A DNA stretch of 64,000 nt from Halorubrum vacuolatum (GTDB lineage: Archaea; Halobacteriota; Halobacteria; Halobacteriales; Haloferacaceae): NCBI RefSeq assembly GCF_900188065.1, contig NZ_FZNQ01000001.1, positions 62,001 through 126,000 of the forward strand, read 5' to 3'. A model generated the notes under the pieces. The model saw only the letters and a list, made by a program, of their open reading frames with translations. It ran no database searches and was not told where the DNA came from. Shown piece by piece: positions 1-64,000 of this stretch (position 1 is its first letter; each line of letters opens with the position of its first letter). Made by a program: the position numbers and the translations under genes.

Positions 1-820
1 CCTCGTACACGGTCGCGGTCCCCTGACTCATCCACGTCCATCGCTCCAAGCCGTAGCCGGTGTCGACGATGTAGGTGTCCATAAACGAGTACGTGTTGCC
101 GTCTTTCATCTCGTACTCGCCGTCGGGGTCCTGTTCCATACACATGAAAACGAGCGTGGCGAGCTCGGCCCCTTTATAGATGACCTCGATCGCGGGGCCG
201 GCGTTGCCGCCGCCGACCCACGGATCCTCGAGGTAGGTGATCTCCTCGATGTTCGCGCCCATCGACTCGAAAAAGGCATCGCAGTACGCGACGGTCTCGT
301 CCTTCCAGTAGACCTCCCCTTCGTAGGCGTAGTCGGCCTCGGCGTCCTCACGCGTATTAAACGCGTGATGCGCCATCATCTCGAAGGCCATCGTGTGCCT
401 CCCGGTCTTGCCGACGTTGTCGATATCCTGCATCCGGATACAGGGTTGAGAGATGGTGAGCGGGTTCGCCGGCGGCGGGGTCTCACCGGAGGTGACGAGC
501 GGCTGGAAGTCGTAGATCGACGCCTGCGTCAACAGGACGTCATCACGCCAGCGGTTCGCGGCCACCGGATACGGTTCGATCCGCTCGTGACCGTTCTCCT
601 CGAAGAACGAGAGAAACGCCTCCCGCATCTCGGTGAGGCTGTATGCCTCCGGAAAGCCCGGGTCGTCGATGAAGCTGTAATCCTCACACGGCGGCTCACC
701 ACACAGTTCACGGTCGGCATCCCGCGTCCAGAAATACACCCCACAGGAGGGACACTCCCGTCGAGTGAACCCTTCCTCCTCGAAGTAGTCGAGGCGGTAC
801 TCCGCTTCGAGATCGCTCAT
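1..820 (-). CDS. alaS: Alanyl-tRNA synthetase, N-terminal part (truncated by window edge)
   Basis: Charges tRNA-Ala with alanine in the cytoplasm. About 273 N-terminal residues are visible; the rest runs off the left edge. The start [18 protein letters not shown] is followed by the archaeal N-terminal extension with Cys pairs (CPSCG, then ELCGEPPC), then the class II core including [20 protein letters not shown] and the Trp-rich [14 protein letters not shown]. The ATG is the complement of 818-820; a T-rich element near 850 lies at the usual distance for a leaderless haloarchaeal promoter. Assignment is firm; only the C-terminal editing and oligomerisation domains are outside the window. Confidence 0.96.
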
Positions 821-1127
821 TACCGAGTACTGGCCCGTGTTCATCCAAAAGGGTTCCGGGGTCAACCGTCATCGTTCGGGGCCCGGGATCGTCCGAGTCG
901 TCCGGATTCCTCCGCTATCGGATCCGCCCCACGGCAGCTCGGACACGGGAGGAGGGATCCGTCGGGTCCGTCCGTGGATCGGCTGGAGGGATCGATCACG
1001 TTTATCTGTCTGACAAGCGATAGGAACGGCGATGAGAGTCCGTCAAGAAAAGGCGAACAGAGTATGATAGCTCATCAACATTCGATGGACAGAAATATAT
1101 TCGAGACGGCCCTCATGATGGCCATAC
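821..1127. other. Divergent intergenic region between alaS and sensor kinase
   Basis: About 307 bp with no supported gene. It carries the alaS promoter at its left end and an AT-rich core promoter (aaatatatt near 1093-1102) at its right end. A near-palindrome TGATAGCT-C-ATCA lies at 1065-1077, about 20 bp upstream of that TATA box, and could be a regulator site. Open frames crossing this stretch have Arg/Pro-rich composition unlike the acidic neighbours and are read as shadows. Confidence 0.6.
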
Positions 1128-3029
1128 GTGGATCGGGAGCAGTCGGACGACCGTGACATGGTCGTTCTCGCGGCCGAGTCCGAGGCGGCGGTGGGCGGGG
1201 AGCTTGAGTCGGACGTTCGGCACGCGGATCCCCGATCGATCGAAGAAGGGTCGCTTCCGGACGCGGACGTGCTGATCGTCCTCGATCGAACGGGGCTCGA
1301 CCGGATCAAGGGCTCACATGCGGCGACGCCGATCGTGGCGTTCGTGGACGACCCGACCGATCCGATCGCGACCGATCCGATCGTCGACGCGGTGGCGACG
1401 AGCGCGCCCGAGCTGGCGGAGAGAACACGCTGGCTGGTTGCGAGATCGAATCGGGAGCAGCTGGTAAGCGATCCGGACACCGAGCCGTCGCGGATGGAGC
1501 GTCTCCAGGCCGGGGCCGCCAGGCTCGCGACGGCTCGGTCGCCGGAGGACGCCTACCGGATCGCCGTCGCCATCGCCGACGAGATCCTGTCGACACGCCA
1601 CAGCATCGCCGGCGTCGTTACCGACGGATGGATAGAGCCCGTCGCGGTCTCGACCGATGAGGACCCGGCAGACCGGAACCGCGTTCGGGTCGGCGAGGGT
1701 CTCGCCGGGGCGGTGATCGAGCGGAACGAGGCGATCGTGGCCGGCTCGGTCGATCACGAGGCGTACGGGTCGGCGCTCACCGTGCCGGTCGGTGAGGAGG
1801 GCATCTTACAGGTGGTCGCGGCGATGCCCGACGCCTTCGATGCACAGGACCTCGAACTCGCCGAACTTCTCGCATCCCATCTCGAGGAGACGTTGAGCCG
1901 TCTCCGGGTCGACGAGCGGCTCCGGGCCGAACGCGACCGACTCCGCGCGCTCTTCGAGAACATTCCCGACGCGGCGGTCGAGTACGGCTATGAGGACGGC
2001 GTTCCGTTCGTCGTCCGGGTGAACTCGGCGTTCGAGGAGACGTTCGGTTATCCCGCCGAGGAGATCGTTGGCGAACCGATCGACGACTACATCCTCCCGT
2101 CGAATACCGAAGGCGTCCGTGAGGAGGCATACGAATTGAACGCACGGCTCCAACGCGGGGAGAACCTGCGTCGGGAGGTGACCCGCCGGACGGCATACGG
2201 GATCGGCCATTTTCTCCTTCAGATCGTGCCGATCCACCTCGGGACGGAGAACGCCTCGGGGTATGCCATCTACACCGACGTCACCGAGCGCCGCGAGCGT
2301 GAACAGATGTTACAACGCCAAAACGATCGCCTCGATCGGTTCACCTCCATCGTCACCCACGACCTCCGAAATCCGCTTTCGATCGCGAAGGGACACCTGG
2401 ATCTGGCGCGTACGACCGGCGAAGAGGAACGGCTCGAGCGCGTCGAGGATGCGCTCGACCGGATGGACGAACTCATCACGGAGCTGCTGTCGCTGTCCAG
2501 AGACGGGCACGTCGTCGGGACGATCGACGACGTGCGTCTCTCGGAGGTGACACGCGAGGCGTGGGCACACGTCGACACCGGCGATGCCGAGCTCGTCATC
2601 GACGCCGACGCCACCTTTCAGGCCGACCCGACCCGGATCCGGGAGCTGTTCGAGAACCTCTTCGGAAACAGCATCGAACACGGGATGGGCGGGCAGGGAT
2701 CCGGCCATGACGACGGGACGGATCCGCTCACCGTGAGCGTCGGACCGATCGACGCCCCGACCGAGGAGGAAGCCGATCGGGAAACGCGGGCGGAGTCGAC
2801 CCGACCGATCGGCGTGTACGTACAGGACGACGGCGTCGGTTTCGATGAGGATCCAGACGGCATCTTCGAGAGCGGGTACACGACCGACGACGACGGAACG
2901 GGCCTGGGGCTGGCGATCAGCGAACACATCGCCGAGGCACACGGATGGGAGATCGTCGCGATTCCCGCGGAGCCCGAAGGGGCGCGGTTCGAACTCCGCT
3001 TCGACGGTGCCGATTCGACGAAGCCGTAG
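1128..3029 (+). CDS. Sensor histidine kinase (GAF-PAS-HisKA-HATPase)
   Basis: Cytoplasmic signal-sensing kinase, 633 aa, with no clear membrane segment. Residues 1-120 look like a degenerate receiver or unknown sensor domain. A GAF-like region follows (about 125-260), then a PAS domain (about 270-395, with NSAFEETFGYPAEEIVGEP) and a HisKA dimerisation domain with phospho-acceptor His411 in VTHDLRNPLS. The HATPase domain has an N box (ENLFGNSIEHG) and G boxes (DDGVGFDED, GTGLGLAI), with an acidic insertion of about 40 residues between them. The GTG start at 1128 was chosen because a TATA box centred near 1098 puts the transcript start at it; ATG 1158 is an alternative. No partner response regulator is adjacent. 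Confidence 0.9.
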   Translation: MDREQSDDRDMVVLAAESEAAVGGELESDVRHADPRSIEEGSLPDADVLIVLDRTGLDRIKGSHAATPIVAFVDDPTDPIATDPIVDAVATSAPELAERTRWLVARSNREQLVSDPDTEPSRMERLQAGAARLATARSPEDAYRIAVAIADEILSTRHSIAGVVTDGWIEPVAVSTDEDPADRNRVRVGEGLAGAVIERNEAIVAGSVDHEAYGSALTVPVGEEGILQVVAAMPDAFDAQDLELAELLASHLEETLSRLRVDERLRAERDRLRALFENIPDAAVEYGYEDGVPFVVRVNSAFEETFGYPAEEIVGEPIDDYILPSNTEGVREEAYELNARLQRGENLRREVTRRTAYGIGHFLLQIVPIHLGTENASGYAIYTDVTERREREQMLQRQNDRLDRFTSIVTHDLRNPLSIAKGHLDLARTTGEEERLERVEDALDRMDELITELLSLSRDGHVVGTIDDVRLSEVTREAWAHVDTGDAELVIDADATFQADPTRIRELFENLFGNSIEHGMGGQGSGHDDGTDPLTVSVGPIDAPTEEEADRETRAESTRPIGVYVQDDGVGFDEDPDGIFESGYTTDDDGTGLGLAISEHIAEAHGWEIVAIPAEPEGARFELRFDGADSTKP

Positions 3030-3056
3030 CGGGGGGTCGGTTACCGGCGACGCCTC

Positions 3057-4403
3057 TCAGATCAGGCTCGCCCCGTCGAAGGTTGTGCGGCCGTATTCGA
3101 CGTCGAGAAGCGTCAAGAGCGTCGGGACGACGTCGAGGAGGTCGGCGTCCTCGACGATCGCGTCGGGATGGTCGATCAGGAGGGCCGCATCGTCGAAGGT
3201 GTGCATACCCGTCCGTGGCCCGCTCGCGTCGAACACGTGCTCGTGCGGCCTGAAGCCGGCCTTGAGGTCGAAGCCGTCGTTCGGGATCATCACGAGGTCC
3301 GGCGCGATGGCGTCGTGATCACCGCGGAAGGCGGTCTCCTGTTCTACCACCCGTTTCGCGACCGGGGTACCGTCCGGGCCGGTCATCGCTTCCAGTTCCG
3401 TTTTGAGCTCGGCGCGCACCGCGTCGTACTCGTCGGCGGGCACCGATCCACGCGGTTCACGTTCGTCGAGGTTGAGGTAAAATCGCCCGGAGACGAGCGA
3501 GTACGCCCGCGTCTCGTCGTCGATGTCGGCGAGCGAGCCGTGGTCGTCGCCGTCGTAGCTGAGCCATCCCTCCCGTTCGAGCCACTCGTTACAGTAGACG
3601 TCGTATGCGAGCGTCGTGAATCCGTGTGCGGAGCCGACAACGAGCGTGACGTCGTCGGGAAGCGCCTCGCGGATCTCCCCGACGTATCGATCGAGCGTCC
3701 GATAGAACTCCAGAAAGGCCTCACGGTCGGACCCACCCGTGGCGTACGCCTCCCAGAGGAAGTGGTTCACCCGATCGGGCGTCATGAACACGCCCATAAA
3801 GAGGTCCCAATCGTCGTGCGTCACGTAACGTTTGAACGCCTCCGCGCGTTTTTCGAGCGTCTCGTGGGCGTGTTCGAGGAAGGCCGTCTTATCCTGTTTG
3901 TGTCCGAGTTTCGCGTTGACACTGAGCATGTATCCCGACTCCGAGAGGTAGGTCCGAAGCTCGTCGGGATGTGCCGCCTTGTCGATGTCGGGAGAGAGAA
4001 ATCCGGAGACCATCCGCTGGACGTTCCGCTGGGGTGGGAAGGTGACGGGGACGTTCATCACCGTCGCCTGTCGACCCGCGGTAGTCACACGGTCCCACAC
4101 GCGATCCACCTGTACGTCCCGCCCCATCGGCACGTACGTGTCATAGCTCCCGATCTCGCGGTCCTGAAACCCGTATACGCCAGTCTCACCCGGGTTCATC
4201 CCGCTCGTGAGCGCCGGCCAGCAGGCGCTCGTTTCGGGCGGGAGGGTGCTGTCGATCGGCCCGCTGGAGCCCTCCTCGGCGAGCGCCGTCAGCGACGGGA
4301 AAACCTCCGGTTCGTCCTCGATGAGCCCGTGAGGCACGCCCTCAAGGCCGAGAAACGCGACGCGGGGCGAGTGTGTCCCCCGTAACCGATCGAATAGTCC
4401 CAT
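3057..4403 (-). CDS. Alkaline phosphatase superfamily protein (type I phosphodiesterase/nucleotide pyrophosphatase-like)
   Basis: 448 aa, starting MGLFDRLRG; the in-frame ATG 39 nt upstream gives an unlikely extension. It has the AlkP/PDE superfamily fold: N-terminal FLGLEGVP strand, nucleophile region LPPETSACWPALTSG (Thr58), NPGETGVYGFQDRE, the substrate-side TPDRVNHFLWE and the C-terminal metal region. Two positions that are normally Asp metal ligands differ: GLEG (Glu21, normally D) and SAHGF (Ala259, normally SDHG). Catalysis may therefore be weakened or lost. It lies between two sensor kinases, convergent with the first and divergent from the second. The substrate cannot be inferred. 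Confidence 0.85.
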   Translation of the reverse strand: MGLFDRLRGTHSPRVAFLGLEGVPHGLIEDEPEVFPSLTALAEEGSSGPIDSTLPPETSACWPALTSGMNPGETGVYGFQDREIGSYDTYVPMGRDVQVDRVWDRVTTAGRQATVMNVPVTFPPQRNVQRMVSGFLSPDIDKAAHPDELRTYLSESGYMLSVNAKLGHKQDKTAFLEHAHETLEKRAEAFKRYVTHDDWDLFMGVFMTPDRVNHFLWEAYATGGSDREAFLEFYRTLDRYVGEIREALPDDVTLVVGSAHGFTTLAYDVYCNEWLEREGWLSYDGDDHGSLADIDDETRAYSLVSGRFYLNLDEREPRGSVPADEYDAVRAELKTELEAMTGPDGTPVAKRVVEQETAFRGDHDAIAPDLVMIPNDGFDLKAGFRPHEHVFDASGPRTGMHTFDDAALLIDHPDAIVEDADLLDVVPTLLTLLDVEYGRTTFDGASLI

Positions 4404-4541
4404 GTATCCTCTATCCGTGGACATCCTCAAAAGGATTGACATCGATACGACCGGGGACGACGCCCCGCGTCGGTCGACGGCGGGTCACGGGAACCGCAAG
4501 GCGGCGGTACCTCCAAGTGTAGTCCACAAGTAGAACGGCTC

Positions 4542-6074
4542 ATGAGTCACTATCGGCCGACCGTGCTCCATGCGGACCCCGATGATGGGGCCGCAGCGGA
4601 CGTTGAAGACGCCCTGAACGGGACGGCGGATCGGGTCAAGGTGGTCCGCGCACGACGCTACGGGGAGGGAGTCGAACACGTCGAGGACGGTGGGATCGAC
4701 TGCGTGATCGCGGAGCTGTCGTTCCCGGACGGTTCCGGGATGGAGTTGCTTGCGACCCTCCGAGCCCGGGAGCCGGATCTCCCGTTCATAATCTACACCG
4801 ACGTCGGCGACGAGGCGACCGCGTCCGCGGCGATCGGCGCCGGCGTGAGCGACTACGTACGAAAGGACGACCCGGACGGGGGCGAGCGGCTCGCTCGTGG
4901 GGTAGAACGGGCCATCGCGGGCGCCGCGAACCCCGACCGATATACGGAGACGATACGCCGCCTCCATGACGTGATCGCCGACAGGGAGGCGACGTTCGAG
5001 GAGAAGGTGACTTCGTTGCTCAGGCTCGGAAAGGGGCTGCTCGACGTCGAAACCGCACTCTACACCCGCATCAAGGGCGACGCCCAACACGTGGAAGTCG
5101 CCGTGGACGACCGTGGATCGCTCGAGAAAGGCGATATCGTGCCCGCCGGGACGACGATCTGTGAGCACATTCTGGACGCGGAGCGGACGGTTCAGCTGCC
5201 GGATTCGACCGCCGTCGCGGATCACGACGAGGACGGCGAACTCGAGGAAACGGGGATCGGCTGTTACGTCGGGGCGCCGCTCCTCATCGAGGATCGGATC
5301 GACGGTGCGCTCTGTTTGTATGATCGTCGGCCGCGGGAGAAACCGTTCCGTGAGTGGGACACGATGCTCGTCGACCTCATGGCACAGTGGATTGGCTACG
5401 AGCTGGAGCGGCACCGCGCGGATGCCGAGGTGGCCCGCGAACGCGATCGGTTGGAGACGTTCGCCAGCATGGTCTCACACGACCTCAGAAACCCCCTCAA
5501 CATCGCCTCGGGCCACATCGCGCTCGTGCAGGAGCGCTACGAGGACGATTCGCTCCATCGCGCCGCACGGGCCCTCGATCGAATGAACGAACTGATCGAG
5601 GACGCGCTCTCGTTCGCCCGCCTCGGGTCGGCCGTGGTCGATCGCGAATCGGTCGATCTCGCGGCGATCGCCCGGGAGGCTTGGAGTACCGTCGAGACCG
5701 CGGACGCGACGCTCGTGATCGAGGATCCCGGGGTCGTCGCGGCCGATAGCTCCCGCGTGCGAACGCTGCTTGAGAACCTCTTCCGCAACGCGGTCGAACA
5801 CGGCGGTCCCGCGGTGACCGTCACGGTCGAGCGGACCGATCACGGCTTCGCCGTCGCCGACGACGGTCCCGGGATCGACGAAGGGCAGCGCGAGCGGGTC
5901 TTCGATCTCGGCTACTCGACGAGCGAGGCCGGAACGGGCTTCGGCTTGGGGATCGTCGCACAGGTAGCCGAGGCACACGGCTGGGAGGTCGGCGTGAACG
6001 AGTCGGTCGACGGCGGTGCTCGATTCGAGTTCGACGGCGTCTCACACGTGCTTGGGACTTCCACCCGGGCCTGA
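4542..6074 (+). CDS. Receiver-GAF hybrid sensor histidine kinase
   Basis: 510 aa. Residues 5-120 form a response-regulator receiver domain (acidic pocket ADPDD, conserved Thr in IIYTD, conserved Lys in DYVRKDD). The phospho-acceptor position is Glu58 (VIAELSFPDGSG) instead of Asp. A GAF domain follows (about 140-290), then HisKA with His313 in MVSHDLRNPLN, and HATPase with ENLFRNAVEHG, DDGPGIDEG and GTGFGLGI. The C-terminal kinase half closely resembles the kinase at 1128-3029, suggesting a shared ancestor. With Glu in place of Asp the receiver may be locked in an active-like state. No DNA-binding output domain is present. Confidence 0.9.
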   Translation: MSHYRPTVLHADPDDGAAADVEDALNGTADRVKVVRARRYGEGVEHVEDGGIDCVIAELSFPDGSGMELLATLRAREPDLPFIIYTDVGDEATASAAIGAGVSDYVRKDDPDGGERLARGVERAIAGAANPDRYTETIRRLHDVIADREATFEEKVTSLLRLGKGLLDVETALYTRIKGDAQHVEVAVDDRGSLEKGDIVPAGTTICEHILDAERTVQLPDSTAVADHDEDGELEETGIGCYVGAPLLIEDRIDGALCLYDRRPREKPFREWDTMLVDLMAQWIGYELERHRADAEVARERDRLETFASMVSHDLRNPLNIASGHIALVQERYEDDSLHRAARALDRMNELIEDALSFARLGSAVVDRESVDLAAIAREAWSTVETADATLVIEDPGVVAADSSRVRTLLENLFRNAVEHGGPAVTVTVERTDHGFAVADDGPGIDEGQRERVFDLGYSTSEAGTGFGLGIVAQVAEAHGWEVGVNESVDGGARFEFDGVSHVLGTSTRA

Positions 6075-6147
6075 AGGGTGGCTTCTCGTGGCCGGGTGTT
6101 CGCTTTCACCTCCATGCGTTTTTATGTAGGCGTGCTGAGGGCGGGAT

Positions 6148-7062
6148 ATGGAGACGCGAACCACCCTGCTCGTCGACGCGTTCACCCGCGAGCCGCTGTC
6201 CGGCAACGTCGCCGGCGTCGTCCCCGACGCGACGGGGTTGAGCGAGGATCGGATGGCCCGTATCGCCGCCGAGCTTGGCGCGTCCGAGACGGCGTTTCTC
6301 ACCGATCTCGACGATGACGCGGCCGCCGACAGGCGGGTTCGGTATTTCACCCCGACGACGGAGGTCGACCTCTGTGGCCACGCGACGATCGCGAGCTACG
6401 CCGCGCTCTCGGCCGACGGCGCGATCGAAGCGGGCGAGGAGGTCCTCCGGACGAACGTCGGCGATCTGGCCATCGAGGTAACCGACACGGGGCGTGTGTG
6501 GATGACACAGGACGCCCCGACCGTCGACCCGGTCACGATCGAGTACGATCGCCTCGGGAACGCGTTGGGGATCGATCCGGCGGCCCTTCGCGACGTCGGT
6601 GCCGACCTCCCGGTCGCGGTCGCCTCGACCGGGTTGCCGTTTCTCATCGTGCCGGTCAACTTCCTTGAGCGCCTCGGCGAGGCACGGCCGGACGAGCAAG
6701 CCGTCGAGGCGATCTCGGCGGAACACGACGTCGCCGGCGTCTACGCGTTCACCTTCGACGCCATCGATGCGGCGTCGACGCTGCACGGTCGGGCGTTCGC
6801 GCCCGCCGCCGGGATCCCGGAGGACCCGGTGACCGGGACCGCGAGCGGGGCGTGTGCGGCGTACCTCCGGGCCGTTGACGCCTTCGAGGGATCGTTGCCG
6901 TCGACGCTTCGGTTCGAACAGGGTCACTTCATCGACCGACCGGGGGTCGTCCACGTGCGGATCGAAGACGGGACGGTTCAAGTCGGCGGCGACGCGGTCG
7001 TCTCGCTCAGCGGGGAGCTATCGATACCCCCGGCGGCCGCGGACGACATCATCGAGGCGTGA
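6148..7062 (+). CDS. PhzF family isomerase/epimerase-like protein
   Basis: 304 aa, matching the usual length of the phenazine-biosynthesis PhzF / diaminopimelate-epimerase-like fold. It shows the N-terminal VDAFTREPLSGNVAGVV, the catalytic-type Glu47 in LGASETAFL, FTPTTEVDLCGHATIAS, and the second-domain GIPEDPVTGTASGACAAYL. A TATA box (gtttttatg, centre near 6121) sits 27 bp from the ATG, supporting this start and leaderless expression. In archaea such proteins are not tied to phenazine synthesis, so the substrate is unknown. Confidence 0.92.
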   Translation: METRTTLLVDAFTREPLSGNVAGVVPDATGLSEDRMARIAAELGASETAFLTDLDDDAAADRRVRYFTPTTEVDLCGHATIASYAALSADGAIEAGEEVLRTNVGDLAIEVTDTGRVWMTQDAPTVDPVTIEYDRLGNALGIDPAALRDVGADLPVAVASTGLPFLIVPVNFLERLGEARPDEQAVEAISAEHDVAGVYAFTFDAIDAASTLHGRAFAPAAGIPEDPVTGTASGACAAYLRAVDAFEGSLPSTLRFEQGHFIDRPGVVHVRIEDGTVQVGGDAVVSLSGELSIPPAAADDIIEA

Positions 7063-7125
7063 CGGACCGGGGTCGAACGATCGGAACCGAACCCTTAGGA
7101 ACGTCGACCGCCTACCGGGAGCCGT

Positions 7126-7320
7126 ATGCAGCTAGATCTGCCAAAAGCCGTCGGCCTGTTGCTGTTGGTGATCGCCGTCGGCGTCGCCGGGCTGGTCGGG
7201 AGCGGCATGATGATACTGGAGACGACCCTCATGATGGTCGCTCCATCGATGATCCTCTTCGGGGCGATCGCGTTCCTCATCGGCATGAAACACGGCGAGT
7301 TCCGCGCCACCCACGGATAA
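7126..7320 (+). CDS. Small two-helix membrane protein (DUF7333-like)
   Basis: 64 aa. Two hydrophobic helices (about 8-28 and 36-54) are separated by a short Met-rich turn (GSGMMILETTLMM). It ends in the hydrophilic KHGEFRATHG. It resembles a small haloarchaeal membrane family annotated as DUF7333; that name is from memory and less certain than the topology. Short intergenic gaps separate it from phzF upstream and the convergent DUF373 gene downstream. Function unknown. Confidence 0.75.
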   Translation: MQLDLPKAVGLLLLVIAVGVAGLVGSGMMILETTLMMVAPSMILFGAIAFLIGMKHGEFRATHG

Positions 7321-7331
7321 CCGAAGGCGGG

Positions 7332-8492
7332 TCAGTTCCGGTCGACTTCGCTCTCGCCGCGTCGGTTCGGGTCACGCTCGTTGTCGGCGTCGATGACCTC
7401 CTCAAGCGCTTCCGAGCCGATGTCGCTCGTGAGTTTCACCCCAAGGACGGAGACGACGATCCCCGCGATAATAAACAACGCGAGCCGCTGCCCCGGCGAG
7501 ACGGCGACGTCGCCGACGACGAGTGCGGCCAACACCGACTCCTGTTCGAGAAAGTAGCCCGCGAAGCCGCGAACGACGAGCCCGACCGCCAGGATCACGA
7601 AGGGGAGATTTAAATATGGCGTCCGGATCCCCTCATCGCGGATCAGTTCATCGAGCAGTCGGCCCGTCGCGGCGGTCAACCCCGCGACGGTGAGCCACGG
7701 GACCGCCGCGTGAACGAACTGCATCGACTCGACGAGGACGGGGACCCCCGCGTCGAGGTCGGCGGCGGCGAGCGCGCCGAAAAAGAGGCCGACGAGCGTG
7801 AGCCCGCCGGCGACGACGTAGGTGACGATGGATACCTGTCCCGCATACAGCGCCTCGCGGACGCGCTCGGGGACCCCCGCGACGAGGCGATCGATCGCGA
7901 GTCCTTTATATAACAGCGCCGCGCCGAGCAGGCCCGCCACGGCGGCGACGGCGGCTGCTGGCGAGAGCCAGTAGAAAAGCGGCGGCAACAACAGCAGGGC
8001 CACCCCGAACGGGACGAGCACGGTCGAGCGGAGCTGTTCGTCCGCGAGGAACTGTTTGAGCAGGTAGTACGTCGACTCGATGTCGTGTGCCTGTCGGACG
8101 ACGACGCGGTCGACGGAGTCCACCGGCACGCGCGACTCGATGATGGGGAGAACGCGCTCGTCCTCGGCGGAGTCGACGACGACGATGGCGGCGGTCGGGT
8201 CATAGCGGGCCACGAGGTCATCGAGCTGGGAGGCGAGCGAGCGGTCGGCGCCGATCGGCGAATCGCTCTCGCCGGAGATGACCGCGACGACCGCGTCCTC
8301 ACGGCCGTCACGGAGGTCGCGGGCGATCCGAAGCGCCTCCAGCAGACAGTTGACGCTGGCGTCCTCGGGATCGCCGAGGCCGACGTCCGTGACGAGCGAC
8401 CTGACGGCCTCCCATCCGGCGACCGGCATCGGAACGTTCGTGGTCCGCCCGACGGTCCCCGAGCGGTCCACACAGATGACCAGCGTCGTCAC
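7332..8492 (-). CDS. DUF373 family membrane protein
   Basis: 386 aa. The N-terminal soluble part (1-145) begins MTTLVICVDRSGTVGR and contains NCLLEALRIARDLRDG and the repeated Asp/Ser-rich turns typical of DUF373. It is followed by about six membrane helices and a basic/acidic tail NERDPNRRGESEVDRN. The family is widespread in archaea with no established function; the N-terminal fold is nucleotide-binding-like. It is convergent with the small membrane gene at 7126-7320. Confidence 0.9.
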   Translation of the reverse strand: MTTLVICVDRSGTVGRTTNVPMPVAGWEAVRSLVTDVGLGDPEDASVNCLLEALRIARDLRDGREDAVVAVISGESDSPIGADRSLASQLDDLVARYDPTAAIVVVDSAEDERVLPIIESRVPVDSVDRVVVRQAHDIESTYYLLKQFLADEQLRSTVLVPFGVALLLLPPLFYWLSPAAAVAAVAGLLGAALLYKGLAIDRLVAGVPERVREALYAGQVSIVTYVVAGGLTLVGLFFGALAAADLDAGVPVLVESMQFVHAAVPWLTVAGLTAATGRLLDELIRDEGIRTPYLNLPFVILAVGLVVRGFAGYFLEQESVLAALVVGDVAVSPGQRLALFIIAGIVVSVLGVKLTSDIGSEALEEVIDADNERDPNRRGESEVDRN

Positions 8493-8584
8493 GTCTCACC
8501 CCACACCGCCCGCGAGTAAAAACCCTCCCGGTCGTCAGGGCGGAAACGGTCGAACCAACCGATCATCACGGTGCGGTCACGACG

Positions 8585-9523
8585 TCACCGGAGCTCGATC
8601 TCGACGTCACCGCCGGACCCCGAAAAGACGCTCGCGACCCCGTTGCCGGCGGCGAATGCGAGCCGCTCCGCGCCGATCCCGAGACGCTCGGCGAACCCTC
8701 GCTGGGGTTGCAGCTCGCGGACCTCGACGTCGGCATCCAGCAGCGCCGAGAGCCGATCCTCGACGTCCTCGCGAGTACCGAGCGAGTCGACGAGACCGAC
8801 CTCGGCGGCGTCGCTTCCGAGATAGATTCGCGCCTCCGTGTCCCTGACGTCCTCGGGGTCCATGTCACGCCCCTCGCTCACCGTCTCGACGAACCGTTCG
8901 TAGTAGCCGTCGATGATCCCCTGGAGATACTCGCGTTCGTCGTCTTCGATCTCCCGAAGCGGCACCCCCGCGTCCTTGTACTCCCCGGCGGTGAACTGTT
9001 CATAAGAGATCCCGAGCCTGTCGGCGAGCTCCGCGGCGTTCGGCCGCGAGCCGATGACGCCGATCGAGCCGACCAGGCTCGCATCGTGTGCCCACAGCTC
9101 GTCACAGCCGCTGGCGATCCAGTAACCGCCGGACGCACAGAGGTCGGTGGCGTAGGCGACGGTCGGGCCGTCGAAGTCGGCAGCTGCACGGCGAATGTCG
9201 TCGCTCGGAAGCACCTGCCCGCCGGGGGTGTTGATCCGGAGCAAAAGCGCGTCGACGGCCTCGTCCTCGTCGGCCTCCTCGATCAGTTCGACGACCTCGT
9301 CGGCCGTCGTCGCCGTGCCACCCGAAAGCGGCGACGGACGGCCTCGATCCCGGACGATCGGACCCGACACCGGCACTTCCGCGACGTTGTACTCATCCGC
9401 CCCTCCGAGACGGCCGCGGGTAAATCGAGCGACGATCCGACGACAGGCGAGCGCCGCCGCCGTCACCGCGACGGCCGTCGCGACGATCGGTACACGTCCC
9501 TTCGAGCGGGGAATTTCATCCAT
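8585..9523 (-). CDS. sppA: Signal peptide peptidase SppA-type serine protease (S49)
   Basis: 312 aa. One N-terminal membrane anchor (about 11-28) precedes an extracytoplasmic S49 protease domain that degrades cleaved signal peptides or misfolded membrane proteins. Visible elements are the oxyanion strand LLLRINTPGGQ, nucleophile Ser131 in CASGGYWIAS, GSIGVIGS, and the general-base Lys183 in TAGEYKDAG. Single-domain length fits bacterial/archaeal short SppA. A TATA element (TTAAAT, minus strand, about 9547-9552) lies 27 bp from the ATG and touches the first copy of a 21-bp tandem repeat. Confidence 0.93.
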   Translation of the reverse strand: MDEIPRSKGRVPIVATAVAVTAAALACRRIVARFTRGRLGGADEYNVAEVPVSGPIVRDRGRPSPLSGGTATTADEVVELIEEADEDEAVDALLLRINTPGGQVLPSDDIRRAAADFDGPTVAYATDLCASGGYWIASGCDELWAHDASLVGSIGVIGSRPNAAELADRLGISYEQFTAGEYKDAGVPLREIEDDEREYLQGIIDGYYERFVETVSEGRDMDPEDVRDTEARIYLGSDAAEVGLVDSLGTREDVEDRLSALLDADVEVRELQPQRGFAERLGIGAERLAFAAGNGVASVFSGSGGDVEIELR

Positions 9524-9550
9524 GCTGCCGGTTGGGCGCGCGCCGATTTA

Positions 9551-9613
9551 AGAGACAGGGACGGCTTAAGAAGAGACAGGGACGGCTTAAGAAGAGACAG
9601 GGACGGCTTGGGT
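9551..9613. repeat. 21-bp tandem repeat, 3 copies
   Basis: Three head-to-tail copies of a 21-bp unit whose core is AGAGACAGGGACGGCTTAAG, at 9551-9571, 9572-9592 and 9593-9613. The first two are identical; the third diverges only in its last bases (ggt instead of aga). The array sits between the divergent sppA and NSS transporter genes. The TTAA in each unit resembles the adjacent sppA TATA element. No spacers, so it is not a CRISPR. Confidence 0.95.
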
Positions 9614-9709
9614 GGAGTCGGATACGCGGTCGTTTGAGGCGGCCCGGATCGGTTCGCACGCAGTAGAACAGACATCCTTTTAAGAGCCCATAACAGCGGG
9701 AGAGACATA

Positions 9710-11071
9710 ATGGCACGCGAAACCTGGGCGACACGGTTCGGGTTCATCCTCGCGGCGGTCGGCAGCGCGGTCGGACTCGGAAACATCTGGCGGTTTCCGT
9801 TCATCACCGGGCAGGAGGGTGGATCGGCGTTCCTGCTCGTTTACCTCCTGTTTATCGCGCTGATCGGCTTCCCGGCGATCCTCGTCGAGTTCGTGATCGG
9901 GAGACGAACGGAGCGCAACCCCGTCGGCGCGTTACGTGATCTCGGCAGCGGGATCTGGCAATACGTCGGTTGGCTCTTCGTGATCACGGGATTCGTGATC
10001 CTCGCGTACTACAGCGTCGTCGCCGGCTGGTTCCTCAGATACATGCTCATCGGTATCACCGACGGCTATGCCGCCGGTGCAGCCGATCCGGAGGCCGCGG
10101 AGTTGCTCTTCGGAAGCGTCTCGACAGGCCTCGACTCGCTGCTGTTCCACGCGATCTTCATGGCGTTCGTGATCGCCATCGTCGCCGCCGGGATCCGCAG
10201 CGGGATCGAGGTCGCGGTGAAGGTGATGGTGCCGGCGATCATCGTCCTGTTGCTCGGACTCGCCGCCTACGGGTTCACGCTTGACGCCTCCACGGAGGCA
10301 TACGCGTACTACCTCTCGCCGGACTTCGGCGTCATCGCCGAGAACTGGACGAGCATCCTGCCCGCGGCGGCCGGACAGGCCTTCTTCACGCTCTCGCTCG
10401 GGATGGGCGTGATGATCACCTACGCCTCCTACCTCGGCGAGGACCGCAACCTCGCGGAGGACGCGGGGATCATCGCCGGGCTCGACACCCTCATCGCGGT
10501 GATCGTCGGCTTCGTCGTCTTCCCGTTCCTCTTCGCCGCGGGACTCTCGCCCGGCGACGGCGGCGCCGGAGAGATCTTCGTCAGCCTGACCGCCGCGTTC
10601 ACCGAGATCCCGGCGGGACGGGTGATCGGGATCGTCTTCTTCGCGATGGTCGGCATCGCGGCGCTCTCGTCCGCGATCAGTATCCTCGAGGTCGTCACCT
10701 CCTATCTGGTGGACGAGTGGAACCTCAAACGGGTGCCCGCCGCGGCCGGCCTCGGCGTGGCGATCTTCCTGCTTGGCGTCCCGGTCACCGTCGACCTGAT
10801 CTTCCTCGACCTGCTTGACCTGTTCGCCGACGGCGTGCTCCTCGTGCTCGGCGCGCTGTTGTTGGCGATCTTCGTCGGCTGGGTCATCCCCGAGGTCGCA
10901 CGGGACGAACTCGAACAAGGGATCGGTGACCTCGGTGGCCTCGGAACCGCGTGGATCTGGGCCGTTCGGGTGCCGATCGTCGTCGTCGTGTTCGTCTCGC
11001 TGTACCTCGGGGTGCTCGATTACATCGGGTTCCTCACCGAGGACTTCGCCGGCTGGCTCGCCGAGCAGTAG
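9710..11071 (+). CDS. Sodium-dependent transporter, NSS/SNF family
   Basis: 453 aa, 11-12 predicted membrane helices of the LeuT fold. It imports an amino acid or related amine coupled to Na+ across the cytoplasmic membrane. The diagnostic first helix is GFILAAVGSAVGLGNIWRFP, including the unwound GSAVGLGN segment that binds Na+ and substrate; TM3/TM6 and LSLGMGVMITYASYL are also typical. A TATA element (cttttaag, centre near 9681) lies about 28 bp before the ATG, so it is probably leaderless. Substrate specificity is not readable. Confidence 0.95.
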   Translation: MARETWATRFGFILAAVGSAVGLGNIWRFPFITGQEGGSAFLLVYLLFIALIGFPAILVEFVIGRRTERNPVGALRDLGSGIWQYVGWLFVITGFVILAYYSVVAGWFLRYMLIGITDGYAAGAADPEAAELLFGSVSTGLDSLLFHAIFMAFVIAIVAAGIRSGIEVAVKVMVPAIIVLLLGLAAYGFTLDASTEAYAYYLSPDFGVIAENWTSILPAAAGQAFFTLSLGMGVMITYASYLGEDRNLAEDAGIIAGLDTLIAVIVGFVVFPFLFAAGLSPGDGGAGEIFVSLTAAFTEIPAGRVIGIVFFAMVGIAALSSAISILEVVTSYLVDEWNLKRVPAAAGLGVAIFLLGVPVTVDLIFLDLLDLFADGVLLVLGALLLAIFVGWVIPEVARDELEQGIGDLGGLGTAWIWAVRVPIVVVVFVSLYLGVLDYIGFLTEDFAGWLAEQ

Positions 11072-11185
11072 CGCCGGAGCGTCCGCGTTTTTTGACGCTG
11101 TGACCCGTCGCTGACCGACCAATACGGGCGGTCGATCGATGGGTCGACGAAAAGACACAAGTTCTCGGGGTCGCTACCTCGTGAC

Positions 11186-11752
11186 ATGCAACCCTCCAAG
11201 GAGCGTGAGGCGGCCGACGGCGATCCGTTGGACGACCTCGATGACCTGCTCGACGACGATCTGTCGAGCGATGGAGGCTCCGTGAGCGGTCCCGACCGCG
11301 ACGATGACACCCGCAAGGACACCCGCGATGACACACGTCGGGGCGCGGGTATCCGGGACCGCATCGGGCTGAATGGACGCTGGTTCTCCTTGAGGGGCTT
11401 CGCGATCGCGCTGGTCGCCATTGGACTCGGGGTCTTCCTCGGCGGGATGCTTCCGCTCATCGGCGGAACGATCGGCCACGCCGCCGGCGTCCTCCTCGGG
11501 GCGTTCCTCGTCGGACTCGTCTTTTCGAAGCGGCGCTACGTCGAGACGGGTATCGCCGGCGCCGGCGTCGGGGCCGGCAGCGCGCTCTTAAACGTCCTCG
11601 GGATCGGCTTTCTGCCGATCGGCCTGCGATACATTCAGGAGTGGGGGCTCGCGCTGCTCGCCGTCGGCGGCGGAATCGGACTCGTGCTGGCGCTTGTCGG
11701 CCATTATTTCGGACGCGACCTCCGTGCGGGCGTCACCGAACGCGTGGAGTGA
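11186..11752 (+). CDS. Haloarchaeal membrane protein with acidic N-terminus (DUF456-like)
   Basis: 188 aa. Residues 1-55 are highly charged (DDLDDLLDDDL, then Arg/Asp-rich repeats DDTRKDTRDDTRRG) and probably cytoplasmic. Four Gly/Leu-rich membrane helices follow (about 68-88, 92-112, 118-140, 150-172). The Gly-rich pattern with GxxxG repeats is reminiscent of DUF456-type proteins, but the match is not certain. Function unknown. Confidence 0.8.
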   Translation: MQPSKEREAADGDPLDDLDDLLDDDLSSDGGSVSGPDRDDDTRKDTRDDTRRGAGIRDRIGLNGRWFSLRGFAIALVAIGLGVFLGGMLPLIGGTIGHAAGVLLGAFLVGLVFSKRRYVETGIAGAGVGAGSALLNVLGIGFLPIGLRYIQEWGLALLAVGGGIGLVLALVGHYFGRDLRAGVTERVE

Positions 11753-11774
11753 ACCGCTCCGTCGGTACGCTTTC

Positions 11775-12548
11775 TCACACATCGAACTCGTACACGACCG
11801 TCGAACAGTCCGCACAGGCCAACACCGGTCGGTGTGGCTTTCGATGGCTCGTACCCGGTCCGCCACAGCAGTTCCGCAGGGTGGTCTCGACGACGGGGCC
11901 GGCACAGACCGGGCAGGTCCCCACGAGGGTTCGAAGCGGTTCGGCCGCCGGCGCGCGGAGGTCCGTCGGCACGTCGAAGTCAGCGAGCGTCTCGGCGGCG
12001 GCGGTCTCCGCGATGGCGACCGCGCGCGAGAGCCAGATGTCTCTGCCGCCGGCGAGCAGGATGCGGTTGGCGTGGACCTCGGCGTCGGGGTCGCCGGCGG
12101 CGACGGCGGCCGCCCGCTCGGCGAGCGCCTGCTCCGAAAGCGTGCGGAGGTCGGCCATCCGATCCTCGAAGGTGACACGAAAGTCCTCCGTCAGGCGGAG
12201 TTCATCGCCGTCGTCGACGACCACGTCGGCATCGATGAGCGTCCCCAACAGCTCCTCGGGATCGACCGACCCGGCGATGGAGTCGCTCTCGACGTGTTTT
12301 TGTGGGCCGAATTCGACGGGAAGCAGATCGACGATCCGCGGCGCAAACCGTGGCGTTCCGGGGACGACGTACCCACGGAGGTAGATCAACCCGCCGCCAC
12401 CGAGCAGGACGAGCGCGGCGAGCGGCGCGAAGAGCAGTCCAACGACCCCCGCAAGCAGCACGACGACGACGAGGTTGACCGCGGTACAGGGCCAACACCG
12501 GTTTTCACCCGTGTACTCGGGACGGCGGAGCCGATCGATGAGGGACAC
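11775..12548 (-). CDS. Membrane-anchored zinc-ribbon protein
   Basis: 257 aa. It starts MSLIDRLRRPEYTGENRCWPCTAVN, then has a helical hairpin of two membrane segments (about 25-60). A soluble region follows, and the C-terminal zinc ribbon has CPVCAGP, a CC pair and CADC near the end (HRPVLACADCSTVVYEFDV). Such architecture is common in haloarchaeal conserved hypotheticals. It is convergent with the membrane protein at 11186-11752. Function unknown. Confidence 0.85.
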   Translation of the reverse strand: MSLIDRLRRPEYTGENRCWPCTAVNLVVVVLLAGVVGLLFAPLAALVLLGGGGLIYLRGYVVPGTPRFAPRIVDLLPVEFGPQKHVESDSIAGSVDPEELLGTLIDADVVVDDGDELRLTEDFRVTFEDRMADLRTLSEQALAERAAAVAAGDPDAEVHANRILLAGGRDIWLSRAVAIAETAAAETLADFDVPTDLRAPAAEPLRTLVGTCPVCAGPVVETTLRNCCGGPGTSHRKPHRPVLACADCSTVVYEFDV

Positions 12549-12633
12549 GTCCTCGCGTGGGCGGCCCGCTCTTAAGGACGTTGCGGGGTCGGATGGCCAG
12601 GAGACGTGCGTTCGCTCGAACCGCCAACCGCGC

Positions 12634-13599
12634 TCAGCTTCCGAACCCGTACCGCGTCGTCACGTACGCAGCGATCTCCCGCCGTTCAAGCGCGGCGAAG
12701 CCGGCGAGGATGGCGGCGAAGCCGAGGATCGCCTCCCCCTCGATGAGGTGCCCGAGGAGAACCCAACTCCCGATCGCGGCGATGATCGGCTCGACGTAGC
12801 CGACGAGGTGGAGCTGGGTCGGCCCGACCGCATCGAGCAGCGCGAAGTAGATCAGGAACGCGACGACCCCGGAAAGCACCGTGAGATAGGTGAGCGAGAC
12901 GATCGACGTCGCGTTCCAGACGATGTCCCCCGGCGACTCCCGGAACGCCCCGGCCCCGACGAGAAGCATCGCGGCACCGATCAGCATCGCCCAGCCCTGC
13001 AACGCGGCGATCGGGAGGTCGGTCCGGAGCGGACGCAACAACACCGCGCCGATGGAGAACGCGACGGCGGCGAAGAAGGTCAAAATGACGCCGAGCAGTG
13101 CCGGTGGGAGGCCACCGATGGCCGCATCGTCGCCGCCGAGTGTGAGCCCGCCGGGGTCGGCGATGACGATCACGCCGAGAAGCCCGAGCGCGAACCCGGC
13201 GATCTCGAACGGTCCAAGCCGTTCGTTTGGGAGCAGGACCGCGGCGAAGGTGGCCGTCAGAACCGGTGCGAGGCTGACGACGACCGCGGCAACCGCCCCG
13301 GGAATGTAGAGCTCGCCGACGTAGAGGAACCCGTGATAGATCGCGATGACGAACGCGCCCGCGATGGCGACACCGAGCCACTCCTCGCGGCCGTTTGGGA
13401 CCCAGCGATCGGCGACGAACACCGCATATCCGAGGACGACGATACCGGCGATCAGGTACCGAATACCCGCGAACAGCAGGGGCGGAAAGTACGCGAGACC
13501 GGCTTCGATGGCGACGAACGAGGTCCCCCACAGCGCCGCGAGCAGCAGGAACGCCCCAGCGACGCCGACGGGAGATGAGAGCAAACTTCGAGGATACAT
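12634..13599 (-). CDS. EamA/RhaT family transporter (drug/metabolite exporter, DMT superfamily)
   Basis: 321 aa with ten predicted membrane helices in two EamA repeats: the first contains GTSFVAIEAGLAYFPPLLFAGIRY, the second ends with VEPIIAAIGSWVLLGHLIEGEAILGF. Likely an exporter of an amino acid or metabolite. It is divergent from an Lrp-type regulator across 183 bp of AT-rich DNA. An Lrp regulator beside a DMT exporter is a typical amino-acid export arrangement, so control by that regulator is plausible (inference). Confidence 0.93.
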   Translation of the reverse strand: MYPRSLLSSPVGVAGAFLLLAALWGTSFVAIEAGLAYFPPLLFAGIRYLIAGIVVLGYAVFVADRWVPNGREEWLGVAIAGAFVIAIYHGFLYVGELYIPGAVAAVVVSLAPVLTATFAAVLLPNERLGPFEIAGFALGLLGVIVIADPGGLTLGGDDAAIGGLPPALLGVILTFFAAVAFSIGAVLLRPLRTDLPIAALQGWAMLIGAAMLLVGAGAFRESPGDIVWNATSIVSLTYLTVLSGVVAFLIYFALLDAVGPTQLHLVGYVEPIIAAIGSWVLLGHLIEGEAILGFAAILAGFAALERREIAAYVTTRYGFGS

Positions 13600-13782
13600 T
13601 TGGTACTCGTTCGGAATTCCCTAATCTACTTAAACTAATCTTTCAATATACGCGAGATCGTAGATGATGAATCACACATATGAATCCCATTCGATCTGGC
13701 TCTCGGAATCGATTAGCCGATTGGATATTTCTCCGACCATGTCGGGGGACATATATACGAGTCGTACACGAGTACGGATGAG
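13600..13782. promoter_or_regulatory. Divergent promoter region, DMT exporter / Lrp regulator
   Basis: AT-rich for this genome. On the minus strand TTTAAG near 13632 serves the exporter. On the plus strand acatatatac near 13750-13758 serves the regulator. Between the latter TATA box and the regulator ATG is the perfect inverted repeat CGTAC-ACGA-GTACG at 13763-13776, a position where a bound regulator would block transcription initiation. Confidence 0.65.
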
Positions 13783-14265
13783 ATGGACGAGCGCGACGTG
13801 CGGCTGTTGAAGGCGATCTCGGATCTCGGCACCGGCAGCCCGGAGAAGCTCCACGACGAGACGGGGATCCCCGTCTCGACGATCCACTACCGGCTCAACA
13901 ACCTGCGGGAGGCGGGCGTCATCGAAAACGACCTCTACGACTTCGACCACGAAGCCCTCGGACTCGGCGTCACGATCATCGTCGAGGTACACGCGGACTA
14001 CGAGGGCCCATACGACGAGTTCGCCGACGAACTCCTCGCCGTCGAGGGCGTCACGGAAGCGTACTTCACGATGGGTGAGACCGACTTCGTCGTCCTCGCT
14101 CGGCTCTCCTCATCTGACACCGTCGAACGGCTGATAAGCGAGTTCGAAGGGATCGAAGGCGTCGAGCGGACCAACTCGACGTTCACCATCGCGACGTTAC
14201 GGGACGAGTCGCGCGCGCCGGCGACGTACGACCTCGAGACGTTGATCGAGGAGCTGACGGACTGA
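13783..14265 (+). CDS. Lrp/AsnC family transcriptional regulator
   Basis: 160 aa. N-terminal winged helix-turn-helix (about 1-50; DETGIPVSTIHYRLNNLREAGVI) joined to an AsnC/RAM ligand-binding domain (about 60-140; VEGVTEAYFTMGETDFVVLARLSS). Works as a dimer or octamer, sensing amino acids or metabolites. The short distance to a strong TATA box and the palindrome spanning the initiation region suggest autoregulation. It is divergent from the DMT exporter, its likely target. Confidence 0.95.
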   Translation: MDERDVRLLKAISDLGTGSPEKLHDETGIPVSTIHYRLNNLREAGVIENDLYDFDHEALGLGVTIIVEVHADYEGPYDEFADELLAVEGVTEAYFTMGETDFVVLARLSSSDTVERLISEFEGIEGVERTNSTFTIATLRDESRAPATYDLETLIEELTD

Positions 14266-14275
14266 CTGAACTCCC

Positions 14276-16144
14276 TTAGGCCCGCTTGCCGATCTCCTCG
14301 CGCAGCACCTCGGAGACGACCTCGCCGTCGGCTTTCCCGCGAAGCGCCCCCATCGCTTCGCCCATGAGCCCGGAGAAGGCGGCCATCCCCTCCTCGGCGA
14401 CCTGATCGGCGTTCCGCTCGACGACCTCGAGTACCGCCTCCCGGACCGCCTCCTCGCTCACCCCCGATAGCCCCGCCACCTCGACGGCCTCGGCGGGTGT
14501 CAACTCGGGGTTCTCCGCGAGCGTCGTCAACACCTCCGGGACGCCCTCCTTCGCGAGGTCGCCGTCCTCGACGAGCGAAAAGAGCCCGAGGAAATGCTCA
14601 TCAGTGAGCGCCTCGACCGGCGCGCCCTCGCGTCGGATCTCCGTCGTCGTCGACTCCAGCGTGGTGGCCGCAAAGGTCGGATCGATCCCCCGCTCGACGG
14701 CCGCCTCGAACGTCGGGAAGCGTCGGCCGAACGCGACCTGTTCGGCGAGGCCGGGGTCGAGCCCGAACGACTCGGCGTAGCGCTCGGCCTTTTCATCGAG
14801 GAGTTCGGGAACGTCGACGTCGCTCGGGTCGGGCTCGACGGGCGGGACGTCGGTTTCGGGATACATCCGTGCAGCACCCGGGAGCGGACGGAGATACCGT
14901 GTCGTCCCGTCGTCGTTCGCGCCTCGCGTCTCCTCGGGGACGCCGTCGATAGCGGCCTCGGCCCGCTCTGCGACCGCCTCGATCGCGAGGGGGGCCGTCT
15001 CCGTCCCCGCCGCGACGATCGCGACCGCGTCGTCCCCACCGGCATCGACCGTCTCACGAAGCGTCGCGACCTCCGCCGGCGTCACGCCGTAGGCCGGCAG
15101 CTCGTCGGTGTGGAAGATCCCGCCCGCACCGTGACGTTTGGCGTGATCGGAGAACTCCGTCCCCAGCCGGCGATCCGGTTGGATCTCGTGGCCGACGAGC
15201 CCGTCGAAGCCGAAAAGCGGCACCGCCCACACCGCGCCGTCGTCGTCGAGCGCGCCGCGGATAACCCCGGACTCGGTGTCGGCGAACACGTCCGTGACGT
15301 CCCGTGGCTCCCCGACCCGCGCATTCCGCTCGCGGAGTCGATCGCGAACCGTGAGCAGTTCCGCCTGTCGACCGACCTCGCCGCGGACGATCGCTTCGAT
15401 CCCTTCGAGGTCCTGTACCCCCTTCACCTCGACGCGGGCACCGTCAGCGATGGAGACGTTGACGTCCTGGCGGATCGTGCCGAGCCCGCGTTTTACTTTC
15501 CCGGTCGACCGCAGGAGGGTACCGATCCGCGCTGCGGCCTCGCGGGCCTGCTCCGGGCTCGAGATGTCCGGGCCCGTGCCGATCTCGACGAGCGGCACGC
15601 CCAATCGGTCGAGCGAGTAGACGACCCCCCCGTCGTGTTCCTCGACGCGCTTTGCGGACTCCTCTTCCAACATGAGGTCCTCGATGGAGACGGGACCCTC
15701 GCTCGTCTCGATCGACCCGCCCTGTGCGAGCAGCAGCGAACGCTGGAAGCCGGAGGTGTTCGAGCCGTCGATGACGAGTTTCCGCATGACGTGTGCCTGA
15801 TCGACGACCGTCGCGTCGAGCATGGTCGCGATCTGTAACGCGACGTCGAGCGCCTCCGGATCGACCCGTCGCGGCGGCTCGTCGTCCTCCTCGACGAGGC
15901 AGGTCGTGTCGTAGGCGAGGTAGGTGAACTCGCGGTCGACACGGCTCTCCTCGACGGCGGCGGCATCGAGCTCGCCGAGTTCGCTTTTCGTCGGGTGGAG
16001 GTGCCGGACCAGCTTTCGTTCGGCCTCCTCGGGGTCGCGTTCGACGGTCGGGGAGTCACAGAAGAGCTTCGTCGCCGTATCGAGCTGTTGGTGGATCTCC
16101 AGCCCGGCGACGAGGCCCAACTCCTCGGAGTCGTACTCGGTCAT
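14276..16144 (-). CDS. gatE: Glu-tRNA(Gln) amidotransferase subunit E
   Basis: 622 aa, the usual length. With GatD it converts Glu-tRNA(Gln) to Gln-tRNA(Gln), the archaeal route to glutaminyl-tRNA. It has the GatB/E core start GLEIHQQLDTATKLFCDSP, the DVNVSIADGARVEVKGVQDL region, an AspRS-like GAD insert (about 260-400) and the C-terminal helical YqeY-like tail ending LREEIGKRA. A minus-strand TTTTAG element centred near 16171 is 27 bp from the ATG, giving a leaderless message. gatD is not adjacent. Confidence 0.97.
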   Translation of the reverse strand: MTEYDSEELGLVAGLEIHQQLDTATKLFCDSPTVERDPEEAERKLVRHLHPTKSELGELDAAAVEESRVDREFTYLAYDTTCLVEEDDEPPRRVDPEALDVALQIATMLDATVVDQAHVMRKLVIDGSNTSGFQRSLLLAQGGSIETSEGPVSIEDLMLEEESAKRVEEHDGGVVYSLDRLGVPLVEIGTGPDISSPEQAREAAARIGTLLRSTGKVKRGLGTIRQDVNVSIADGARVEVKGVQDLEGIEAIVRGEVGRQAELLTVRDRLRERNARVGEPRDVTDVFADTESGVIRGALDDDGAVWAVPLFGFDGLVGHEIQPDRRLGTEFSDHAKRHGAGGIFHTDELPAYGVTPAEVATLRETVDAGGDDAVAIVAAGTETAPLAIEAVAERAEAAIDGVPEETRGANDDGTTRYLRPLPGAARMYPETDVPPVEPDPSDVDVPELLDEKAERYAESFGLDPGLAEQVAFGRRFPTFEAAVERGIDPTFAATTLESTTTEIRREGAPVEALTDEHFLGLFSLVEDGDLAKEGVPEVLTTLAENPELTPAEAVEVAGLSGVSEEAVREAVLEVVERNADQVAEEGMAAFSGLMGEAMGALRGKADGEVVSEVLREEIGKRA

Positions 16145-16207
16145 TACGACTCACTCCGGCCGCCCGCGACTAAAAGGGTAGTCGTTCGCGCTTGCACTGT
16201 TCACATG

Positions 16208-16284
16208 GTGGGCGCGGGACGAACGCTCTCGTGGGCGCGGGACGAACGCTCTCGTGGGCGCGGGACGAACGCTCTCGTGGGCGC
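16208..16284. repeat. 23-bp tandem repeat, 3.4 copies
   Basis: Perfect units at 16208-16230, 16231-16253 and 16254-16276 (core GGGCGCGGGACGAACGCTCT), followed by a partial fourth copy. The array lies in the non-coding stretch between the gatE promoter and tRNA-Leu. The GACGAACG core is shared with the 24-bp array at 42399-42480. No spacers. Confidence 0.95.
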
Positions 16285-16388
16285 TGAGCGGCCGCTCGAA
16301 GCGTTGTGGTTTCGAAGGATTGTGCGTGGGTGCTGTCGTAGAGACAACACCGTGCATCGGTTGTGGGCTCCGTGGAGAGCCGTTGCGA

Positions 16389-16473
16389 TGCGTGGGACCG
16401 GATTTGAACCGGCGGACCTCTACAGGACAGCGCCCTCAACGCTGCGCCGTTGGCCTGGCTTGGCTACCCACGC
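16389..16473 (-). tRNA. tRNA-Leu (anticodon GAG)
   Basis: 85 nt on the minus strand. The acceptor stem GCGTGGG pairs with CCCACGC. The D arm is GCCAAGCCAGGCCAACGGC. The anticodon stem CAGCG/CGCTG carries loop TTGAGGG, so the anticodon is GAG, reading CUC/CUU. A long type II variable arm (TCCTGTAGAGGTCCG region) and TTCAAAT in the T loop are present, with discriminator A and no encoded CCA. No intron. A TTTTAATTA element near 16516 could be its promoter. Confidence 0.96.
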
Positions 16474-16713
16474 TCGCGGTGGTTTTGTCGCACTTTCGTG
16501 TATCCAGTGCCTAATTAAAAGCCCTTCCATTCTCACGTGACGTGCCGGTCGATGTCACCGCGCGGTCAACCGCTCTTCGGGGACCGCGACGGAGTCGATC
16601 GGGACGCCACGTACATTCACACGTATTTGAGGCGGAAGCCCACGACTGCAGTCGTGGCTCGATGACCTGCCGAAATCGACACCTGTTTTCCCCCCGCGAC
16701 CGAGGACCCGGTT
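16474..16713. other. Intergenic region tRNA-Leu to DUF420 gene
   Basis: 240 bp. It contains the AT-rich promoter element of tRNA-Leu near 16510-16520 and, toward its right end, the upstream region of the DUF420 gene. No credible ORF or structured RNA was seen. Confidence 0.5.
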
Positions 16714-17274
16714 ATGAGCAATTGGGCTCGCGACAACGTCCCGCTTTTGACCGCCGCCCTCTCGGTCGTCTCGCTCGGGCTCGTCTTCGGCGCCGTCGGC
16801 GGCGTCATTCCCGAGACCGTCCTTCCACGCGCAAGCGACGCCGTCCTCGACGCCATCCCCCACCTAAACGCCGTCATTTCGGCGACGGCCATCGCGACGA
16901 TCATCCTCGGCTGGCGGGCGATCTCCCGTGGCGACGTCGAGCGCCATCGCGCGTTCATGCTCGCGTCGTTCGGACTCTTCACCGTCTTCCTCGTCGGCTA
17001 CCTCTACCGGCTCATCGTGGTCGGCACGGCGACGTTTCCCGGCCCGGAGACGGTCTATACGTTCGTCTATCTCCCGTTCCTCGCGATCCATATCCTGCTC
17101 GCGATCGTCTGTATTCCGTTCGTGTTCTATGCGCTCCTGCTCGCATTGACCCGTCCGTATCCCGAACTCTACGACACGGCACACGCACGCGCCGGGTTCG
17201 TCGCGGCGATCCTCTGGTTGATCTCCTTTGCGATGGGGATCGGCGTCTACCTGTTGTTGCACCACATCTACTGA
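16714..17274 (+). CDS. DUF420 family membrane protein
   Basis: 186 aa with five predicted membrane helices: about 12-30, 48-66, 80-102, 120-145 and 160-180. The start MSNWARDNVPLLTAALSVVSL and the His/Arg positions in IPHLNAVISATA, DVERHRAFMLASFGLF and LLLHHIY fit DUF420, a family often found near heme-copper oxidase assembly genes. No oxidase genes are nearby here. Function is not established. Confidence 0.9.
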   Translation: MSNWARDNVPLLTAALSVVSLGLVFGAVGGVIPETVLPRASDAVLDAIPHLNAVISATAIATIILGWRAISRGDVERHRAFMLASFGLFTVFLVGYLYRLIVVGTATFPGPETVYTFVYLPFLAIHILLAIVCIPFVFYALLLALTRPYPELYDTAHARAGFVAAILWLISFAMGIGVYLLLHHIY

Positions 17275-17366
17275 GTCGACTTCGGTGAGAGAGGCGGGAC
17301 CGGGGTGTTCTGTACGCAGCGAGATTGCCACAATAGTTATCGTCTTGGATTGTGTAATTTAGCTCC

Positions 17367-18317
17367 ATGAGTATTCAACCCGGCGGGGATGCGACCTTTC
17401 GTGTCCCCAGGGAGGGCCCGACCGCCGAGGAGTGTACGACGCTCTCCTGTGAGCTGTCGGGTGTCGTTACCGACCCCGGGTTCCTCACGCTCATCGTCGT
17501 CGTCGGGCTCCTCGCGTTCGTCGCCTTCGCCTATCTCAAGGACGCAGCGGAGTGTTGCCGTGAGGAACGACGCCGCGTGGTCGATGAACGGGACGCCTTC
17601 GAGGAGTTCTCGGAACGGGTCGAGTCGCTCGACCCCGTTCCGGCGAACACGACGTTCGCCTCCGATGGGCCGGTCGTGGGGGTCCACTCGGGTACCGGCT
17701 TTCACACGCCGAACGACGAGCACAGACGAGGTGTGTTTGACTCCTATGAATCCACCGTGATGGCGCTCCCGCACTATCAACAGGAGTACGATGAAACCGT
17801 TACCGAGAGCCTCGCGGCCGAACTCGGGGTCGACATGGTCACCGGCCTCTCAGACGGTGGGACGTTCTCGCCGGCGCTACAGTCCGCGATCGTCACGCGC
17901 AGCCGTCACGCGGCCGCATCGCGTGCGGAACTCGCCGACGCCATCGACGTCGAACTGGAGGAGCTCTCGGACACCGAGGCGGAGCTCGCCCGGATCGACC
18001 GAACGCGACGCCGACTACACGAACACCTCGAAGGGATCCCCGAACGAAGCCGGACCGATGCCCTGATCGACGTCTATGAGCGATTCGAGGGGCTCGAATC
18101 CGAGTGTAATGACCTCGCGAAGGCTCGCCAGCGCTCGCTTCGTGACCCGCCGATGACCGTCGATTTCGGCGGCGAGGACGCGCCCACGTTCTATCGATAC
18201 CTCTACGGTCCGCTTGAGCGGACGAGCCATCCGGTTCTCTCGGAGCTTACGGCCCTCGCCGATCGGCTTCAGCGCGATCGCGATCGGATCGTGAAACGGA
18301 TCGCCGACGCCCGGTAG
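17367..18317 (+). CDS. Haloarchaeal DUF7260-like protein with one membrane helix
   Basis: 316 aa. One N-terminal membrane helix (about 36-56) after a short leader, then a mostly helical, charge-rich soluble region (about 60-316) with coiled-coil-like stretches (ELEELSDTEAELARIDRTRRRLHEHLEG; LTALADRLQRDRDRIVKRIADAR). The central FDSYESTVMALPHYQQEYDETVTESLAAELG resembles a haloarchaea-specific family named DUF7260; the name is from memory. Function unknown. Confidence 0.8.
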   Translation: MSIQPGGDATFRVPREGPTAEECTTLSCELSGVVTDPGFLTLIVVVGLLAFVAFAYLKDAAECCREERRRVVDERDAFEEFSERVESLDPVPANTTFASDGPVVGVHSGTGFHTPNDEHRRGVFDSYESTVMALPHYQQEYDETVTESLAAELGVDMVTGLSDGGTFSPALQSAIVTRSRHAAASRAELADAIDVELEELSDTEAELARIDRTRRRLHEHLEGIPERSRTDALIDVYERFEGLESECNDLAKARQRSLRDPPMTVDFGGEDAPTFYRYLYGPLERTSHPVLSELTALADRLQRDRDRIVKRIADAR

Positions 18318-18390
18318 CCGCCGGGACTCGATGACCCGTCTCGAGCGTGCGGGGAACAACATATATGTACCCAACACGGAATAAGGGGGT

Positions 18391-18996
18391 ATGTCACGCG
18401 CCGTAGACGGCACCCGACGCCTCCGAGTCGATCTCGATATCGAACCCGGGAAGGAGTGGGACTGTCCCATTGTCGCGGAAGCGGACAGCGTCGAGGCGGT
18501 GAACGTCAATGCGGTCGGCGAGAAGTGCAACGTGGACCTACAGCCCGCTGGCGATGGAGGGATGATCCGTGCGACCGGCGAAGTCACTGACGACTGCCTC
18601 TGTTATGCGTTCCAACAGCACGATTGTGTCCCCCACATTCAGCGCGTCGAACAGGGAACCATGCTCGTCACCACCTATGTCGACGACCGGGCGGTCATTC
18701 GCGAGCTGATCGAAGACCTCCAGTCCATCCTCGGGCACGTCAGACTCGTCAGGCTCGCCGTCGTCGAGGGTCCCGATGCCGCGGAGCAGGTCACCTTCGA
18801 CCTCTCCTCGCTCACCCCGAAACAGCGACAGGGACTCGAACTCGCCGTCGTCCGTGGATACTTCGACGGCGACAAACAGGTCGAACTCGGCGAGCTCGCC
18901 GAGGAGCTCGATATCAGCAAGTCCGCGCTCTCACAGCGTCTTCGGACGGCGCAGGCGAAGCTGATCAAGGACGTCTTCGACGAGTCTGATGCCTGA
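18391..18996 (+). CDS. Bacterio-opsin-activator-type HTH regulator with Cys-rich sensor region
   Basis: 201 aa. The C-terminal HTH-10 domain (about 140-195; LTPKQRQGLELAVVRGYFDG, ELAEELDISKSALSQRLRTAQAKL) is that of the Bat/DmsR family. The N-terminal half (1-90) has five Cys (25, 46, 69, 71, 79) with His78 and His82 close by, very dense for a haloarchaeal protein and suggestive of metal or redox sensing. A TATA box (catatatgt, centre near 18364) is 27 bp from the ATG. It is convergent with the dpp operon, so it is a neighbour rather than an operon member. Target genes unknown. Confidence 0.9.
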   Translation: MSRAVDGTRRLRVDLDIEPGKEWDCPIVAEADSVEAVNVNAVGEKCNVDLQPAGDGGMIRATGEVTDDCLCYAFQQHDCVPHIQRVEQGTMLVTTYVDDRAVIRELIEDLQSILGHVRLVRLAVVEGPDAAEQVTFDLSSLTPKQRQGLELAVVRGYFDGDKQVELGELAEELDISKSALSQRLRTAQAKLIKDVFDESDA

Positions 18997-19029
18997 GTCC
19001 GTCCGATCGGGTCCGTATGCGGGACCCCA

Positions 19030-20469
19030 CTAGTCGGTCCGGCTATCGATCCCGGAGGTCCTGGCGGACGGTCCCGCGGAGGGAGTCCCACCGCCCCCGT
19101 GTTCGTGCGTCCACTCGTCCGCTGTCTCCCGGGTCTCTGAGGGCTGGTCCTCACGGAGGCAGGCAGCCGCATGTGCATCATCGGTGAGTTCGGGATTCAC
19201 CGCCTCACATACGGAGGCAAACCGTTCCGTCAGGATCCGTTCGGCCGTCTCGACGTCGCCGTCGGCGAGCGCCTCGAACGACTCATCCAAGACCACCCGA
19301 TCCTCGCCCGCGAACTCGACGGTGAAAAGCTCCTCACGGATCGAGTCGGTGAACAGGGTGACGTCGTTTCCGTCGGGATCGTCGAGCTGCTCCCAGCGGG
19401 CATCGGGATCGAGCCGCCCGTTCGCAAGCAGCGTTCGGTAGCGAACGATCTCGAGATACGCGTCCCGTGAGATGTCGAGATCCGGTGGGCGGATCACGAC
19501 CGGACACCGGGTCCGGAACGAACATCCCGAAGGCGGGTTTCGGGGAGACGGGACGTCACCGGAGATGGTCCGGCGCTCGCGTTCAGCCTCGTCCGTCGTC
19601 GCCCGCGGGACGCTCGCCAACAACGCCTTTGTGTACGGGTGTTTCGGATCGGCGAACAGCTCCGCTGCCGGCCCGATCTCGACCAATTCACCGAGATACA
19701 TCACCGCGACCCGATCACAGACGTGGTTGATGACCGAGAGGTCGTGGCTGATGAGCAGATAGGTGAGATCGAACTCCTCTTGGAGGTCCTCGAGGAGGTT
19801 CAACACCTGCGCCTGTACGCTCACGTCGAGCGCACTCGTCGGCTCATCGAGCACGATGAACTCCGGCTCCAACGCCAGCGCGCGGGCGATACCGATCCGC
19901 TGTCGCTGCCCTCCCGAGAACTCGTGTGGATAGCGGTCGAGTTGATCCGCCGACAGTCCGACGCGCTCCAAGAGGTCACGAGCCCGCGCGACGCGTTCGG
20001 CGCGGGTGCCGACGTCGTGTATCTCGAGCGGTTGGATGATCACCTCCCCGATGGTCATCCGCGGGTCCAGACTGGAGAAGGGGTCCTGAAAGACGACCTG
20101 CGCCTCACGACGGAACGCGAGCAGGTCGTCGCCCGCCAGATCGTAGATGTTCCGCCCCTCGAACTCGACGCTGCCGTCCGTCGGTTCCTGTAACCGAAGC
20201 ATCGTCTCGCCGGTCGTCGACTTCCCACACCCCGATTCGCCGACGAGTCCAAGCGTTTCACCGCGGTGGATATCGAAATCGATCCCATCGACCGCTTTCA
20301 CCGCGGTTCGCCCATCGCCGAGGAACCGATCGAAAATCGTGTCGTTCTCGAAAAAGTGCTTTTCGAGCCCACGGACCCGAACCAGTGGCTCATCCGTCGG
20401 CCGTCTACTGCGTTCTGCTCGTCCCGTGTTCGTGCCATCGGCCATGTCGGTATCACGCGTCTCAGTCAT
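19030..20469 (-). CDS. dppF: Dipeptide/oligopeptide ABC transporter ATP-binding protein (DppF/OppF type)
   Basis: 479 aa, last gene of the dpp-like operon. It energises peptide uptake with its partner ATPase. Walker A is GESGCGKSTTG (78-88), signature FSGGQRQRIGIARALA (184-199), Walker B FIVLDEPTSALD (204-215), H-loop ISHDLS. The C-terminal oligopeptide-binding extension has Cys316 and Cys322 (GCSFRTRCP), then an acidic insertion of nearly 100 residues before Cys421 and Cys437, and a low-complexity tail. Its ATG overlaps the stop region of the upstream gene by 8 bp, so they are translationally coupled. Confidence 0.94.
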   Translation of the reverse strand: MTETRDTDMADGTNTGRAERSRRPTDEPLVRVRGLEKHFFENDTIFDRFLGDGRTAVKAVDGIDFDIHRGETLGLVGESGCGKSTTGETMLRLQEPTDGSVEFEGRNIYDLAGDDLLAFRREAQVVFQDPFSSLDPRMTIGEVIIQPLEIHDVGTRAERVARARDLLERVGLSADQLDRYPHEFSGGQRQRIGIARALALEPEFIVLDEPTSALDVSVQAQVLNLLEDLQEEFDLTYLLISHDLSVINHVCDRVAVMYLGELVEIGPAAELFADPKHPYTKALLASVPRATTDEAERERRTISGDVPSPRNPPSGCSFRTRCPVVIRPPDLDISRDAYLEIVRYRTLLANGRLDPDARWEQLDDPDGNDVTLFTDSIREELFTVEFAGEDRVVLDESFEALADGDVETAERILTERFASVCEAVNPELTDDAHAAACLREDQPSETRETADEWTHEHGGGGTPSAGPSARTSGIDSRTD

Positions 20470-21712
20470 TCAGCTCACCCCCGTCACCCGCGGGGACTCC
20501 GTCCTCGGAGACTCCCGTCGCCCTCGCAGCCGTTCCCGGGTCGTCGAAGTAGTCCGCCGGGAGCGCCGTCGCCTCGTCGAACGGCTCGGTGGCGAGATAA
20601 CATGCGGCGGAGTGGCCGGGTTGATCGGGAACGTCCAACTCCGCCGGCTTCGTCAGACAGGCCTCCATCGCCTTCGGGCATCGCTCCGCGAAATAACACC
20701 GATCGGGCATTTCGTGATCGAGGAGGCTCGGGACGTTACCGGCGATCGGTTGGAGTCGGCCGCTTGCGCCCTCGATCTCGGGGACGCTTCCGAGCAACCC
20801 CTGCGTGTAGGGGTGGACCGGCGAGTCGAAGACGTCCGCGAGCGTCCCACGTTCGACGACCTCACCGGCGTACATGACCCCGACACGGTCACACATGCGG
20901 GCCACGACGCCGAGGTTGTGGGTGATGAGGAGGATCGTCATTCCCGTCTCCGATTGAATGCGTGAGAGGAGGTCGAGCACCTGTGCCTGAATGGTCACGT
21001 CGAGGGCGGTCGTCGGCTCATCCGCGATCAGGACGTCCGGTTCGCCCGCGAGCGCCTGTGCGACCATCGCCCGCTGGAGCATCCCGCCGGAGTACTCGTG
21101 GGGATGTTCTTCCGCCCGGAGGACCGGGTCGGGAATGCCGACCATCTCGAGGAGTTCGACCGCCCGCTCCCGGCTCTCCTGAGTCACGTACTTCCGCGAC
21201 GACGAAACGAAGCTCATGAGGTACTTCCCGAGGCCGTACCCCTGCGTTCGTGACGCGACCGAGCGTGGGTTCGCCCGGGCACGCTGTTGTGCCTCGACCG
21301 CCTCCGCGATCTGCTCACCGACGGTCAGGCTCGGGTTGAAGCTGCTCATCGGGTCCTGAAACACCATGCTGAAGTGTGTCCCACGAAGGGTCCGTCGAAC
21401 GCGGTCTGGCAGTTTCTGAAGGTTCACGTAGTCGCCATCGACGGCGTCGGGGACATCCCCGGCAATCCCGGCCGCGAGGTCGGCGTTCCGATACCAGATC
21501 TCCCCGGCCGTCACCCGACCCGGCGATTCGACCATCCCGAGCAACGAGAGCGCGGTGACGCTCTTTCCGGATCCCGACTCGCCGACGATGCCGAACACCT
21601 CGCCGTCCGCGATCTCGAGGTCGACCGATTCGACGGCGTTGACCTGTCCCTCTTCGGTGAAGAATCGCGTTTCGAGCCCCGAAATCTTGAGCAGCGGCTC
21701 GTCGGTCATCAC
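20462..21712 (-). CDS. dppD: Dipeptide/oligopeptide ABC transporter ATP-binding protein (DppD/OppD type)
   Basis: 416 aa. Walker A GESGSGKSVTA, signature YSGGMLQRAMVAQALAGEP, Walker B VLIADEPTTALD, H-loop LLITHNLG. The C-terminal oligo_HPY region has the expected four Cys (CYFAERCPKAMEAC, then AAC) without the insertion seen in the partner ATPase. An insertion after SLTVGEQIAEAVEA (about 145-185, RSVASRTQGYGLGKYLMSF) lengthens the helical subdomain. The start overlaps the permease stop by 4 bp (ATGA). Confidence 0.94.
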   Translation of the reverse strand: MMTDEPLLKISGLETRFFTEEGQVNAVESVDLEIADGEVFGIVGESGSGKSVTALSLLGMVESPGRVTAGEIWYRNADLAAGIAGDVPDAVDGDYVNLQKLPDRVRRTLRGTHFSMVFQDPMSSFNPSLTVGEQIAEAVEAQQRARANPRSVASRTQGYGLGKYLMSFVSSSRKYVTQESRERAVELLEMVGIPDPVLRAEEHPHEYSGGMLQRAMVAQALAGEPDVLIADEPTTALDVTIQAQVLDLLSRIQSETGMTILLITHNLGVVARMCDRVGVMYAGEVVERGTLADVFDSPVHPYTQGLLGSVPEIEGASGRLQPIAGNVPSLLDHEMPDRCYFAERCPKAMEACLTKPAELDVPDQPGHSAACYLATEPFDEATALPADYFDDPGTAARATGVSEDGVPAGDGGELND

Positions 21713-22722
21713 ATCCCACCTCCGTGTTCACCCTCGATACCCGGATCGAGTGCGTCCCGCAGCCAGTCGCCGAGGAGGTTGATCCCGATCACGGCAAGCA
21801 CGATGGCGAGCCCGGGAATGCTCGAGATCCACCACGACGTGCCGAGGTAATCACGCCCCTGTGCGATGTCGAAGCCCCACGAGAGCGTCGTGCCGGAGAA
21901 CCCGAGGAACGACAACGAGCTCTCGAGTAAGATGATCGCCGCCACTTGGATGGTCGCGAGGACGATGATCGGCGTCAGACTGTTCGGCAACACGTGTTGT
22001 CTGAGGATACGTCGATCGCTCGCGCCGAGGCTGCGCGCCGCCTTCACGTACTCCTGTTGGCGGATCGAGAGGGCCTCCCCGCGGGCGATCCGGGCGAACC
22101 ACACCCAGTTGACCACCCCGACGACGATCGTCAGGGTGACCGGGAAGACGAACGAGTCGGGCATCCCCTCGACGAGTCCGAGCGCGACGAAGGGATCCGG
22201 TATGCGTATCGTTAACGGTCCTAACAGCCCGACCAACGCGATCGCGAGCACCAACGCGGGAAACGCGAGCATGATGTCCGCAAACCGCATCAAGCCGTCA
22301 TCGATGCGGCCGCCGTAGTAGCCGGCGACGAGCCCGACGCTCACCCCCGTCCCGACCGCAAAGAGCGTCCCGAAGAGCCCGACCATGAGCGAGGTGCGGG
22401 CCCCGAAGAGCACCCGCGAGAACAGGTCACGGCCCAGCGAGTCGGTCCCCATCGGGTGATCCAACGTTCCCGTCGTGGTCGTCTCGACGGTCTGTCGCTC
22501 GCCGTCGACGAACTGAATATCAGAGGACGTCTGGGTGACGCCGGCTGGCGGCAGGTTGGACTCCTCAAGCCCCTGCTGGGTTGGGTTGTGTGGGGCGATG
22601 AACGGCGCGAAAAGCGCCATCGTCACCATCAACACCACCAACGCGAGCCCGATCTTCGCCATGAGGCTCTGACTGAACTCACGTGTTAAGCTCCGCCGGA
22701 CGCGCTCCGAAAGGATGCTCAT
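21709..22722 (-). CDS. dppC: Dipeptide/oligopeptide ABC transporter permease (DppC type)
   Basis: 337 aa. An N-terminal cytoplasmic helix, a first membrane segment (about 26-46), an extracytoplasmic loop (GLEESNLPPAGVTQT onward) and the BPD_transp_1 domain with five more helices. The EAA-type coupling motif is EYVKAARSLGASDRRILRQHVLPN. Start and stop overlap neighbours by 4 bp each, so it is a tightly coupled member of the operon. Confidence 0.95.
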   Translation of the reverse strand: MSILSERVRRSLTREFSQSLMAKIGLALVVLMVTMALFAPFIAPHNPTQQGLEESNLPPAGVTQTSSDIQFVDGERQTVETTTTGTLDHPMGTDSLGRDLFSRVLFGARTSLMVGLFGTLFAVGTGVSVGLVAGYYGGRIDDGLMRFADIMLAFPALVLAIALVGLLGPLTIRIPDPFVALGLVEGMPDSFVFPVTLTIVVGVVNWVWFARIARGEALSIRQQEYVKAARSLGASDRRILRQHVLPNSLTPIIVLATIQVAAIILLESSLSFLGFSGTTLSWGFDIAQGRDYLGTSWWISSIPGLAIVLAVIGINLLGDWLRDALDPGIEGEHGGGM

Positions 22723-23708
22723 TCGAGACTCACCCGCGGGTTGAGTCGCGCATACAGCGCATCGACCACGATGTTGATCACGACGAAGCCGACGCCGATC
22801 ACGATGAGCGCCCCCTGGATGATCGGCCAGTCGCGTACGTTGATCGCATCGATGATGAGCGTGCCGAGCCCCGGCCAGTTGAAGACGAACTCGGTGATGA
22901 CCGCGCCCCCGATGAGCGTGCCCAGCTGTAACCCGAGCACGGTGATGATCGGGATCATCGTGTTCCGCAACGCGTGTTTATACGTGACCAGCGTCTCGGG
23001 CAGCCCCTTCGCGCGGGCGGCTTTCACGTACGGTTGGCCGAGCTGATCGAGCATGCCGCTCCGTGTGAGCCGGACGATCATCGCCGTGAAATACGTCCCG
23101 AGGGTGATCGCCGGGAGGATCATGTGTCTGATCCATGTCTGAATCCCGACCGTCTCGAATTGGAAGATCAACATCTCCATCGCCGGGACGAGCCCGATCG
23201 GTCGTCTACTGGTCGGGAGGATCCCGAGGCCGACGGAGACGAGGAGGATCAACATGATACCGAGCCAGAAGTTCGGCGTACTGATGCCGACGAGCGAGAA
23301 GCCCGTCGCGGCGTAGTCGGCGGGTTCGTGCCGACGAGTGGCGCTGATGACGCCCAACGGGATCGAGAAGATGATGGCGACGACGGTGGCGGCGACCGCC
23401 AACTCGATGGTCGCGGGCAGCCGCAGGAAGATGATCCCGCTTGCGGGTCGCCCCCGAATGTATGAAAAGCCCATATCTCCCTGTAGGAGGCTACCGAGGT
23501 ACTGTGCGTACTGGACGTATATCGGCTGATCGAGACCGAGGTTGCGGGCGATCTGTGCCCGAAGCTCCGGGCTCGCATCGAGCGGTGCGACGAAGTCGAC
23601 TGGACTGCCCGGTGTCATGAATCGAAGGAGAAACACCACCGTGATGACCCCCCAGATGACGAGGAGGCCCTGCAGGCCGCGACGGATAAGGAACTGATAC
23701 GTTGACAT
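22719..23708 (-). CDS. dppB: Dipeptide/oligopeptide ABC transporter permease (DppB type)
   Basis: 329 aa with six membrane helices. The N-terminal YQFLIRRGLQGLLVIWGVITVVFLL is typical of DppB. The conserved LGLDQPIYVQYAQYLGSLLQGDMGFSY loop follows, and the coupling motif is PYVKAARAKGLPETLVTYKHALRNT. It follows the binding-protein gene after a 127-bp gap that contains a strong hairpin, a common way to make more binding protein than membrane components. Confidence 0.95.
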   Translation of the reverse strand: MSTYQFLIRRGLQGLLVIWGVITVVFLLRFMTPGSPVDFVAPLDASPELRAQIARNLGLDQPIYVQYAQYLGSLLQGDMGFSYIRGRPASGIIFLRLPATIELAVAATVVAIIFSIPLGVISATRRHEPADYAATGFSLVGISTPNFWLGIMLILLVSVGLGILPTSRRPIGLVPAMEMLIFQFETVGIQTWIRHMILPAITLGTYFTAMIVRLTRSGMLDQLGQPYVKAARAKGLPETLVTYKHALRNTMIPIITVLGLQLGTLIGGAVITEFVFNWPGLGTLIIDAINVRDWPIIQGALIVIGVGFVVINIVVDALYARLNPRVSLE

Positions 23709-23769
23709 GTGATAGCGTCGTGTGCGGGACGGCGTGAGATCGGTCGGACAAGCGGTTCAACGGCCGCCG

Positions 23770-23792
23770 GCCGCCGGCAGCGTGCCGACGGC
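23770..23792 (-). promoter_or_regulatory. Intercistronic hairpin between dppA and dppB
   Basis: On the transcribed strand GCCGTCGGCA, loop CGC, TGCCGGCGGC form a 10-bp stem with one G-U wobble. It lies in the 127-bp gap after the binding-protein gene. There is no T run behind it, so it is more likely an RNA-stabilising or partial-attenuation element than a simple terminator. Confidence 0.5.
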
Positions 23793-23835
23793 GACGCGGG
23801 GTGATGTGTCGGCCCCTAAAGGAACGATCCGTGAC

Positions 23836-25443
23836 CTATCGAAGCGACATCTCGTAGGCGCGGGTGTACTCGTCAGGCGTCGCATCCCAGTCGACCCGCT
23901 GATTCATGCCGTAGATCAGGTACTCACGGTTGAGGAACACGAACACTGCAAGCTCGTTGGCGCGTGCACACGCATCCATGAGGAGCTGCTCGCGTTCGTC
24001 CTCGTCGACCTCGGTCCGGGCGGAGAGGATGAGATCCTCGAGCTCCTCGTCGACGAAGGTGTACTGGGAGGTTCCCTCGGTGAGCCACGGGAGCAGGTTG
24101 TTCTCCGCGTCGAAGGTGGTGTTCCCCCAGCCGATGAGGAAAAACGGCGGCGTCGTCTCGATGTCGCCGTCGAGCAGAATGCCGGTCAGCTCGCCGAAGT
24201 CGGTAAGGTCGATGTCACAGCTGACGTTGTCCAGGTCGTCGATGTAGCCGACACACGCTTGGGCGATCTCGTCGCTCTGGAGGTAGCGGCCGGCCGGGAC
24301 CACGAGTTCGATCTCCGCGCCAGCGAAGCCGCTTTCTTCAACCAGTTCCTCAGCGCGTTCGGGGTCATAGGGATAGGGGTCGAGATCGGGGTTGTGCCCG
24401 AAGTAGCCCTCAAGCGTCGGCTGCGCGGTCGCGTCACCGAATCCGGAGAGGACGTTCTCGATGATCGAATCGAAGTCGATCGCGTAGTTCATCGCCTGTC
24501 TGAACTCCTGGCTCGTGAACGGCTCCACGTCGTACCGCATCGGGAGCATCAAGATTCGGGTGCTCGGTGCGTCCGCGATGTAGGTGTCGTCGTCGCTCTC
24601 GATCGCACCGGCGTCGCTCGGCGGCACCGCGGTCGCAACGTCGATCTCACCCGCCCGGAGGCTGTTGATCCGCGTGCTCGACTCCGAGGAAGCGTCGATC
24701 CGAAGGCTCGCGATCTCCGCTTCGCCGTCCCAGTAATCGGGGAAACTGGTGAAGTCGGTATACTCACCGTCGACGAACTCCTCGAGCTGGTAGGGACCGG
24801 TTCCGTTCATGTCCTCGGCGATCGCTTCGGGATCGCGGTCCATGATCCAGTCCTCCTCGACGACCGGGCAGTACGAGCCGAGGTTCGCGAACGTCATCGG
24901 ATTCGGGCCGTCCGTGTGAATGAGCACGTGCCCATCGTCGTCGACTTCGGCGGATTCAACACCGGCGAGCTGGTCACGCTGTGGGCTCTCCAAGTTCCCG
25001 ACGTCGGCGTCGACGACCCGGTTGATGCTGAACGCGGAGTCCTCCGGCGTTAGCTCATCACCATTATGGAAGCTCACACCCTCGCGGATCTCGATCTGGT
25101 ATCGATCGTCATCGACGATCTCCCAGTCGGTGACGAGCCCATCGACGAGGTTGCCGTCGAGGTCGCGTTTAAAATGGAACTCGTACGCCTGCAGGATGAT
25201 GTTGTCAGTCGTCGTCTCCCTGTGGTCATGCGGGTCAAGCGTCGTTGGGTTTTGTGTCTGGGTGATGTGGAGGTGGTTCTCCTCGTCATCGATCCCATCG
25301 TCGTCCCCGGGATCGACGTCATCCCCATCTTCGAGGTCGTCGACGTCCTCGCCCGCACAGCCCGCGAGTCCAACGGCAGCGGCGGCGCCGGCGAACTGGA
25401 GGTAGTTCCGTCTGCTGATCCGATCTTCGGTAGCCTCTGGCAT
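23836..25443 (-). CDS. dppA: Peptide ABC transporter substrate-binding lipoprotein (Tat-exported)
   Basis: 535 aa SBP_bac_5 protein that captures peptides outside the cell. The N-terminus has a twin-arginine motif (ISRRNYLQFAG) and lipobox (GLAGCAGED), so it is exported folded and anchored as a lipoprotein. An acidic linker (GDDVDPGDDDGIDDEE) precedes the binding domain, with REGVSFHNGDELTPEDSAFS and MNGTGPYQLEEFV typical of the family. The ATG at 25443 was preferred over an upstream in-frame ATG: TATA AGTATATATG at 25466-25475 is about 27 bp away and the longer form breaks the signal peptide. First gene of the operon. Confidence 0.95.
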   Translation of the reverse strand: MPEATEDRISRRNYLQFAGAAAAVGLAGCAGEDVDDLEDGDDVDPGDDDGIDDEENHLHITQTQNPTTLDPHDHRETTTDNIILQAYEFHFKRDLDGNLVDGLVTDWEIVDDDRYQIEIREGVSFHNGDELTPEDSAFSINRVVDADVGNLESPQRDQLAGVESAEVDDDGHVLIHTDGPNPMTFANLGSYCPVVEEDWIMDRDPEAIAEDMNGTGPYQLEEFVDGEYTDFTSFPDYWDGEAEIASLRIDASSESSTRINSLRAGEIDVATAVPPSDAGAIESDDDTYIADAPSTRILMLPMRYDVEPFTSQEFRQAMNYAIDFDSIIENVLSGFGDATAQPTLEGYFGHNPDLDPYPYDPERAEELVEESGFAGAEIELVVPAGRYLQSDEIAQACVGYIDDLDNVSCDIDLTDFGELTGILLDGDIETTPPFFLIGWGNTTFDAENNLLPWLTEGTSQYTFVDEELEDLILSARTEVDEDEREQLLMDACARANELAVFVFLNREYLIYGMNQRVDWDATPDEYTRAYEMSLR

Positions 25444-25662
25444 ACACGGCAAGTGGAAACGGTTGCATATATACTCTCCGGAGATACTGACCGCGATCAC
25501 TTCTTTTCAAATAATGTTTGATGGAATGGCAGAACGGACTCCTTCCACCACACCGAGCCGCGTCTTTCCCTCTCATCGAGCCGCGTCTTTCCCTCTCATC
25601 GAGCCGCGTCTTTCCCTCTCATCGAGCCGCGTCTTTCCCTCTCATCGAGCCGCGTCAGCAGA
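25444..25662. promoter_or_regulatory. Intergenic region maeB 3' end to dppA promoter
   Basis: 219 bp. The dppA core promoter (minus strand AGTATATATG, 25466-25475) is at the left. An AT-rich stretch (caaataatgtttg, about 25508-25520) follows, then the 23-bp tandem repeat array directly behind the maeB stop codon. No gene is supported. Confidence 0.7.
25554..25656. repeat. 23-bp tandem repeat, 4.5 copies
   Basis: Identical units at 25554-25576, 25577-25599, 25600-25622 and 25623-25645 (core CGAGCCGCGTCTTTCCCTCT), plus 11 bp of a fifth. The array ends 6 bp before the maeB stop codon, so it would lie in the maeB 3' untranslated region and upstream of dppA. It is the largest 21-24 bp array in the window. 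Absence of any mismatch points to recent expansion. Confidence 0.97.
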
Positions 25663-27918
25663 TCACTCTGCCTGTGCGTCGACGACCGCGACACCAGCGA
25701 GGTTGACGATGTCTTTTACCTCATCGCCACGCTGGAGCACGTGTACCGGCTTGTTCATTCCGACGAGCATCGGTCCGATCGCCTCCGCACCGCCGAGCCG
25801 CTGGAGCAGCTTGTAACCGATGTTGCCCGATTCGAGGTTCGGGAAGATGAGGACGTTCGCCGCCTCGTCGAGTTCGGAGAACGCGTAGGTGCCGTTCATG
25901 ATCTCCTCGACGACGGCCGTGTCCGCCTGCATCTCCCCGTCGACCGGGAAGTCGATCTCGGGATCCTCATGGAGCAGCTTCACGGCATCACGGGACTGGC
26001 GCGTACGCTCGTTGTCGACGCTTCCGAAGTTGGAGTACGACAGCATGGCGGCCCGTGGTTCGACGTTGAACCGACGGGCGAGCTCGGCGGTGTGGCGAGT
26101 GATCTCCGCGAGCGTCTCGGCGTCGGGAGCCTGATTGACCGTCGCGTCCGCACAGAAGATCACCCGGTTTTTGAACGTCAACATGTACACCCCAGCGACA
26201 GTATCCGTGTCGGCGGCGGAGCCGATCACCTGTAACGGCGGCCGCAACGCTGATGGATAGTGGTGGGTCAGCCCGGTCAACATCGCGTCCGCATCGCCGG
26301 TTTCGACCATCACGCTGCCGAGGTAGTTCGTGTCCCGGTGGACGAGATCGTCGGCCTCCCGTCGGGTGATCCCCTTGCGTTTTCGGAGCTCATGGAGTCG
26401 ATCGCCGTAGGCGGAGACGTCGCGTTGATCCGGATCGATGACTTCCGGGGAAAACCGAAGCCCGAGCCGCTCGGCGGTGCGACGGATCGAGTCGGCGTCG
26501 CCGAGCAACACGGGTTCGGCGATCCCCTGTTCGGCGATCTGATAGGCCGCGCGGATCATCTTCTCGTCGGTCCCCTCCGCGAGCGCGATGCGTTTGGGGT
26601 CGCTTTTCGCCTTGTTCAACACGACGCGCATCATCTCACGCGACTTGCCGAGGCGTGCTTCCAGCCGTTCGCGGTAGCGTTCGATGTCGATCTCGGTGCG
26701 GGCGACACCGGAGTCCATCGCCGCTTCGGCGACCTTCGGGGCGATCTCGAAGAGCACTCGCGGATCGAGCGGTTTCGGGATCACGTAGTCCGGACCGAAC
26801 TGGAGCGGGTCATCGCCGTAGGCTTTCACGACCGCGTCCGGAACGTCCTTGCGGGCGAGTTCGGCGAGCGCCGCGGCGGCAGCCGCCTTCATCTCCTCGT
26901 TGATCTCGCGGGCACGAACGTCGAGTGCGCCCCGGAAGAGGAACGGGAATCCGAGGACGTTGTTCACCATGTTCGGGTAATCCGACCGGCCCGTCGCCAT
27001 GATCACCGTGTCGTCGCGGGCGGCCTTCGCGTCCGGATAGGTGATCTCGGGGTCGGGGTTCGCCATCGCGAAGATGATCGGGTTCTCGGCCATCGAGCGA
27101 ACCATCTCCTGGGAGACGATGCCGCCGATGGAGAGCCCGACGAAGACGTCCGCCCCCTCCAAGGCGTCCGCGAGGTCCCCGCCGTCCACGTCACGGGCGA
27201 ATTCGCGTTTGTACTCGTTTATCCCGTCGGTTTCGGCGCGCTTCTCGGTGATGATCCCCGAGGAGTCACACATCGTGATGTTGTCGCGTTTCGCGCCGAG
27301 CGAAACGTAAAATCGGGCGGTCGCGATCGCGGATGCGCCCGCGCCGGAAAAGACGATCTGCAGGTCGGAAAGCTCCTTGTCGACGATGTCAGCGGCGTTG
27401 ATGAGCGCCGCGCCGGAGATGATCGCCGTCCCGTGCTGGTCGTCGTGGAAGACGGGAATGTCCATGCGCTCGCGCAGCTGTTCCTCGATCTCGAAACACG
27501 CCGGCGCGCTGATGTCCTCCAAGTTGATCCCGCCGAAGGTCGGCTCCATCGCGGCGACCGCATCACAGAACGGGTCGACCGCCTCGATGTCGAGTTCGAT
27601 GTCGAAGACGTCGATGTCGGCGAACCGTTTAAAAAGGACGCCCTTCCCCTCCATGACTGGTTTGGAGGCCTGTGCGCCGATGTCGCCGAGTCCGAGCACC
27701 GCGGAGCCGTTTGAGACGACGGCGACGAGGTTTCCCTTCGCCGTGTACTCGAAGGCGGCCCCGGCGTCCTCGGCGATATCGCGACACGGCGCGGCGACGC
27801 CCGGCGAGTACGCGAGCGAGAGGTCCCGCTGGGTGTTCGTCGGCTTCGTGGTCTCGATCTCGATCTTCCCGGGAGGGTCAGCCCGGTGGTACTCCCTGGC
27901 GTCGTCGTCTAGTCCCAT
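25663..27918 (-). CDS. maeB: NADP-dependent malic enzyme with C-terminal phosphotransacetylase-like domain
   Basis: 751 aa hybrid MaeB. It oxidatively decarboxylates malate to pyruvate, giving NADPH. The malic-enzyme part (about 1-410) has [13 protein letters not shown], the catalytic Lys region [33 protein letters not shown] and nucleotide-binding [10 protein letters not shown]. The PTA-like part (about 430-745; [21 protein letters not shown]) usually serves acyl-CoA regulation rather than catalysis. TATA TTTTTTATCC centred near 27943 is 25 bp from the ATG, so the message is leaderless. With PEP carboxylase it links C3 and C4 pools. Confidence 0.96.
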
Positions 27919-28093
27919 ATACTCCGTCTTTTCGGAAGGGGATAAAAAATTACGTAAATGCGTCGATCCAAGCGATCGACGATCGTCGATCCTCCCACGA
28001 CCGTCCCGTGGTCACACATCGACCACACCGAGCAACCGCTCGTGAGTTATCCCCCGAAGTCGTCCCCCGAGAACCGTCGACGCCGGCGAATCG

Positions 28094-28636
28094 TCAACCC
28101 CACCGGACCATCACGTCCTCGGAGAGTCGTGGAAACGCGAGAAATCCGAGAAGCGGCACGAGCGCGGCAACCGAAAGCCCCGCGAGTGGACCGATCGCGG
28201 ACGACGATACCGCCCCCTGGAGCAGCCCGCCAACCCACAGGCCGCCGAAGATGGCGACACCGAAGACGGCGTTGAAATACGGCACCCGAAACATGAGAAG
28301 CACCGGCGAGAGCGACACCCAGCCACGGGTCTCAGTCCCCGCTGGGCGGACCCAGCCGCCGCGTATCAGCGTGCCGGCGAGGATCGCGACCGTCCACGCG
28401 AGCAGACCCGTCGCCTTCGCGTCGAACCAGCCGCCCGCGGGATAATCCATCACGAACAGCAAGACGGGGAGCGAAAACACCGTCACCTCACTGAAGATCC
28501 GGGTGGCGTCGTGTAAGAAGATCCCGACACCGCTCTTTTCGGTTCGCGTGAGATGGCCGTAGCCGTACCACGATCGACGCTCGTTCGACTCCGCGGCGGC
28601 GGTCTCACGCCCCGGCGGACCACGGCGACGACTCAC
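28094..28636 (-). CDS. Hypothetical four-helix membrane protein
   Basis: 180 aa. Starts with GTG overlapping the MOSC gene stop by 4 bp, so it is translationally coupled to that gene. A charged N-terminus (1-40) is followed by four hydrophobic segments (about 46-64, 75-92, 105-140, 148-172). The family is not recognised. Coupling to a MOSC protein suggests a related role, but nothing in the sequence confirms it. Confidence 0.7.
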   Translation of the reverse strand: MSRRRGPPGRETAAAESNERRSWYGYGHLTRTEKSGVGIFLHDATRIFSEVTVFSLPVLLFVMDYPAGGWFDAKATGLLAWTVAILAGTLIRGGWVRPAGTETRGWVSLSPVLLMFRVPYFNAVFGVAIFGGLWVGGLLQGAVSSSAIGPLAGLSVAALVPLLGFLAFPRLSEDVMVRWG

Positions 28637-29625
28637 GCGTCCTCACCGTCCCGTGCCGGCTCCGTGGGCGGCAACGCGTCATCCCCGTCGATCGACCCTT
28701 CGATCCGTACCGGGTCGCCGACCGCGATCGACCGCCCCCACGATTCCCGTGGGACGACGGTGTTCACCATCAGTCGAAAGTCGTGGTCGAACCGATCGCT
28801 TTCGAGCCACGCCGGTCGCGTCTCCCGGCGGCGGCGGATAAACGTTTCACGGAAGCCCGACACCTCCGTCCCGGTGTCTGGATCACGGGCGGGGACGACA
28901 CAGCGCTGGCAGGGATTGACGCCGAGGAGGCTCACGGCCGAGCGTGTATCACCGGCGGCCGCGGCTTCCTCAGCCGTGTCCTCACCCTGGACCGCTTTAG
29001 CGACCGTGTCCTCGCCCTGCGCGCCGACGGTGAACCGTACCCCCGATCCGTGGTCGGCGACGAGGTGATCCTCCCAGAAGGCGGGGACGTCCGTGACGAC
29101 GAGGTTCGGGCGAAGCCGGCGTCTCGCCTCCGTCGCGTCGGCCACCTCGTCGAACCACGAAGCGAACGTCTCCAACGTTGCCCGCGAGACGACCGTCGGC
29201 CCGGGGAGCGCCCGGTCGTCGGGCAATCCGCCAGCCGGCTCACGGACGAGGTCGACGTCGTAGCCGAGATACGCACCGACCCACGCCGCTGTCGCGTCCC
29301 GATCCGCCGGCAGCCGGAAGGTGCGCTCGTCCGCGGGGACCCCGTCCCGTTCGGGCCGTCGGAGAGTGATCGCCGTCGGCGTTGCGTCGGTCGGTCCCGC
29401 GAGTTCGTAGCTCGCTCGAAGGCGGTGAAGCGCCGGCTCGCTCTTTCCGTTGACGTACCCGCCGCCGCCGCTGACCGACGCCTCGTGCGGGTCGACCCCA
29501 GCCCGGACGAACGCGTATGTCCGGTCGCCGCGGAGGGCGCCGTTCGTGCCGACAGTCGCACGCTTGAGGGTGGTGCCGTCAAGCGATTTTACGGGGTAGG
29601 CGACCAGACTGCCGATACATGGCAT
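28633..29625 (-). CDS. MOSC domain protein with MOSC_N barrel (YcbX/mARC-like)
   Basis: 330 aa. The N-terminal beta-barrel (GSLVAYPVKSLDGTTLKRATVG, about 1-120) and the MOSC domain (about 130-310) match the molybdenum-cofactor-binding YcbX/mARC arrangement. The ligand Cys lies in LGVNPCQRCVVPARDPDTG. A short in-frame duplication (GEDTVAKAVQGEDTAEEA) widens an acidic loop. Likely a Moco-dependent reductase of N-oxygenated compounds; no dedicated electron-transfer domain is fused. TATA TTTTATATTG near 29653 supports the start. Confidence 0.9.
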   Translation of the reverse strand: MPCIGSLVAYPVKSLDGTTLKRATVGTNGALRGDRTYAFVRAGVDPHEASVSGGGGYVNGKSEPALHRLRASYELAGPTDATPTAITLRRPERDGVPADERTFRLPADRDATAAWVGAYLGYDVDLVREPAGGLPDDRALPGPTVVSRATLETFASWFDEVADATEARRRLRPNLVVTDVPAFWEDHLVADHGSGVRFTVGAQGEDTVAKAVQGEDTAEEAAAAGDTRSAVSLLGVNPCQRCVVPARDPDTGTEVSGFRETFIRRRRETRPAWLESDRFDHDFRLMVNTVVPRESWGRSIAVGDPVRIEGSIDGDDALPPTEPARDGEDA

Positions 29626-29733
29626 ATCCCACCGTTTGGCGGCACAATATAAAAGCGATCAGGCCACACTGGCAGGGTCAAACACGCCGCAGGTGGACGG
29701 GACGCCGCGGATATGTGGGTACGATCGATTCGA

Positions 29734-29759
29734 ACCAGCGACATGGCAGCATCGCTGGT
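29734..29759. promoter_or_regulatory. Inverted repeat upstream of alcohol dehydrogenase promoter
   Basis: Perfect 8-bp arms ACCAGCGA and TCGCTGGT separated by 10 bp, giving an 18-bp centre-to-centre spacing. It lies about 15-40 bp upstream of the AT-rich promoter (taataattatatttatt, about 29775-29792). Position and symmetry fit a dimeric regulator site. Confidence 0.5.
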
Positions 29760-29826
29760 GACCGACACGGAATGATTAATAATTATATTTATTCCACGTG
29801 CCGACGTCCTTCCGGAGTGAAGACCG

Positions 29827-30939
29827 ATGAAGATTCAAGCAGCGGTCGTACGCGAAAAGGGAGGTGCATTCGGCATCGAAGAGATCGAACTCGCGGAGCC
29901 ACAGCCAAACGAGGTGTTGGTACGGATCGTCGGCGCGGGCGTCTGCCACACGGACATGATCGTCCGCGACCAGATGTATCCAACGCCCCTTCCGGCGGTG
30001 CTGGGTCACGAGGGGTCGGGGGTAGTCGAGGCGGTCGGTGCCGGAGTGAGTTCGGTCGAGCCCGGCGACAGGGTGGTCCTGAGCTTCGATTTCGACGACA
30101 CCTGTCGGAGCTGCCGTGCAGGCCATCCAGCATACTGTGAGTCGTTTTTCGAGCACAACTTCGGCGGCGCACGACCGGAGGACGAGACCTCGCCGCTCTC
30201 AAAGGACGGCGATCGGATCAGCGGTCGATTCTTCGGTCAATCCTCCTTTGCCACCCACGCCATCGCGACCGAACGGAACGTCGTGCCCGTTGCGGATGAC
30301 GTTCCGCTCGAACTCCTCGGACCGCTCGGATGTGGCGTGCAGACGGGTGCAGGCGGGGTGATAAACTCGCTGAACCCACAGGCCGGTGACTCGATCGCGG
30401 TGTTCGGTGCCGGATCGGTTGGTCTCTCGGCGGTAATGGCCGCAGATCTCAAGGGGTGTACGGAGATCGTGGCGATCGATGTACAACCGAACCGGCTGGA
30501 GAAGGCGGCAGCGCTCGGCGCGACGACCACGGTGAATCCCACGGCGGTCGATGACGTGGTGGAGGTGGTTCGTGAGCGTACCGGCTCCGGGCCGGACTAT
30601 GCGCTCGAAACGACCGGGGTCCCCGAGGTAGCCGAACAGGCCGTCGCCTCGCTCACGTGGCGTGGCACCCTCGGGGTCATCGGCGCGCCCGCACTCGGTA
30701 CACGTGCAAGTTACGACGTCAACGACCTCCTTTTGAATGGACGCACGATCACGGGCATCGTCGAGGGGAACGCCATCCCGCGTGATTTCATTCCGGACCT
30801 CATCGAGCTCTATCGACAGGGCAAGTTCCCGTTCGACGAACTCATCACGTACTATGAGTTCGAGGAGATCGAGCAGGCCGTCGAGGATTCCGAGTCGGGC
30901 GAGACGATCAAACCGGTACTACGGATGAGCGAGCCCTAG
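29827..30939 (+). CDS. Zinc-dependent NAD(P) alcohol dehydrogenase (aryl/benzyl-alcohol type)
   Basis: 370 aa medium-chain dehydrogenase that oxidises alcohols or reduces aldehydes. Catalytic zinc ligands are Cys40, His61-Glu62 (LGHEGSG) and Cys169 (GPLGCGVQTGAG). The cofactor loop is FGAGSVG (193-199), with an Asp after VAI favouring NAD. The structural-zinc lobe has only three Cys (93, 96, 104); the first position is Asp90, so zinc there would be 3Cys-Asp or absent. The GHPAYCESF pattern is nearest to aryl-alcohol dehydrogenases. A GGAGTGA ribosome site lies upstream of the ATG behind a strong AT-rich promoter. Confidence 0.93.
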   Translation: MKIQAAVVREKGGAFGIEEIELAEPQPNEVLVRIVGAGVCHTDMIVRDQMYPTPLPAVLGHEGSGVVEAVGAGVSSVEPGDRVVLSFDFDDTCRSCRAGHPAYCESFFEHNFGGARPEDETSPLSKDGDRISGRFFGQSSFATHAIATERNVVPVADDVPLELLGPLGCGVQTGAGGVINSLNPQAGDSIAVFGAGSVGLSAVMAADLKGCTEIVAIDVQPNRLEKAAALGATTTVNPTAVDDVVEVVRERTGSGPDYALETTGVPEVAEQAVASLTWRGTLGVIGAPALGTRASYDVNDLLLNGRTITGIVEGNAIPRDFIPDLIELYRQGKFPFDELITYYEFEEIEQAVEDSESGETIKPVLRMSEP

Positions 30940-30944
30940 ACACG

Positions 30945-31733
30945 CTATTTTTCGTCGGTTTCGTCGGCGTCGATCCCCGCTTCATCGTCGTCGGTGTCGT
31001 CGGCGTCGGCCTCCTCGCCGTTCACCGCGTCAAACGCCGCGGACACGTCCGCCTCCGGAACGGTCCGATAGTCGTTCGCCTCAGTGATCGTCGCCACGGC
31101 GACCTCTGCCGCGGTGAGCTCATCGTCGTGAGCGAGCAGCGCGCTGACGCCGAGTTCGATCCCCTCCGTCAGCGTCAACCTCTCCGTCCATGCCTCTTCA
31201 AGACGTTCCTGAATGGCCTTGCGTCCCCCGCCAATGACCGTCGCTTTCCACTCGTTCGGGGTCCCGGAGGGATCGGCCGCGAACAGCCGCGGCTCGCCGT
31301 TTTCGATCCCACCGATAAGGAGCGCGGCGCCGTACGGCCTGGTGCCGCCGCGCTGGGTGTTCTCCTGAACGTGGTCGGTGACGTATTTACTGAGGGTTTC
31401 GACGCCGACCGGTTCGCCGTAGCGAAGCCGGTTCACCTGGGCCTGCCGACGGGCGAAGTCGATGAGCTTGCGGGCGTCCGCGACGTGCCCCGCACTCGCG
31501 GTGCCGACGTGATCGTCCAGCTTGTGCAGCTTTTCGATGCTCTCGGCCTCCATCAGCGTGGAGGACGGCCGTGACATGGCGAGGAAGACGACGCCCTCGG
31601 CCGTCCGAACGCCGACGCTCGGCGCGCCGCGTGAGACCGCCTCACGCGCGTACTCGACCTGGTAGATACGGCCGTCCGGGGAGAACAGCGAGGTGCCGCG
31701 GTCGTACGCCTGCTGGTCGTTACCGCCCATCAT
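30945..31733 (-). CDS. psmA: Proteasome subunit alpha
   Basis: 262 aa. Forms the outer rings of the 20S proteasome that gate substrate entry and dock the PAN ATPase. It has the alpha signature YDRGTSLFSPDGRIYQVEYAREAV, the conserved SAGHVADARKLIDFAR, and the core RPYGAALLIGG. The C-terminal about 30 residues are a halophilic acidic tail (EEADADDTDDDEAGIDADE). The ATG has a GGTGAT ribosome-binding site 8-9 nt upstream and a TTTTTCAA promoter about 60 bp upstream, so this message probably has a leader. Confidence 0.97.
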   Translation of the reverse strand: MMGGNDQQAYDRGTSLFSPDGRIYQVEYAREAVSRGAPSVGVRTAEGVVFLAMSRPSSTLMEAESIEKLHKLDDHVGTASAGHVADARKLIDFARRQAQVNRLRYGEPVGVETLSKYVTDHVQENTQRGGTRPYGAALLIGGIENGEPRLFAADPSGTPNEWKATVIGGGRKAIQERLEEAWTERLTLTEGIELGVSALLAHDDELTAAEVAVATITEANDYRTVPEADVSAAFDAVNGEEADADDTDDDEAGIDADETDEK

Positions 31734-31869
31734 CGTCGATCACCTGCTCGCGTGAGGACGCGGTCGTTCATCACCGATCGATAGCGCCGGCTGATTGAAA
31801 AACCCTCCTTCAGCCGGACGGTCGCCGCGTCCCGAAACGCTTTCACCCCGAGGCGCTCCCGATTCGTCC

Positions 31870-32691
31870 ATGCCCGAACGCCTCCCGCTCGTGCCCGACG
31901 GGACGACGATCCCACCCACCCCCTATCTCGTCGTCACGCTGCTCGCGGCCGGCCTCGTCGCCGTGGCGCTCCGTCGTCGGTCACCCGCGGTGACTGGGGG
32001 GCACGTCCTCGGGTTAGCCCCGTGGATGGTGCTCGGCTCCGCGCTCCACGTCCTCTACGTGATCGACGCGCTCCCGGCGTCGGTAGCGCCCTTCGCGGGG
32101 TCACCGACGGTCTATGTCACCGTCGCAATAATTGCGGGCGCGACGTGGGGGGCCGCGGACGCCGTGGACGCCACGCGTGACCGGACGCCAGCCGTCCTCG
32201 CCGCGAGCGGAGGGGCGTTGCTCGTGCCGGTCGTAGCGGTCGCCCTTAGAGGTGGCGTGTCCACGACGGGGCTGTGGTGGTCCGGGATCGCGGTACTCAC
32301 GACGATCCCGGTCGTTGTCCTGTTGTGGTGGGTGCTCCGCTCGGCGGTTCCGGAGGTCGGAGCGACGGGAGGGGTCGGCGTGCTCGTCGTCCTCGGGCAC
32401 GCGCTCGACGGCATCTCGACGGCCGTCGGCGTGACACAGCTTGGATTCGGGGAGCGGACGCCCCTCTCGCGGTTGATCCTCGAACTGGGTGGGCTCCCGT
32501 CCGTGCCGCTGCTCGGGGAGGGCTGGCTCTTCGTGCTCGTCAAACTCGCCGTCGCGGGGCTCGTCGTCTGGCTGTTTATCCCCTACGTCCGCGAGAAACC
32601 GGGGGAAGGCTACCTGCTTTTGGGGTTCATCGCCGCCGTCGGGCTCGGTCCGGCCGCACATAACCTGCTGCTGTTCTCCGTCGGCGGTTGA
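31870..32691 (+). CDS. DUF63 family membrane protein
   Basis: 273 aa with about eight membrane helices, an archaea-specific family. Typical stretches are MPERLPLVPDGTTIPPTPYL, HVLYVIDALP, HALDGISTAVGV and GERTPLSRLILELGG. The start at 31870 is preferred because the 25-residue upstream extension is Arg/Pro-rich and runs into the psmA promoter region. Function unknown. Divergent from psmA. Confidence 0.9.
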   Translation: MPERLPLVPDGTTIPPTPYLVVTLLAAGLVAVALRRRSPAVTGGHVLGLAPWMVLGSALHVLYVIDALPASVAPFAGSPTVYVTVAIIAGATWGAADAVDATRDRTPAVLAASGGALLVPVVAVALRGGVSTTGLWWSGIAVLTTIPVVVLLWWVLRSAVPEVGATGGVGVLVVLGHALDGISTAVGVTQLGFGERTPLSRLILELGGLPSVPLLGEGWLFVLVKLAVAGLVVWLFIPYVREKPGEGYLLLGFIAAVGLGPAAHNLLLFSVGG

Positions 32692-32722
32692 CATCCTCCG
32701 TGGGCGTGCACCGTGTCGCCCG

Positions 32723-32777
32723 CGGAGCGAGTCGCAGCGTCGCTATCGGAGCGAGTCGCAGCGTCGCCGTCGGAGCA
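32723..32777. repeat. 24-bp tandem repeat, 2.3 copies
   Basis: Units at 32723-32746 and 32747-32770 (core CGGAGCGAGTCGCAGCGTCG) differ only at their last three bases; a partial third follows. It lies between the converging ends of the DUF63 and DUF2150 genes. Confidence 0.9.
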
Positions 32778-32785
32778 GCCCGGGA

Positions 32786-33364
32786 TCAGTCCTCCTCGAC
32801 GACCTCGGGGTCATCGAGCGCCGTCTGGAGGGAGTCGAGGCCGTTGACCCACTCGGCGACGAGGCCGTATTCGATCTCCTCGATAAGTTCGATGTCGAGC
32901 GGTTCACCGTCGATGACGCGCGTGCCGGCCTGGACGACGTAGCCGAGCGCGGCGTCGAGGTCCTCGTCGGCCTCGGCGTCCGCAGCCGCCCGAATGAACT
33001 CGGAGATGTCGCCCTCAACGACGCCTCCGATGACGTACTCCTCGGCGGCATAAAAGACGGGAATGAGCGAGGTCTGGACCCCATCGATCATGATGAGTTT
33101 GTCCTCGTCCTCGAAGGCGACCTCCGCGAGCACGATGTCGCGGATCATCCGGATCTCCTCGACGGCGCGCTCCTCGCCGATCCGGTCCTCCATGAGCGCG
33201 GTGAGCACTTTTGCGATCGCGATGGCGGCGTCGTCCTGTAAATTTAAAAGCAGCCGCGCGGACTCCTCGTTTTCCGGGTCCAGTTCCTCCGCTTCGATCC
33301 GCGTGAGCCAGTTCTGCCATCGTTCCTCGGAGTAGAACGTCTCTACGGCCTCGTCCTCGGTCAT
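32786..33364 (-). CDS. DUF2150 family protein
   Basis: 192 aa soluble acidic protein. The start MTEDEAVETFYSEERWQNW was chosen over an in-frame ATG 66 nt upstream, because the family begins here and the extension is basic. It has LDPENEESARLLLNLQDDAAIAIAKVL, YAAEEYVIGGVVEGDISE and a C-terminal acidic end. DUF2150 is an archaeal family without a known role. Confidence 0.9.
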   Translation of the reverse strand: MTEDEAVETFYSEERWQNWLTRIEAEELDPENEESARLLLNLQDDAAIAIAKVLTALMEDRIGEERAVEEIRMIRDIVLAEVAFEDEDKLIMIDGVQTSLIPVFYAAEEYVIGGVVEGDISEFIRAAADAEADEDLDAALGYVVQAGTRVIDGEPLDIELIEEIEYGLVAEWVNGLDSLQTALDDPEVVEED

Positions 33365-33489
33365 ACACGTATGTCTCCCGGCCGCTTCAAAGGCCTTTCT
33401 TATCGGTATGCCCCCGGGAACCCTCGACATGCCATAGCGACCCCGTCACAGTTCGCGTGTGGTCGGGTCGTCCCCGCTCGAGCGACAGC

Positions 33490-34341
33490 TCATGCGTCGA
33501 ACGTCGCTTCGGTGTCGATCCCATAGACCGCCGCGGGGGTCTCCACATGTGCACGATGGACCGCCGCTTCGTATCCCTCCTCTAACAGCCACCGAACCCG
33601 TCGCGGGACGGTCTTCGGGCCGAGCACCGCGCCCGGACGGTCCGGGTCGTCGACGAAGTCGGTCTCCATCAGGAACGGTTCGCCCGACCGGGCCGCCCGC
33701 TCCAGACGATCCCGTTCGCTCATCACGCTCGGGACCGGTCCCGCGAGTTCGCCGGCGGCGTAGTGTTTGACGACGCGGCCACGGTCCAGTCCGACCGACT
33801 CGGCGAGCTCCGCGAGGTCGGTCAGCTCCTCGCTCGCCTCGGTGTGAAGTTGAACGGCACAGTCGAGGTCCGCGCCACGCGCGAAGGCGTGCCGGATCAC
33901 CCCGTTCGAGGCGTCCCAGACCGCCGATGACACCTCGTAATGTGGCCGTCCCGATTTCAGCGCGAGCGCGCGACCCTCCTCGACGAACGACGCCGCGACG
34001 TCGATCCCACCACACATGAGGTCACGCGCGGCGTCGGGATCGAAACCACGCTCGTCGACCAGCCGGCTGATCAGTCCCGGGTGGACGCCGAGGACCGGCC
34101 ACGCTCGTCCGGGAAGGAGATCGGTCGCCGCCGCGACCGTCTCCATCGTCTCCTCGAAGACCGGTCGGAAGGAGGCCGGCTCGTCGACCTCGACGCCGAG
34201 GAGCCACGACGGCTTGTTCACCACGAGGAGGTGGGTACCGCCGAGCCGGACGAAGTCCCGAACGGCCTCAAGCCCGCGGCCGTGGCGTGGGTCGAGATGC
34301 AGGTGGTTGTCGAGCACCGGCGTGTCGAGCTGATCGGTCAT
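33490..34341 (-). CDS. TatD family metal-dependent hydrolase
   Basis: 283 aa TIM-barrel amidohydrolase-like protein. Metal ligands are visible as HLHLD (after DN), VLGVHPG, VQLHTEA, VKHYAAG and the terminal METDFVDDP. Bacterial TatD is a DNase; this archaeal branch has no defined substrate. Divergent from a metallo-beta-lactamase protein across 185 bp. Confidence 0.9.
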   Translation of the reverse strand: MTDQLDTPVLDNHLHLDPRHGRGLEAVRDFVRLGGTHLLVVNKPSWLLGVEVDEPASFRPVFEETMETVAAATDLLPGRAWPVLGVHPGLISRLVDERGFDPDAARDLMCGGIDVAASFVEEGRALALKSGRPHYEVSSAVWDASNGVIRHAFARGADLDCAVQLHTEASEELTDLAELAESVGLDRGRVVKHYAAGELAGPVPSVMSERDRLERAARSGEPFLMETDFVDDPDRPGAVLGPKTVPRRVRWLLEEGYEAAVHRAHVETPAAVYGIDTEATFDA

Positions 34342-34526
34342 ATCGAGGGCTGCGGCCCGGCGGCGGAAAGGCGTATCGTCCCGGGCGGTCGACCGGACGT
34401 GGCCGGAAGTGCATTGATGTCCCGGACGGTCGGCCGGATTCGACGGCGGATGGAGTAACCGACACCGACGTCAGCGATCCCCGGGAGGGAAGCAGGTACT
34501 TGTCGTCGGAGTCGGATCCGTCGCGT

Positions 34527-35303
34527 ATGCAACTCACCGTGCTCGGCTCAGGCACCGCGATGCCCGTTCCCGAACGACGGCAGGCCGGCTATCTCATCGC
34601 CGGCGGGGAGAGGAATCTGCTCGTCGACTGCGGCGCCGGCGTGCTCTCACGGCTCGCGGAGACGGACGTCGGCTATGAGGACGTCTCGACCGTTCTCCTC
34701 ACCCATCATCACCTCGATCACGTTGCGGATCTGTTCCCGCTTCTCAAGGCGCGCTGGCTTGCCGGCGAGGAGCACCTCGAGGTGATCGGTCCGACAGGAA
34801 CCGCCGCGCTCGTCGACGGCCTCTTTTCGACCTTCGAGTATCTCGATGGCCGGGTCGACGTCGCCGTCCGGGGGGTCGCCGCCGGGACGTCGTTCACGGC
34901 CGCGGGATTCGACGTGACCGCGCGCGAGACCCGTCACTCGCTCCGATGTCTCGCGTATCGGCTCGCCGCACCCGAAAGCGACGTTCCGGCACGGGAGGGG
35001 CCGCTCACCCTCTCGGGGGATTCGGAGGCGTTCGCCGGACTCGCGCGGTTCGCCGACGGGACCGACGTGTTCGTTCACGACTGTTCGTTCCCCGACGACG
35101 TGGACGTCTCGGGACACCCGACGCCGACGTCGCTCGGGGAGGCGCTCGCGGGGACGGACGTCGGGACGCTCGTGCTCTCACATCTCTATCCGCACACCGC
35201 CGGCCGCGAGGAAGAACTCGTGCGGGGCGTACGTGCCGCCGGCTTCGAGGGCGACGTGGTGGTCGCTCACGACGGGATGCAACTGTCCCCCGGGGAGGGG
35301 TAA
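34527..35303 (+). CDS. MBL-fold metallohydrolase (RNase Z-like)
   Basis: 258 aa. It has MQLTVLGSGTAMPVPERRQ at the start, then the metal motif LLTHHHLDHVADL (HxHxDH), ETRHSLRCLAYRL, FVHDCSFPDD and LVLSHLYPHTAG. Length and GSGTAMP start match the RNase Z/arylsulfatase-like subgroup of metallo-beta-lactamases, but the long exosite arm of tRNase Z is absent, so tRNA processing is not assured. An upstream in-frame extension is non-coding in composition. Confidence 0.9.
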   Translation: MQLTVLGSGTAMPVPERRQAGYLIAGGERNLLVDCGAGVLSRLAETDVGYEDVSTVLLTHHHLDHVADLFPLLKARWLAGEEHLEVIGPTGTAALVDGLFSTFEYLDGRVDVAVRGVAAGTSFTAAGFDVTARETRHSLRCLAYRLAAPESDVPAREGPLTLSGDSEAFAGLARFADGTDVFVHDCSFPDDVDVSGHPTPTSLGEALAGTDVGTLVLSHLYPHTAGREEELVRGVRAAGFEGDVVVAHDGMQLSPGEG

Positions 35304-35401
35304 GCTCCGGACGATGCGGGGTTCCCACGCGGGCGAGAGCCGCTGAACCCACCGCCGGACGATTTCGGACGCTTCAAGGCAGTCATCGTGTAACCGGTGG
35401 T

Positions 35402-36385
35402 ATGGATCCAGATCGCTCCCACGACCACGTCCTCCCCGGAAGCGACGAGGAACTGTCCACGCCGGACGTCCGCGGCTACGACTTCCGCGGGAAGTTCGAC
35501 TTCGGGGAGTTCCTCGAATCGTACGCGACGACCGGCTTTCAGGCGACCCAGCTCGCGGAGGCCATCGACATCGCCGAACGGATGCAGGAGGCCGACGCCA
35601 CCGTCTACTTAACGTTCACCTCGAACATCATCTCCTCGGGGCTGCGCGAGGTCGTCGCCTACCTCGTCGAGGAGGGGTACGTCGACGTGATCATCACGAC
35701 GTCGGGATCGATCACCGAGGACGTGATCAAGACGGCCAAGCCGTTCAAGATGGGCAACTGGAACGCCGACGAGGCCGAACTCCGCGAGCGGGGGATCAAC
35801 CGGCTCGGTAACCTCTACGTCCCCTCCGATCGGTACGTCTGGTTGGAGGAGTACCTCTACGACTTCTTCGACGACTTCTTCGCCGAGGAGAAGATCCGTA
35901 CGCCGACCGCGTTCTCCCGCGAACTCGGCGAGACGCTCGATGACGAGCAGTCGGTGTTGAAACAGGCAGCAGACAACGACGTGCCCGTCTACTGTCCGGC
36001 GCTCACCGACGCCGAGGTCGGCAACTTCCTCTACTACTACCGGCAGGGACAGGACACCGAGGTCGGCATCGAGATCCTCGACGACTACGACGCACTCATC
36101 GAAGAGGGATTCGGCGCGGACACGACGGGGCTCATCGCCGTCGGCGGTGGCATCCCGAAACACCACGCCATCATGACGAACCTCTTCCGCGGCGGCGCGG
36201 ACTACGTCGTCTACATCTCCACGGGGATGGAGGGGGACGGCTCGCTCTCGGGAGCCCCGCCCAACGAGGCCGTCTCGTGGGGGAAGATCAAGGACGGGCG
36301 ATCGAACTACACCCAGATCGAGGCGGAGGCGACGCTCGTCTTCCCGCTGCTCGTCGCGGGCGCGTTCTGTCCGTCCGCGGAATAA
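35402..36385 (+). CDS. dys: Deoxyhypusine synthase
   Basis: 327 aa. It transfers the aminobutyl group of a polyamine to the aIF5A lysine, first step of hypusine formation. The catalytic Lys295 lies in NEAVSWGKIK. Also present are LTFTSNIISSGLREVVAYL, TTSGSITEDVIK, VGGGIPKHH and STGMEGDGSLSGA. The ATG at 35402 gives the family length; the open frame continues upstream over the MBL gene but with a basic, unlikely composition. Confidence 0.97.
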   Translation: MDPDRSHDHVLPGSDEELSTPDVRGYDFRGKFDFGEFLESYATTGFQATQLAEAIDIAERMQEADATVYLTFTSNIISSGLREVVAYLVEEGYVDVIITTSGSITEDVIKTAKPFKMGNWNADEAELRERGINRLGNLYVPSDRYVWLEEYLYDFFDDFFAEEKIRTPTAFSRELGETLDDEQSVLKQAADNDVPVYCPALTDAEVGNFLYYYRQGQDTEVGIEILDDYDALIEEGFGADTTGLIAVGGGIPKHHAIMTNLFRGGADYVVYISTGMEGDGSLSGAPPNEAVSWGKIKDGRSNYTQIEAEATLVFPLLVAGAFCPSAE

Positions 36386-36570
36386 CGGGTACACGACCCG
36401 AATCCGTATCGGTGGATCCGTTGAAATCCCCGGTCGGTGGGCGGTTTTGGCTGGGGGGTGTGATCAATACAGTGGACGCAGCGAACGATCTCGAACTCGA
36501 TCGGTCGCTAATATATCCCACTGACCGGATGACGAAGCAATATATAAATGACCGCTGGCGGTCGGCGCGC

Positions 36571-36680
36571 CCCGGTGAGCGCCCGGAGGGCGCGAAACCG
36601 AGCGCGAGGGAGGCACGGCGGGCAGCGAGCGATTTCCGCTCGCCGCCCGCCTGCCGAGGCTGGGGAGGCGTGAGGCTGCG
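36571..36680 (+). ncRNA. Candidate GC-rich structured RNA
   Basis: A strong TATA box (aatatataaatg, 36539-36550) predicts a start near 36571. The predicted transcript folds as CGGT/ACCG closing a GCGCCC-GGA-GGGCGC hairpin (36573-36600), then an 18-bp hairpin at 36612-36655 with arms GGCGGGC and GCGAGCG, loop ATTTC, one mismatch and one bulged C. No similarity to SRP RNA or RNase P RNA signature sequences was found. Transcription is inferred from promoter and structure only. Confidence 0.35.
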
Positions 36681-36782
36681 GTGCGGGTGTGGATGCGGTG
36701 CGAATGAGGTGCGAGTGCGGTGCGAAGGCAGTGCGAGTGTGGTGCGAGTGCGGTGCGAATGCGGTGCGAGTGCGGTGCGAAG
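36678..36782. repeat. 11-bp degenerate tandem repeat, 9 copies
   Basis: Nine copies of GCGGTGCGARK (R = A/G; K = G/T; some first bases vary) run from 36678 to 36782, with a 6-bp interruption (gtggat) after the first. The period equals about one helical turn. It follows the hairpin cluster directly. Confidence 0.9.
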
Positions 36783-37073
36783 GCGACAGTCGATCCGCGC
36801 TCCCCGCTCGGTACTCCGCCGAACGCCCCGGATCACCGCCACGATTTATAAACAGTCGCACGGCCCTTCATGATCGCTTATAACCGATCCGAGCAACCAA
36901 CCGATCACTTTGGACCCCTCACCGACCGACCCTTACAAATAAAGATCCGTCCGAAGAGGAGGAGTTCAACGGAGCCGTATCGGCCTGTGCGAACCGGGAC
37001 ACCGTATATAAAGAGACGATCCACCCGGGACCGGATCGAACCGCCTATGCGACATCCACGCCCATGCAGATCC

Positions 37074-37559
37074 ATGCTCGAAGTCGGCACGGATGCCCCC
37101 ACGTTCACGCTGCAAAATCAGGACAACGACCCGGTCTCCGTGCCGGACCCGGACGCCGCCTACACCGTCGTCTACTTTTACCCACGGGCGGACACGCCCG
37201 GCTGTACGACGGAGGCCTGCGGCTTCCGTGACGAATGGGACGCCTTCACGAACGCGGACGTGACCGTCGTCGGGGTGAGCGACGATCCCGTGAGCGATCT
37301 CTCCCCGTTCGCCGCCGAATACGACCTGCCGTTCGACCTGCTGTCGGACCCGGATGGTGCGGTCGCAAGCGACTACGACTCCTACGGCGAAAAGCGGATG
37401 TTCGGGAACGTCTTCGACGGCGTCTTCAGGAACACCTACGTCCTCGATTCGGACGGCACCGTCGTCCTCGCGTACGAGGGCGTCTCACCCGAGGGGCACG
37501 CGGAGACGATCCTCGCGGATCTCGCGTCGCGTGTCGGACACGGTGCATCGGGTGACTGA
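37074..37559 (+). CDS. bcp: Peroxiredoxin, BCP/PrxQ type
   Basis: 161 aa thiol peroxidase that reduces peroxides. Peroxidatic Cys44 and resolving Cys49 sit in TPGCTTEACGF, the PrxQ spacing of five. It has VYFYPRADTPGC and a C-terminal RNTYVLDSDGTVVLAYEGVSPEGH. TATA gtatataaag near 37004-37013 predicts a start site near 37035, so translation begins at ATG 37074 (family start MLEVGTDAPTF) or the in-frame ATG 37047. The open frame extends to 36870 but that part is basic and non-coding in character. Confidence 0.95.
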   Translation: MLEVGTDAPTFTLQNQDNDPVSVPDPDAAYTVVYFYPRADTPGCTTEACGFRDEWDAFTNADVTVVGVSDDPVSDLSPFAAEYDLPFDLLSDPDGAVASDYDSYGEKRMFGNVFDGVFRNTYVLDSDGTVVLAYEGVSPEGHAETILADLASRVGHGASGD

Positions 37560-37591
37560 GCGGCCGTATCAGCGGATTCCTGAGCGGTCGA

Positions 37592-37972
37592 CTATAACTC
37601 CCGCGTGTGTGCAACGGTCGCGACGTCGTCCTCGTCGATCCGAACCCGTAGTTCCGTGGCGGCCTCCGGCGAGAGCCGTGCAAGCAGTCGATCCGCGAAG
37701 ACCGAGGAGAGCCGTTCGACGCTCGGATTCTTGCCCTCGAACGCCGGAAGGTCGTTCAGCGTCTCGTCACGAAGCCCGTCGACGACGGCGTCCATCGCCT
37801 CGCTGACCGCGTCGATGTCGACGAGGTAGCCATACGCGGCGAGTTCGGGTCCGCGGAACGTGGCCTCAACCGTGAAGTGATGTGAATGCAGCGTCGCCTC
37901 CGCAGGGTCGGGGTTGGGAACGGTGAGGTAGTGCTGTGCCACGAACGCCCGGGAGACGGAGACCGCGTACAT
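37592..37972 (-). CDS. 6-pyruvoyl-tetrahydropterin synthase-like protein
   Basis: 126 aa T-fold protein. Zinc-binding His are visible as His14 (VAQHYL), His29 and His31 (LHSHHF), and the Glu-containing GKNPSVERL matches the substrate-side loop. The catalytic Cys expected between the first His and the HxH pair is missing; the protein has no Cys at all. It is therefore not a standard QueD/PTPS and may catalyse a variant reaction. No queuosine or folate genes are adjacent. TATA ATTTTAGG near 37999 supports the start. Confidence 0.88.
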   Translation of the reverse strand: MYAVSVSRAFVAQHYLTVPNPDPAEATLHSHHFTVEATFRGPELAAYGYLVDIDAVSEAMDAVVDGLRDETLNDLPAFEGKNPSVERLSSVFADRLLARLSPEAATELRVRIDEDDVATVAHTREL

Positions 37973-38022
37973 ATCGATCCGTATGCGGTGACGACCCTAA
38001 AATCCGCGCGGTGAACGATCCC

Positions 38023-38070
38023 CGGATGACGACGTGCATCGATCGTCGGATGACGACGGGTACCGATCGG
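38023..38070. repeat. Degenerate 24-bp direct repeat, 2 copies
   Basis: Copies at 38023-38046 and 38047-38070 share the exact CGGATGACGACG and then diverge (gtgcatcgatcgt versus ggtaccgatcggt). It is in the divergent gap between the PTPS-like and PAP2 genes. Weaker than the other arrays. Confidence 0.6.
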
Positions 38071-38141
38071 TCGGTGGTACAACCCGTCATCGGATCGAGA
38101 GGGGTCTGGCTCGCGATCGGTCGGCGTGTTGTGAACGGAAA

Positions 38142-38154
38142 GACACTAAGTGTC
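38142..38154. promoter_or_regulatory. Inverted repeat upstream of PAP2 gene
   Basis: GACACT-A-AGTGTC, a perfect 13-bp inverted repeat, 85 bp before the PAP2 start. It may be a regulator site; no strong TATA box lies between it and the gene. Confidence 0.35.
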
Positions 38155-38238
38155 GTGGTACGTATCCATTTCAATCGTGTCGTCGCTTCGATCGACTCCC
38201 GCAAGGACCGACACCGCCGAGTCACGGCCGAGGTCTGA

Positions 38239-39120
38239 ATGAGCCTCCTCCTTAGCGTCGCGTTGGTCACGGTCGTCCTCGCCGTCACCGCCGTCTCGCT
38301 CGCCGTGTTGTGTCTCTTTTGTGTCGATCGGGAGCGGCTGTCGAGGCTCCGCGATGACCGCGTCTTCGTTCGTCGACGGCTGCGGGCGGTCGCCCCGTTC
38401 ATCGCGGTCCTCGCGGCGATCTTGGCGATCAACAAGGGACTCCAGACCCACATCGTCGCCTTCTCGTACGCCTACGGAGTCGAGCCAACGGCGACGTTTC
38501 ACGCCATCGAGGGCGACGTCGTCGCGACGATTCAGGCGGCGTTCCCGGAATGGGCGACGCTGTATTTCTCCGGCGTGTACGTCTTCGGATACGCGGTACT
38601 GTTGACCTTCCCGCTGGTCGCGTACGTGTTCGCGTCGTCGACGCGACCGCTCAAGACGCTGGTCGCCGCCTACGCGGTCAACTACGGCGTCGCCGTCGTC
38701 TGTTATGCGGCCGTCCGGGCCTACGGGCCGCGGACGTTCCACGCGGAGTCGGAGTCGGCGGCATCGGTGAGCCACGGGCTCGTCGAACTGTTTCCCGACA
38801 TCGTCTACCTCACCTCGCTCGTCAACTCCCAGACGAACGTCTTTCCCTCGCTTCACACCTCGCTATCGGTGACGGTGCTGGCGATCGCGGTATTGACTCA
38901 CGACGAGTTCCCACGATGGACCCCGATCGCGTTCGTACTGGCGACGAGCATCGTGGTCTCCACGATGGCGCTCGGCATTCACTGGCTCATCGACGTGATC
39001 GCCGGCGTCGGCCTGGCGACGGTGAGCGTCGTCGTCGCCCGCCAAGTCGTCAGCCGGGGCGGATCGTCGCCGCCGGAACCGACGGTCCATGGGCATCGTC
39101 GTGGAACCGAAACCGACTGA
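38239..39120 (+). CDS. PAP2 superfamily membrane phosphatase
   Basis: 293 aa with six or more membrane helices. PAP2 motifs are NVFPSLHTSLS (middle motif, Ser-Leu-His) and ALGIHWLIDVIAG (third motif with catalytic His). The first KxxxxxxRP motif is diverged. The fold suits a lipid-phosphate or isoprenyl-phosphate phosphatase facing outside, or an inositol-phosphorylceramide-synthase-like enzyme. The nearby flippase and FkbM methyltransferase suggest polyprenyl-phosphate recycling in glycan export (inference). Confidence 0.88.
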   Translation: MSLLLSVALVTVVLAVTAVSLAVLCLFCVDRERLSRLRDDRVFVRRRLRAVAPFIAVLAAILAINKGLQTHIVAFSYAYGVEPTATFHAIEGDVVATIQAAFPEWATLYFSGVYVFGYAVLLTFPLVAYVFASSTRPLKTLVAAYAVNYGVAVVCYAAVRAYGPRTFHAESESAASVSHGLVELFPDIVYLTSLVNSQTNVFPSLHTSLSVTVLAIAVLTHDEFPRWTPIAFVLATSIVVSTMALGIHWLIDVIAGVGLATVSVVVARQVVSRGGSSPPEPTVHGHRRGTETD

Positions 39121-39177
39121 TCGGCGGGATCGGAGGCTCGGTCGCCGGCCGGGATCGAACGGTCAGCCGCCCCGGCG

Positions 39178-39993
39178 CTACGCCGGCGTCGCCCGGAGCA
39201 CCGGACGCGAGGAGAAAACCGGCTCGTACTCGTACCCGGAGGCAGTGAGGAATTCTCGGATCTCCTCGCCGTCGACGTGAATCTCACAGTAGATGACCCG
39301 CGGTTCGTAGGCGTCGATCGTCGCTTCAAGCCCACGGAGCACCGCGGCGTCGGCGCCTTCGGCGTCGATTTTGATGATGTCGGGCGGCTCGATCACGCTG
39401 TCATTCACGAGGTGGTCACCGGTGGCGGTTTCGACCTCAATGGTCGAGTGAAGGGCTTCGGGCTGGGCGGTCGAGAGGCGGGCTGCGGGCGTCGGCTCGG
39501 CGGTGAACTCGGCGGTCCCGTTCGTCTCATCGAGTGCGATCTCGTGCACGCGAATATCGTGACCGGTGGCCGCGACGACCTCTCGAAGGCCGGCCGCCGC
39601 CGCCGGATGGGGTTCGAACGCCTCGACGGTCACGTTCGGGACGACTGCGGCGGCGACGACGGCGTGCCAACCGAGGTGTGCGCCGATGTCGTAAAACACG
39701 TCGCCTGCGGCGAGTTCCTCGCTGAGTTCCTCGAAGAGTTCGTACTCGGGATGCATGAAACGAAAGCGCTCGTACTGCCACTTGGCGGTGGTCGGAAACT
39801 CGACGCGGTGGCCATCGATTTCGTGGACGATCGTCTCGCGCGGGGAGAGCCGATAGAGCACCGAGGGGACCTCAAGCGCCCAATAGAGGCGACGGAGTCG
39901 AGACCGGACGCCGAGACGATCCAGTCCCGATTCGAGATGCGTCCGCACGCGACGACCATCGAGATCCATGCCAAGATATTGGTCCACAGTCAC
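39178..39993 (-). CDS. FkbM family SAM-dependent methyltransferase
   Basis: 271 aa. SAM-binding motif I is DVFYDIGAHLGWHAVVAA, followed by VEAFEPHPAA (acidic ribose ligand) and the family's C-terminal DIIKIDAEGADAAVLRGLE. FkbM enzymes methylate hydroxyls, often on glycans. It starts 7 bp after the flippase stop on the same strand, so it is co-transcribed with it and probably modifies a surface glycan or its lipid carrier. Confidence 0.92.
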   Translation of the reverse strand: MTVDQYLGMDLDGRRVRTHLESGLDRLGVRSRLRRLYWALEVPSVLYRLSPRETIVHEIDGHRVEFPTTAKWQYERFRFMHPEYELFEELSEELAAGDVFYDIGAHLGWHAVVAAAVVPNVTVEAFEPHPAAAAGLREVVAATGHDIRVHEIALDETNGTAEFTAEPTPAARLSTAQPEALHSTIEVETATGDHLVNDSVIEPPDIIKIDAEGADAAVLRGLEATIDAYEPRVIYCEIHVDGEEIREFLTASGYEYEPVFSSRPVLRATPA

Positions 39994-40000
39994 CTAACGA

Positions 40001-41509
40001 TCAGGGTGAGCGATCGAGGAGATCGGCGTACAACTCGGCGTCGATAGCTTCGAGCCCGAGTGCCCGAAGCGTCCCCGCATAGATGACGATCGCCGTGAGA
40101 CCGCCGATGACGACCCCGACCCAGTCGCTCGGGGTGATCCACTGTGTGGAATAAAGCGCGAGCGCGGTGAGCGCCCCCGCGGACACCGGCTTATAATAGG
40201 CTCGGCTGTACGGCGTCATTCGTTCGAGATATCGGACTTCGAGCAGTTTAGTGAGATTGCGCACGGCGAGGACGCCGGCGGAAGCCATCGCCGCGCCAAC
40301 GAGGCCGTAAAGCTGGATGAAGATGACGGTGAGCACGGCGTTGGCGATGCCGAATACCCACTCGTTGGCCATCACGACGTACTGATGGTCGGTCATCATC
40401 AACAGGTAGCCGCTCGGCCCGGTCGCGGCGTTACACAGTTGGCCGAAAAGCAGCAACAAAAGGACGGTCGTGCCGGCGGTGAACTGGGAACCGAACAGCC
40501 CCAACAGCTCGGTCCGAAACGTCGCGATGAAGAGCGTAAGGAGGAGACTGATCGTGAATATCCAGCGGGTGACGGCCGAGTAGACAGCTTCGAGGTCGGC
40601 TCGATGCTCCCGCGAGTACAGCCGGGAAGCGACCGGTGCGAACAGCTGATTGGCCGCGAGGAGAGGGATATAAAGGACGCCCGCAAGCAGCACGGCGATG
40701 TTATAAATCCCGACCGCGGTCGCCGAGAGGAACACGCCAACCAACAACACGTCAAGCCGGCCCTGAAGCAGGGTTCCCGCCTCCTTCGCGCTCAGTGGGA
40801 GCGAGTAGTTGTAGTAGCCTCGGACGGTTTCGCGGGTCGCTGCCGGGGACCGGAGTTGTGGTCGGATTTCGGTTCGCGTGGAGAACAGATAGCCGGCTAG
40901 TCCGAGTGTAAGGACGCTGGCGACGACCATCGCCGCGACCACACCGAACACCGAGACGCCGCCAAGGAGCGCGAGACCGACGCAGGTGACCCGCATGAGT
41001 GGTTTAAAAAGCCGCTTACTCAGGACTTCGTATTCGATGAGTTCGAGCGCCCTGAACGTCGCATACAGTAGGTTGGCGATCGTATCGAGAAAGAGGATAA
41101 CGGCGAACAGTCGGAGGACGCCGACGAACGCCGACTCCTCAAGTGTCAGCGCGTTCACCGTGGGTGCGGCGACGAACAGCCCACCTGCGACGATACTTGC
41201 GCCGAGTATCGAGGTGAGCCATGCGAGCGCCAGCAGGAAGCGTCGACGTGGCGGGTCCCCCGCATATTGAGGGAGGTATCGGAGGATCGACTTGTCGCTC
41301 CCGAAGTTCGTCACCAACAGCGCGGTGAACGCGAGCGTCTTTCCGTACGCGAACAGCCCGTAGGGTCCCGCACCGAGCCACCGAGAGACGAGCAGATGCA
41401 ACAGGAATTCGCCGATGTCGAAGGCGACCTTCCCGACCGTGTAAAGCGACCCACCACGGAGGATCGTCGCGAGCGACGAACGTCGCGCCGGTGAGTCGTC
41501 CCCGCCCAT
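40001..41509 (-). CDS. Polysaccharide flippase (Wzx/MATE-like, AglR type)
   Basis: 502 aa with 12-14 membrane helices: MVSRWLGAGPYGLFAYGKTL-like start, FGSDKSILRYLPQY, EYEVLSKRLFKPLMRV and LLGLFGSQFTAGTTVLLLL. It moves lipid-linked oligosaccharide across the membrane for N-glycosylation or exopolysaccharide export. First gene of a two-gene unit with the FkbM methyltransferase. Few glycosyltransferases lie in the window, so the rest of the pathway is elsewhere. Confidence 0.92.
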   Translation of the reverse strand: MGGDDSPARRSSLATILRGGSLYTVGKVAFDIGEFLLHLLVSRWLGAGPYGLFAYGKTLAFTALLVTNFGSDKSILRYLPQYAGDPPRRRFLLALAWLTSILGASIVAGGLFVAAPTVNALTLEESAFVGVLRLFAVILFLDTIANLLYATFRALELIEYEVLSKRLFKPLMRVTCVGLALLGGVSVFGVVAAMVVASVLTLGLAGYLFSTRTEIRPQLRSPAATRETVRGYYNYSLPLSAKEAGTLLQGRLDVLLVGVFLSATAVGIYNIAVLLAGVLYIPLLAANQLFAPVASRLYSREHRADLEAVYSAVTRWIFTISLLLTLFIATFRTELLGLFGSQFTAGTTVLLLLLFGQLCNAATGPSGYLLMMTDHQYVVMANEWVFGIANAVLTVIFIQLYGLVGAAMASAGVLAVRNLTKLLEVRYLERMTPYSRAYYKPVSAGALTALALYSTQWITPSDWVGVVIGGLTAIVIYAGTLRALGLEAIDAELYADLLDRSP

Positions 41510-41610
41510 ACGTCATCCACGGGATGGTCGCTCATGGCCCTTTGTATCTGGCCGTAGATTCAGTACGACTTTGCTTGTCGACCGAGTGGATTAAACGTGG
41601 GAAGCGAGCA

Positions 41611-42207
41611 ATGAGCAACGACAACACGGAGCCGACCGACGGTCCCGCATCCCTGAGGAGGGCGATCACGCTCACGACGCTTCTGGCCGTTGGCTGGTTG
41701 GCATTCCGCTGGCTTCCGTTGTGGCGGGTCCGACGCTGGGCAGCCCGGTGGTCGGTTCGACTACCGGATCGACTGTTGCCGATGCATCTTCGAGTGTTGC
41801 CGCCGCCGGATCGCGAGTATCTCGGCGTTTGGGCCGTCCCGCCTGCTAAAGCCCGGAAACGGCTTACGGACTACGGATTTCGACCGCAGATCCGGGCCTA
41901 TCTCCACGCTTATAAACGAAACGGAGCGATGCGATTTGAGGAAGGCAGCTACGCCTACCGACCCACGGGGATCGTGGGCCAGTGGCAGTTACATGTCCGA
42001 CTGTTCCCGACACACACGGGCGAGACGGCGGTCTGGTGCCACTGGGAGCGTAACCCGACGGTCGCTCCACTCGCTCACCTCAGACAGGACGGCTACGATC
42101 CAAAGGAGGGGAAAGCGCGGTTCATGGCGCTCATGGATGAGCCGCTCCGAGTAGCTGATGGTGAACTCGCTGAATCGTCGCGTATGGGGGACGAAAGCCT
42201 CTCCTAA
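41611..42207 (+). CDS. Haloarchaeal hypothetical protein with one membrane helix
   Basis: 198 aa. A short N-terminal region, one membrane segment (about 17-38), then a soluble domain with REYLGVWAVPPAKARKRLTDYGFRPQ, Trp/His-rich WQLHVRLFPTHTGETAVWCHWERNP and GYDPKEGKARFMALMDE. The ATG at 41611 avoids an extension overlapping the divergent flippase start. The family is not recognised; the Trp/His cluster might bind a ligand. It is divergent from the glycan genes. Confidence 0.75.
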   Translation: MSNDNTEPTDGPASLRRAITLTTLLAVGWLAFRWLPLWRVRRWAARWSVRLPDRLLPMHLRVLPPPDREYLGVWAVPPAKARKRLTDYGFRPQIRAYLHAYKRNGAMRFEEGSYAYRPTGIVGQWQLHVRLFPTHTGETAVWCHWERNPTVAPLAHLRQDGYDPKEGKARFMALMDEPLRVADGELAESSRMGDESLS

Positions 42208-42723
42208 TACACGGTCCCGATTCAATGGGGTCGACGACCAAACACCCGTCATTACGTGTCCCGACCCCACGAGTATGTCCACATCCCGCCTCAATGTGGA
42301 GATGCGGTCGGTGACGCCGCTGACTGGGGGCCATCGCGATGGTGTTGTACTCGCCCGCAGTAGACCGCTTCATCGCGGTCGTCGCCCTCCGGTTGATCGA
42401 CAGGCGACGTACGTCTCGGCCTGACAGGCGACGAACGTCTCGGCCTGACAGGCGACGAACGTCTCGGCCCGACAGGTCGCTCGCTGGCCAACCGAGGCGT
42501 GCGGACGCGGCGGACGAGCCAAGCCGGTCGGGCCGTACGCAGCATGGCTCTCCGGACTGGTCGAACCCGGCGAACTCGTGACCATCCCCTGTGCGGACAC
42601 CGCGCCGGCAGCGTACGGGGATTCAGGCAACGGTACACGGAACAAATCGGGCGAGAAAATACATCGCTCGTCATCGCCATCCTCATCCGAGGGTTCAAAC
42701 CGGATCCGGACAGAGGGATCGGT
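42208..42723. other. 516-bp non-coding interval with 24-bp repeats
   Basis: It contains an inverted repeat TCCACAT(9)ATGTGGA at 42278-42300, possibly a terminator stem of the preceding gene, then the 24-bp tandem array at 42399-42480. About 240 bp of GC-rich sequence before the next gene shows no credible ORF. Frames through the array encode CQAETFVA- or RRRTSRPD-type repeats with non-native composition. Confidence 0.6.
42399..42480. repeat. 24-bp tandem repeat, 3.4 copies
   Basis: Units at 42399-42422, 42423-42446 and 42447-42470 (core GGCGACGAACGTCTCGGCC), each differing by at most one base, plus a 10-bp partial copy. It shares the GACGAACG core with the 23-bp array at 16208-16284. Confidence 0.95.
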
Positions 42724-43254
42724 ATGTACGCCGTCGTCGGCTGTACCGACTGTGGGAACGTCTGGCTCCTCCGCGACCGGCGCGCCAACGAGACCGCTCG
42801 GTGTCCCCGCTGTGGCCGCACCCATCAAACGGCGAAACTGAACGCCTTTTATACCTCCGAGGACCGCGAGGAGGCGCGGGAGGCACGAGCGGCACTGCTC
42901 GCGCGGAAACGTGGCGAGAGCGAGACGTTCGCCGAGGTCGCACACGTCGCCGACCTCGAGGTCGCGATCGAGGACTCGGGCGTCGACGACCGCGAGTATC
43001 TGGAGGCGTCCGGGCTCGACGCCGACGCCGTCTTCGAGGCCGGGGCCGCCGCGACCGAAGGCGGGTCAACGTCGCGCTCGCGCGACGAGATCGTTCGTGA
43101 CGCGGTCCGGGAGGCCGAGGAGCCGACCGAGGCCGGGATCGTCGGGTACGCGACCGACCACGGCGTCCCGGAGGAGGCCGCCCGCGATCTCCTCGCGAAA
43201 CTGACCCGCCGTGGTGACCTCTCGGAGTCGGGCGGACGGTATCGCGTTCTCTAA
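42724..43254 (+). CDS. Zinc-ribbon plus winged-helix protein (DUF5817-like)
   Basis: 176 aa. The N-terminal zinc ribbon has Cys7-x2-Cys10 and Cys27-x2-Cys30 (VGCTDCGNVWLL, ARCPRCGRTH). An acidic helical linker follows. The C-terminal about 60 residues form a winged-helix-like unit (AGIVGYATDHGVPEEAARDLLAKLTRRGDLSESGGRYRVL). It resembles a haloarchaeal family named DUF5817, possibly nucleic-acid binding. The ATG at 42724 is the first consistent with the ribbon; upstream frame is shadow. Confidence 0.88.
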   Translation: MYAVVGCTDCGNVWLLRDRRANETARCPRCGRTHQTAKLNAFYTSEDREEAREARAALLARKRGESETFAEVAHVADLEVAIEDSGVDDREYLEASGLDADAVFEAGAAATEGGSTSRSRDEIVRDAVREAEEPTEAGIVGYATDHGVPEEAARDLLAKLTRRGDLSESGGRYRVL

Positions 43255-43351
43255 GCCGGCAGAATCGATCCGCGACGCACACGCTCGTTTCGGACGGGAC
43301 GTGCTGGCGGGTCCCCCGAAAACACATATATAACCACACTGGTGGGATGAC

Positions 43352-44407
43352 ATGGACATTCGAACTGCCCTCATCCTCGGCGCCGTGGTCCTCGTCGCCG
43401 GGGCGGTCGGCGTCGCTGCCGTGCCGGGCGCCCTCGATGATCCCCGCGTGGACGACCCTCCAGACCGGCCGAGCCACCTCAGCGTCGGTGACGTGGTCGT
43501 CGAACCGAACGAGGTCGGCGGCGCAACCGCCGACCTCGATATGAAACTCGACCTCGAACATCGCGGCGGCGCCGCGGAGAACGTCACGGTGCGGTACCGT
43601 GCCATCGATGACACGTCCGGCCTGCTGGTCGATGAGACCACCGTACCGGTCGGCGACATCGAACCCGAATCGACGGACCCGACGGATCGTGAGCGACCGA
43701 CCGAACACACCGTTAACGGAAGCCTCGCGGTCGATCGCGAGGGTGGGTATCAGCTCGAAGCCGTCGTCTATGAGGACGGAACGCGACAGACAACCCAGTC
43801 GACCAGCGTCTCCGGCGTCTCGGCGCTGACGCCGTCGTATGCGGACTCACACGTCGGCTTCACCGACGGCGACATCTGGCCGACGGTGAGCGTCTCGGTG
43901 CGTGAGGCCGACGACGGGACGGCGACGCTTTCGACGTCGGCCGCGGTGACGAACGGCGGCGACGAACGCTCCGAGAACCTCGAACTCCGCGTGCTGGTTC
44001 GTCAGGCCGACTCGAACGTCGTCGCGGACGACGCGACGGAGACGGTCCAGGCGATCCGGCCGGGACGAACGGCGACCGTGGACACGACCGTCGACGTGCC
44101 GGACGGCTACAACTACTACATCGACGTCGCGCTGTGGGACGACGACGTGCTGATCGACGAGACCCAGAGCGTCGCGAACCTCGATCCACAGGAGACCATC
44201 GACGCGAACGAGACGGTCGAATCGGTCGAATTCGCCGTCGAGGACTTCGCGGAGGACGATGTCGCGGACGACGCGGCAGACGTCGTCGAGGACGAGCCGG
44301 TCGATGACGTCGAAGACGTCGAGGACGAGGACGCGCCCGGCTTCGGCGTGTTCGCGGCCGTCCTCGCGCTCGTCGTCGCCGCGCTGTATGCACGGAGGCT
44401 CGTATGA
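43352..44407 (+). CDS. PGF-CTERM surface protein (DUF7490-like)
   Basis: 351 aa secreted protein. An N-terminal signal helix (about 5-24) leads into an ectodomain of two beta-rich repeats (LSVGDVVVEPNEVGG onward; VSVSVREADDGTATL onward) and an acidic stalk (VEDEPVDDVEDVEDED). The C-terminus APGFGVFAAVLALVVAAL plus Arg-Arg is a PGF-CTERM sorting signal for archaeosortase ArtA, which attaches lipid to the cell-surface protein. TATA acatatataa near 43323-43332 supports the start. Its stop overlaps the next gene by 4 bp. Confidence 0.88.
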   Translation: MDIRTALILGAVVLVAGAVGVAAVPGALDDPRVDDPPDRPSHLSVGDVVVEPNEVGGATADLDMKLDLEHRGGAAENVTVRYRAIDDTSGLLVDETTVPVGDIEPESTDPTDRERPTEHTVNGSLAVDREGGYQLEAVVYEDGTRQTTQSTSVSGVSALTPSYADSHVGFTDGDIWPTVSVSVREADDGTATLSTSAAVTNGGDERSENLELRVLVRQADSNVVADDATETVQAIRPGRTATVDTTVDVPDGYNYYIDVALWDDDVLIDETQSVANLDPQETIDANETVESVEFAVEDFAEDDVADDAADVVEDEPVDDVEDVEDEDAPGFGVFAAVLALVVAALYARRLV

Positions 44408-44808
44408 CGGACCGACCCGATGACCGCTCCGAACCGCGTTCGCGATCACCGACACACGCCACAGACATGACCGACCCATCCACGACCGAACCCGAGACGG
44501 ATCAACCACTGAACGACGCTGACGCATCCGACTCACGATCCGGCCGACTCTCGGCCTCGGAGATCCGTGCGCTCCTCGATCGGGTCCTGCTCGCGGCGCT
44601 CGTCGTGCTCGCGCTCATCGCCGGATGGAGCGCCTATGGACACGTGGGAACGGCGATACGGACGTGGCTCGATCCGGCATATCAACCGATCGTACTGGCT
44701 GCGTTCAACGTCGCGGTGCTGCTCGTTGCACTCGCCGGTGCCGCTCACCAGCTCCGGAGGCTGCGTGGGGAGGAATCACGGTCGCACACCCCCAACTCTT
44801 CGGAGTAA
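44404..44808 (+). CDS. Small two-helix membrane protein coupled to the PGF-CTERM protein
   Basis: 134 aa. The first 55 residues are hydrophilic and Asp/Thr/Ser-rich; then come two membrane helices (about 60-80 and 95-115) and a short basic end (HQLRRLRGEE). It overlaps the surface-protein gene by ATGA, so the two are translated together and probably act together. The family is not recognised with certainty. An internal ATG (MTDPSTTEPE) is a possible alternative start. Confidence 0.8.
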   Translation: MTDRPDDRSEPRSRSPTHATDMTDPSTTEPETDQPLNDADASDSRSGRLSASEIRALLDRVLLAALVVLALIAGWSAYGHVGTAIRTWLDPAYQPIVLAAFNVAVLLVALAGAAHQLRRLRGEESRSHTPNSSE

Positions 44809-44832
44809 TCCGTCGACTCCTCCGAGTGACGG

Positions 44833-45192
44833 CTACTCATCCGGCAGGTCGTCCGTGCTGCCCGGGATCCGCTCGACCTGTCCCGCGAGCGTCGCGGCAT
44901 CCCCCGCGACCGTCGAGGCCGATACGCCCGCCTCCTCGGCGACGAGTTGGACGTGGGCGGCCAGCAGGGCGAGCGCCCGGAGCCCCTCGTTTTCGGGGTC
45001 GTCGCCGGTCCGCTGGGCGAACGTGGTGTCCACCTCCCCGTCGCGGACGACGCCGACGTGGATCGCGTCGATGTCGTCACCCGAGAGCAGCTCCCGGGCC
45101 GCCGCGACCTCCGTGGCGAAGGAATCGTCGGTGCCGGTCGCCTCGTCACCATCCACGTCGGCGCCTGTCGTCGTCTCCTCGTCTGAGGGCAT
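44833..45192 (-). CDS. Haloarchaeal small soluble protein (DUF8113-like)
   Basis: 119 aa acidic protein starting MPSDEETTTGADVDGDE. The conserved part is LLSGDDIDAIHVGVVRDGEVDTTFAQRTGDDPENEGLRALALLAAHVQLVAEEAGVSAS. The start was set here because the longer frame is Arg-rich. It lies 97 bp downstream of the Rieske gene on the same strand and may share its transcript. Function unknown; the DUF name is from memory. Confidence 0.8.
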   Translation of the reverse strand: MPSDEETTTGADVDGDEATGTDDSFATEVAAARELLSGDDIDAIHVGVVRDGEVDTTFAQRTGDDPENEGLRALALLAAHVQLVAEEAGVSASTVAGDAATLAGQVERIPGSTDDLPDE

Positions 45193-45289
45193 GGACGCTC
45201 GTTGGGGACGGACGGCGAAAAAGCGCGGGGATCGGTCGGGAATCGTCCCGAGCCGGGACGAGCCGATGTGTCGTCGGACGGTGCGTCTT

Positions 45290-46123
45290 TCAGTCCGGTC
45301 GCGGCCGGGCGACGAACAGCGCCTCCTCGAGGGTGAACGGGTCGTACGTCGACTGATGACAGACACAGTACGCGCCGTCCTCGGCGTTGTACCGGGCGGA
45401 CTCCTCGAGCTCCTTGTAGCCGGGGATACAACAGAAGTGGGTACAGACGTTGAGATACGCCATGAAGCCCTCGTCGGTGGAGGCTTCCAGCCACTCGTCC
45501 TCCGCCGCGGCCTCCTCGATCTGCGTCGAGCGGATGACCACGGCGTTCAGATCGGTGTCGGCGTCCTCGGAGCGCCACGTCACCGTCGCGGGCTTGCCGA
45601 CGCCGTCCTGACCGATCCCGTTGCCCCACGTGTCGTAGTCGTCGAAGTCGTCGATGTGGATCTGGTCGCCGTCGTCGTACAACTCGTCCTGCCAATCGTA
45701 GGTGCCAGGGCTCGCACGGAAGATGTTGTCCGATTCGTGGTTCGGATCGACGTTCTCTTGCGATTCGATCCCGCAGTACTGGAACCATGCGCCGGAGTAG
45801 GTGCGACCGCCGAGCTCTTCTTGGGCGACCTCGACTTCCATTCCCTCCTCCTCGATGGTGTCGGTTTCGGGCCAGATGCCCTCGATGAATCCGTCGTCGT
45901 TCACCTGCACCGGGATCTGCGGGAGCCCGCGCGGGGCCGGCCCGCCGGTGTGGGCGATCGTCATCGCGACGGTCTGTCCGCCCCCGACGCCGCCGGCGGT
46001 CGTCAGGGAGTTCACGGTCGCCGATCCGGCGGCACCGACGCCCGCGAGGGCGGCACCCCCGACGACGCCCTTCACGAACCGCCGGCGGCCGGATTCAGCC
46101 GGATACTTGTCGGACTGGCTCAT
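45290..46123 (-). CDS. Rieske iron-sulfur protein, Tat-exported
   Basis: 277 aa electron carrier with a [2Fe-2S] cluster facing outside. A Tat signal-anchor (SGRRRFVKGVVGGAAL, about 11-35) precedes the soluble Rieske domain. Cluster ligands are Cys227 and His229 (CTHFCC) and Cys253 and His256 (CVCHQS); Cys232 and Cys255 can form the usual disulfide. No cytochrome b gene is beside it, so its complex must be completed from elsewhere, or it serves another reductase. TATA TTTTTACC near 46150 supports the start; divergent from ppc. Confidence 0.93.
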   Translation of the reverse strand: MSQSDKYPAESGRRRFVKGVVGGAALAGVGAAGSATVNSLTTAGGVGGGQTVAMTIAHTGGPAPRGLPQIPVQVNDDGFIEGIWPETDTIEEEGMEVEVAQEELGGRTYSGAWFQYCGIESQENVDPNHESDNIFRASPGTYDWQDELYDDGDQIHIDDFDDYDTWGNGIGQDGVGKPATVTWRSEDADTDLNAVVIRSTQIEEAAAEDEWLEASTDEGFMAYLNVCTHFCCIPGYKELEESARYNAEDGAYCVCHQSTYDPFTLEEALFVARPRPD

Positions 46124-46297
46124 ACAGGTTCTCCGGTCGGACGGGTAAAAAGCGTGACGAACCGAGGAACGCGTCGGTGCCGTCCGGAAGCCTCACCGGA
46201 TCGACGACGGACGCGACGCCGGATACGTTCACTCGCAAGCGAGGCAACATTTCCATCGGACCGCGGATTTAACCGGCGTCGTGCGTGTCAGTATGTT

Positions 46298-48997
46298 ATG
46301 TCGTTACACAACCGAGACGTGCGGACGGACGTCCGCGAGTTGGGAGCGCTGGTCGGGGACGTCCTCTCCGCACAGACCTCCACCGAGGCGTTCGAAACCG
46401 TCGAGACCCTCCGAAACGAGTCCATCGACTACCGACGGGGCGACACCGAGGATCGAACCGCGCTTCGGAACGCCGTTGACGACCTCTCGACGACGCGGGA
46501 GGGGATCGTCGCCCGGGCGTTCACCACCTACTTCGAGCTCATCAACCTCGCCGAGGAGCGCGAGCGGGTTCGTGCGGTCCGGGATGCGGACGCGAACGGC
46601 TCCCTCCACGACTCGTTCGAGTCCACCCTCGAGGAACTCTCGGATGCGGGCGTCACCGCCGATGAACTCCGGGAGGTGCTCGATGACGTGCTCATCGAGC
46701 CGACGTTCACCGCCCATCCGACCGAGGCCCGACGTGCGACCGTCAAATCGAAGCTTCGCTCCATCGCCAACCACTTGGAGGAACTCGACGAGCGAAACCT
46801 CACCGACCGGGAACGGGAGGCGATCTGGCGTGACGTCACCGCGGAGGTGACGAGCCTCTGGGGAACCCGGCAGGTGCGTCAGCGACGGCCGGAACCGGAG
46901 GACGAGGCGCGGAACGTCGGCTGGTATCTCGAAAACATTCTCTTCGACGTCGTCGGCGACGCCTACGAGGAGTTCGAGGGAACGATCGCCGGGGCCTACG
47001 AGGACGTCGACTGTCCGAAGCTCTTCGAGTTCCGCTCGTGGGCGGGCTCGGACCGCGACGGCAACCCCTTCGTCACCCCGGAGGTCACCGATGAGACGTT
47101 GGCACGACAGCGGTCGGTCGCACTGGAGAAGTATCGCGAGCGGCTCAAACGGCTCTCGGCGGTGGTGAGCCAGGACGGCGAGCGCTACGCCGTCACCGAC
47201 GAGTTCACCGAGTCGCTCGCCGCGGACGCCGAGCGCTTCCCCGCGGTCGCCGCGGAGGCCCGCGAGCGATATCCCGACGAGCCGTATCGACAGAAGCTCA
47301 AGCTGATGCGCGAGCGGCTCGACCGCGTCGACGACGTCCGGCCCGGCGGCTATCCCGACGGTGAGGCGTTCCTCGCGGACCTCGAGGTTATCGCCGAGTC
47401 GCTCTCGACGGACCGCAACGATCAGGTACGGCGGTCGTTCGTCGAACCGCTTCGACGACAGGTCGACACCTTCGGGCTCACGCTCGCCTCGCTCGACCTC
47501 CGCGATCACCGCGAGAACCACACCGAGGCCGTCGCCGAGGCGGTCGCCGTCGAGGGGGTCGAGTATCGATCGATGGACGAGGACGAGCGTGTCGACTTCC
47601 TCACCGAGGCGATCCTGCAGGACAGTCCCGTGATCGATGTCGAGGACCCCGGCGACGTCTCGGAGACCGCCGCGCGCGTCATTCGCCGATTCCGCGAGTT
47701 CGCCGGCTGGCAGGAGGAGTACGGGGTCCAGGCGATAGACACCTACTGTATCTCGATGACCGAGGAGCCGAGCCACGTCCTGGAGGTCCTGTTCTTGGCC
47801 GATCAGGTTGGGGTATTGACCCTTCCGGATCACTGCGGCGTCGACATCGTCCCGCTGTTGGAGACCGAGTCGGCGCTCAACGGCGCCGAGCGGATCCTCG
47901 GGACGCTCTTCGACAACGAGGCGTACGCCGCCGCACTCGAAGCGCGTGGTGACCTTCAGGAGGTCCTTTTGGGATACTCGGATTCGAACAAGGAGAACGG
48001 CTTTCTCGCCGCCAACTGGTACCTCTATGAAAACCAGCGGCGGATCGCCCGGTTCTGCCGTGAACGGGACATAACGCTCCGGCTGTTTCACGGCCGCGGC
48101 GGCTCCATCTCGCGCGGCGGCGGCCCGATGAACGAGGCGCTCTTGGCGCTGCCGAACGAGACCGTCTCCGGGCAAGTGAAGTTCACCGAGCAGGGCGAGG
48201 CGATCGCCGAGAAGTACGCCAACCCCCGGATCGCCGAACGCGAGCTCGAACAGATGCTTGACGCACAGATCCGTGCGCGCCACGAGGCGAACGAGGAGCC
48301 GACCGAGGACGTCCCCGACGCGTGGGTCGAAGCGATGGAGACGATGGCGCCAGCCGCACGCGACACCTATCGCTCGCTTCTGGAGACCGACGGGTTCGTC
48401 CCCTACTTCGAGCAGGCGACGCCGATCACCGTCGTCGAGGACCTCAACCTCGGCTCGCGTCCGGCCTCGCGAAGCGACGAACGAACTGTCGAAGACCTGC
48501 GCGCGATCCCCTGGGTCTTCTCGTGGACGCAGAGCCGGCTCATCCTCCCGGGGTGGTACTCGATCGCCTCCGGGATCGACGCCTACCTCGATGCGGCCGG
48601 CGAGGAGGGAATGGAGACCCTCCAGGAGATGTACGAGGAGTGGCCCTTCTTCCGGACGACGCTCGACAACGCGGCGCTCGCGCTCGCCCGCACGGAGCCG
48701 GAGATCGCCGCCGAGTACGCCTCGTTGGCCGACGACGAGCTTCGTGAGCGGTTCTTCCCGGAGCTGATCGGCGAGTACGAACGTGCCTGCGAGCTGGTCC
48801 TCGCGATCAGCGACCGCGACACCCTCACGCAGCGTGAGTGGCTCGCCGAGAGCCTCAAACGACGCAATCCGTACGTCGACCCGCTCAACCTCCTGCAGGT
48901 CCATCTGCTCGGTCGATCCCACCGAACGGAGGAGGAGGAGCGGACGCTCCGGCTCACGGTGAACGGGATCGCCGCCGGGATGAAAAACACCGGGTGA
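46298..48997 (+). CDS. ppc: Phosphoenolpyruvate carboxylase
   Basis: 899 aa, full length for the bacterial-type enzyme. It carboxylates PEP to oxaloacetate. Catalytic elements are His140 in TFTAHPTEARRAT, VLLGYSDSNKENG, FHGRGGSISRGGGP and the terminal NGIAAGMKNTG. The ATG at 46298 is 29 bp from a TTTAAC promoter element; the open frame runs 1.7 kb further upstream but only antisense to the Rieske gene. Supplies C4 acids opposite to malic enzyme. Confidence 0.98.
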   Translation: MSLHNRDVRTDVRELGALVGDVLSAQTSTEAFETVETLRNESIDYRRGDTEDRTALRNAVDDLSTTREGIVARAFTTYFELINLAEERERVRAVRDADANGSLHDSFESTLEELSDAGVTADELREVLDDVLIEPTFTAHPTEARRATVKSKLRSIANHLEELDERNLTDREREAIWRDVTAEVTSLWGTRQVRQRRPEPEDEARNVGWYLENILFDVVGDAYEEFEGTIAGAYEDVDCPKLFEFRSWAGSDRDGNPFVTPEVTDETLARQRSVALEKYRERLKRLSAVVSQDGERYAVTDEFTESLAADAERFPAVAAEARERYPDEPYRQKLKLMRERLDRVDDVRPGGYPDGEAFLADLEVIAESLSTDRNDQVRRSFVEPLRRQVDTFGLTLASLDLRDHRENHTEAVAEAVAVEGVEYRSMDEDERVDFLTEAILQDSPVIDVEDPGDVSETAARVIRRFREFAGWQEEYGVQAIDTYCISMTEEPSHVLEVLFLADQVGVLTLPDHCGVDIVPLLETESALNGAERILGTLFDNEAYAAALEARGDLQEVLLGYSDSNKENGFLAANWYLYENQRRIARFCRERDITLRLFHGRGGSISRGGGPMNEALLALPNETVSGQVKFTEQGEAIAEKYANPRIAERELEQMLDAQIRARHEANEEPTEDVPDAWVEAMETMAPAARDTYRSLLETDGFVPYFEQATPITVVEDLNLGSRPASRSDERTVEDLRAIPWVFSWTQSRLILPGWYSIASGIDAYLDAAGEEGMETLQEMYEEWPFFRTTLDNAALALARTEPEIAAEYASLADDELRERFFPELIGEYERACELVLAISDRDTLTQREWLAESLKRRNPYVDPLNLLQVHLLGRSHRTEEEERTLRLTVNGIAAGMKNTG

Positions 48998-49019
48998 GAC
49001 GGGACGAAAGGGGTTCCGC

Positions 49020-49916
49020 TCAGAGCGTGTCGCGGGTGCCGGCTCGCCCAGGCGAGGCCCCCTCGGTGCGGCCGCCGAGCCGCTCGAAATCGAAGTTTTC
49101 GAATCCCCGCGGCACGGTCCCCTCGACCGCGTAGACGTAGAGTGCGGTTTTCGCGATCCCCCAGATGGTCTGGCTCAATACGTAGGTGGTGATGGCGACG
49201 CCGAGCAGCAACAGGACGGTGAGCACGATCCCCGGCCCGGGAAAGAGCGCCGCGAGCGGGAGCGAGATCGCCAGTGCCCCGAGCGCGAGGGCGATCCCGA
49301 CGAGCGTGACGATCAGGGTGATCCCGAAGCCGGCCCCGATCGTCTCCCCCCAGGTGTCGCGGAAGGCGCTCGCGCTCCGCGAGAACATCGAGCGGACGGA
49401 GATCTCCTCGAAGACGATGACGGGGACGATAAAGAACGTCATCACCGTCCAGCCGAGCGCGAACAGCGAGCCGACAAGTCGCGCGATGCCGCTGTCGGAG
49501 TCCTCGAGCGAGCGGAGGACGACGCTCACGGTCGCGGAGATGATCGACCAGACGACGATCGGGCCGAGCCGATCGGAAACCGCCCGCAACGAGTCCATCA
49601 CGCCGGGTTCGCGGTCGTGAAACGCCTCGTTCGAAGCGTACACCAGCGCGCAGGCGAAGTAGGTGCTCACGAACGTCGTCACGAAATACAGGACGAGGAG
49701 GACCGCGAACTCGACGCCGCTGCCGATGAGGTTCCCGATCCAGAGCGGCACGAGAAAGATGGTGAAAAAGACGAGCCCGGAGATCCCGGCGAGGAGCGGA
49801 AAGACCGCCAGCACCGGATACCGCCGAAGGACGTCGACGGAGTCCTTCGTGAGCGTCCAGCCGGTTCGTAACCGGTCGAAAAAGCCGATGCCACCGGTAC
49901 CGATGCTTGTTGCCAT
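49020..49916 (-). CDS. DUF6159 family membrane protein
   Basis: 298 aa with six membrane helices: about 35-60, 70-95, 125-145, 160-185, 215-240 and 245-270. GWTLTKDSVDVLRRYPVLAVFPLLAGI, YASNEAFHDREP and VVWSIISATVSVVLRSLEDS are typical of DUF6159. The start MATSIGTGGIGFFDRL is preferred over an ATG 48 nt upstream on composition. Function unknown. Convergent with ppc. Confidence 0.88.
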   Translation of the reverse strand: MATSIGTGGIGFFDRLRTGWTLTKDSVDVLRRYPVLAVFPLLAGISGLVFFTIFLVPLWIGNLIGSGVEFAVLLVLYFVTTFVSTYFACALVYASNEAFHDREPGVMDSLRAVSDRLGPIVVWSIISATVSVVLRSLEDSDSGIARLVGSLFALGWTVMTFFIVPVIVFEEISVRSMFSRSASAFRDTWGETIGAGFGITLIVTLVGIALALGALAISLPLAALFPGPGIVLTVLLLLGVAITTYVLSQTIWGIAKTALYVYAVEGTVPRGFENFDFERLGGRTEGASPGRAGTRDTL

Positions 49917-50002
49917 GAGCGGAGCGTCCCGTTGGAGGAGCTTAAATATGAACGCCATAGACACCGATCAGGGGATCCAGTGACCGAGACGTCGCGAGAG
50001 CG

Positions 50003-51097
50003 TCAGTCCTTTCGGGACGATCCGCCGGCGTCGCCATCGACAGCACGCGAGGAGCCATCGGCGGATCTGCCGTCCGCGTTACCGTCGTGTTCGGATACGG
50101 GATTCGCTGGCGAGGGATCGCTCGGGACGGCCGTCCCGTCGCCAGCGCCGGCACCCATGCCGACCCGCGCGACGCCGGAGGTGTCATCGAAGACGAGGTG
50201 CCGATGTGGGTAGGCCATCTCGACGTCGGCGTCCGCGACGAGTTCGCGGATCCGGGTGTTGACCTCCGAACGTACCTTCCCGAGTTTGTAGGGCTTTTTC
50301 ACCCAGTAGCGGAGCCGAAGGAGGACCCCGTCGTCGCCGAAATCCTCGATCCGGCAGTCCGGGCTGGCGTTGTATCGGGCGATCCCGACCCGAATGTCCG
50401 GGCCACCGTCGATGACGGCGTCACAGTCGCGGGCGGCCCGCTCCATGATCCGTCGCCCGGCGGCGATGTCGCACTCATACGTGACGAGCAGGTCCAGCGT
50501 CTGGCGGCTCCGCTCGTCCTCCGCCGAGTAGTTGATCACGTCCCGGTCGCGCATGTTCCCGTTCGGGATGACGAGGAAGGTGTTATCCAGGGTGAAGATC
50601 TTGGTGTAGCGGATCGTGATGTCGTCGACGAAGCCCTGCGTGCCGTCCTCCAACTCGATCATATCGCCGATCTCGAACGGCTGGTCGGCGAGAATGAAGA
50701 CGCCGTTGATGAAGTTGCCGATGAGCGGCGCGAGGATGATACCGATGACCGCCGAGAGGACCGTCCCGATGAGGAGGACGTCGGTGAATCGGACGCCGAC
50801 GGCCCAGAGCCCGAAGAGGATCGCCGAGACGATCGTCCCGACCCTGATCCCGCGGATGACCGTCTGTGCGACGCTCTGTCTGGAGAAGCGGCGTGCCACC
50901 GGGCGGCCGAGCAGCCGGACCAGATATCTGGCGATGACCGCCCCGATGATCGCCATGAGGACGACGAAGAGGACCCGGGTCCCAGGGATCCCCGCCAGCC
51001 GGGGGAACCACTCGGCGAACGGGACCGTCCCCGTGACTGTCGCCGTCTCCAGGGGGACGGTCGCCCCGGCAGGGGCCATCGCCGCCGTCTGTGCCAT
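50003..51097 (-). CDS. mscS: Small-conductance mechanosensitive channel (MscS family)
   Basis: 364 aa. Three N-terminal membrane helices (about 35-55, 80-105, 110-135), with the pore-lining TM3 region LSAVIGIILAPLIGNFINGVFI. The beta domain follows (DQPFEIGDMIELEDGTQGFVDDITIRYTKIFTLDNTFLVIPNG), then the alpha/beta cytoplasmic domain, and a disordered acidic tail of about 60 residues. It releases solutes on hypo-osmotic shock. The start was taken as MAQTAAMAPAG; the upstream extension is non-native. Confidence 0.93.
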   Translation of the reverse strand: MAQTAAMAPAGATVPLETATVTGTVPFAEWFPRLAGIPGTRVLFVVLMAIIGAVIARYLVRLLGRPVARRFSRQSVAQTVIRGIRVGTIVSAILFGLWAVGVRFTDVLLIGTVLSAVIGIILAPLIGNFINGVFILADQPFEIGDMIELEDGTQGFVDDITIRYTKIFTLDNTFLVIPNGNMRDRDVINYSAEDERSRQTLDLLVTYECDIAAGRRIMERAARDCDAVIDGGPDIRVGIARYNASPDCRIEDFGDDGVLLRLRYWVKKPYKLGKVRSEVNTRIRELVADADVEMAYPHRHLVFDDTSGVARVGMGAGAGDGTAVPSDPSPANPVSEHDGNADGRSADGSSRAVDGDAGGSSRKD

Positions 51098-51225
51098 AGC
51101 GTATCCGCGTCCCCCACCTGAAAAAGCGTTTCCTCCGGCGACGGAGGATTTCGGTGACCGTAGGAGGCGGCGAGTGGCCGATCGATGGCAGCAAACGCTA
51201 ACACCGACCCGGTCGAACCCGGCGT

Positions 51226-51966
51226 ATGTTCGGGCTCTTCCGTCACGCACCCTCGTTCGACGTCACACACGATACCGCCCCGAGCGACACCCTCATCACC
51301 GGTTTCTCCGCGTATGGTCTCGCCGGGCTCACCGCCGTCGACTATCTCGTCGATCACCTCGAACTCGAGGAGACCGGCTACATCCGTGCCGACGGGCTCC
51401 CCTCGATCACGCCGTTCGAAAAGGGTCGGCCCCGTCATCCGACCCGGCTCTACTCGCGCGAGGACCTCGACGTGACCGTCCTCGTCGGCGAGCAGTTCGT
51501 CCCCTCCGTGCTCGGTGAGACGCTCGCGATGGCGATTTTGGAGTGGACCGAGGAGAACGACGTGACCGAGATCGCGGTGTTGGCCGGCGCACCCGTCCCA
51601 CACGGACCGGAGGGACACCGGACGTTCTACATCGCGACCGAGGACTATCGGGAGCGCCGGCTCGCGGACGGGTCGATCCCCGCCATGGAGGCCGGGTTTC
51701 TCGACGGCCTCAACGCCGCGTTCCTCGAACGGGGGATGGACTCGACGCTCGGCGTCGGCCTGTTCGTCACCCCCGTCCACGCGCAAGCGCCCGACGTCGA
51801 CGCCGCCCTGCGGTTGGTCGAAACCGTCGACGACGTCTACGATCTGGGTGTCGACGCCGGCCCGCTGAAGGCGTTTGCCGCAGAGATCCGCCAACACTAC
51901 GAGGACCTCGCCGCACGGATAGAGGAGCGGGAACCGGACGGCTGGTCGGATCGGATGTATATGTAG
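51226..51966 (+). CDS. PAC2 family proteasome assembly chaperone with C-terminal HbYX motif
   Basis: 246 aa. PAC2/DUF75 fold: DTLITGFSAYGLAGLTAVDYLVDHL at the N-terminus, EIAVLAGAPVPHGPEGHRTFY and GLFVTPVHAQAPDVDAALRLVE. The last residues are DRMYM, giving a hydrophobic-Tyr-any (Met244-Tyr245-Met246) HbYX motif, the element that inserts into alpha-ring pockets of 20S proteasomes. Together with psmA elsewhere in the window this suggests a role in 20S assembly or gating. Confidence 0.92.
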   Translation: MFGLFRHAPSFDVTHDTAPSDTLITGFSAYGLAGLTAVDYLVDHLELEETGYIRADGLPSITPFEKGRPRHPTRLYSREDLDVTVLVGEQFVPSVLGETLAMAILEWTEENDVTEIAVLAGAPVPHGPEGHRTFYIATEDYRERRLADGSIPAMEAGFLDGLNAAFLERGMDSTLGVGLFVTPVHAQAPDVDAALRLVETVDDVYDLGVDAGPLKAFAAEIRQHYEDLAARIEEREPDGWSDRMYM

Positions 51967-52043
51967 TCCCCACCGAGATACGAAACGGCGTGCTACTCGG
52001 GATATAGTGAAAAGCTATACGGGAGGGGGTCGTTGGTTCGGGT

Positions 52044-53093
52044 ATGCCAGACGATCTCCGCGCGACGCTCGATTACGTCGGCGACCGGTTCAACCTCGGG
52101 GAGTACGAGATCGACGCGTACCTCGCGGTGTTAGAACACGGCGAGTTGACCGCGAGCGGCATCGCGGACCGGACCGACATCCCGCAGCCGCGGGTGTACG
52201 ATACGGTGCGGAGCCTCTCGGATCGGGGACTCGTCGAGCTTCGGGAGTCACGGCCGATGAAGATCGTCGCCGTCGATCCCTCCGAGGCGTTCGGCGAGTT
52301 GCAGTCCTCGTTCACGGAGATGGTCGACGAACTCGAGGCGCGCTACACCGCGCCGACCCGCGAGACCGAGGCGGTCTCGCTCGTGAAATCGCGTTCCACC
52401 ATCCTTCGATATCTCGAGGAGGTGATCGCGGACGCGGAGTACGAACTCGCCGTCTCGCTCACGCCGGACCTCCTCCGTCGCTTCCGTGAGGAGCTCGCGC
52501 GGAAGGTCGCCGCGGGCGTCAGCGTGGAGTTACTGGTGACGCCGGCCTCCCGCGCACCCGATCCGGATCGATTCGACTATCTGGAGGTGGCGACCATCGC
52601 CCGGGCCCGCCGCGGGATCACGACGCCCGTGCTCGCGGTCGGCGACGGCGAATACTCCGTCTATGCGACACAGGACGCCCTCCGTGACGATCGCGAGCGC
52701 TACGGCGTGATCTTCAACCGCTCGGCGCTCGGCTTCCTCGTCTCGGGCTTTTTCGGCACCGTCCTCTGGACGACCGCGGAGACGCTCGCCGACGACGGAA
52801 AGGAGCGACCGTTCCCCCGCCGATACGCCTCGATCCGCCGCGCCGTGAAGGACGTTCGCGAGCTCGACGGGGAGTTCTACGCCGCCGTCGAAGGGCGTGA
52901 CATCGAGACCGGCGCGCCCGTCACCGTCGAGGGCCGCGTCGTCGACGTGGCTTTTAAGGACACCGAGGAGGTGGCCTCCCTCGTCGTCGAGACCGACGAC
53001 GGCCGGATCGAGATCGGCGGCCGCGTCGCCGCCTTGGAGGACGTCGAGGGCCAGAAGATCGTTCTCGGTCGCGACGCGATCCCGGAGATCTGA
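52044..53093 (+). CDS. TrmB family transcriptional regulator
   Basis: 349 aa. N-terminal winged HTH (about 10-75; [29 protein letters not shown]), a helical linker with TMVDEL-type coiled coil, and the TrmB sensor domain (about 105-250; [21 protein letters not shown]). A C-terminal beta-barrel (about 275-345; [15 protein letters not shown]) completes it. TrmB proteins sense sugars and repress or activate carbohydrate genes. No sugar operon is adjacent, so its regulon lies elsewhere. A TATA-like element (gggatatag) lies upstream near 52000. Confidence 0.94.
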
Positions 53094-53165
53094 GTCGGTT
53101 ATTACTCAACGACGGACGCCACAAAAGGGTATAAGAAAGCGTATAAAAAGGAACAGCAGCGAGCG

Positions 53166-53621
53166 CTACCGCACCGTGTAGGTCGTCAGCGTCGAGGACG
53201 ACCCGCCGCCGGAGGCGGTCCAGATCACACGGAGCTGTTCGCCGCCCTCGAATCCATTACCGCTGTTCCAGTCACCCTCCGCCCAGTCCACGGAATCACC
53301 GGCGGTGATCCGGCCGTCGTCGCCGGCCCACTTCTCGCCGAGGGAGTCGTCACCGAACGTGATCGTCGCGCCGTTCACGGTCCCGCGCACGCGGTCGGCA
53401 TCGATGCTCTGACCGCTCGTGTGTGTCAGCGTGAGGCTGCCACTGCCGCGCTGATCCCAGTCATAGCTCGCGCTCGGGGAGGTGTCACGAAGCGAGTCGC
53501 CGAGGCCGAGCACGAACGTGCCGACGACCGCCGCGAGGATGACCGTAATCGCGACCATCAGGATAACCCCGATAACGGGCGAAACGGCTCGTTTTTCCGT
53601 AATGAAGGTACGAAGGTTCAT
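53166..53621 (-). CDS. Type IV pilin-like protein (archaeal pilin N-terminal domain)
   Basis: 151 aa. The signature is EKRAVSPVIGVILMVAITV: a basic leader cleaved by prepilin peptidase PibD before the hydrophobic helix (about 12-40), followed by a Ser/Gly/Asp-rich beta domain. It assembles into adhesion pili. It is a lone pilin with no secretion ATPase nearby, as often seen in haloarchaea. TATA TTTATC near 53650 is 28 bp from the ATG. Confidence 0.93.
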   Translation of the reverse strand: MNLRTFITEKRAVSPVIGVILMVAITVILAAVVGTFVLGLGDSLRDTSPSASYDWDQRGSGSLTLTHTSGQSIDADRVRGTVNGATITFGDDSLGEKWAGDDGRITAGDSVDWAEGDWNSGNGFEGGEQLRVIWTASGGGSSSTLTTYTVR

Positions 53622-53742
53622 GATCGATCAGAATACGTCGCCATAGGAGATAAACAAGCCGCCATAAGGGGCGGACCGGTGAACGACCGATGTGCCGTTT
53701 GGCTGGGGCGGTTTTTTATACTGACCGGTCCTCCGACCCGAT

Positions 53743-54216
53743 ATGGTCGTTGTTGCCGCTGTCGATCGATCGGATCGCGCCGGACGGGTGATAACGGAGG
53801 CCGTCGCACTCGGGGGTGCCTTCGGGGAGCCCGTTCACGTCTTACACTCGATGAAACGCTCCACGTTCGTCGATCTCGGCGTGAGAACCGCCGAAGACGG
53901 CGATCCGGTCACGCTGGATGACGTCCGAGCGTACGGAAGGAAGGTCGCGAAGGATGCAATGGAGGCGGCCGGTATCGACGCCGATGACGCGGACGGCGAG
54001 GGGGACGATCTCCCGCCGATCGAACGGGTTGGTCTCGTCGGCGATCCCGAGGAGGAGATCGTCAAGTACGCCGAGCGTGAGGACGCGCGCTATATCATCG
54101 TGTTGGGTCGGAAGCAATCCCCGACGGCGAAGGCGATCTTCGGCAGCGTCGCGCAGTCGGTCCTCCTGAACGCGCCCTGCTCGGTCGTCGCGCCGCCGCG
54201 TGCACTGCCCGAGTAA
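53743..54216 (+). CDS. Universal stress protein family protein
   Basis: 157 aa single UspA domain. It begins MVVVAAVDRSDRAGRV and ends with the nucleotide-binding loop GRKQSPTAKAIFGSVAQSVLLNAPCSVV. A Gly/Asp acidic loop is inserted in the middle (IDADDADGEGDDLPP). TATA ttttttata centred near 53715 is about 28 bp from the ATG, supporting leaderless expression. Role in stress survival is assigned by family only. Confidence 0.93.
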   Translation: MVVVAAVDRSDRAGRVITEAVALGGAFGEPVHVLHSMKRSTFVDLGVRTAEDGDPVTLDDVRAYGRKVAKDAMEAAGIDADDADGEGDDLPPIERVGLVGDPEEEIVKYAEREDARYIIVLGRKQSPTAKAIFGSVAQSVLLNAPCSVVAPPRALPE

Positions 54217-54286
54217 GAATAGGTCAGGGGACACGACGGTTCACCCGGGCCGGACGTTTATAGGCTCACCGCCCAACCGGACTAGC

Positions 54287-54802
54287 GTGCTGCTCACCGT
54301 CTCGTTCGTGTTACACGTGCTGTCGGCGGCGCTATGGACCGGTGCGACGCTGTTCGTCGTCTACGCGGTGCTCCCGCGGGCGGTCGACGGGACGATGCGA
54401 CCGGCGACGTTCGCCGACGGCGTACATCGCCTGCTACTCATCACTCGGTGGACCGGGGTCGTGCTTCCGGTCACGGGTGCATACATGATCTGGGTTCTAT
54501 ACACCCCGCTGGAGCTGCTGACGTCGACGACCCGCGGATGGCTCGTCCTTGTGATGCTCACGCTGTGGGGGATCATGAACGGGCTGATCGAAATGGGTGT
54601 GCTTCGAATGCGTCGCGAACTCGATCCGGACCTCGGCTGGGGCGCGTACATGGCGGAGGGCTTTCCCGCCGAGGGGATCACGGAGTCGGTCTCGACGACA
54701 CGTCTCGCGGCGGCCGGTCGGCCATACCTCCTCGCGAGCGGTGGCTGTGCGGTGGTACTCCTCGTCGACGCCGCGTTGCTCGCAGGCGGGATGCCGTGGT
54801 GA
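54287..54802 (+). CDS. CopD-like membrane protein
   Basis: 171 aa with four membrane helices. Starts with GTG (LLTVSFVLHVLSAALWTGATLFVVY), then LLLITRWTGVVLPVTGAYMIW, GWLVLVMLTLWGIMNGLIEMG and a last helix. The His/Trp pattern resembles the CopD/DUF2269-type fold, sometimes linked to copper or heme. The GTG is chosen because tttatag near 54256-54262 lies about 28 bp upstream and the longer frame overlaps uspA. Assignment to CopD is moderate. Confidence 0.75.
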   Translation: MLLTVSFVLHVLSAALWTGATLFVVYAVLPRAVDGTMRPATFADGVHRLLLITRWTGVVLPVTGAYMIWVLYTPLELLTSTTRGWLVLVMLTLWGIMNGLIEMGVLRMRRELDPDLGWGAYMAEGFPAEGITESVSTTRLAAAGRPYLLASGGCAVVLLVDAALLAGGMPW

Positions 54803-54917
54803 GCGTCGGTATCATCCGTCTCCGGATGCCGATCTATTTATAAAGTGGTACGGGAGGAAATCGCATCCAAGCGACCGAATCAGAACCCTTAACCGTTCCA
54901 CCGGATTTCGATCAGGT

Positions 54918-54992
54918 AGCGGGATGGGATAGCCAGGAGATTCCGCCGGGCTCATAACCCGGAGATCGGTAGTTCAAATCTACCTCCCGCTA
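54918..54992 (+). tRNA. Initiator tRNA-Met (anticodon CAU)
   Basis: 75 nt. The acceptor stem AGCGGGA/TCCCGCT with an A1-U72 pair is diagnostic of the initiator. The anticodon stem CCGGG/CCCGG with three consecutive G-C pairs closes loop CTCATAA. The T arm is GGTAGTTCAAATCTACC. Discriminator A, no encoded CCA, no intron. A cccttaacc element near 54890 is a plausible promoter. A T5 run follows directly. Confidence 0.96.
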
Positions 54993-55000
54993 CTTTTTAA
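54993..55000 (+). terminator. T-rich terminator of tRNA-Met
   Basis: ctttttaa directly behind the tRNA 3' end, matching the oligo-T termination signal used by archaeal RNA polymerase. Confidence 0.6.
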
Positions 55001-55047
55001 CCCACTTACAGCCCGCAAGGAATCCCGACGCTTCACCGTGGCGTGAG

Positions 55048-55326
55048 TCACCGATACGGATACCGACCCGTTTCACCGCACTCCAGACAGCGGACGACGA
55101 CGTGTCCCGGCTGGAGGCGAACCCGGCTCGTCGATCCCGGTCGAAGATAGACGTCACAGCCGTCGCAGGTCTTGCGTTCGAACTCACGCGGAACACCACA
55201 GCGGTTGCGTTCGGAGATACGCCGCGCGAGCCTGATATACTCGCGAGCCCGGTCGGGCTCCTCGTCGACGACGGCCTCGCGGGCGAGCCCGAGGAGCCGA
55301 TCGATCCGTTCCCGCGGGATACCCAT
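55048..55326 (-). CDS. rnp4: Ribonuclease P protein component 4 (Rpp21)
   Basis: 92 aa, the usual size. It is a protein subunit of archaeal RNase P that trims tRNA 5' ends. The N-terminal two-helix region (ERIDRLLGLAREAVVDEEPDRAREYIRLARRIS) precedes a zinc ribbon with Cys54/Cys57 (TCDGCD) and Cys80/Cys83 (RCLECG). It lies beside the initiator tRNA gene, on the opposite strand. Confidence 0.96.
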   Translation of the reverse strand: MGIPRERIDRLLGLAREAVVDEEPDRAREYIRLARRISERNRCGVPREFERKTCDGCDVYLRPGSTSRVRLQPGHVVVRCLECGETGRYPYR

Positions 55327-55507
55327 ACCTCATCGGGCGAGACGCCGAATGAAAGGCGTTGCTATCGGGGTCGAAATGCAGGACGGGGTGCGAGACCTGG
55401 ACGGGTGAAGCGCCCGGGACGTGATCGGATGAAGCGGCCGCCTGGACGACGCGTCTCCGGCCAAGGAGGGGGCAAGCGTTTTCACCCCACCCCTGATACA
55501 GCCTCAC

Positions 55508-56044
55508 ATGAGGTTCCCCTCCACGGACACCCTCCACCGTGTATGTCACCGATACGGCCCCGGCAGACTTCCCGGCGCGAACCGGCCGGATATCGGGGCC
55601 GGCTATGCGGCAGCAACCGCCGCACTTGCGGCGACGTTCAGCTTTGCGAGCGCCGCGATCCTCGGTGAACTCACCGGGATACTTCCCTCGAACGATGGAC
55701 TCGTCTGGTTCGTCTTCGCCTCGTTGGCGCTCCCGGTCGTGGTGCCGGCCGCATTCGTCGTGGCCATCATCGTCTGGCGGCTGTTACCCACGGACCTTCC
55801 GCTGTTCGGGCCGATCGCGGGCCTGCTCGGGACGCTCGGGACATACGTTGCCAGCCTGCTTGCCCTCGGGCTCGTCTTGACCCTCTCGGCCGCACTCGGC
55901 TTTTCCGGGGCCGACCCGATGAATGCGGCCGCGTTCTCGTTCGGCGTCGTCGTGGTCGGGTTCACGGTCACGTGGTGGATCACGTTACCGGTGGGAGCCA
56001 TCAGCGCAACCGTCTACACGGCCGTCGTTTCGGGGACGACGTGA
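55508..56044 (+). CDS. Hypothetical four-helix membrane protein
   Basis: 178 aa. A hydrophilic start (to about 30) is followed by four membrane helices (about 33-55, 65-90, 98-125, 138-170), Ala/Gly/Leu-rich, no recognised domain. A gttttcac element near 55480 is about 28 bp from the ATG. First of a run of poorly characterised membrane proteins. A shorter start within the first 30 residues cannot be excluded. Confidence 0.65.
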   Translation: MRFPSTDTLHRVCHRYGPGRLPGANRPDIGAGYAAATAALAATFSFASAAILGELTGILPSNDGLVWFVFASLALPVVVPAAFVVAIIVWRLLPTDLPLFGPIAGLLGTLGTYVASLLALGLVLTLSAALGFSGADPMNAAAFSFGVVVVGFTVTWWITLPVGAISATVYTAVVSGTT

Positions 56045-56060
56045 GTCGGTCGACGGACGT

Positions 56061-56112
56061 CCCCGTTCGAGACGGACGCTTCTCGTGACACGCCCCCGTT
56101 CGAGACGGACGC
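56061..56112. repeat. Direct repeat of 19 bp, 33-bp period
   Basis: CCCCGTTCGAGACGGACGC occurs identically at 56061-56079 and 56094-56112, separated by 14 bp of unlike sequence. It lies in the gap between two membrane-protein genes. Confidence 0.85.
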
Positions 56113-56298
56113 CGCTCGCGGCAACGGTCGCCCGGGGAGGCGCTCTCGACGTCGCCGAGACGCTGCGTCGCTTCTTCGGTACCGTTCCCGAGTCGCTGTG
56201 GCCGCCAGCCTCGCTCATGGATGCGGGAAGCACGAAGGGACGAACGGGTGAGTGCCCGGCGGGTCTTTTTATAACGATGCGGCGGGATGTCACCGCGT

Positions 56299-57567
56299 AT
56301 GTCCCCGAACGAAGCCGAGACCGAAGATCCCTCCGCAGCCTCGAACGAGCCCGCACCGACGGCCCCTGACGATCGGATCGTCGCGCTCGATGCGCTTCGC
56401 GGATTCGCCTTGCTCGGCATCCTCGTCATCAACATCTGGCTGTTCGCGCTGCCGACCATCGCGACGTACAACCCGACGCTCTACGGGGATTTCACCGGCC
56501 TCAACTACGGCGCGTGGCTGATCAGTCACGTCTTCTTCGAGCGGAAGTTCGTCACGTTGTTCACGATCATGTTCGGTGCCGGAATGGTCCTCTTTCTGGA
56601 GTCGAAAGCGTGGAAGGGACAGCCCGGACGGAAGCTCCATCTCTCGCGAACGTTCTGGCTGCTGGTCATCGGCTTGGGACACGCCTATTTGCTCTGGATC
56701 GGCGACATCCTCGTCGTCTACGCGCTCTGTGGGTTCATCGTGGTTTGGGCGTGGCGCTGGCGACCCACCCGGCAGTTCGTCCTCGGTGCAGTTCTGTATG
56801 CGATCCCCTCGCTGCTCTATCTGCTGTTGGCGGTGGGGTACTTCACGCTCCCGGCCGACGGGCAGGCACAACTCGAGGAGGAGCTGCTCGGCGCGTTCGG
56901 TGCGGACTTCGATCCCGCCCGGGAGATCGAGATCTACCAGAGCGGCTGGCTGGATCAGGTAGCCCATCGGATCCCGATCCTCCTCGAATACCACACGCTG
57001 GGGTTTCTCTCGGAACTCTTCTGGACGCTCGGCGGGATGATGCTGATGGGAATGGCCCTTTATAAATGGGGAGTCCTCTCGAACGCGCGAAGCGCCCGGT
57101 TTTATACCCGTCTCTTCGCCGGCGGCGTCGGAATCGGCCTGCCGCTCATCCTCGGTGGGGTGTGGCTCCGGGAGGTGTTCGCCTGGGAGACGATCCCGGT
57201 GCTCACGCTCGCGTTCCAGTTCAACTATTGGGGTGCGCCGGTGCTCGCGGCCGGCTACATCGGCGGGATCATGCTGCTCTGCCGGCGGGCGAAGGACGGA
57301 CGGGTCGTCCACGCCTTGAGCGCCGTCGGTCGCACGGCGTTCACGAACTACCTGCTCCAGACGGTCATCGCGACGACGATCTTCTACGGATACGGGCTCG
57401 GCCTCTTCGGCCAGCTGAACCGTGTCGAGCTGCTCGGGGTGGTCGTGGCGATCTGGGCGATCCAGATCCCGCTTTCGGTGTGGTGGCTCGACCGGTTCCG
57501 GTTCGGCCCGGTCGAGTGGCTCTGGCGGACCCTGACGTACCGAAAGCGGCAGCCGATGCGCCGCTGA
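56299..57567 (+). CDS. DUF418 domain membrane protein
   Basis: 422 aa with about nine membrane helices. RIVALDALRGFALLGILVINI is the hallmark start; the DUF418 domain (about 260-415) includes GRTAFTNYLLQTVIATTIFYGYGLGLFGQL. Family relatives are acyltransferase-like membrane proteins of unknown function. A ctttttataa box near 56263-56272 predicts initiation near 56295, so ATG 56299 is preferred to the in-frame ATG 56287. Confidence 0.93.
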   Translation: MSPNEAETEDPSAASNEPAPTAPDDRIVALDALRGFALLGILVINIWLFALPTIATYNPTLYGDFTGLNYGAWLISHVFFERKFVTLFTIMFGAGMVLFLESKAWKGQPGRKLHLSRTFWLLVIGLGHAYLLWIGDILVVYALCGFIVVWAWRWRPTRQFVLGAVLYAIPSLLYLLLAVGYFTLPADGQAQLEEELLGAFGADFDPAREIEIYQSGWLDQVAHRIPILLEYHTLGFLSELFWTLGGMMLMGMALYKWGVLSNARSARFYTRLFAGGVGIGLPLILGGVWLREVFAWETIPVLTLAFQFNYWGAPVLAAGYIGGIMLLCRRAKDGRVVHALSAVGRTAFTNYLLQTVIATTIFYGYGLGLFGQLNRVELLGVVVAIWAIQIPLSVWWLDRFRFGPVEWLWRTLTYRKRQPMRR

Positions 57568-57636
57568 GGGATGCGATGAACCGGTGGCATAGCGAAGACT
57601 GGATACGTTTTTGGGATCGGACCTGAACCGATCGGT

Positions 57637-59103
57637 ATGCCCTCCTCGGTCGTCCGCGGTCGCCCCCGCTCACGCCTCGGACCGGCGGCGGTCTTCGGGG
57701 CGAACCTGCTGCCGCTTTTCGGCGTGCTGTGGTTCGGCTGGGATCCGGCGACGCTCGTCGTCATCTACGCGCTCGAACTGCTGTTCACGCTTCCGCTCGC
57801 GGGGGTGAAAGCGCTCTTCGCGAAACGGCCGCCGCGGGCCGATCACGACGAGTCCGGGACGCTCAGCGTCTCACATCCCGTGACTGACCATCGGGGCTCG
57901 ATCGACCTCGTCCGCTGGCTCCCACCCGTGTATCCACGAAACCTCCCGTTCGCAGCCGCCGTGATCAACGGCTCGGCGTGGTTTCTGATCGTGATCGGCG
58001 CCGTCCTCGCGGGCATCGTGTCCGCCGGTGACGCCCTCATGCGTCCGGAGGTGTTCGTGAGCGCCCTCGCGCTCGTGATCGGCCAGTCAGTCGAGACGTG
58101 GCGCGACTATCTACAGAAGGAGTACGAGACGTCGTCTCCGTACGCGGTCATCGAGACGCCCGCGAGACAGACGTTCTTCCTCGCGTTCGTGTTGATGGCC
58201 ACCCCGGGGATCGAGGCGTTCGGCGTTGAGGGGGTGTTAGTCGTCCTCGTCATGGTCAAGCTGCTCATCGAGTGGTCGGCCTATCGTGCCGCGTCGGATG
58301 GCGGCGGTCGACTCACTGGCTGGCTCGCCGGCCCGGAGTCGGCGGCGGATGCGCGGGAGCCGATCGACATCCCGGAGGATCCGCCGGAAGCGACGATCCC
58401 GACCGATCGTCGTGCGGTGTACTATACCACGCTGTTCGACGTCGTCGGACGGTTCGCTCCCTTCGCCGTGGGGCCGTTCATCGTCCTCTGGTTCATCATG
58501 ATCGCCGTGCTCGGCGGCGAAGGAACCACGGTCGCCGTGGCCGCCGTTAGCGTTCTCGTCGCCGCCGCATTTTTGTTGACGCTCGCGATGCGCGTCCTCA
58601 TGGGTGTCCTCCAGTACGGCTGGCTGGAGTATCGCCGCTACGGGGACCGGCTCGTCGCCTACGACACCCTCGTCTCTGAGCCGCAGTGGGCGACGAAACG
58701 GTCCGTCATCCGTGACGTACAGGTCGTCCCGGATCGGTTCGCGGACCGGCTGTGTGATACCCGAACAGTCGCAGTGACGACCGGCTGGGGCGACGAGGAG
58801 CGACGGCGATATCTCGGGCCGACCGCTCACGGCGACGACCTGATCGAGCGATTCGAGTTACCCGCCGTGTCGACCGATCTCGACCCGATCGATCGACGAC
58901 CGATCGCCGTCGTGATCGGGAGCCTCGCCGTGTTCGGTGTGGGGACCCTCCTCCTCGTGATCGGCCCATGGGTCACCGCCGGAGAGGTGCTCTTCGCCGG
59001 GCTCGTCTACGGCGTGTTCGGCATCCCGTTCGTCGGGTTGCTCCTCCGAGGTGTCTGGGTGCAAGCGTACCCCGAGCGGACGGCCGATCCGGCCGATCGG
59101 TGA
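57637..59103 (+). CDS. DUF6498 membrane protein with C-terminal PH-like domain
   Basis: 488 aa. N-terminal membrane half: NLLPLFGVLWFGWDPATLVVIYALELLFT, then several helices, matching DUF6498. A hydrophilic loop (about 225-262) and further helices follow, then a soluble beta domain beginning YGWLEYRRYGDRLVAYD that looks like a bacterial PH (bPH2-like) domain, and two last helices. It is paralogous to the protein at 59705-60967. Confidence 0.85.
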   Translation: MPSSVVRGRPRSRLGPAAVFGANLLPLFGVLWFGWDPATLVVIYALELLFTLPLAGVKALFAKRPPRADHDESGTLSVSHPVTDHRGSIDLVRWLPPVYPRNLPFAAAVINGSAWFLIVIGAVLAGIVSAGDALMRPEVFVSALALVIGQSVETWRDYLQKEYETSSPYAVIETPARQTFFLAFVLMATPGIEAFGVEGVLVVLVMVKLLIEWSAYRAASDGGGRLTGWLAGPESAADAREPIDIPEDPPEATIPTDRRAVYYTTLFDVVGRFAPFAVGPFIVLWFIMIAVLGGEGTTVAVAAVSVLVAAAFLLTLAMRVLMGVLQYGWLEYRRYGDRLVAYDTLVSEPQWATKRSVIRDVQVVPDRFADRLCDTRTVAVTTGWGDEERRRYLGPTAHGDDLIERFELPAVSTDLDPIDRRPIAVVIGSLAVFGVGTLLLVIGPWVTAGEVLFAGLVYGVFGIPFVGLLLRGVWVQAYPERTADPADR

Positions 59104-59187
59104 CCGTAGATCGATTTGGCTCTGCAGGGTACTCCCTGCCGAACGTCCCGCACCACTGAGAGTATCGGGGTATCGGATGCGACGTGC

Positions 59188-59670
59188 TCAGTCGTTCTCG
59201 CCGACGAACGCGAGCCCGACGAGTGCACACGTGAGACAAAAGAAACCGATGATGACCAAACCAAACGGCGGATCGTCACCCGGATGGACCGCGAGCGCGA
59301 CGAACGAACCGACGCCGATGCTGCCGAATCCGAGGACGAGTACGAGGTCGGACCACGTGTTCCATCGCTCCTCAAGGAGCGAGGCCACGGCGGCAAGCCA
59401 CCAGCCCCCAGCGTCCCGATCCGGTTCGTTCACCGACTCGTTCCCGTCCCCGCTGAACCGGTGGCCGAGGCTCATCGGCCCCAGTGAGACGACCGTCCCA
59501 ACCACGCCCACGACGAGCAACAAAAGGAGCCATGTCGTCGACAAGACGCGCATCTGAAAGAGCAAAAAGGCAAGCACGAACGAGAGCATGGCCATGCCTG
59601 CAGCGATCCCACGGATGGCATAGACGAACCGACGGTGCATCTCGTAGAACCTACTGAGTCTTCGAGTCAT
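59188..59670 (-). CDS. Hypothetical four-helix membrane protein
   Basis: 160 aa. Helices lie at about 18-38, 42-62, 95-115 and 130-152, with a hydrophilic loop FSGDGNESVNEPDRDAGG. It lies between the two DUF6498 paralogues on the opposite strand. A bidirectional AT box (aaatcatataac) at 59671-59686 is too close to ATG 59670 for normal spacing, so translation may begin at the in-frame ATG 59640 (MHRRFVYAIRG). Family not recognised. Confidence 0.7.
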   Translation of the reverse strand: MTRRLSRFYEMHRRFVYAIRGIAAGMAMLSFVLAFLLFQMRVLSTTWLLLLLVVGVVGTVVSLGPMSLGHRFSGDGNESVNEPDRDAGGWWLAAVASLLEERWNTWSDLVLVLGFGSIGVGSFVALAVHPGDDPPFGLVIIGFFCLTCALVGLAFVGEND

Positions 59671-59704
59671 AAAATCATATAACAAGACGCCCGTAGACGC
59701 TCGT

Positions 59705-60967
59705 GTGAGCGTCCCCGCGTTCCTCCCCGAGATGCCGGAGTCACTCCCCCGGTTCGAGGCGCTTACCGTCGGATTCGTGAACCTCCTCCCGCTCGTCGGC
59801 GTCGTCGGGTTCGGGTGGAACGTCGCCGCGCTGCTCACGTTGTACTGGCTCGAACTGGGAGTGGTGTGTGTCTGGGCACTGGTCCGTGCGACCGTCGCCG
59901 GACGGCCGTCGGAGTTCGAGAACGACCCGCTCATATTGGGTCCGCTCGGTCGGAAGCACGTCGCGATCCCACTCCCGTTCACCGCGTTGTCGATCCGGCT
60001 CTCGTCGCTCCCGGTCGTCGTGATCGCCATCCCCGTGCTCGCGGTGTTCTGGTTCTTCGCGGGCGTGATGACGGTCGGGTTCGTCGGGTTGGAGTCGGTC
60101 GATGACGGCATCTTTCTCGGGGTCGTCGTCTCCGCGGCCGGGATCTTCGTTAGTGAGGGGGTGAGAACCGGGGTGACGTATGTTCATCGTGGGGAGTATC
60201 GCAAGCACAGCGCACAGACGGCGATACAGGGGCCGTTCATTCGGGTTGGCACCTTGATCCTTGGGGCGATGGCGGCGTTGACCGTCGCGGCAATCGTGGA
60301 TCCCGCCGTGGAAACTGACGAGCCGATACACGCCGTCGATCCGACCGTGACGGGCAGCCTCCTCCTCGTTGGGGTCATCATGTTGAAGCTGTCCATCGAT
60401 CTCGTGAGCGTCTATCGCGATCGGCTCGAAGCGTTCGACGAGTCACAGGCGCTCGATCTCGGGTTTTTATATGAACCCCCGGAGGTCAAACGGATCGAGA
60501 CGTCGCTGGCAACCGACCCCGTTCACCTCCGACCGACGCTTTCCGGACGGATCGCGGGGGGTGTCACCAATCTCCGACGACATCCTAGCGCGGTGTTCGT
60601 CGGGATGTTCTTCCTCGCTGTGGCGGCGTTGTTCGCGGTCGGCCGTGCCTGGAACATCGCGCTATCCATCGGGATTACGGGCGTATCGGTGATGATCGCC
60701 CTCGGCCAGATAGACTACTGGCTTCGATACGGATGGATCGAGTATCGAACCGATGGGGATGCCATCGTCGCATACGATCGCCGCTTTCGAACGCCGCTGT
60801 GGCGGGTCGAGTCGTGGGACGAACTCGACCTGCGCGTCGAACAGGGGTGGGTCGACGGATGGCTCGACACGGCCACCGTGATCATCATGTTGCAGGACCG
60901 GACCCTTCGACTACCCCACCTCGACGATCCGGATCCGGTTCTCGACACGTTCGATCGGAAGCCCTGA
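59705..60967 (+). CDS. DUF6498 membrane protein with C-terminal PH-like domain (paralogue)
   Basis: 420 aa. The N-terminal NLLPLVGVVGFGWNVAALLTLYWLELGVV parallels the upstream paralogue, with six or more helices. Its C-terminal YGWIEYRTDGDAIVAYDRRFRTPLWRVESW domain corresponds to the same PH-like unit. It starts with GTG, 26 bp from the AT box at 59671-59686. Shorter than its neighbour, lacking the last membrane helices. Confidence 0.85.
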   Translation: MSVPAFLPEMPESLPRFEALTVGFVNLLPLVGVVGFGWNVAALLTLYWLELGVVCVWALVRATVAGRPSEFENDPLILGPLGRKHVAIPLPFTALSIRLSSLPVVVIAIPVLAVFWFFAGVMTVGFVGLESVDDGIFLGVVVSAAGIFVSEGVRTGVTYVHRGEYRKHSAQTAIQGPFIRVGTLILGAMAALTVAAIVDPAVETDEPIHAVDPTVTGSLLLVGVIMLKLSIDLVSVYRDRLEAFDESQALDLGFLYEPPEVKRIETSLATDPVHLRPTLSGRIAGGVTNLRRHPSAVFVGMFFLAVAALFAVGRAWNIALSIGITGVSVMIALGQIDYWLRYGWIEYRTDGDAIVAYDRRFRTPLWRVESWDELDLRVEQGWVDGWLDTATVIIMLQDRTLRLPHLDDPDPVLDTFDRKP

Positions 60968-61013
60968 ACGCAGGTGATCGTCGTCTGCTTACGACCGGGC
61001 AAGCGACCGGATA

Positions 61014-61703
61014 TCACCACTTCCACGATCCCACTCGGGTCACCATCCGGTAGCCAAGTGCGTCGAGCGCAGCCGGGTAGTACCGACGGCCGATGAATCC
61101 CTGGATGACGTATCGAACGTCGACGCGGCGCTCCGTCCGCCACGCGATGTCGACGACGGTCCGATCGCCGGCGGTGCCGATCGTCACCGTATACGTCGCC
61201 CAGCGAGTGTCGCCGATGGTGACCAGAAGGTCCAGTTCATCGACATCGGTCGAGTCAGTCGATCCTGACACCGGTGCGGACGGCTCAGCGGTCTCGACCC
61301 GCATCGTCACCGATCGGAGTCCGAAGAGATACGCCACCTCATACCTGACGACGCCGTCCGCAACGGTCACGTCGTTGGCGTCGAGGAACCCCCACTGAAG
61401 AACGAGTGGTGGGGAAAGCGGGCCCTCGAACGCCGCACGCACACCGTCGGAGTCCGTTTCGGTTTCAAGCCTCGTGGTCCCTCGTCGACGGGCGATCGGA
61501 AGTCGCACGAGAAGAAAGACGCCGAGCGCGGCGGCGACGCCGACGAGAAACGGTAACGAGAGGATTGCGAGGATGGCGATGCCGGCAACCGAAAGCGCGA
61601 GAAGCCAGTTCGCGACGCGTTCGAGGCGATGGTATCGACGAACGATCGGACGGACGGCCAACCGTGGATCCGCCGCCGTCGTCGATTCACTCGTGGAGGG
61701 CAT
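61014..61703 (-). CDS. Membrane protein with C-terminal START/SRPBCC-like domain
   Basis: 229 aa. Two adjacent membrane helices (about 33-70) follow an N-terminal segment. A soluble part (about 85-229) has beta strands VTVADGVVRYEVAYLFGLRSVTMRV and a closing WRTERRVDVRYVIQGFIGRRYYPAALDAL, suggestive of an SRPBCC fold. That call is tentative. ATG 61703 is 27 bp from a minus-strand TTTAAAAA box, preferred over ATG 61736. Last gene of a likely four-gene unit with the DUF4870 genes. Confidence 0.7.
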   Translation of the reverse strand: MPSTSESTTAADPRLAVRPIVRRYHRLERVANWLLALSVAGIAILAILSLPFLVGVAAALGVFLLVRLPIARRRGTTRLETETDSDGVRAAFEGPLSPPLVLQWGFLDANDVTVADGVVRYEVAYLFGLRSVTMRVETAEPSAPVSGSTDSTDVDELDLLVTIGDTRWATYTVTIGTAGDRTVVDIAWRTERRVDVRYVIQGFIGRRYYPAALDALGYRMVTRVGSWKW

Positions 61704-61760
61704 CACTCGTGCTTCTCGCCCCATCTTTTTAAACATCGGACCCGGACGCCCATAGTCCCG

Positions 61761-62639
61761 TCAGGCGGTTTGCCTCTCGACCATCCGCCACCGACCCACA
61801 TAGACGGTCGCGGCGATCCACAATGCGGCGAGGAACACGTACATCGCGTCGCCCCCTGGATTGATCGAGTCGGTGAAGCTCCGGGAAAGCTCACGGCTGA
61901 CGGCCGCGACGAGGATCGGAACACCGAGATACGCGATCACGTGCGGCTGCCAGTCGGCGGTCGGAGATCGATCCCGTTCACCGTGACGATAGATCGCGAC
62001 GGCGGTTAGTGGCACGCCGACCAGGATCAGTCCGAGGAGCCCGAAGGTAATAAAAAAGAACCCGGGACCCCCGAAGGGGCCGAGGAACACGCCCGACATG
62101 ACGACGGGGAACGCGAGGACGTACCCGATGATGACGAGTGGCCACCGATCGGTGCCATCGAGACGACCGCCGTAGCGATCGACGAGCGTCGGCGACAGGG
62201 GATAGCGCCACGCCGTGCCGAACGTCGCTTTCAGCATGGCGATGAAGCCGACGACGAACGTGAGGAAGGTGACGCCGAACCAAACGGTGAGCAGCACGGA
62301 AACGACAAGACCGGCAGCCGCCTCGACGGATGACTGAACGGAAACGATCGTCGGCAGGGCGTCGACATCGGTAGCACCCTGTCCCGTGAGTTCGCCATAG
62401 GTAAACACCGATCCGAACGTAACGACGGTCAGCGCCAACACCGTGAGGTGCCAGTCGAGCGCGTTGCGTGCGTTCCGTTTCGTGAACGCGTTCGTCGCGA
62501 GGAGATACACGAGTCCGGCCCCAACGACGCCGGTCGGGATCGCGATGAAGTGGACGAGGATCCCACCGATCGAGCGCTCTTCGAGGAGGGTCGGACCGTC
62601 CTCCGTCGTCATCCGGTCCGTGGGTTGTTCGTTACCCAT
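61761..62639 (-). CDS. DUF4870 domain membrane protein (long)
   Basis: 292 aa. The DUF4870 core is EERSIGGILVHFIAIPTGVVGAGLVYLL, then FTKRNARNALDWHLTVLALT and a third helix ending YPLSPTLVDRYGG. It carries extra C-terminal helices (about 165-285) absent from the neighbour. It starts 9 bp after the short DUF4870 gene. Function unknown. Confidence 0.88.
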   Translation of the reverse strand: MGNEQPTDRMTTEDGPTLLEERSIGGILVHFIAIPTGVVGAGLVYLLATNAFTKRNARNALDWHLTVLALTVVTFGSVFTYGELTGQGATDVDALPTIVSVQSSVEAAAGLVVSVLLTVWFGVTFLTFVVGFIAMLKATFGTAWRYPLSPTLVDRYGGRLDGTDRWPLVIIGYVLAFPVVMSGVFLGPFGGPGFFFITFGLLGLILVGVPLTAVAIYRHGERDRSPTADWQPHVIAYLGVPILVAAVSRELSRSFTDSINPGGDAMYVFLAALWIAATVYVGRWRMVERQTA

Positions 62640-62648
62640 GCTGTTGTC

Positions 62649-63092
62649 TCATCGGATCCGACCGAGCACGTCTATCGAGCCGGGATAGGTCCAGACCGAT
62701 CCGAAGATCGCCTTCACCGTCGCGACGAGAACGTACACGAAGGTGAGGAGGATAGCGAGCATCAACAGGACCACGAGCAGGATGCCGACGGCCGCAAACA
62801 CGGTATCGAGCGGCGCGGGAAGCAGGGACACCTCCGTCGGCTCCCCGCCGACGGTGAGCTCGTCAGCCCCTAAAAAGAACGTCCCGATAGCGACGATGGA
62901 GAGTCCGAAGAGGGTCAGATGCCAGTTCAGGGCATGTCGAGCGTTCTCGCGCGTGTACTCGTGGTCCGAGACGGCGTAGACGAGGATCGGTCCCAGGAAG
63001 CCGGTGAGCAGTCCAAGGAGGTGGACGAGGATGCCACCGAGCGAGCGTTCTGCAAGCAGTTCGGGTCCGGATGCGGGTGATGTGGAAGTCAT
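62649..63092 (-). CDS. DUF4870 domain membrane protein (short)
   Basis: 147 aa with four membrane helices. The core LAERSLGGILVHLLGLLTGFLGPILVYAV, YTRENARHALNWHLTLFGLS and a last helix ending FGSVWTYPGSID correspond to the N-terminal part of the longer neighbour, so the two arose by duplication. It lies 28 bp behind the winged-helix gene, on the same strand. Confidence 0.88.
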   Translation of the reverse strand: MTSTSPASGPELLAERSLGGILVHLLGLLTGFLGPILVYAVSDHEYTRENARHALNWHLTLFGLSIVAIGTFFLGADELTVGGEPTEVSLLPAPLDTVFAAVGILLVVLLMLAILLTFVYVLVATVKAIFGSVWTYPGSIDVLGRIR

Positions 63093-63120
63093 GAATGGTG
63101 TGGAAGGCGTGGGTGTTTGC

Positions 63121-63735
63121 TTATCCGTCGTCAGTTCGGGTTCGATTACTCGACGGAAGGAGGTTCAGCGGGCCGTACTTTTCGCGAACCCAGCGGGCCG
63201 TCCGTTCGGCGAGCAGCAACAGCAGGCTCACGAGCAACAGGTCGAACGCGGTGTCCCAGAGCACGATGTCGCTGTGTGTACCCTGTATGTCGGCACCGGT
63301 GACCGTGAGGACGCCGCCGAGCGCGAACAGTACGAGGCTCGACTGGAAGCCAGCGAGCACGAGGGTGCGGATTCCGGCCGTGTCCGAGAGGGTGATGAAT
63401 CCGCGGGTGGAGAGCCGATCCAGCGGGGTGTCAGCGTGCAGCGCACGCTTGCCCTCGGGTGAGAGCGGCCATTCCGACTCCGGGTGGTTGATGTAATACA
63501 GCGTGATCGAGTCGGGATACGTCTCCGTCGCGACGACGTCGATCTCCTGGAGCTCCCGAAGTCGGTTGCGAACCGTCGCCCGACTGACGTCGGGTTTGAC
63601 GCGTGCGTGCAACTGCCGGATCGAGAAGAACGGGCGGTCGGATTCGAGCATCGTCTCGACGACGTGCTCCTGTGTGAGCGCGTGTTCGAGGTTCCGATCG
63701 ATCCGTTCGTCGATCCATGACGGAATCGGGGACAC
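63121..63735 (-). CDS. Membrane-anchored winged-helix regulator
   Basis: 204 aa. N-terminal winged HTH (about 15-90; FSIRQLHARVKPDVSRATVRNRLRELQEIDVV) and two C-terminal membrane helices (about 118-140 and 152-175), ending in the Arg/Lys-rich WVREKYGPLNLLPSSNRTRTDDG. The GTG at 63735 is chosen because the only good TATA element (TTTTAT, 63764-63769) lies about 30 bp upstream, whereas ATG 63774 is on the far side of it. It heads a probable operon with two DUF4870 genes. Confidence 0.82.
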   Translation of the reverse strand: MSPIPSWIDERIDRNLEHALTQEHVVETMLESDRPFFSIRQLHARVKPDVSRATVRNRLRELQEIDVVATETYPDSITLYYINHPESEWPLSPEGKRALHADTPLDRLSTRGFITLSDTAGIRTLVLAGFQSSLVLFALGGVLTVTGADIQGTHSDIVLWDTAFDLLLVSLLLLLAERTARWVREKYGPLNLLPSSNRTRTDDG

Positions 63736-64000
63736 GGTATCACCCCCTACTTTGCGGGGGTGAATAAAACACATCGGGGATTTCGCCGCCTCGAACCGCC
63801 GTTTCACGGCCGTGAAACGCGCGTTCGCCGTATTCATTCGCCGGGAAACCGACGGACACCGACGGGATCGGCCGGAGATGCCTGGGAATGATAATCGGTA
63901 ACAGTTCGCGGCCGCGAACCGAAAGACGCCGATGTGACACGGACGATGATCGCGCGGCCACCGAGCGAACTGGCGGGGCCGATCGCGGTCGATGACGGAA
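63736..64000. promoter_or_regulatory. Regulator upstream region with paired palindromes
   Basis: 265 bp to the window edge, no credible gene. It holds the winged-helix gene promoter and two palindromes: CGTTTCACGGCCGTGAAACG at 63800-63819 and GTTCGCGGCCGCGAAC at 63904-63919. They share TTC-R-CGGCCG-Y-GAA and lie 102 bp apart, centre to centre. Weaker half-site pairs (TTCG..CGAA near 63782-63795) occur beside them. Confidence 0.6.

Follow-up and report, generated by a model that had tools for sequence, protein, structure and literature searches.

A BIME-like interspersed repeat of Halorubrum with exchangeable hairpins and a promoter-like TATA signal

Short repeats that carry their own promoter and give a structured RNA are familiar from eukaryotes as SINEs. 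REP repeats, as characterized in the relevant part of PMC3733652, measure 20-40 bp and bear a GTAG or CGTC tag. The Haloquadratum MITEs, PATEs, and small mobile repeats have, in the section of PMC3119063 that describes them, terminal repeats, near-terminal palindromes, or kinship with IS605. The intergenic repeats of halovirus HF2 are described in the corresponding passages of PMC8707807 as promoters with a TATA that begins at -26, and reporter and primer-extension experiments proved them; since these are true promoters, TATA-bearing haloarchaeal repeats can be promoters.

The element analysed here, located between two genes of Halorubrum vacuolatum, resembles BIMEs in its behaviour: like REP/BIME sequences it (i) exists in many intergenic copies, (ii) has alternative complementary stems, and (iii) is built as a mosaic. 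Unlike them, it has no GTAG or CGTC tag next to a palindrome (the flanks of its second hairpin, H2, differ, reading GCGAGGGAG/C and CGAGG in aligned copies), and its unit of ~260 nt has different conserved blocks and also contains exchangeable hairpins and a TATA box, so that two REP-defining features, tag and size, are lacking. With the Haloquadratum MITEs and PATEs it shares the state of a transposase-free haloarchaeal repeat, but it may differ from them in the features by which they are defined; window positions 36100-37100 held no clear end-joining pair of terminal inverted repeats, the ends of the element being only imprecisely mapped. Like the HF2 repeats it is a haloarchaeal repeat carrying a TATA, whereas those are 29-58 bp viral promoters for genes, in whose description the relevant passages mention no hairpin cassettes (PMC8707807), and the element has no match in phage records. 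Unlike SINEs, it shows no sign of an RNA intermediate, one tested site fits vertical inheritance, and its TATA precedes the presumed start.

In Rfam 15, no family matched the element at the gathering threshold, and the whole window gave only a tRNA; a permissive search returned weak, unrelated miRNA and Ms1 matches. Among titles and abstract openings, in a search that most subscription journals lie outside, we found no published description, and the family seems to have been named by nobody. A feature in an Hrr. passage of PMC6011602 may, as far as that passage goes, be a copy of the element.

The window, that is, the whole stretch of 64,000 nucleotides that was analysed, contains the deoxyhypusine synthase gene dys (35402-36385; Pfam DS, E 2.2e-101) and a peroxiredoxin gene (37074-37559; Pfam AhpC-TSA, E 6.3e-33), both on the plus strand, as are all parts of the element. 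The gap between them has the 688 bp (36386-37073) that an earlier note on this DNA had given. That note called it the longest non-coding stretch; by our home-made gene caller one gap is longer, at 705 bp (54803-55507), but it contains a tRNA at 54918-54992. The parts in the dys-peroxiredoxin gap follow in the order TATA box, block 1, H1, CGCGAGGGAG, H2, CGAGGCTGGGGAGGCGTGAGG, and 11-bp array. The left arm, in its own-genome form, spans 36464-36557 by its by-eye likeness to the arms of other own-genome copies such as L004, L008, and L014, the outer limit being an estimate, and holds TATA motifs at 36510-36516 and 36540-36549; the latter belongs to the clear TATA box that had been pointed out, aatatataaatg at 36539-36550. 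Conserved block 1, GCGGTCGGCGCG (36558-36569), was defined by the column composition of 193 copies. It runs into hairpin H1 (36566-36606), recognized as an inverted repeat and from folds of 181 distinct H1 sequences, whose stem varies but whose GA/GA(A) internal loop is conserved. Block 2, CGCGAGGGAG (36603-36612; alignment of 56 copies), links H1 to H2 (36612-36655), a hypervariable, exchangeable cassette with an 18-pair stem that was delimited by folding, pair counts, and exchange between copies. Block 3, CGAGGCTGGGGAGGCGTGAGGCTGCGGT (36655-36683), with an exact core match at 36655-36668, was drawn from the alignment of copies and passes into a tandem array of GGTGCGAGTGC-like 11-bp units (36675-36795), a repeat family with 8 in-register copies. 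The right tail (36845-36884) has two more TATA motifs in its sequence (36845-36852 and 36878-36884) and is probably homologous to the tails of copies elsewhere that bear a further hairpin, B.

RNA folding reproduced, beyond chance, the consecutive GC hairpins and the 18-pair stem (4+7+7) at 36612-36655 that the earlier note had reported. Folded as plus-strand RNA, 36558-36680 reached -81.5 kcal/mol (z -3.9), and 0 of 200 shuffles were equally stable; the opposite strand as RNA (-70.9, z -2.6) beat 197 of 200 shuffles, and the segment folded as DNA (z -3.4) beat 199 of 200. The spacing between TATA and hairpins, previously called normal, is only roughly so: transcription would start around 36567-36571, level with the 5' arm of H1 or just within it, where 36567 is the sum from a TATA at -26 as in PMC8707807 and 36571 follows from the usual TATA-to-start distance.

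The suggestion that similar GC-rich elements occur in other haloarchaeal intergenic regions proved correct, with thousands of copies across the genus. A blastn search with 36530-36800 gave 43 own-genome matches (E<=1), matches in all 34 of the same-genus relatives searched, and weak ones in 5 of 24 other-family genomes. A two-block pattern (blocks 2 and 3, 18-48 nt apart) found 26 copies in the own genome and 109 and 89 in two relatives with one- and two-contig assemblies; the window copy, one of these 26 exact matches to the pattern, is not a locus-specific RNA gene. Across the class, the pattern occurred in 63 of 391 genomes, including 46 of 46 same-genus genomes, in which 3137 copies were counted (median 58.5, range 10-172), while the control, the same pattern reversed, gave 0 matches throughout the 391. 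A scan of named genomes yielded at least 118 stretches; most of the 80 matches listed are from Halorubrum, and the list also holds two Haloparvum matches, a single Halorussus match, and two that belong to an uncultured archaeon. In other genera the copies retain blocks 1-3, but their stems are altogether different. Two same-family genomes (L244 and L245) have copies with identical H2 and the same gene neighbours, which, reading the translations by eye, we take to be a dihydropteroate synthase-like gene on the 5' side of the element and an RNase P component 3-like gene on its 3' side. At window positions 16190-16310, a short tandem repeat of GGGCGCGGGACGAACGCTCTCGT-like units adjoins a tRNA-like sequence, with the element absent there; the same position in three relatives (L047, L085, and L122) is occupied by the element.

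For the anatomy of the family we gathered 209 copies, which include orthologues from related species. In 130 of them, block 3 is followed on its 3' side by a spacer and the long hairpin B (GACTCAAAGGGGCAG ... CTGGGGCTTTGG), and then by the tail, which in B-bearing copies often contains TTTATAA; of 127 such copies, 48% have a TATA at 24-41 nt in the tail. Hairpin B was found in 0 of 27 own-genome copies, where the 11-bp array may stand in the place that B has elsewhere, as in the window copy. The order block 1 to block 3, B, and tail is invariant in 80 named loci, and the distance from block 1 to the tail has a median of 258.5 nt (120 copies with B). By eye, many H1, H2, and B stems have tandem G.A mismatches on the plus strand. 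In the plain alignment A1, a spurious second L037 match was left out and L015 was shortened by its first 10 bases. Consensus folding of A1 helped little, as H2 cannot be aligned by column and H1 has two registers; pairs were therefore counted per copy against arm-swapped controls. A coding reading was rejected because the lengths of H2 are spread over all three residues modulo 3 (72, 59, and 78 of 209), and an open frame through H2 is thus not kept between copies. Some H1 hairpins (in L110, L169, L172, and L220) hold inserted small palindromes, GAGGGACC...GGTCCCTC and CCGGCGGC...GCCGCCGG, that look like further small repeats, and one H2 (G009:C1:29948-30011) consists mostly of long C and G runs, perhaps through an assembly fault.

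Orthologous copies with flanks ~80-94% alike keep their place and orientation, and their H1, H2, and B are mostly different. All 17 types of recurrent identical H2 sequence occur at unrelated sites, and among 83 pairs of copies with identical H2 the same H1 was found in 0. These sequence comparisons demonstrate that H1 and H2 are exchanged separately between copies. The outer H2 positions are Watson-Crick paired in 72.6%, versus 48.8% with swapped arms; since exchange of whole hairpins as cassettes is expected to give compensatory change even without selection on RNA, such changes alone do not prove RNA, and as a refuting test named in the earlier note they do not discriminate.

A strict TATA hexamer lies within 34 nt upstream of block 1 in 84 of 192 copies, mostly at 16-27 nt, whereas other upstream windows have TATA mostly at 0.5-2%, with 10% in the -60 to -42 window; this enrichment across copies upholds the view that the TATA is part of the feature. 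The rate of left TATA is similar in the four gene contexts (18/42, 33/68, 14/31, and 14/34). Service to the downstream gene was considered and rejected, as neither the left nor the tail rate is higher where that gene could be driven. By these counts the TATA belongs to the element, not to the neighbouring genes, giving it a promoter-like signal to which TBP and TFB would bind. The predicted start, at 26.5 nt from the TATA centre, lies a median of 9.5 nt inside the H1 5' arm. This position, and the absence of the strict hexamer in 108 of the 192 copies, count against a promoter-RNA reading.

One convergent site (query L197) was compared in 35 of 45 genomes, with 10 unclassified ones left out; G031 was counted as occupied on block 1 and the extent of the match, although the core pattern was not found in it, and a spurious pattern match in G019 was disregarded. 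The element is present in 20 of the 35, all inside one well-supported clade of 28 genomes, and the 7 genomes outside that clade are all empty. In 15 of the 20 occupied sites, the upstream gene ends in TTA TAA, forming the TATA, TTA making up 1.35% of Leu codons; among the remaining five, one has CTATAAA and four are without TATA. At the 7 clean empty sites, the gene ends in CTG or CTC plus TAA, TAG, or TGA, with TATA in 0 of 7, and three further empty genomes are likewise without it. Five genomes without the element, in which the right flank is not adjacent, retain TTATAA (L266, L270, L271, L274, and L275, corresponding to G024, G005, G002, G018, and G030); all are inside the element-carrying clade, and their TTATAA are possibly scars of lost copies. 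These five, and the four occupied copies without TATA, weigh against the reading favoured below. The pattern at this site fits one ancestral gain followed by losses, some of which would have left TATA scars. A tree test of TATA versus occupancy had only 2 independent pairs on starred branches, so that the association is inseparable from descent, and the spacers of occupied and empty sites were too divergent for a target-duplication comparison.

With 19 of 209 copies at locus edges left out, 0 of the 190 copies for which the home-made caller found both neighbours overlap a gene. Their neighbours are arranged convergently in 74, in tandem in 44 and 36, and divergently in 36. In the 80 named loci, convergent gaps make up 27 of 75 with the element versus 80 of 470 without it (odds ratio 2.7, p 4e-4; p values, here and below, are optimistic because the copies are not independent).

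On balance, and with some reserve, we favour a BIME-like interspersed repeat that is vertically kept and probably transcribed into a structured RNA, making it a candidate RNA element. From the sequences come the family, the order of its parts, its intergenic placing, the TATA as one of those parts, prolonged presence at one site, and the independent exchange of hairpins. Conserved blocks would frame exchangeable H1 and H2, plus B in most other species; TBP and TFB would bind the TATA, transcription would start near the base of H1, and the resulting RNA would fold on itself. The element would act like a bacterial BIME, mostly as a parasitic or structural repeat at gene ends, in convergent gaps above all, with gene conversion between the conserved blocks renewing its hairpins. 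A bolder version, which we advance only tentatively and would not bet on, sees promoter-carrying RNA genes that form a family across the whole genome; their organisation would be SINE-like, yet they would be inherited in place, with a constant frame whose hairpins are shuffled as cassettes among dozens to more than 100 loci. In this version the last codons of the host gene could be changed, from CTG to TTA, and so provide the TATA. Rather unlikely, in our judgement, is a purely DNA-level repeat with no dedicated RNA, in which cruciform or single-stranded hairpins would act in replication, supercoiling, or recombination and the TATA would be AT-rich melting sites. E+ is lower than E-, meaning better folding of the plus strand, in 161 of 181 H1, 114 of 119 B, and 116 of 169 H2, and G.U pairs exceed A.C pairs in H1 (102:64, p 0.004) and in B's outer stem (44:11; p 0.002 compared with swapped arms), both in favour of RNA; a linked pair at the base of B is A-T in 95, G-C in 27, and otherwise in 8 of 130 copies. 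H2, in keeping with a DNA-level repeat, shows no wobble asymmetry (37:31; in the outer 7 positions, 21 G.T versus 28 A.C), and in B taken as a whole wobbles are more numerous in the minus-strand fold (261/4984) than in the plus-strand fold (113/4899), against RNA. Wobble pairs are also scarce, at 1.7-3.4% of pairs versus 9% in 28 tRNAs; the stretches from core to B have no T-run terminator (TTTT in 3%), the strict TATA is missing in more than half of the copies, and whole-hairpin exchange explains the compensatory changes. The wobble counts lean towards RNA in two of three stems, and the narrow distance range of the TATA, together with the fact that at one site a gene's final codons encode it, also speaks against a DNA-only repeat.

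A non-autonomous transposon, MITE- or PATE-like and served by a transposase in trans, would account for the interspersed distribution, the 10-172 copies per genome of the genus, and the differing presence between species at two sites, but we consider it improbable: the one tested site fits a single gain and then losses, no version with a transposase-size insert occurs in the 80 named loci, and traces on mobile replicons are few. The window copy as query had no matches in plasmid or phage records, a B-bearing copy matched 6 plasmid records, only 1 of them from Halorubrum, and 0 phage records, and viral contigs held 0 exact matches to the element. We give hardly any credence to the idea that the element is a leader or regulator acting in cis on the peroxiredoxin gene downstream, or a small RNA confined to this locus; the element does lie upstream of that gene in the same orientation, preceded by a promoter-like signal, yet copies occur in all four gene arrangements, the convergent one being commonest, and in 29 fetched peroxiredoxin relatives no copy was found upstream of the gene, those nearby all being downstream.

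We know of no such structured-RNA repertoire family in archaea. If the favoured repeat is transcribed, the set of related structured RNAs made by every Halorubrum cell would be large, with many members distinguished by their own H2. Even if untranscribed, it would be an abundant element whose covariation arises by cassette exchange, and as such would call for caution wherever RNA discovery is based on compensatory changes; its copies would also be ready markers of gene conversion between loci in archaea.
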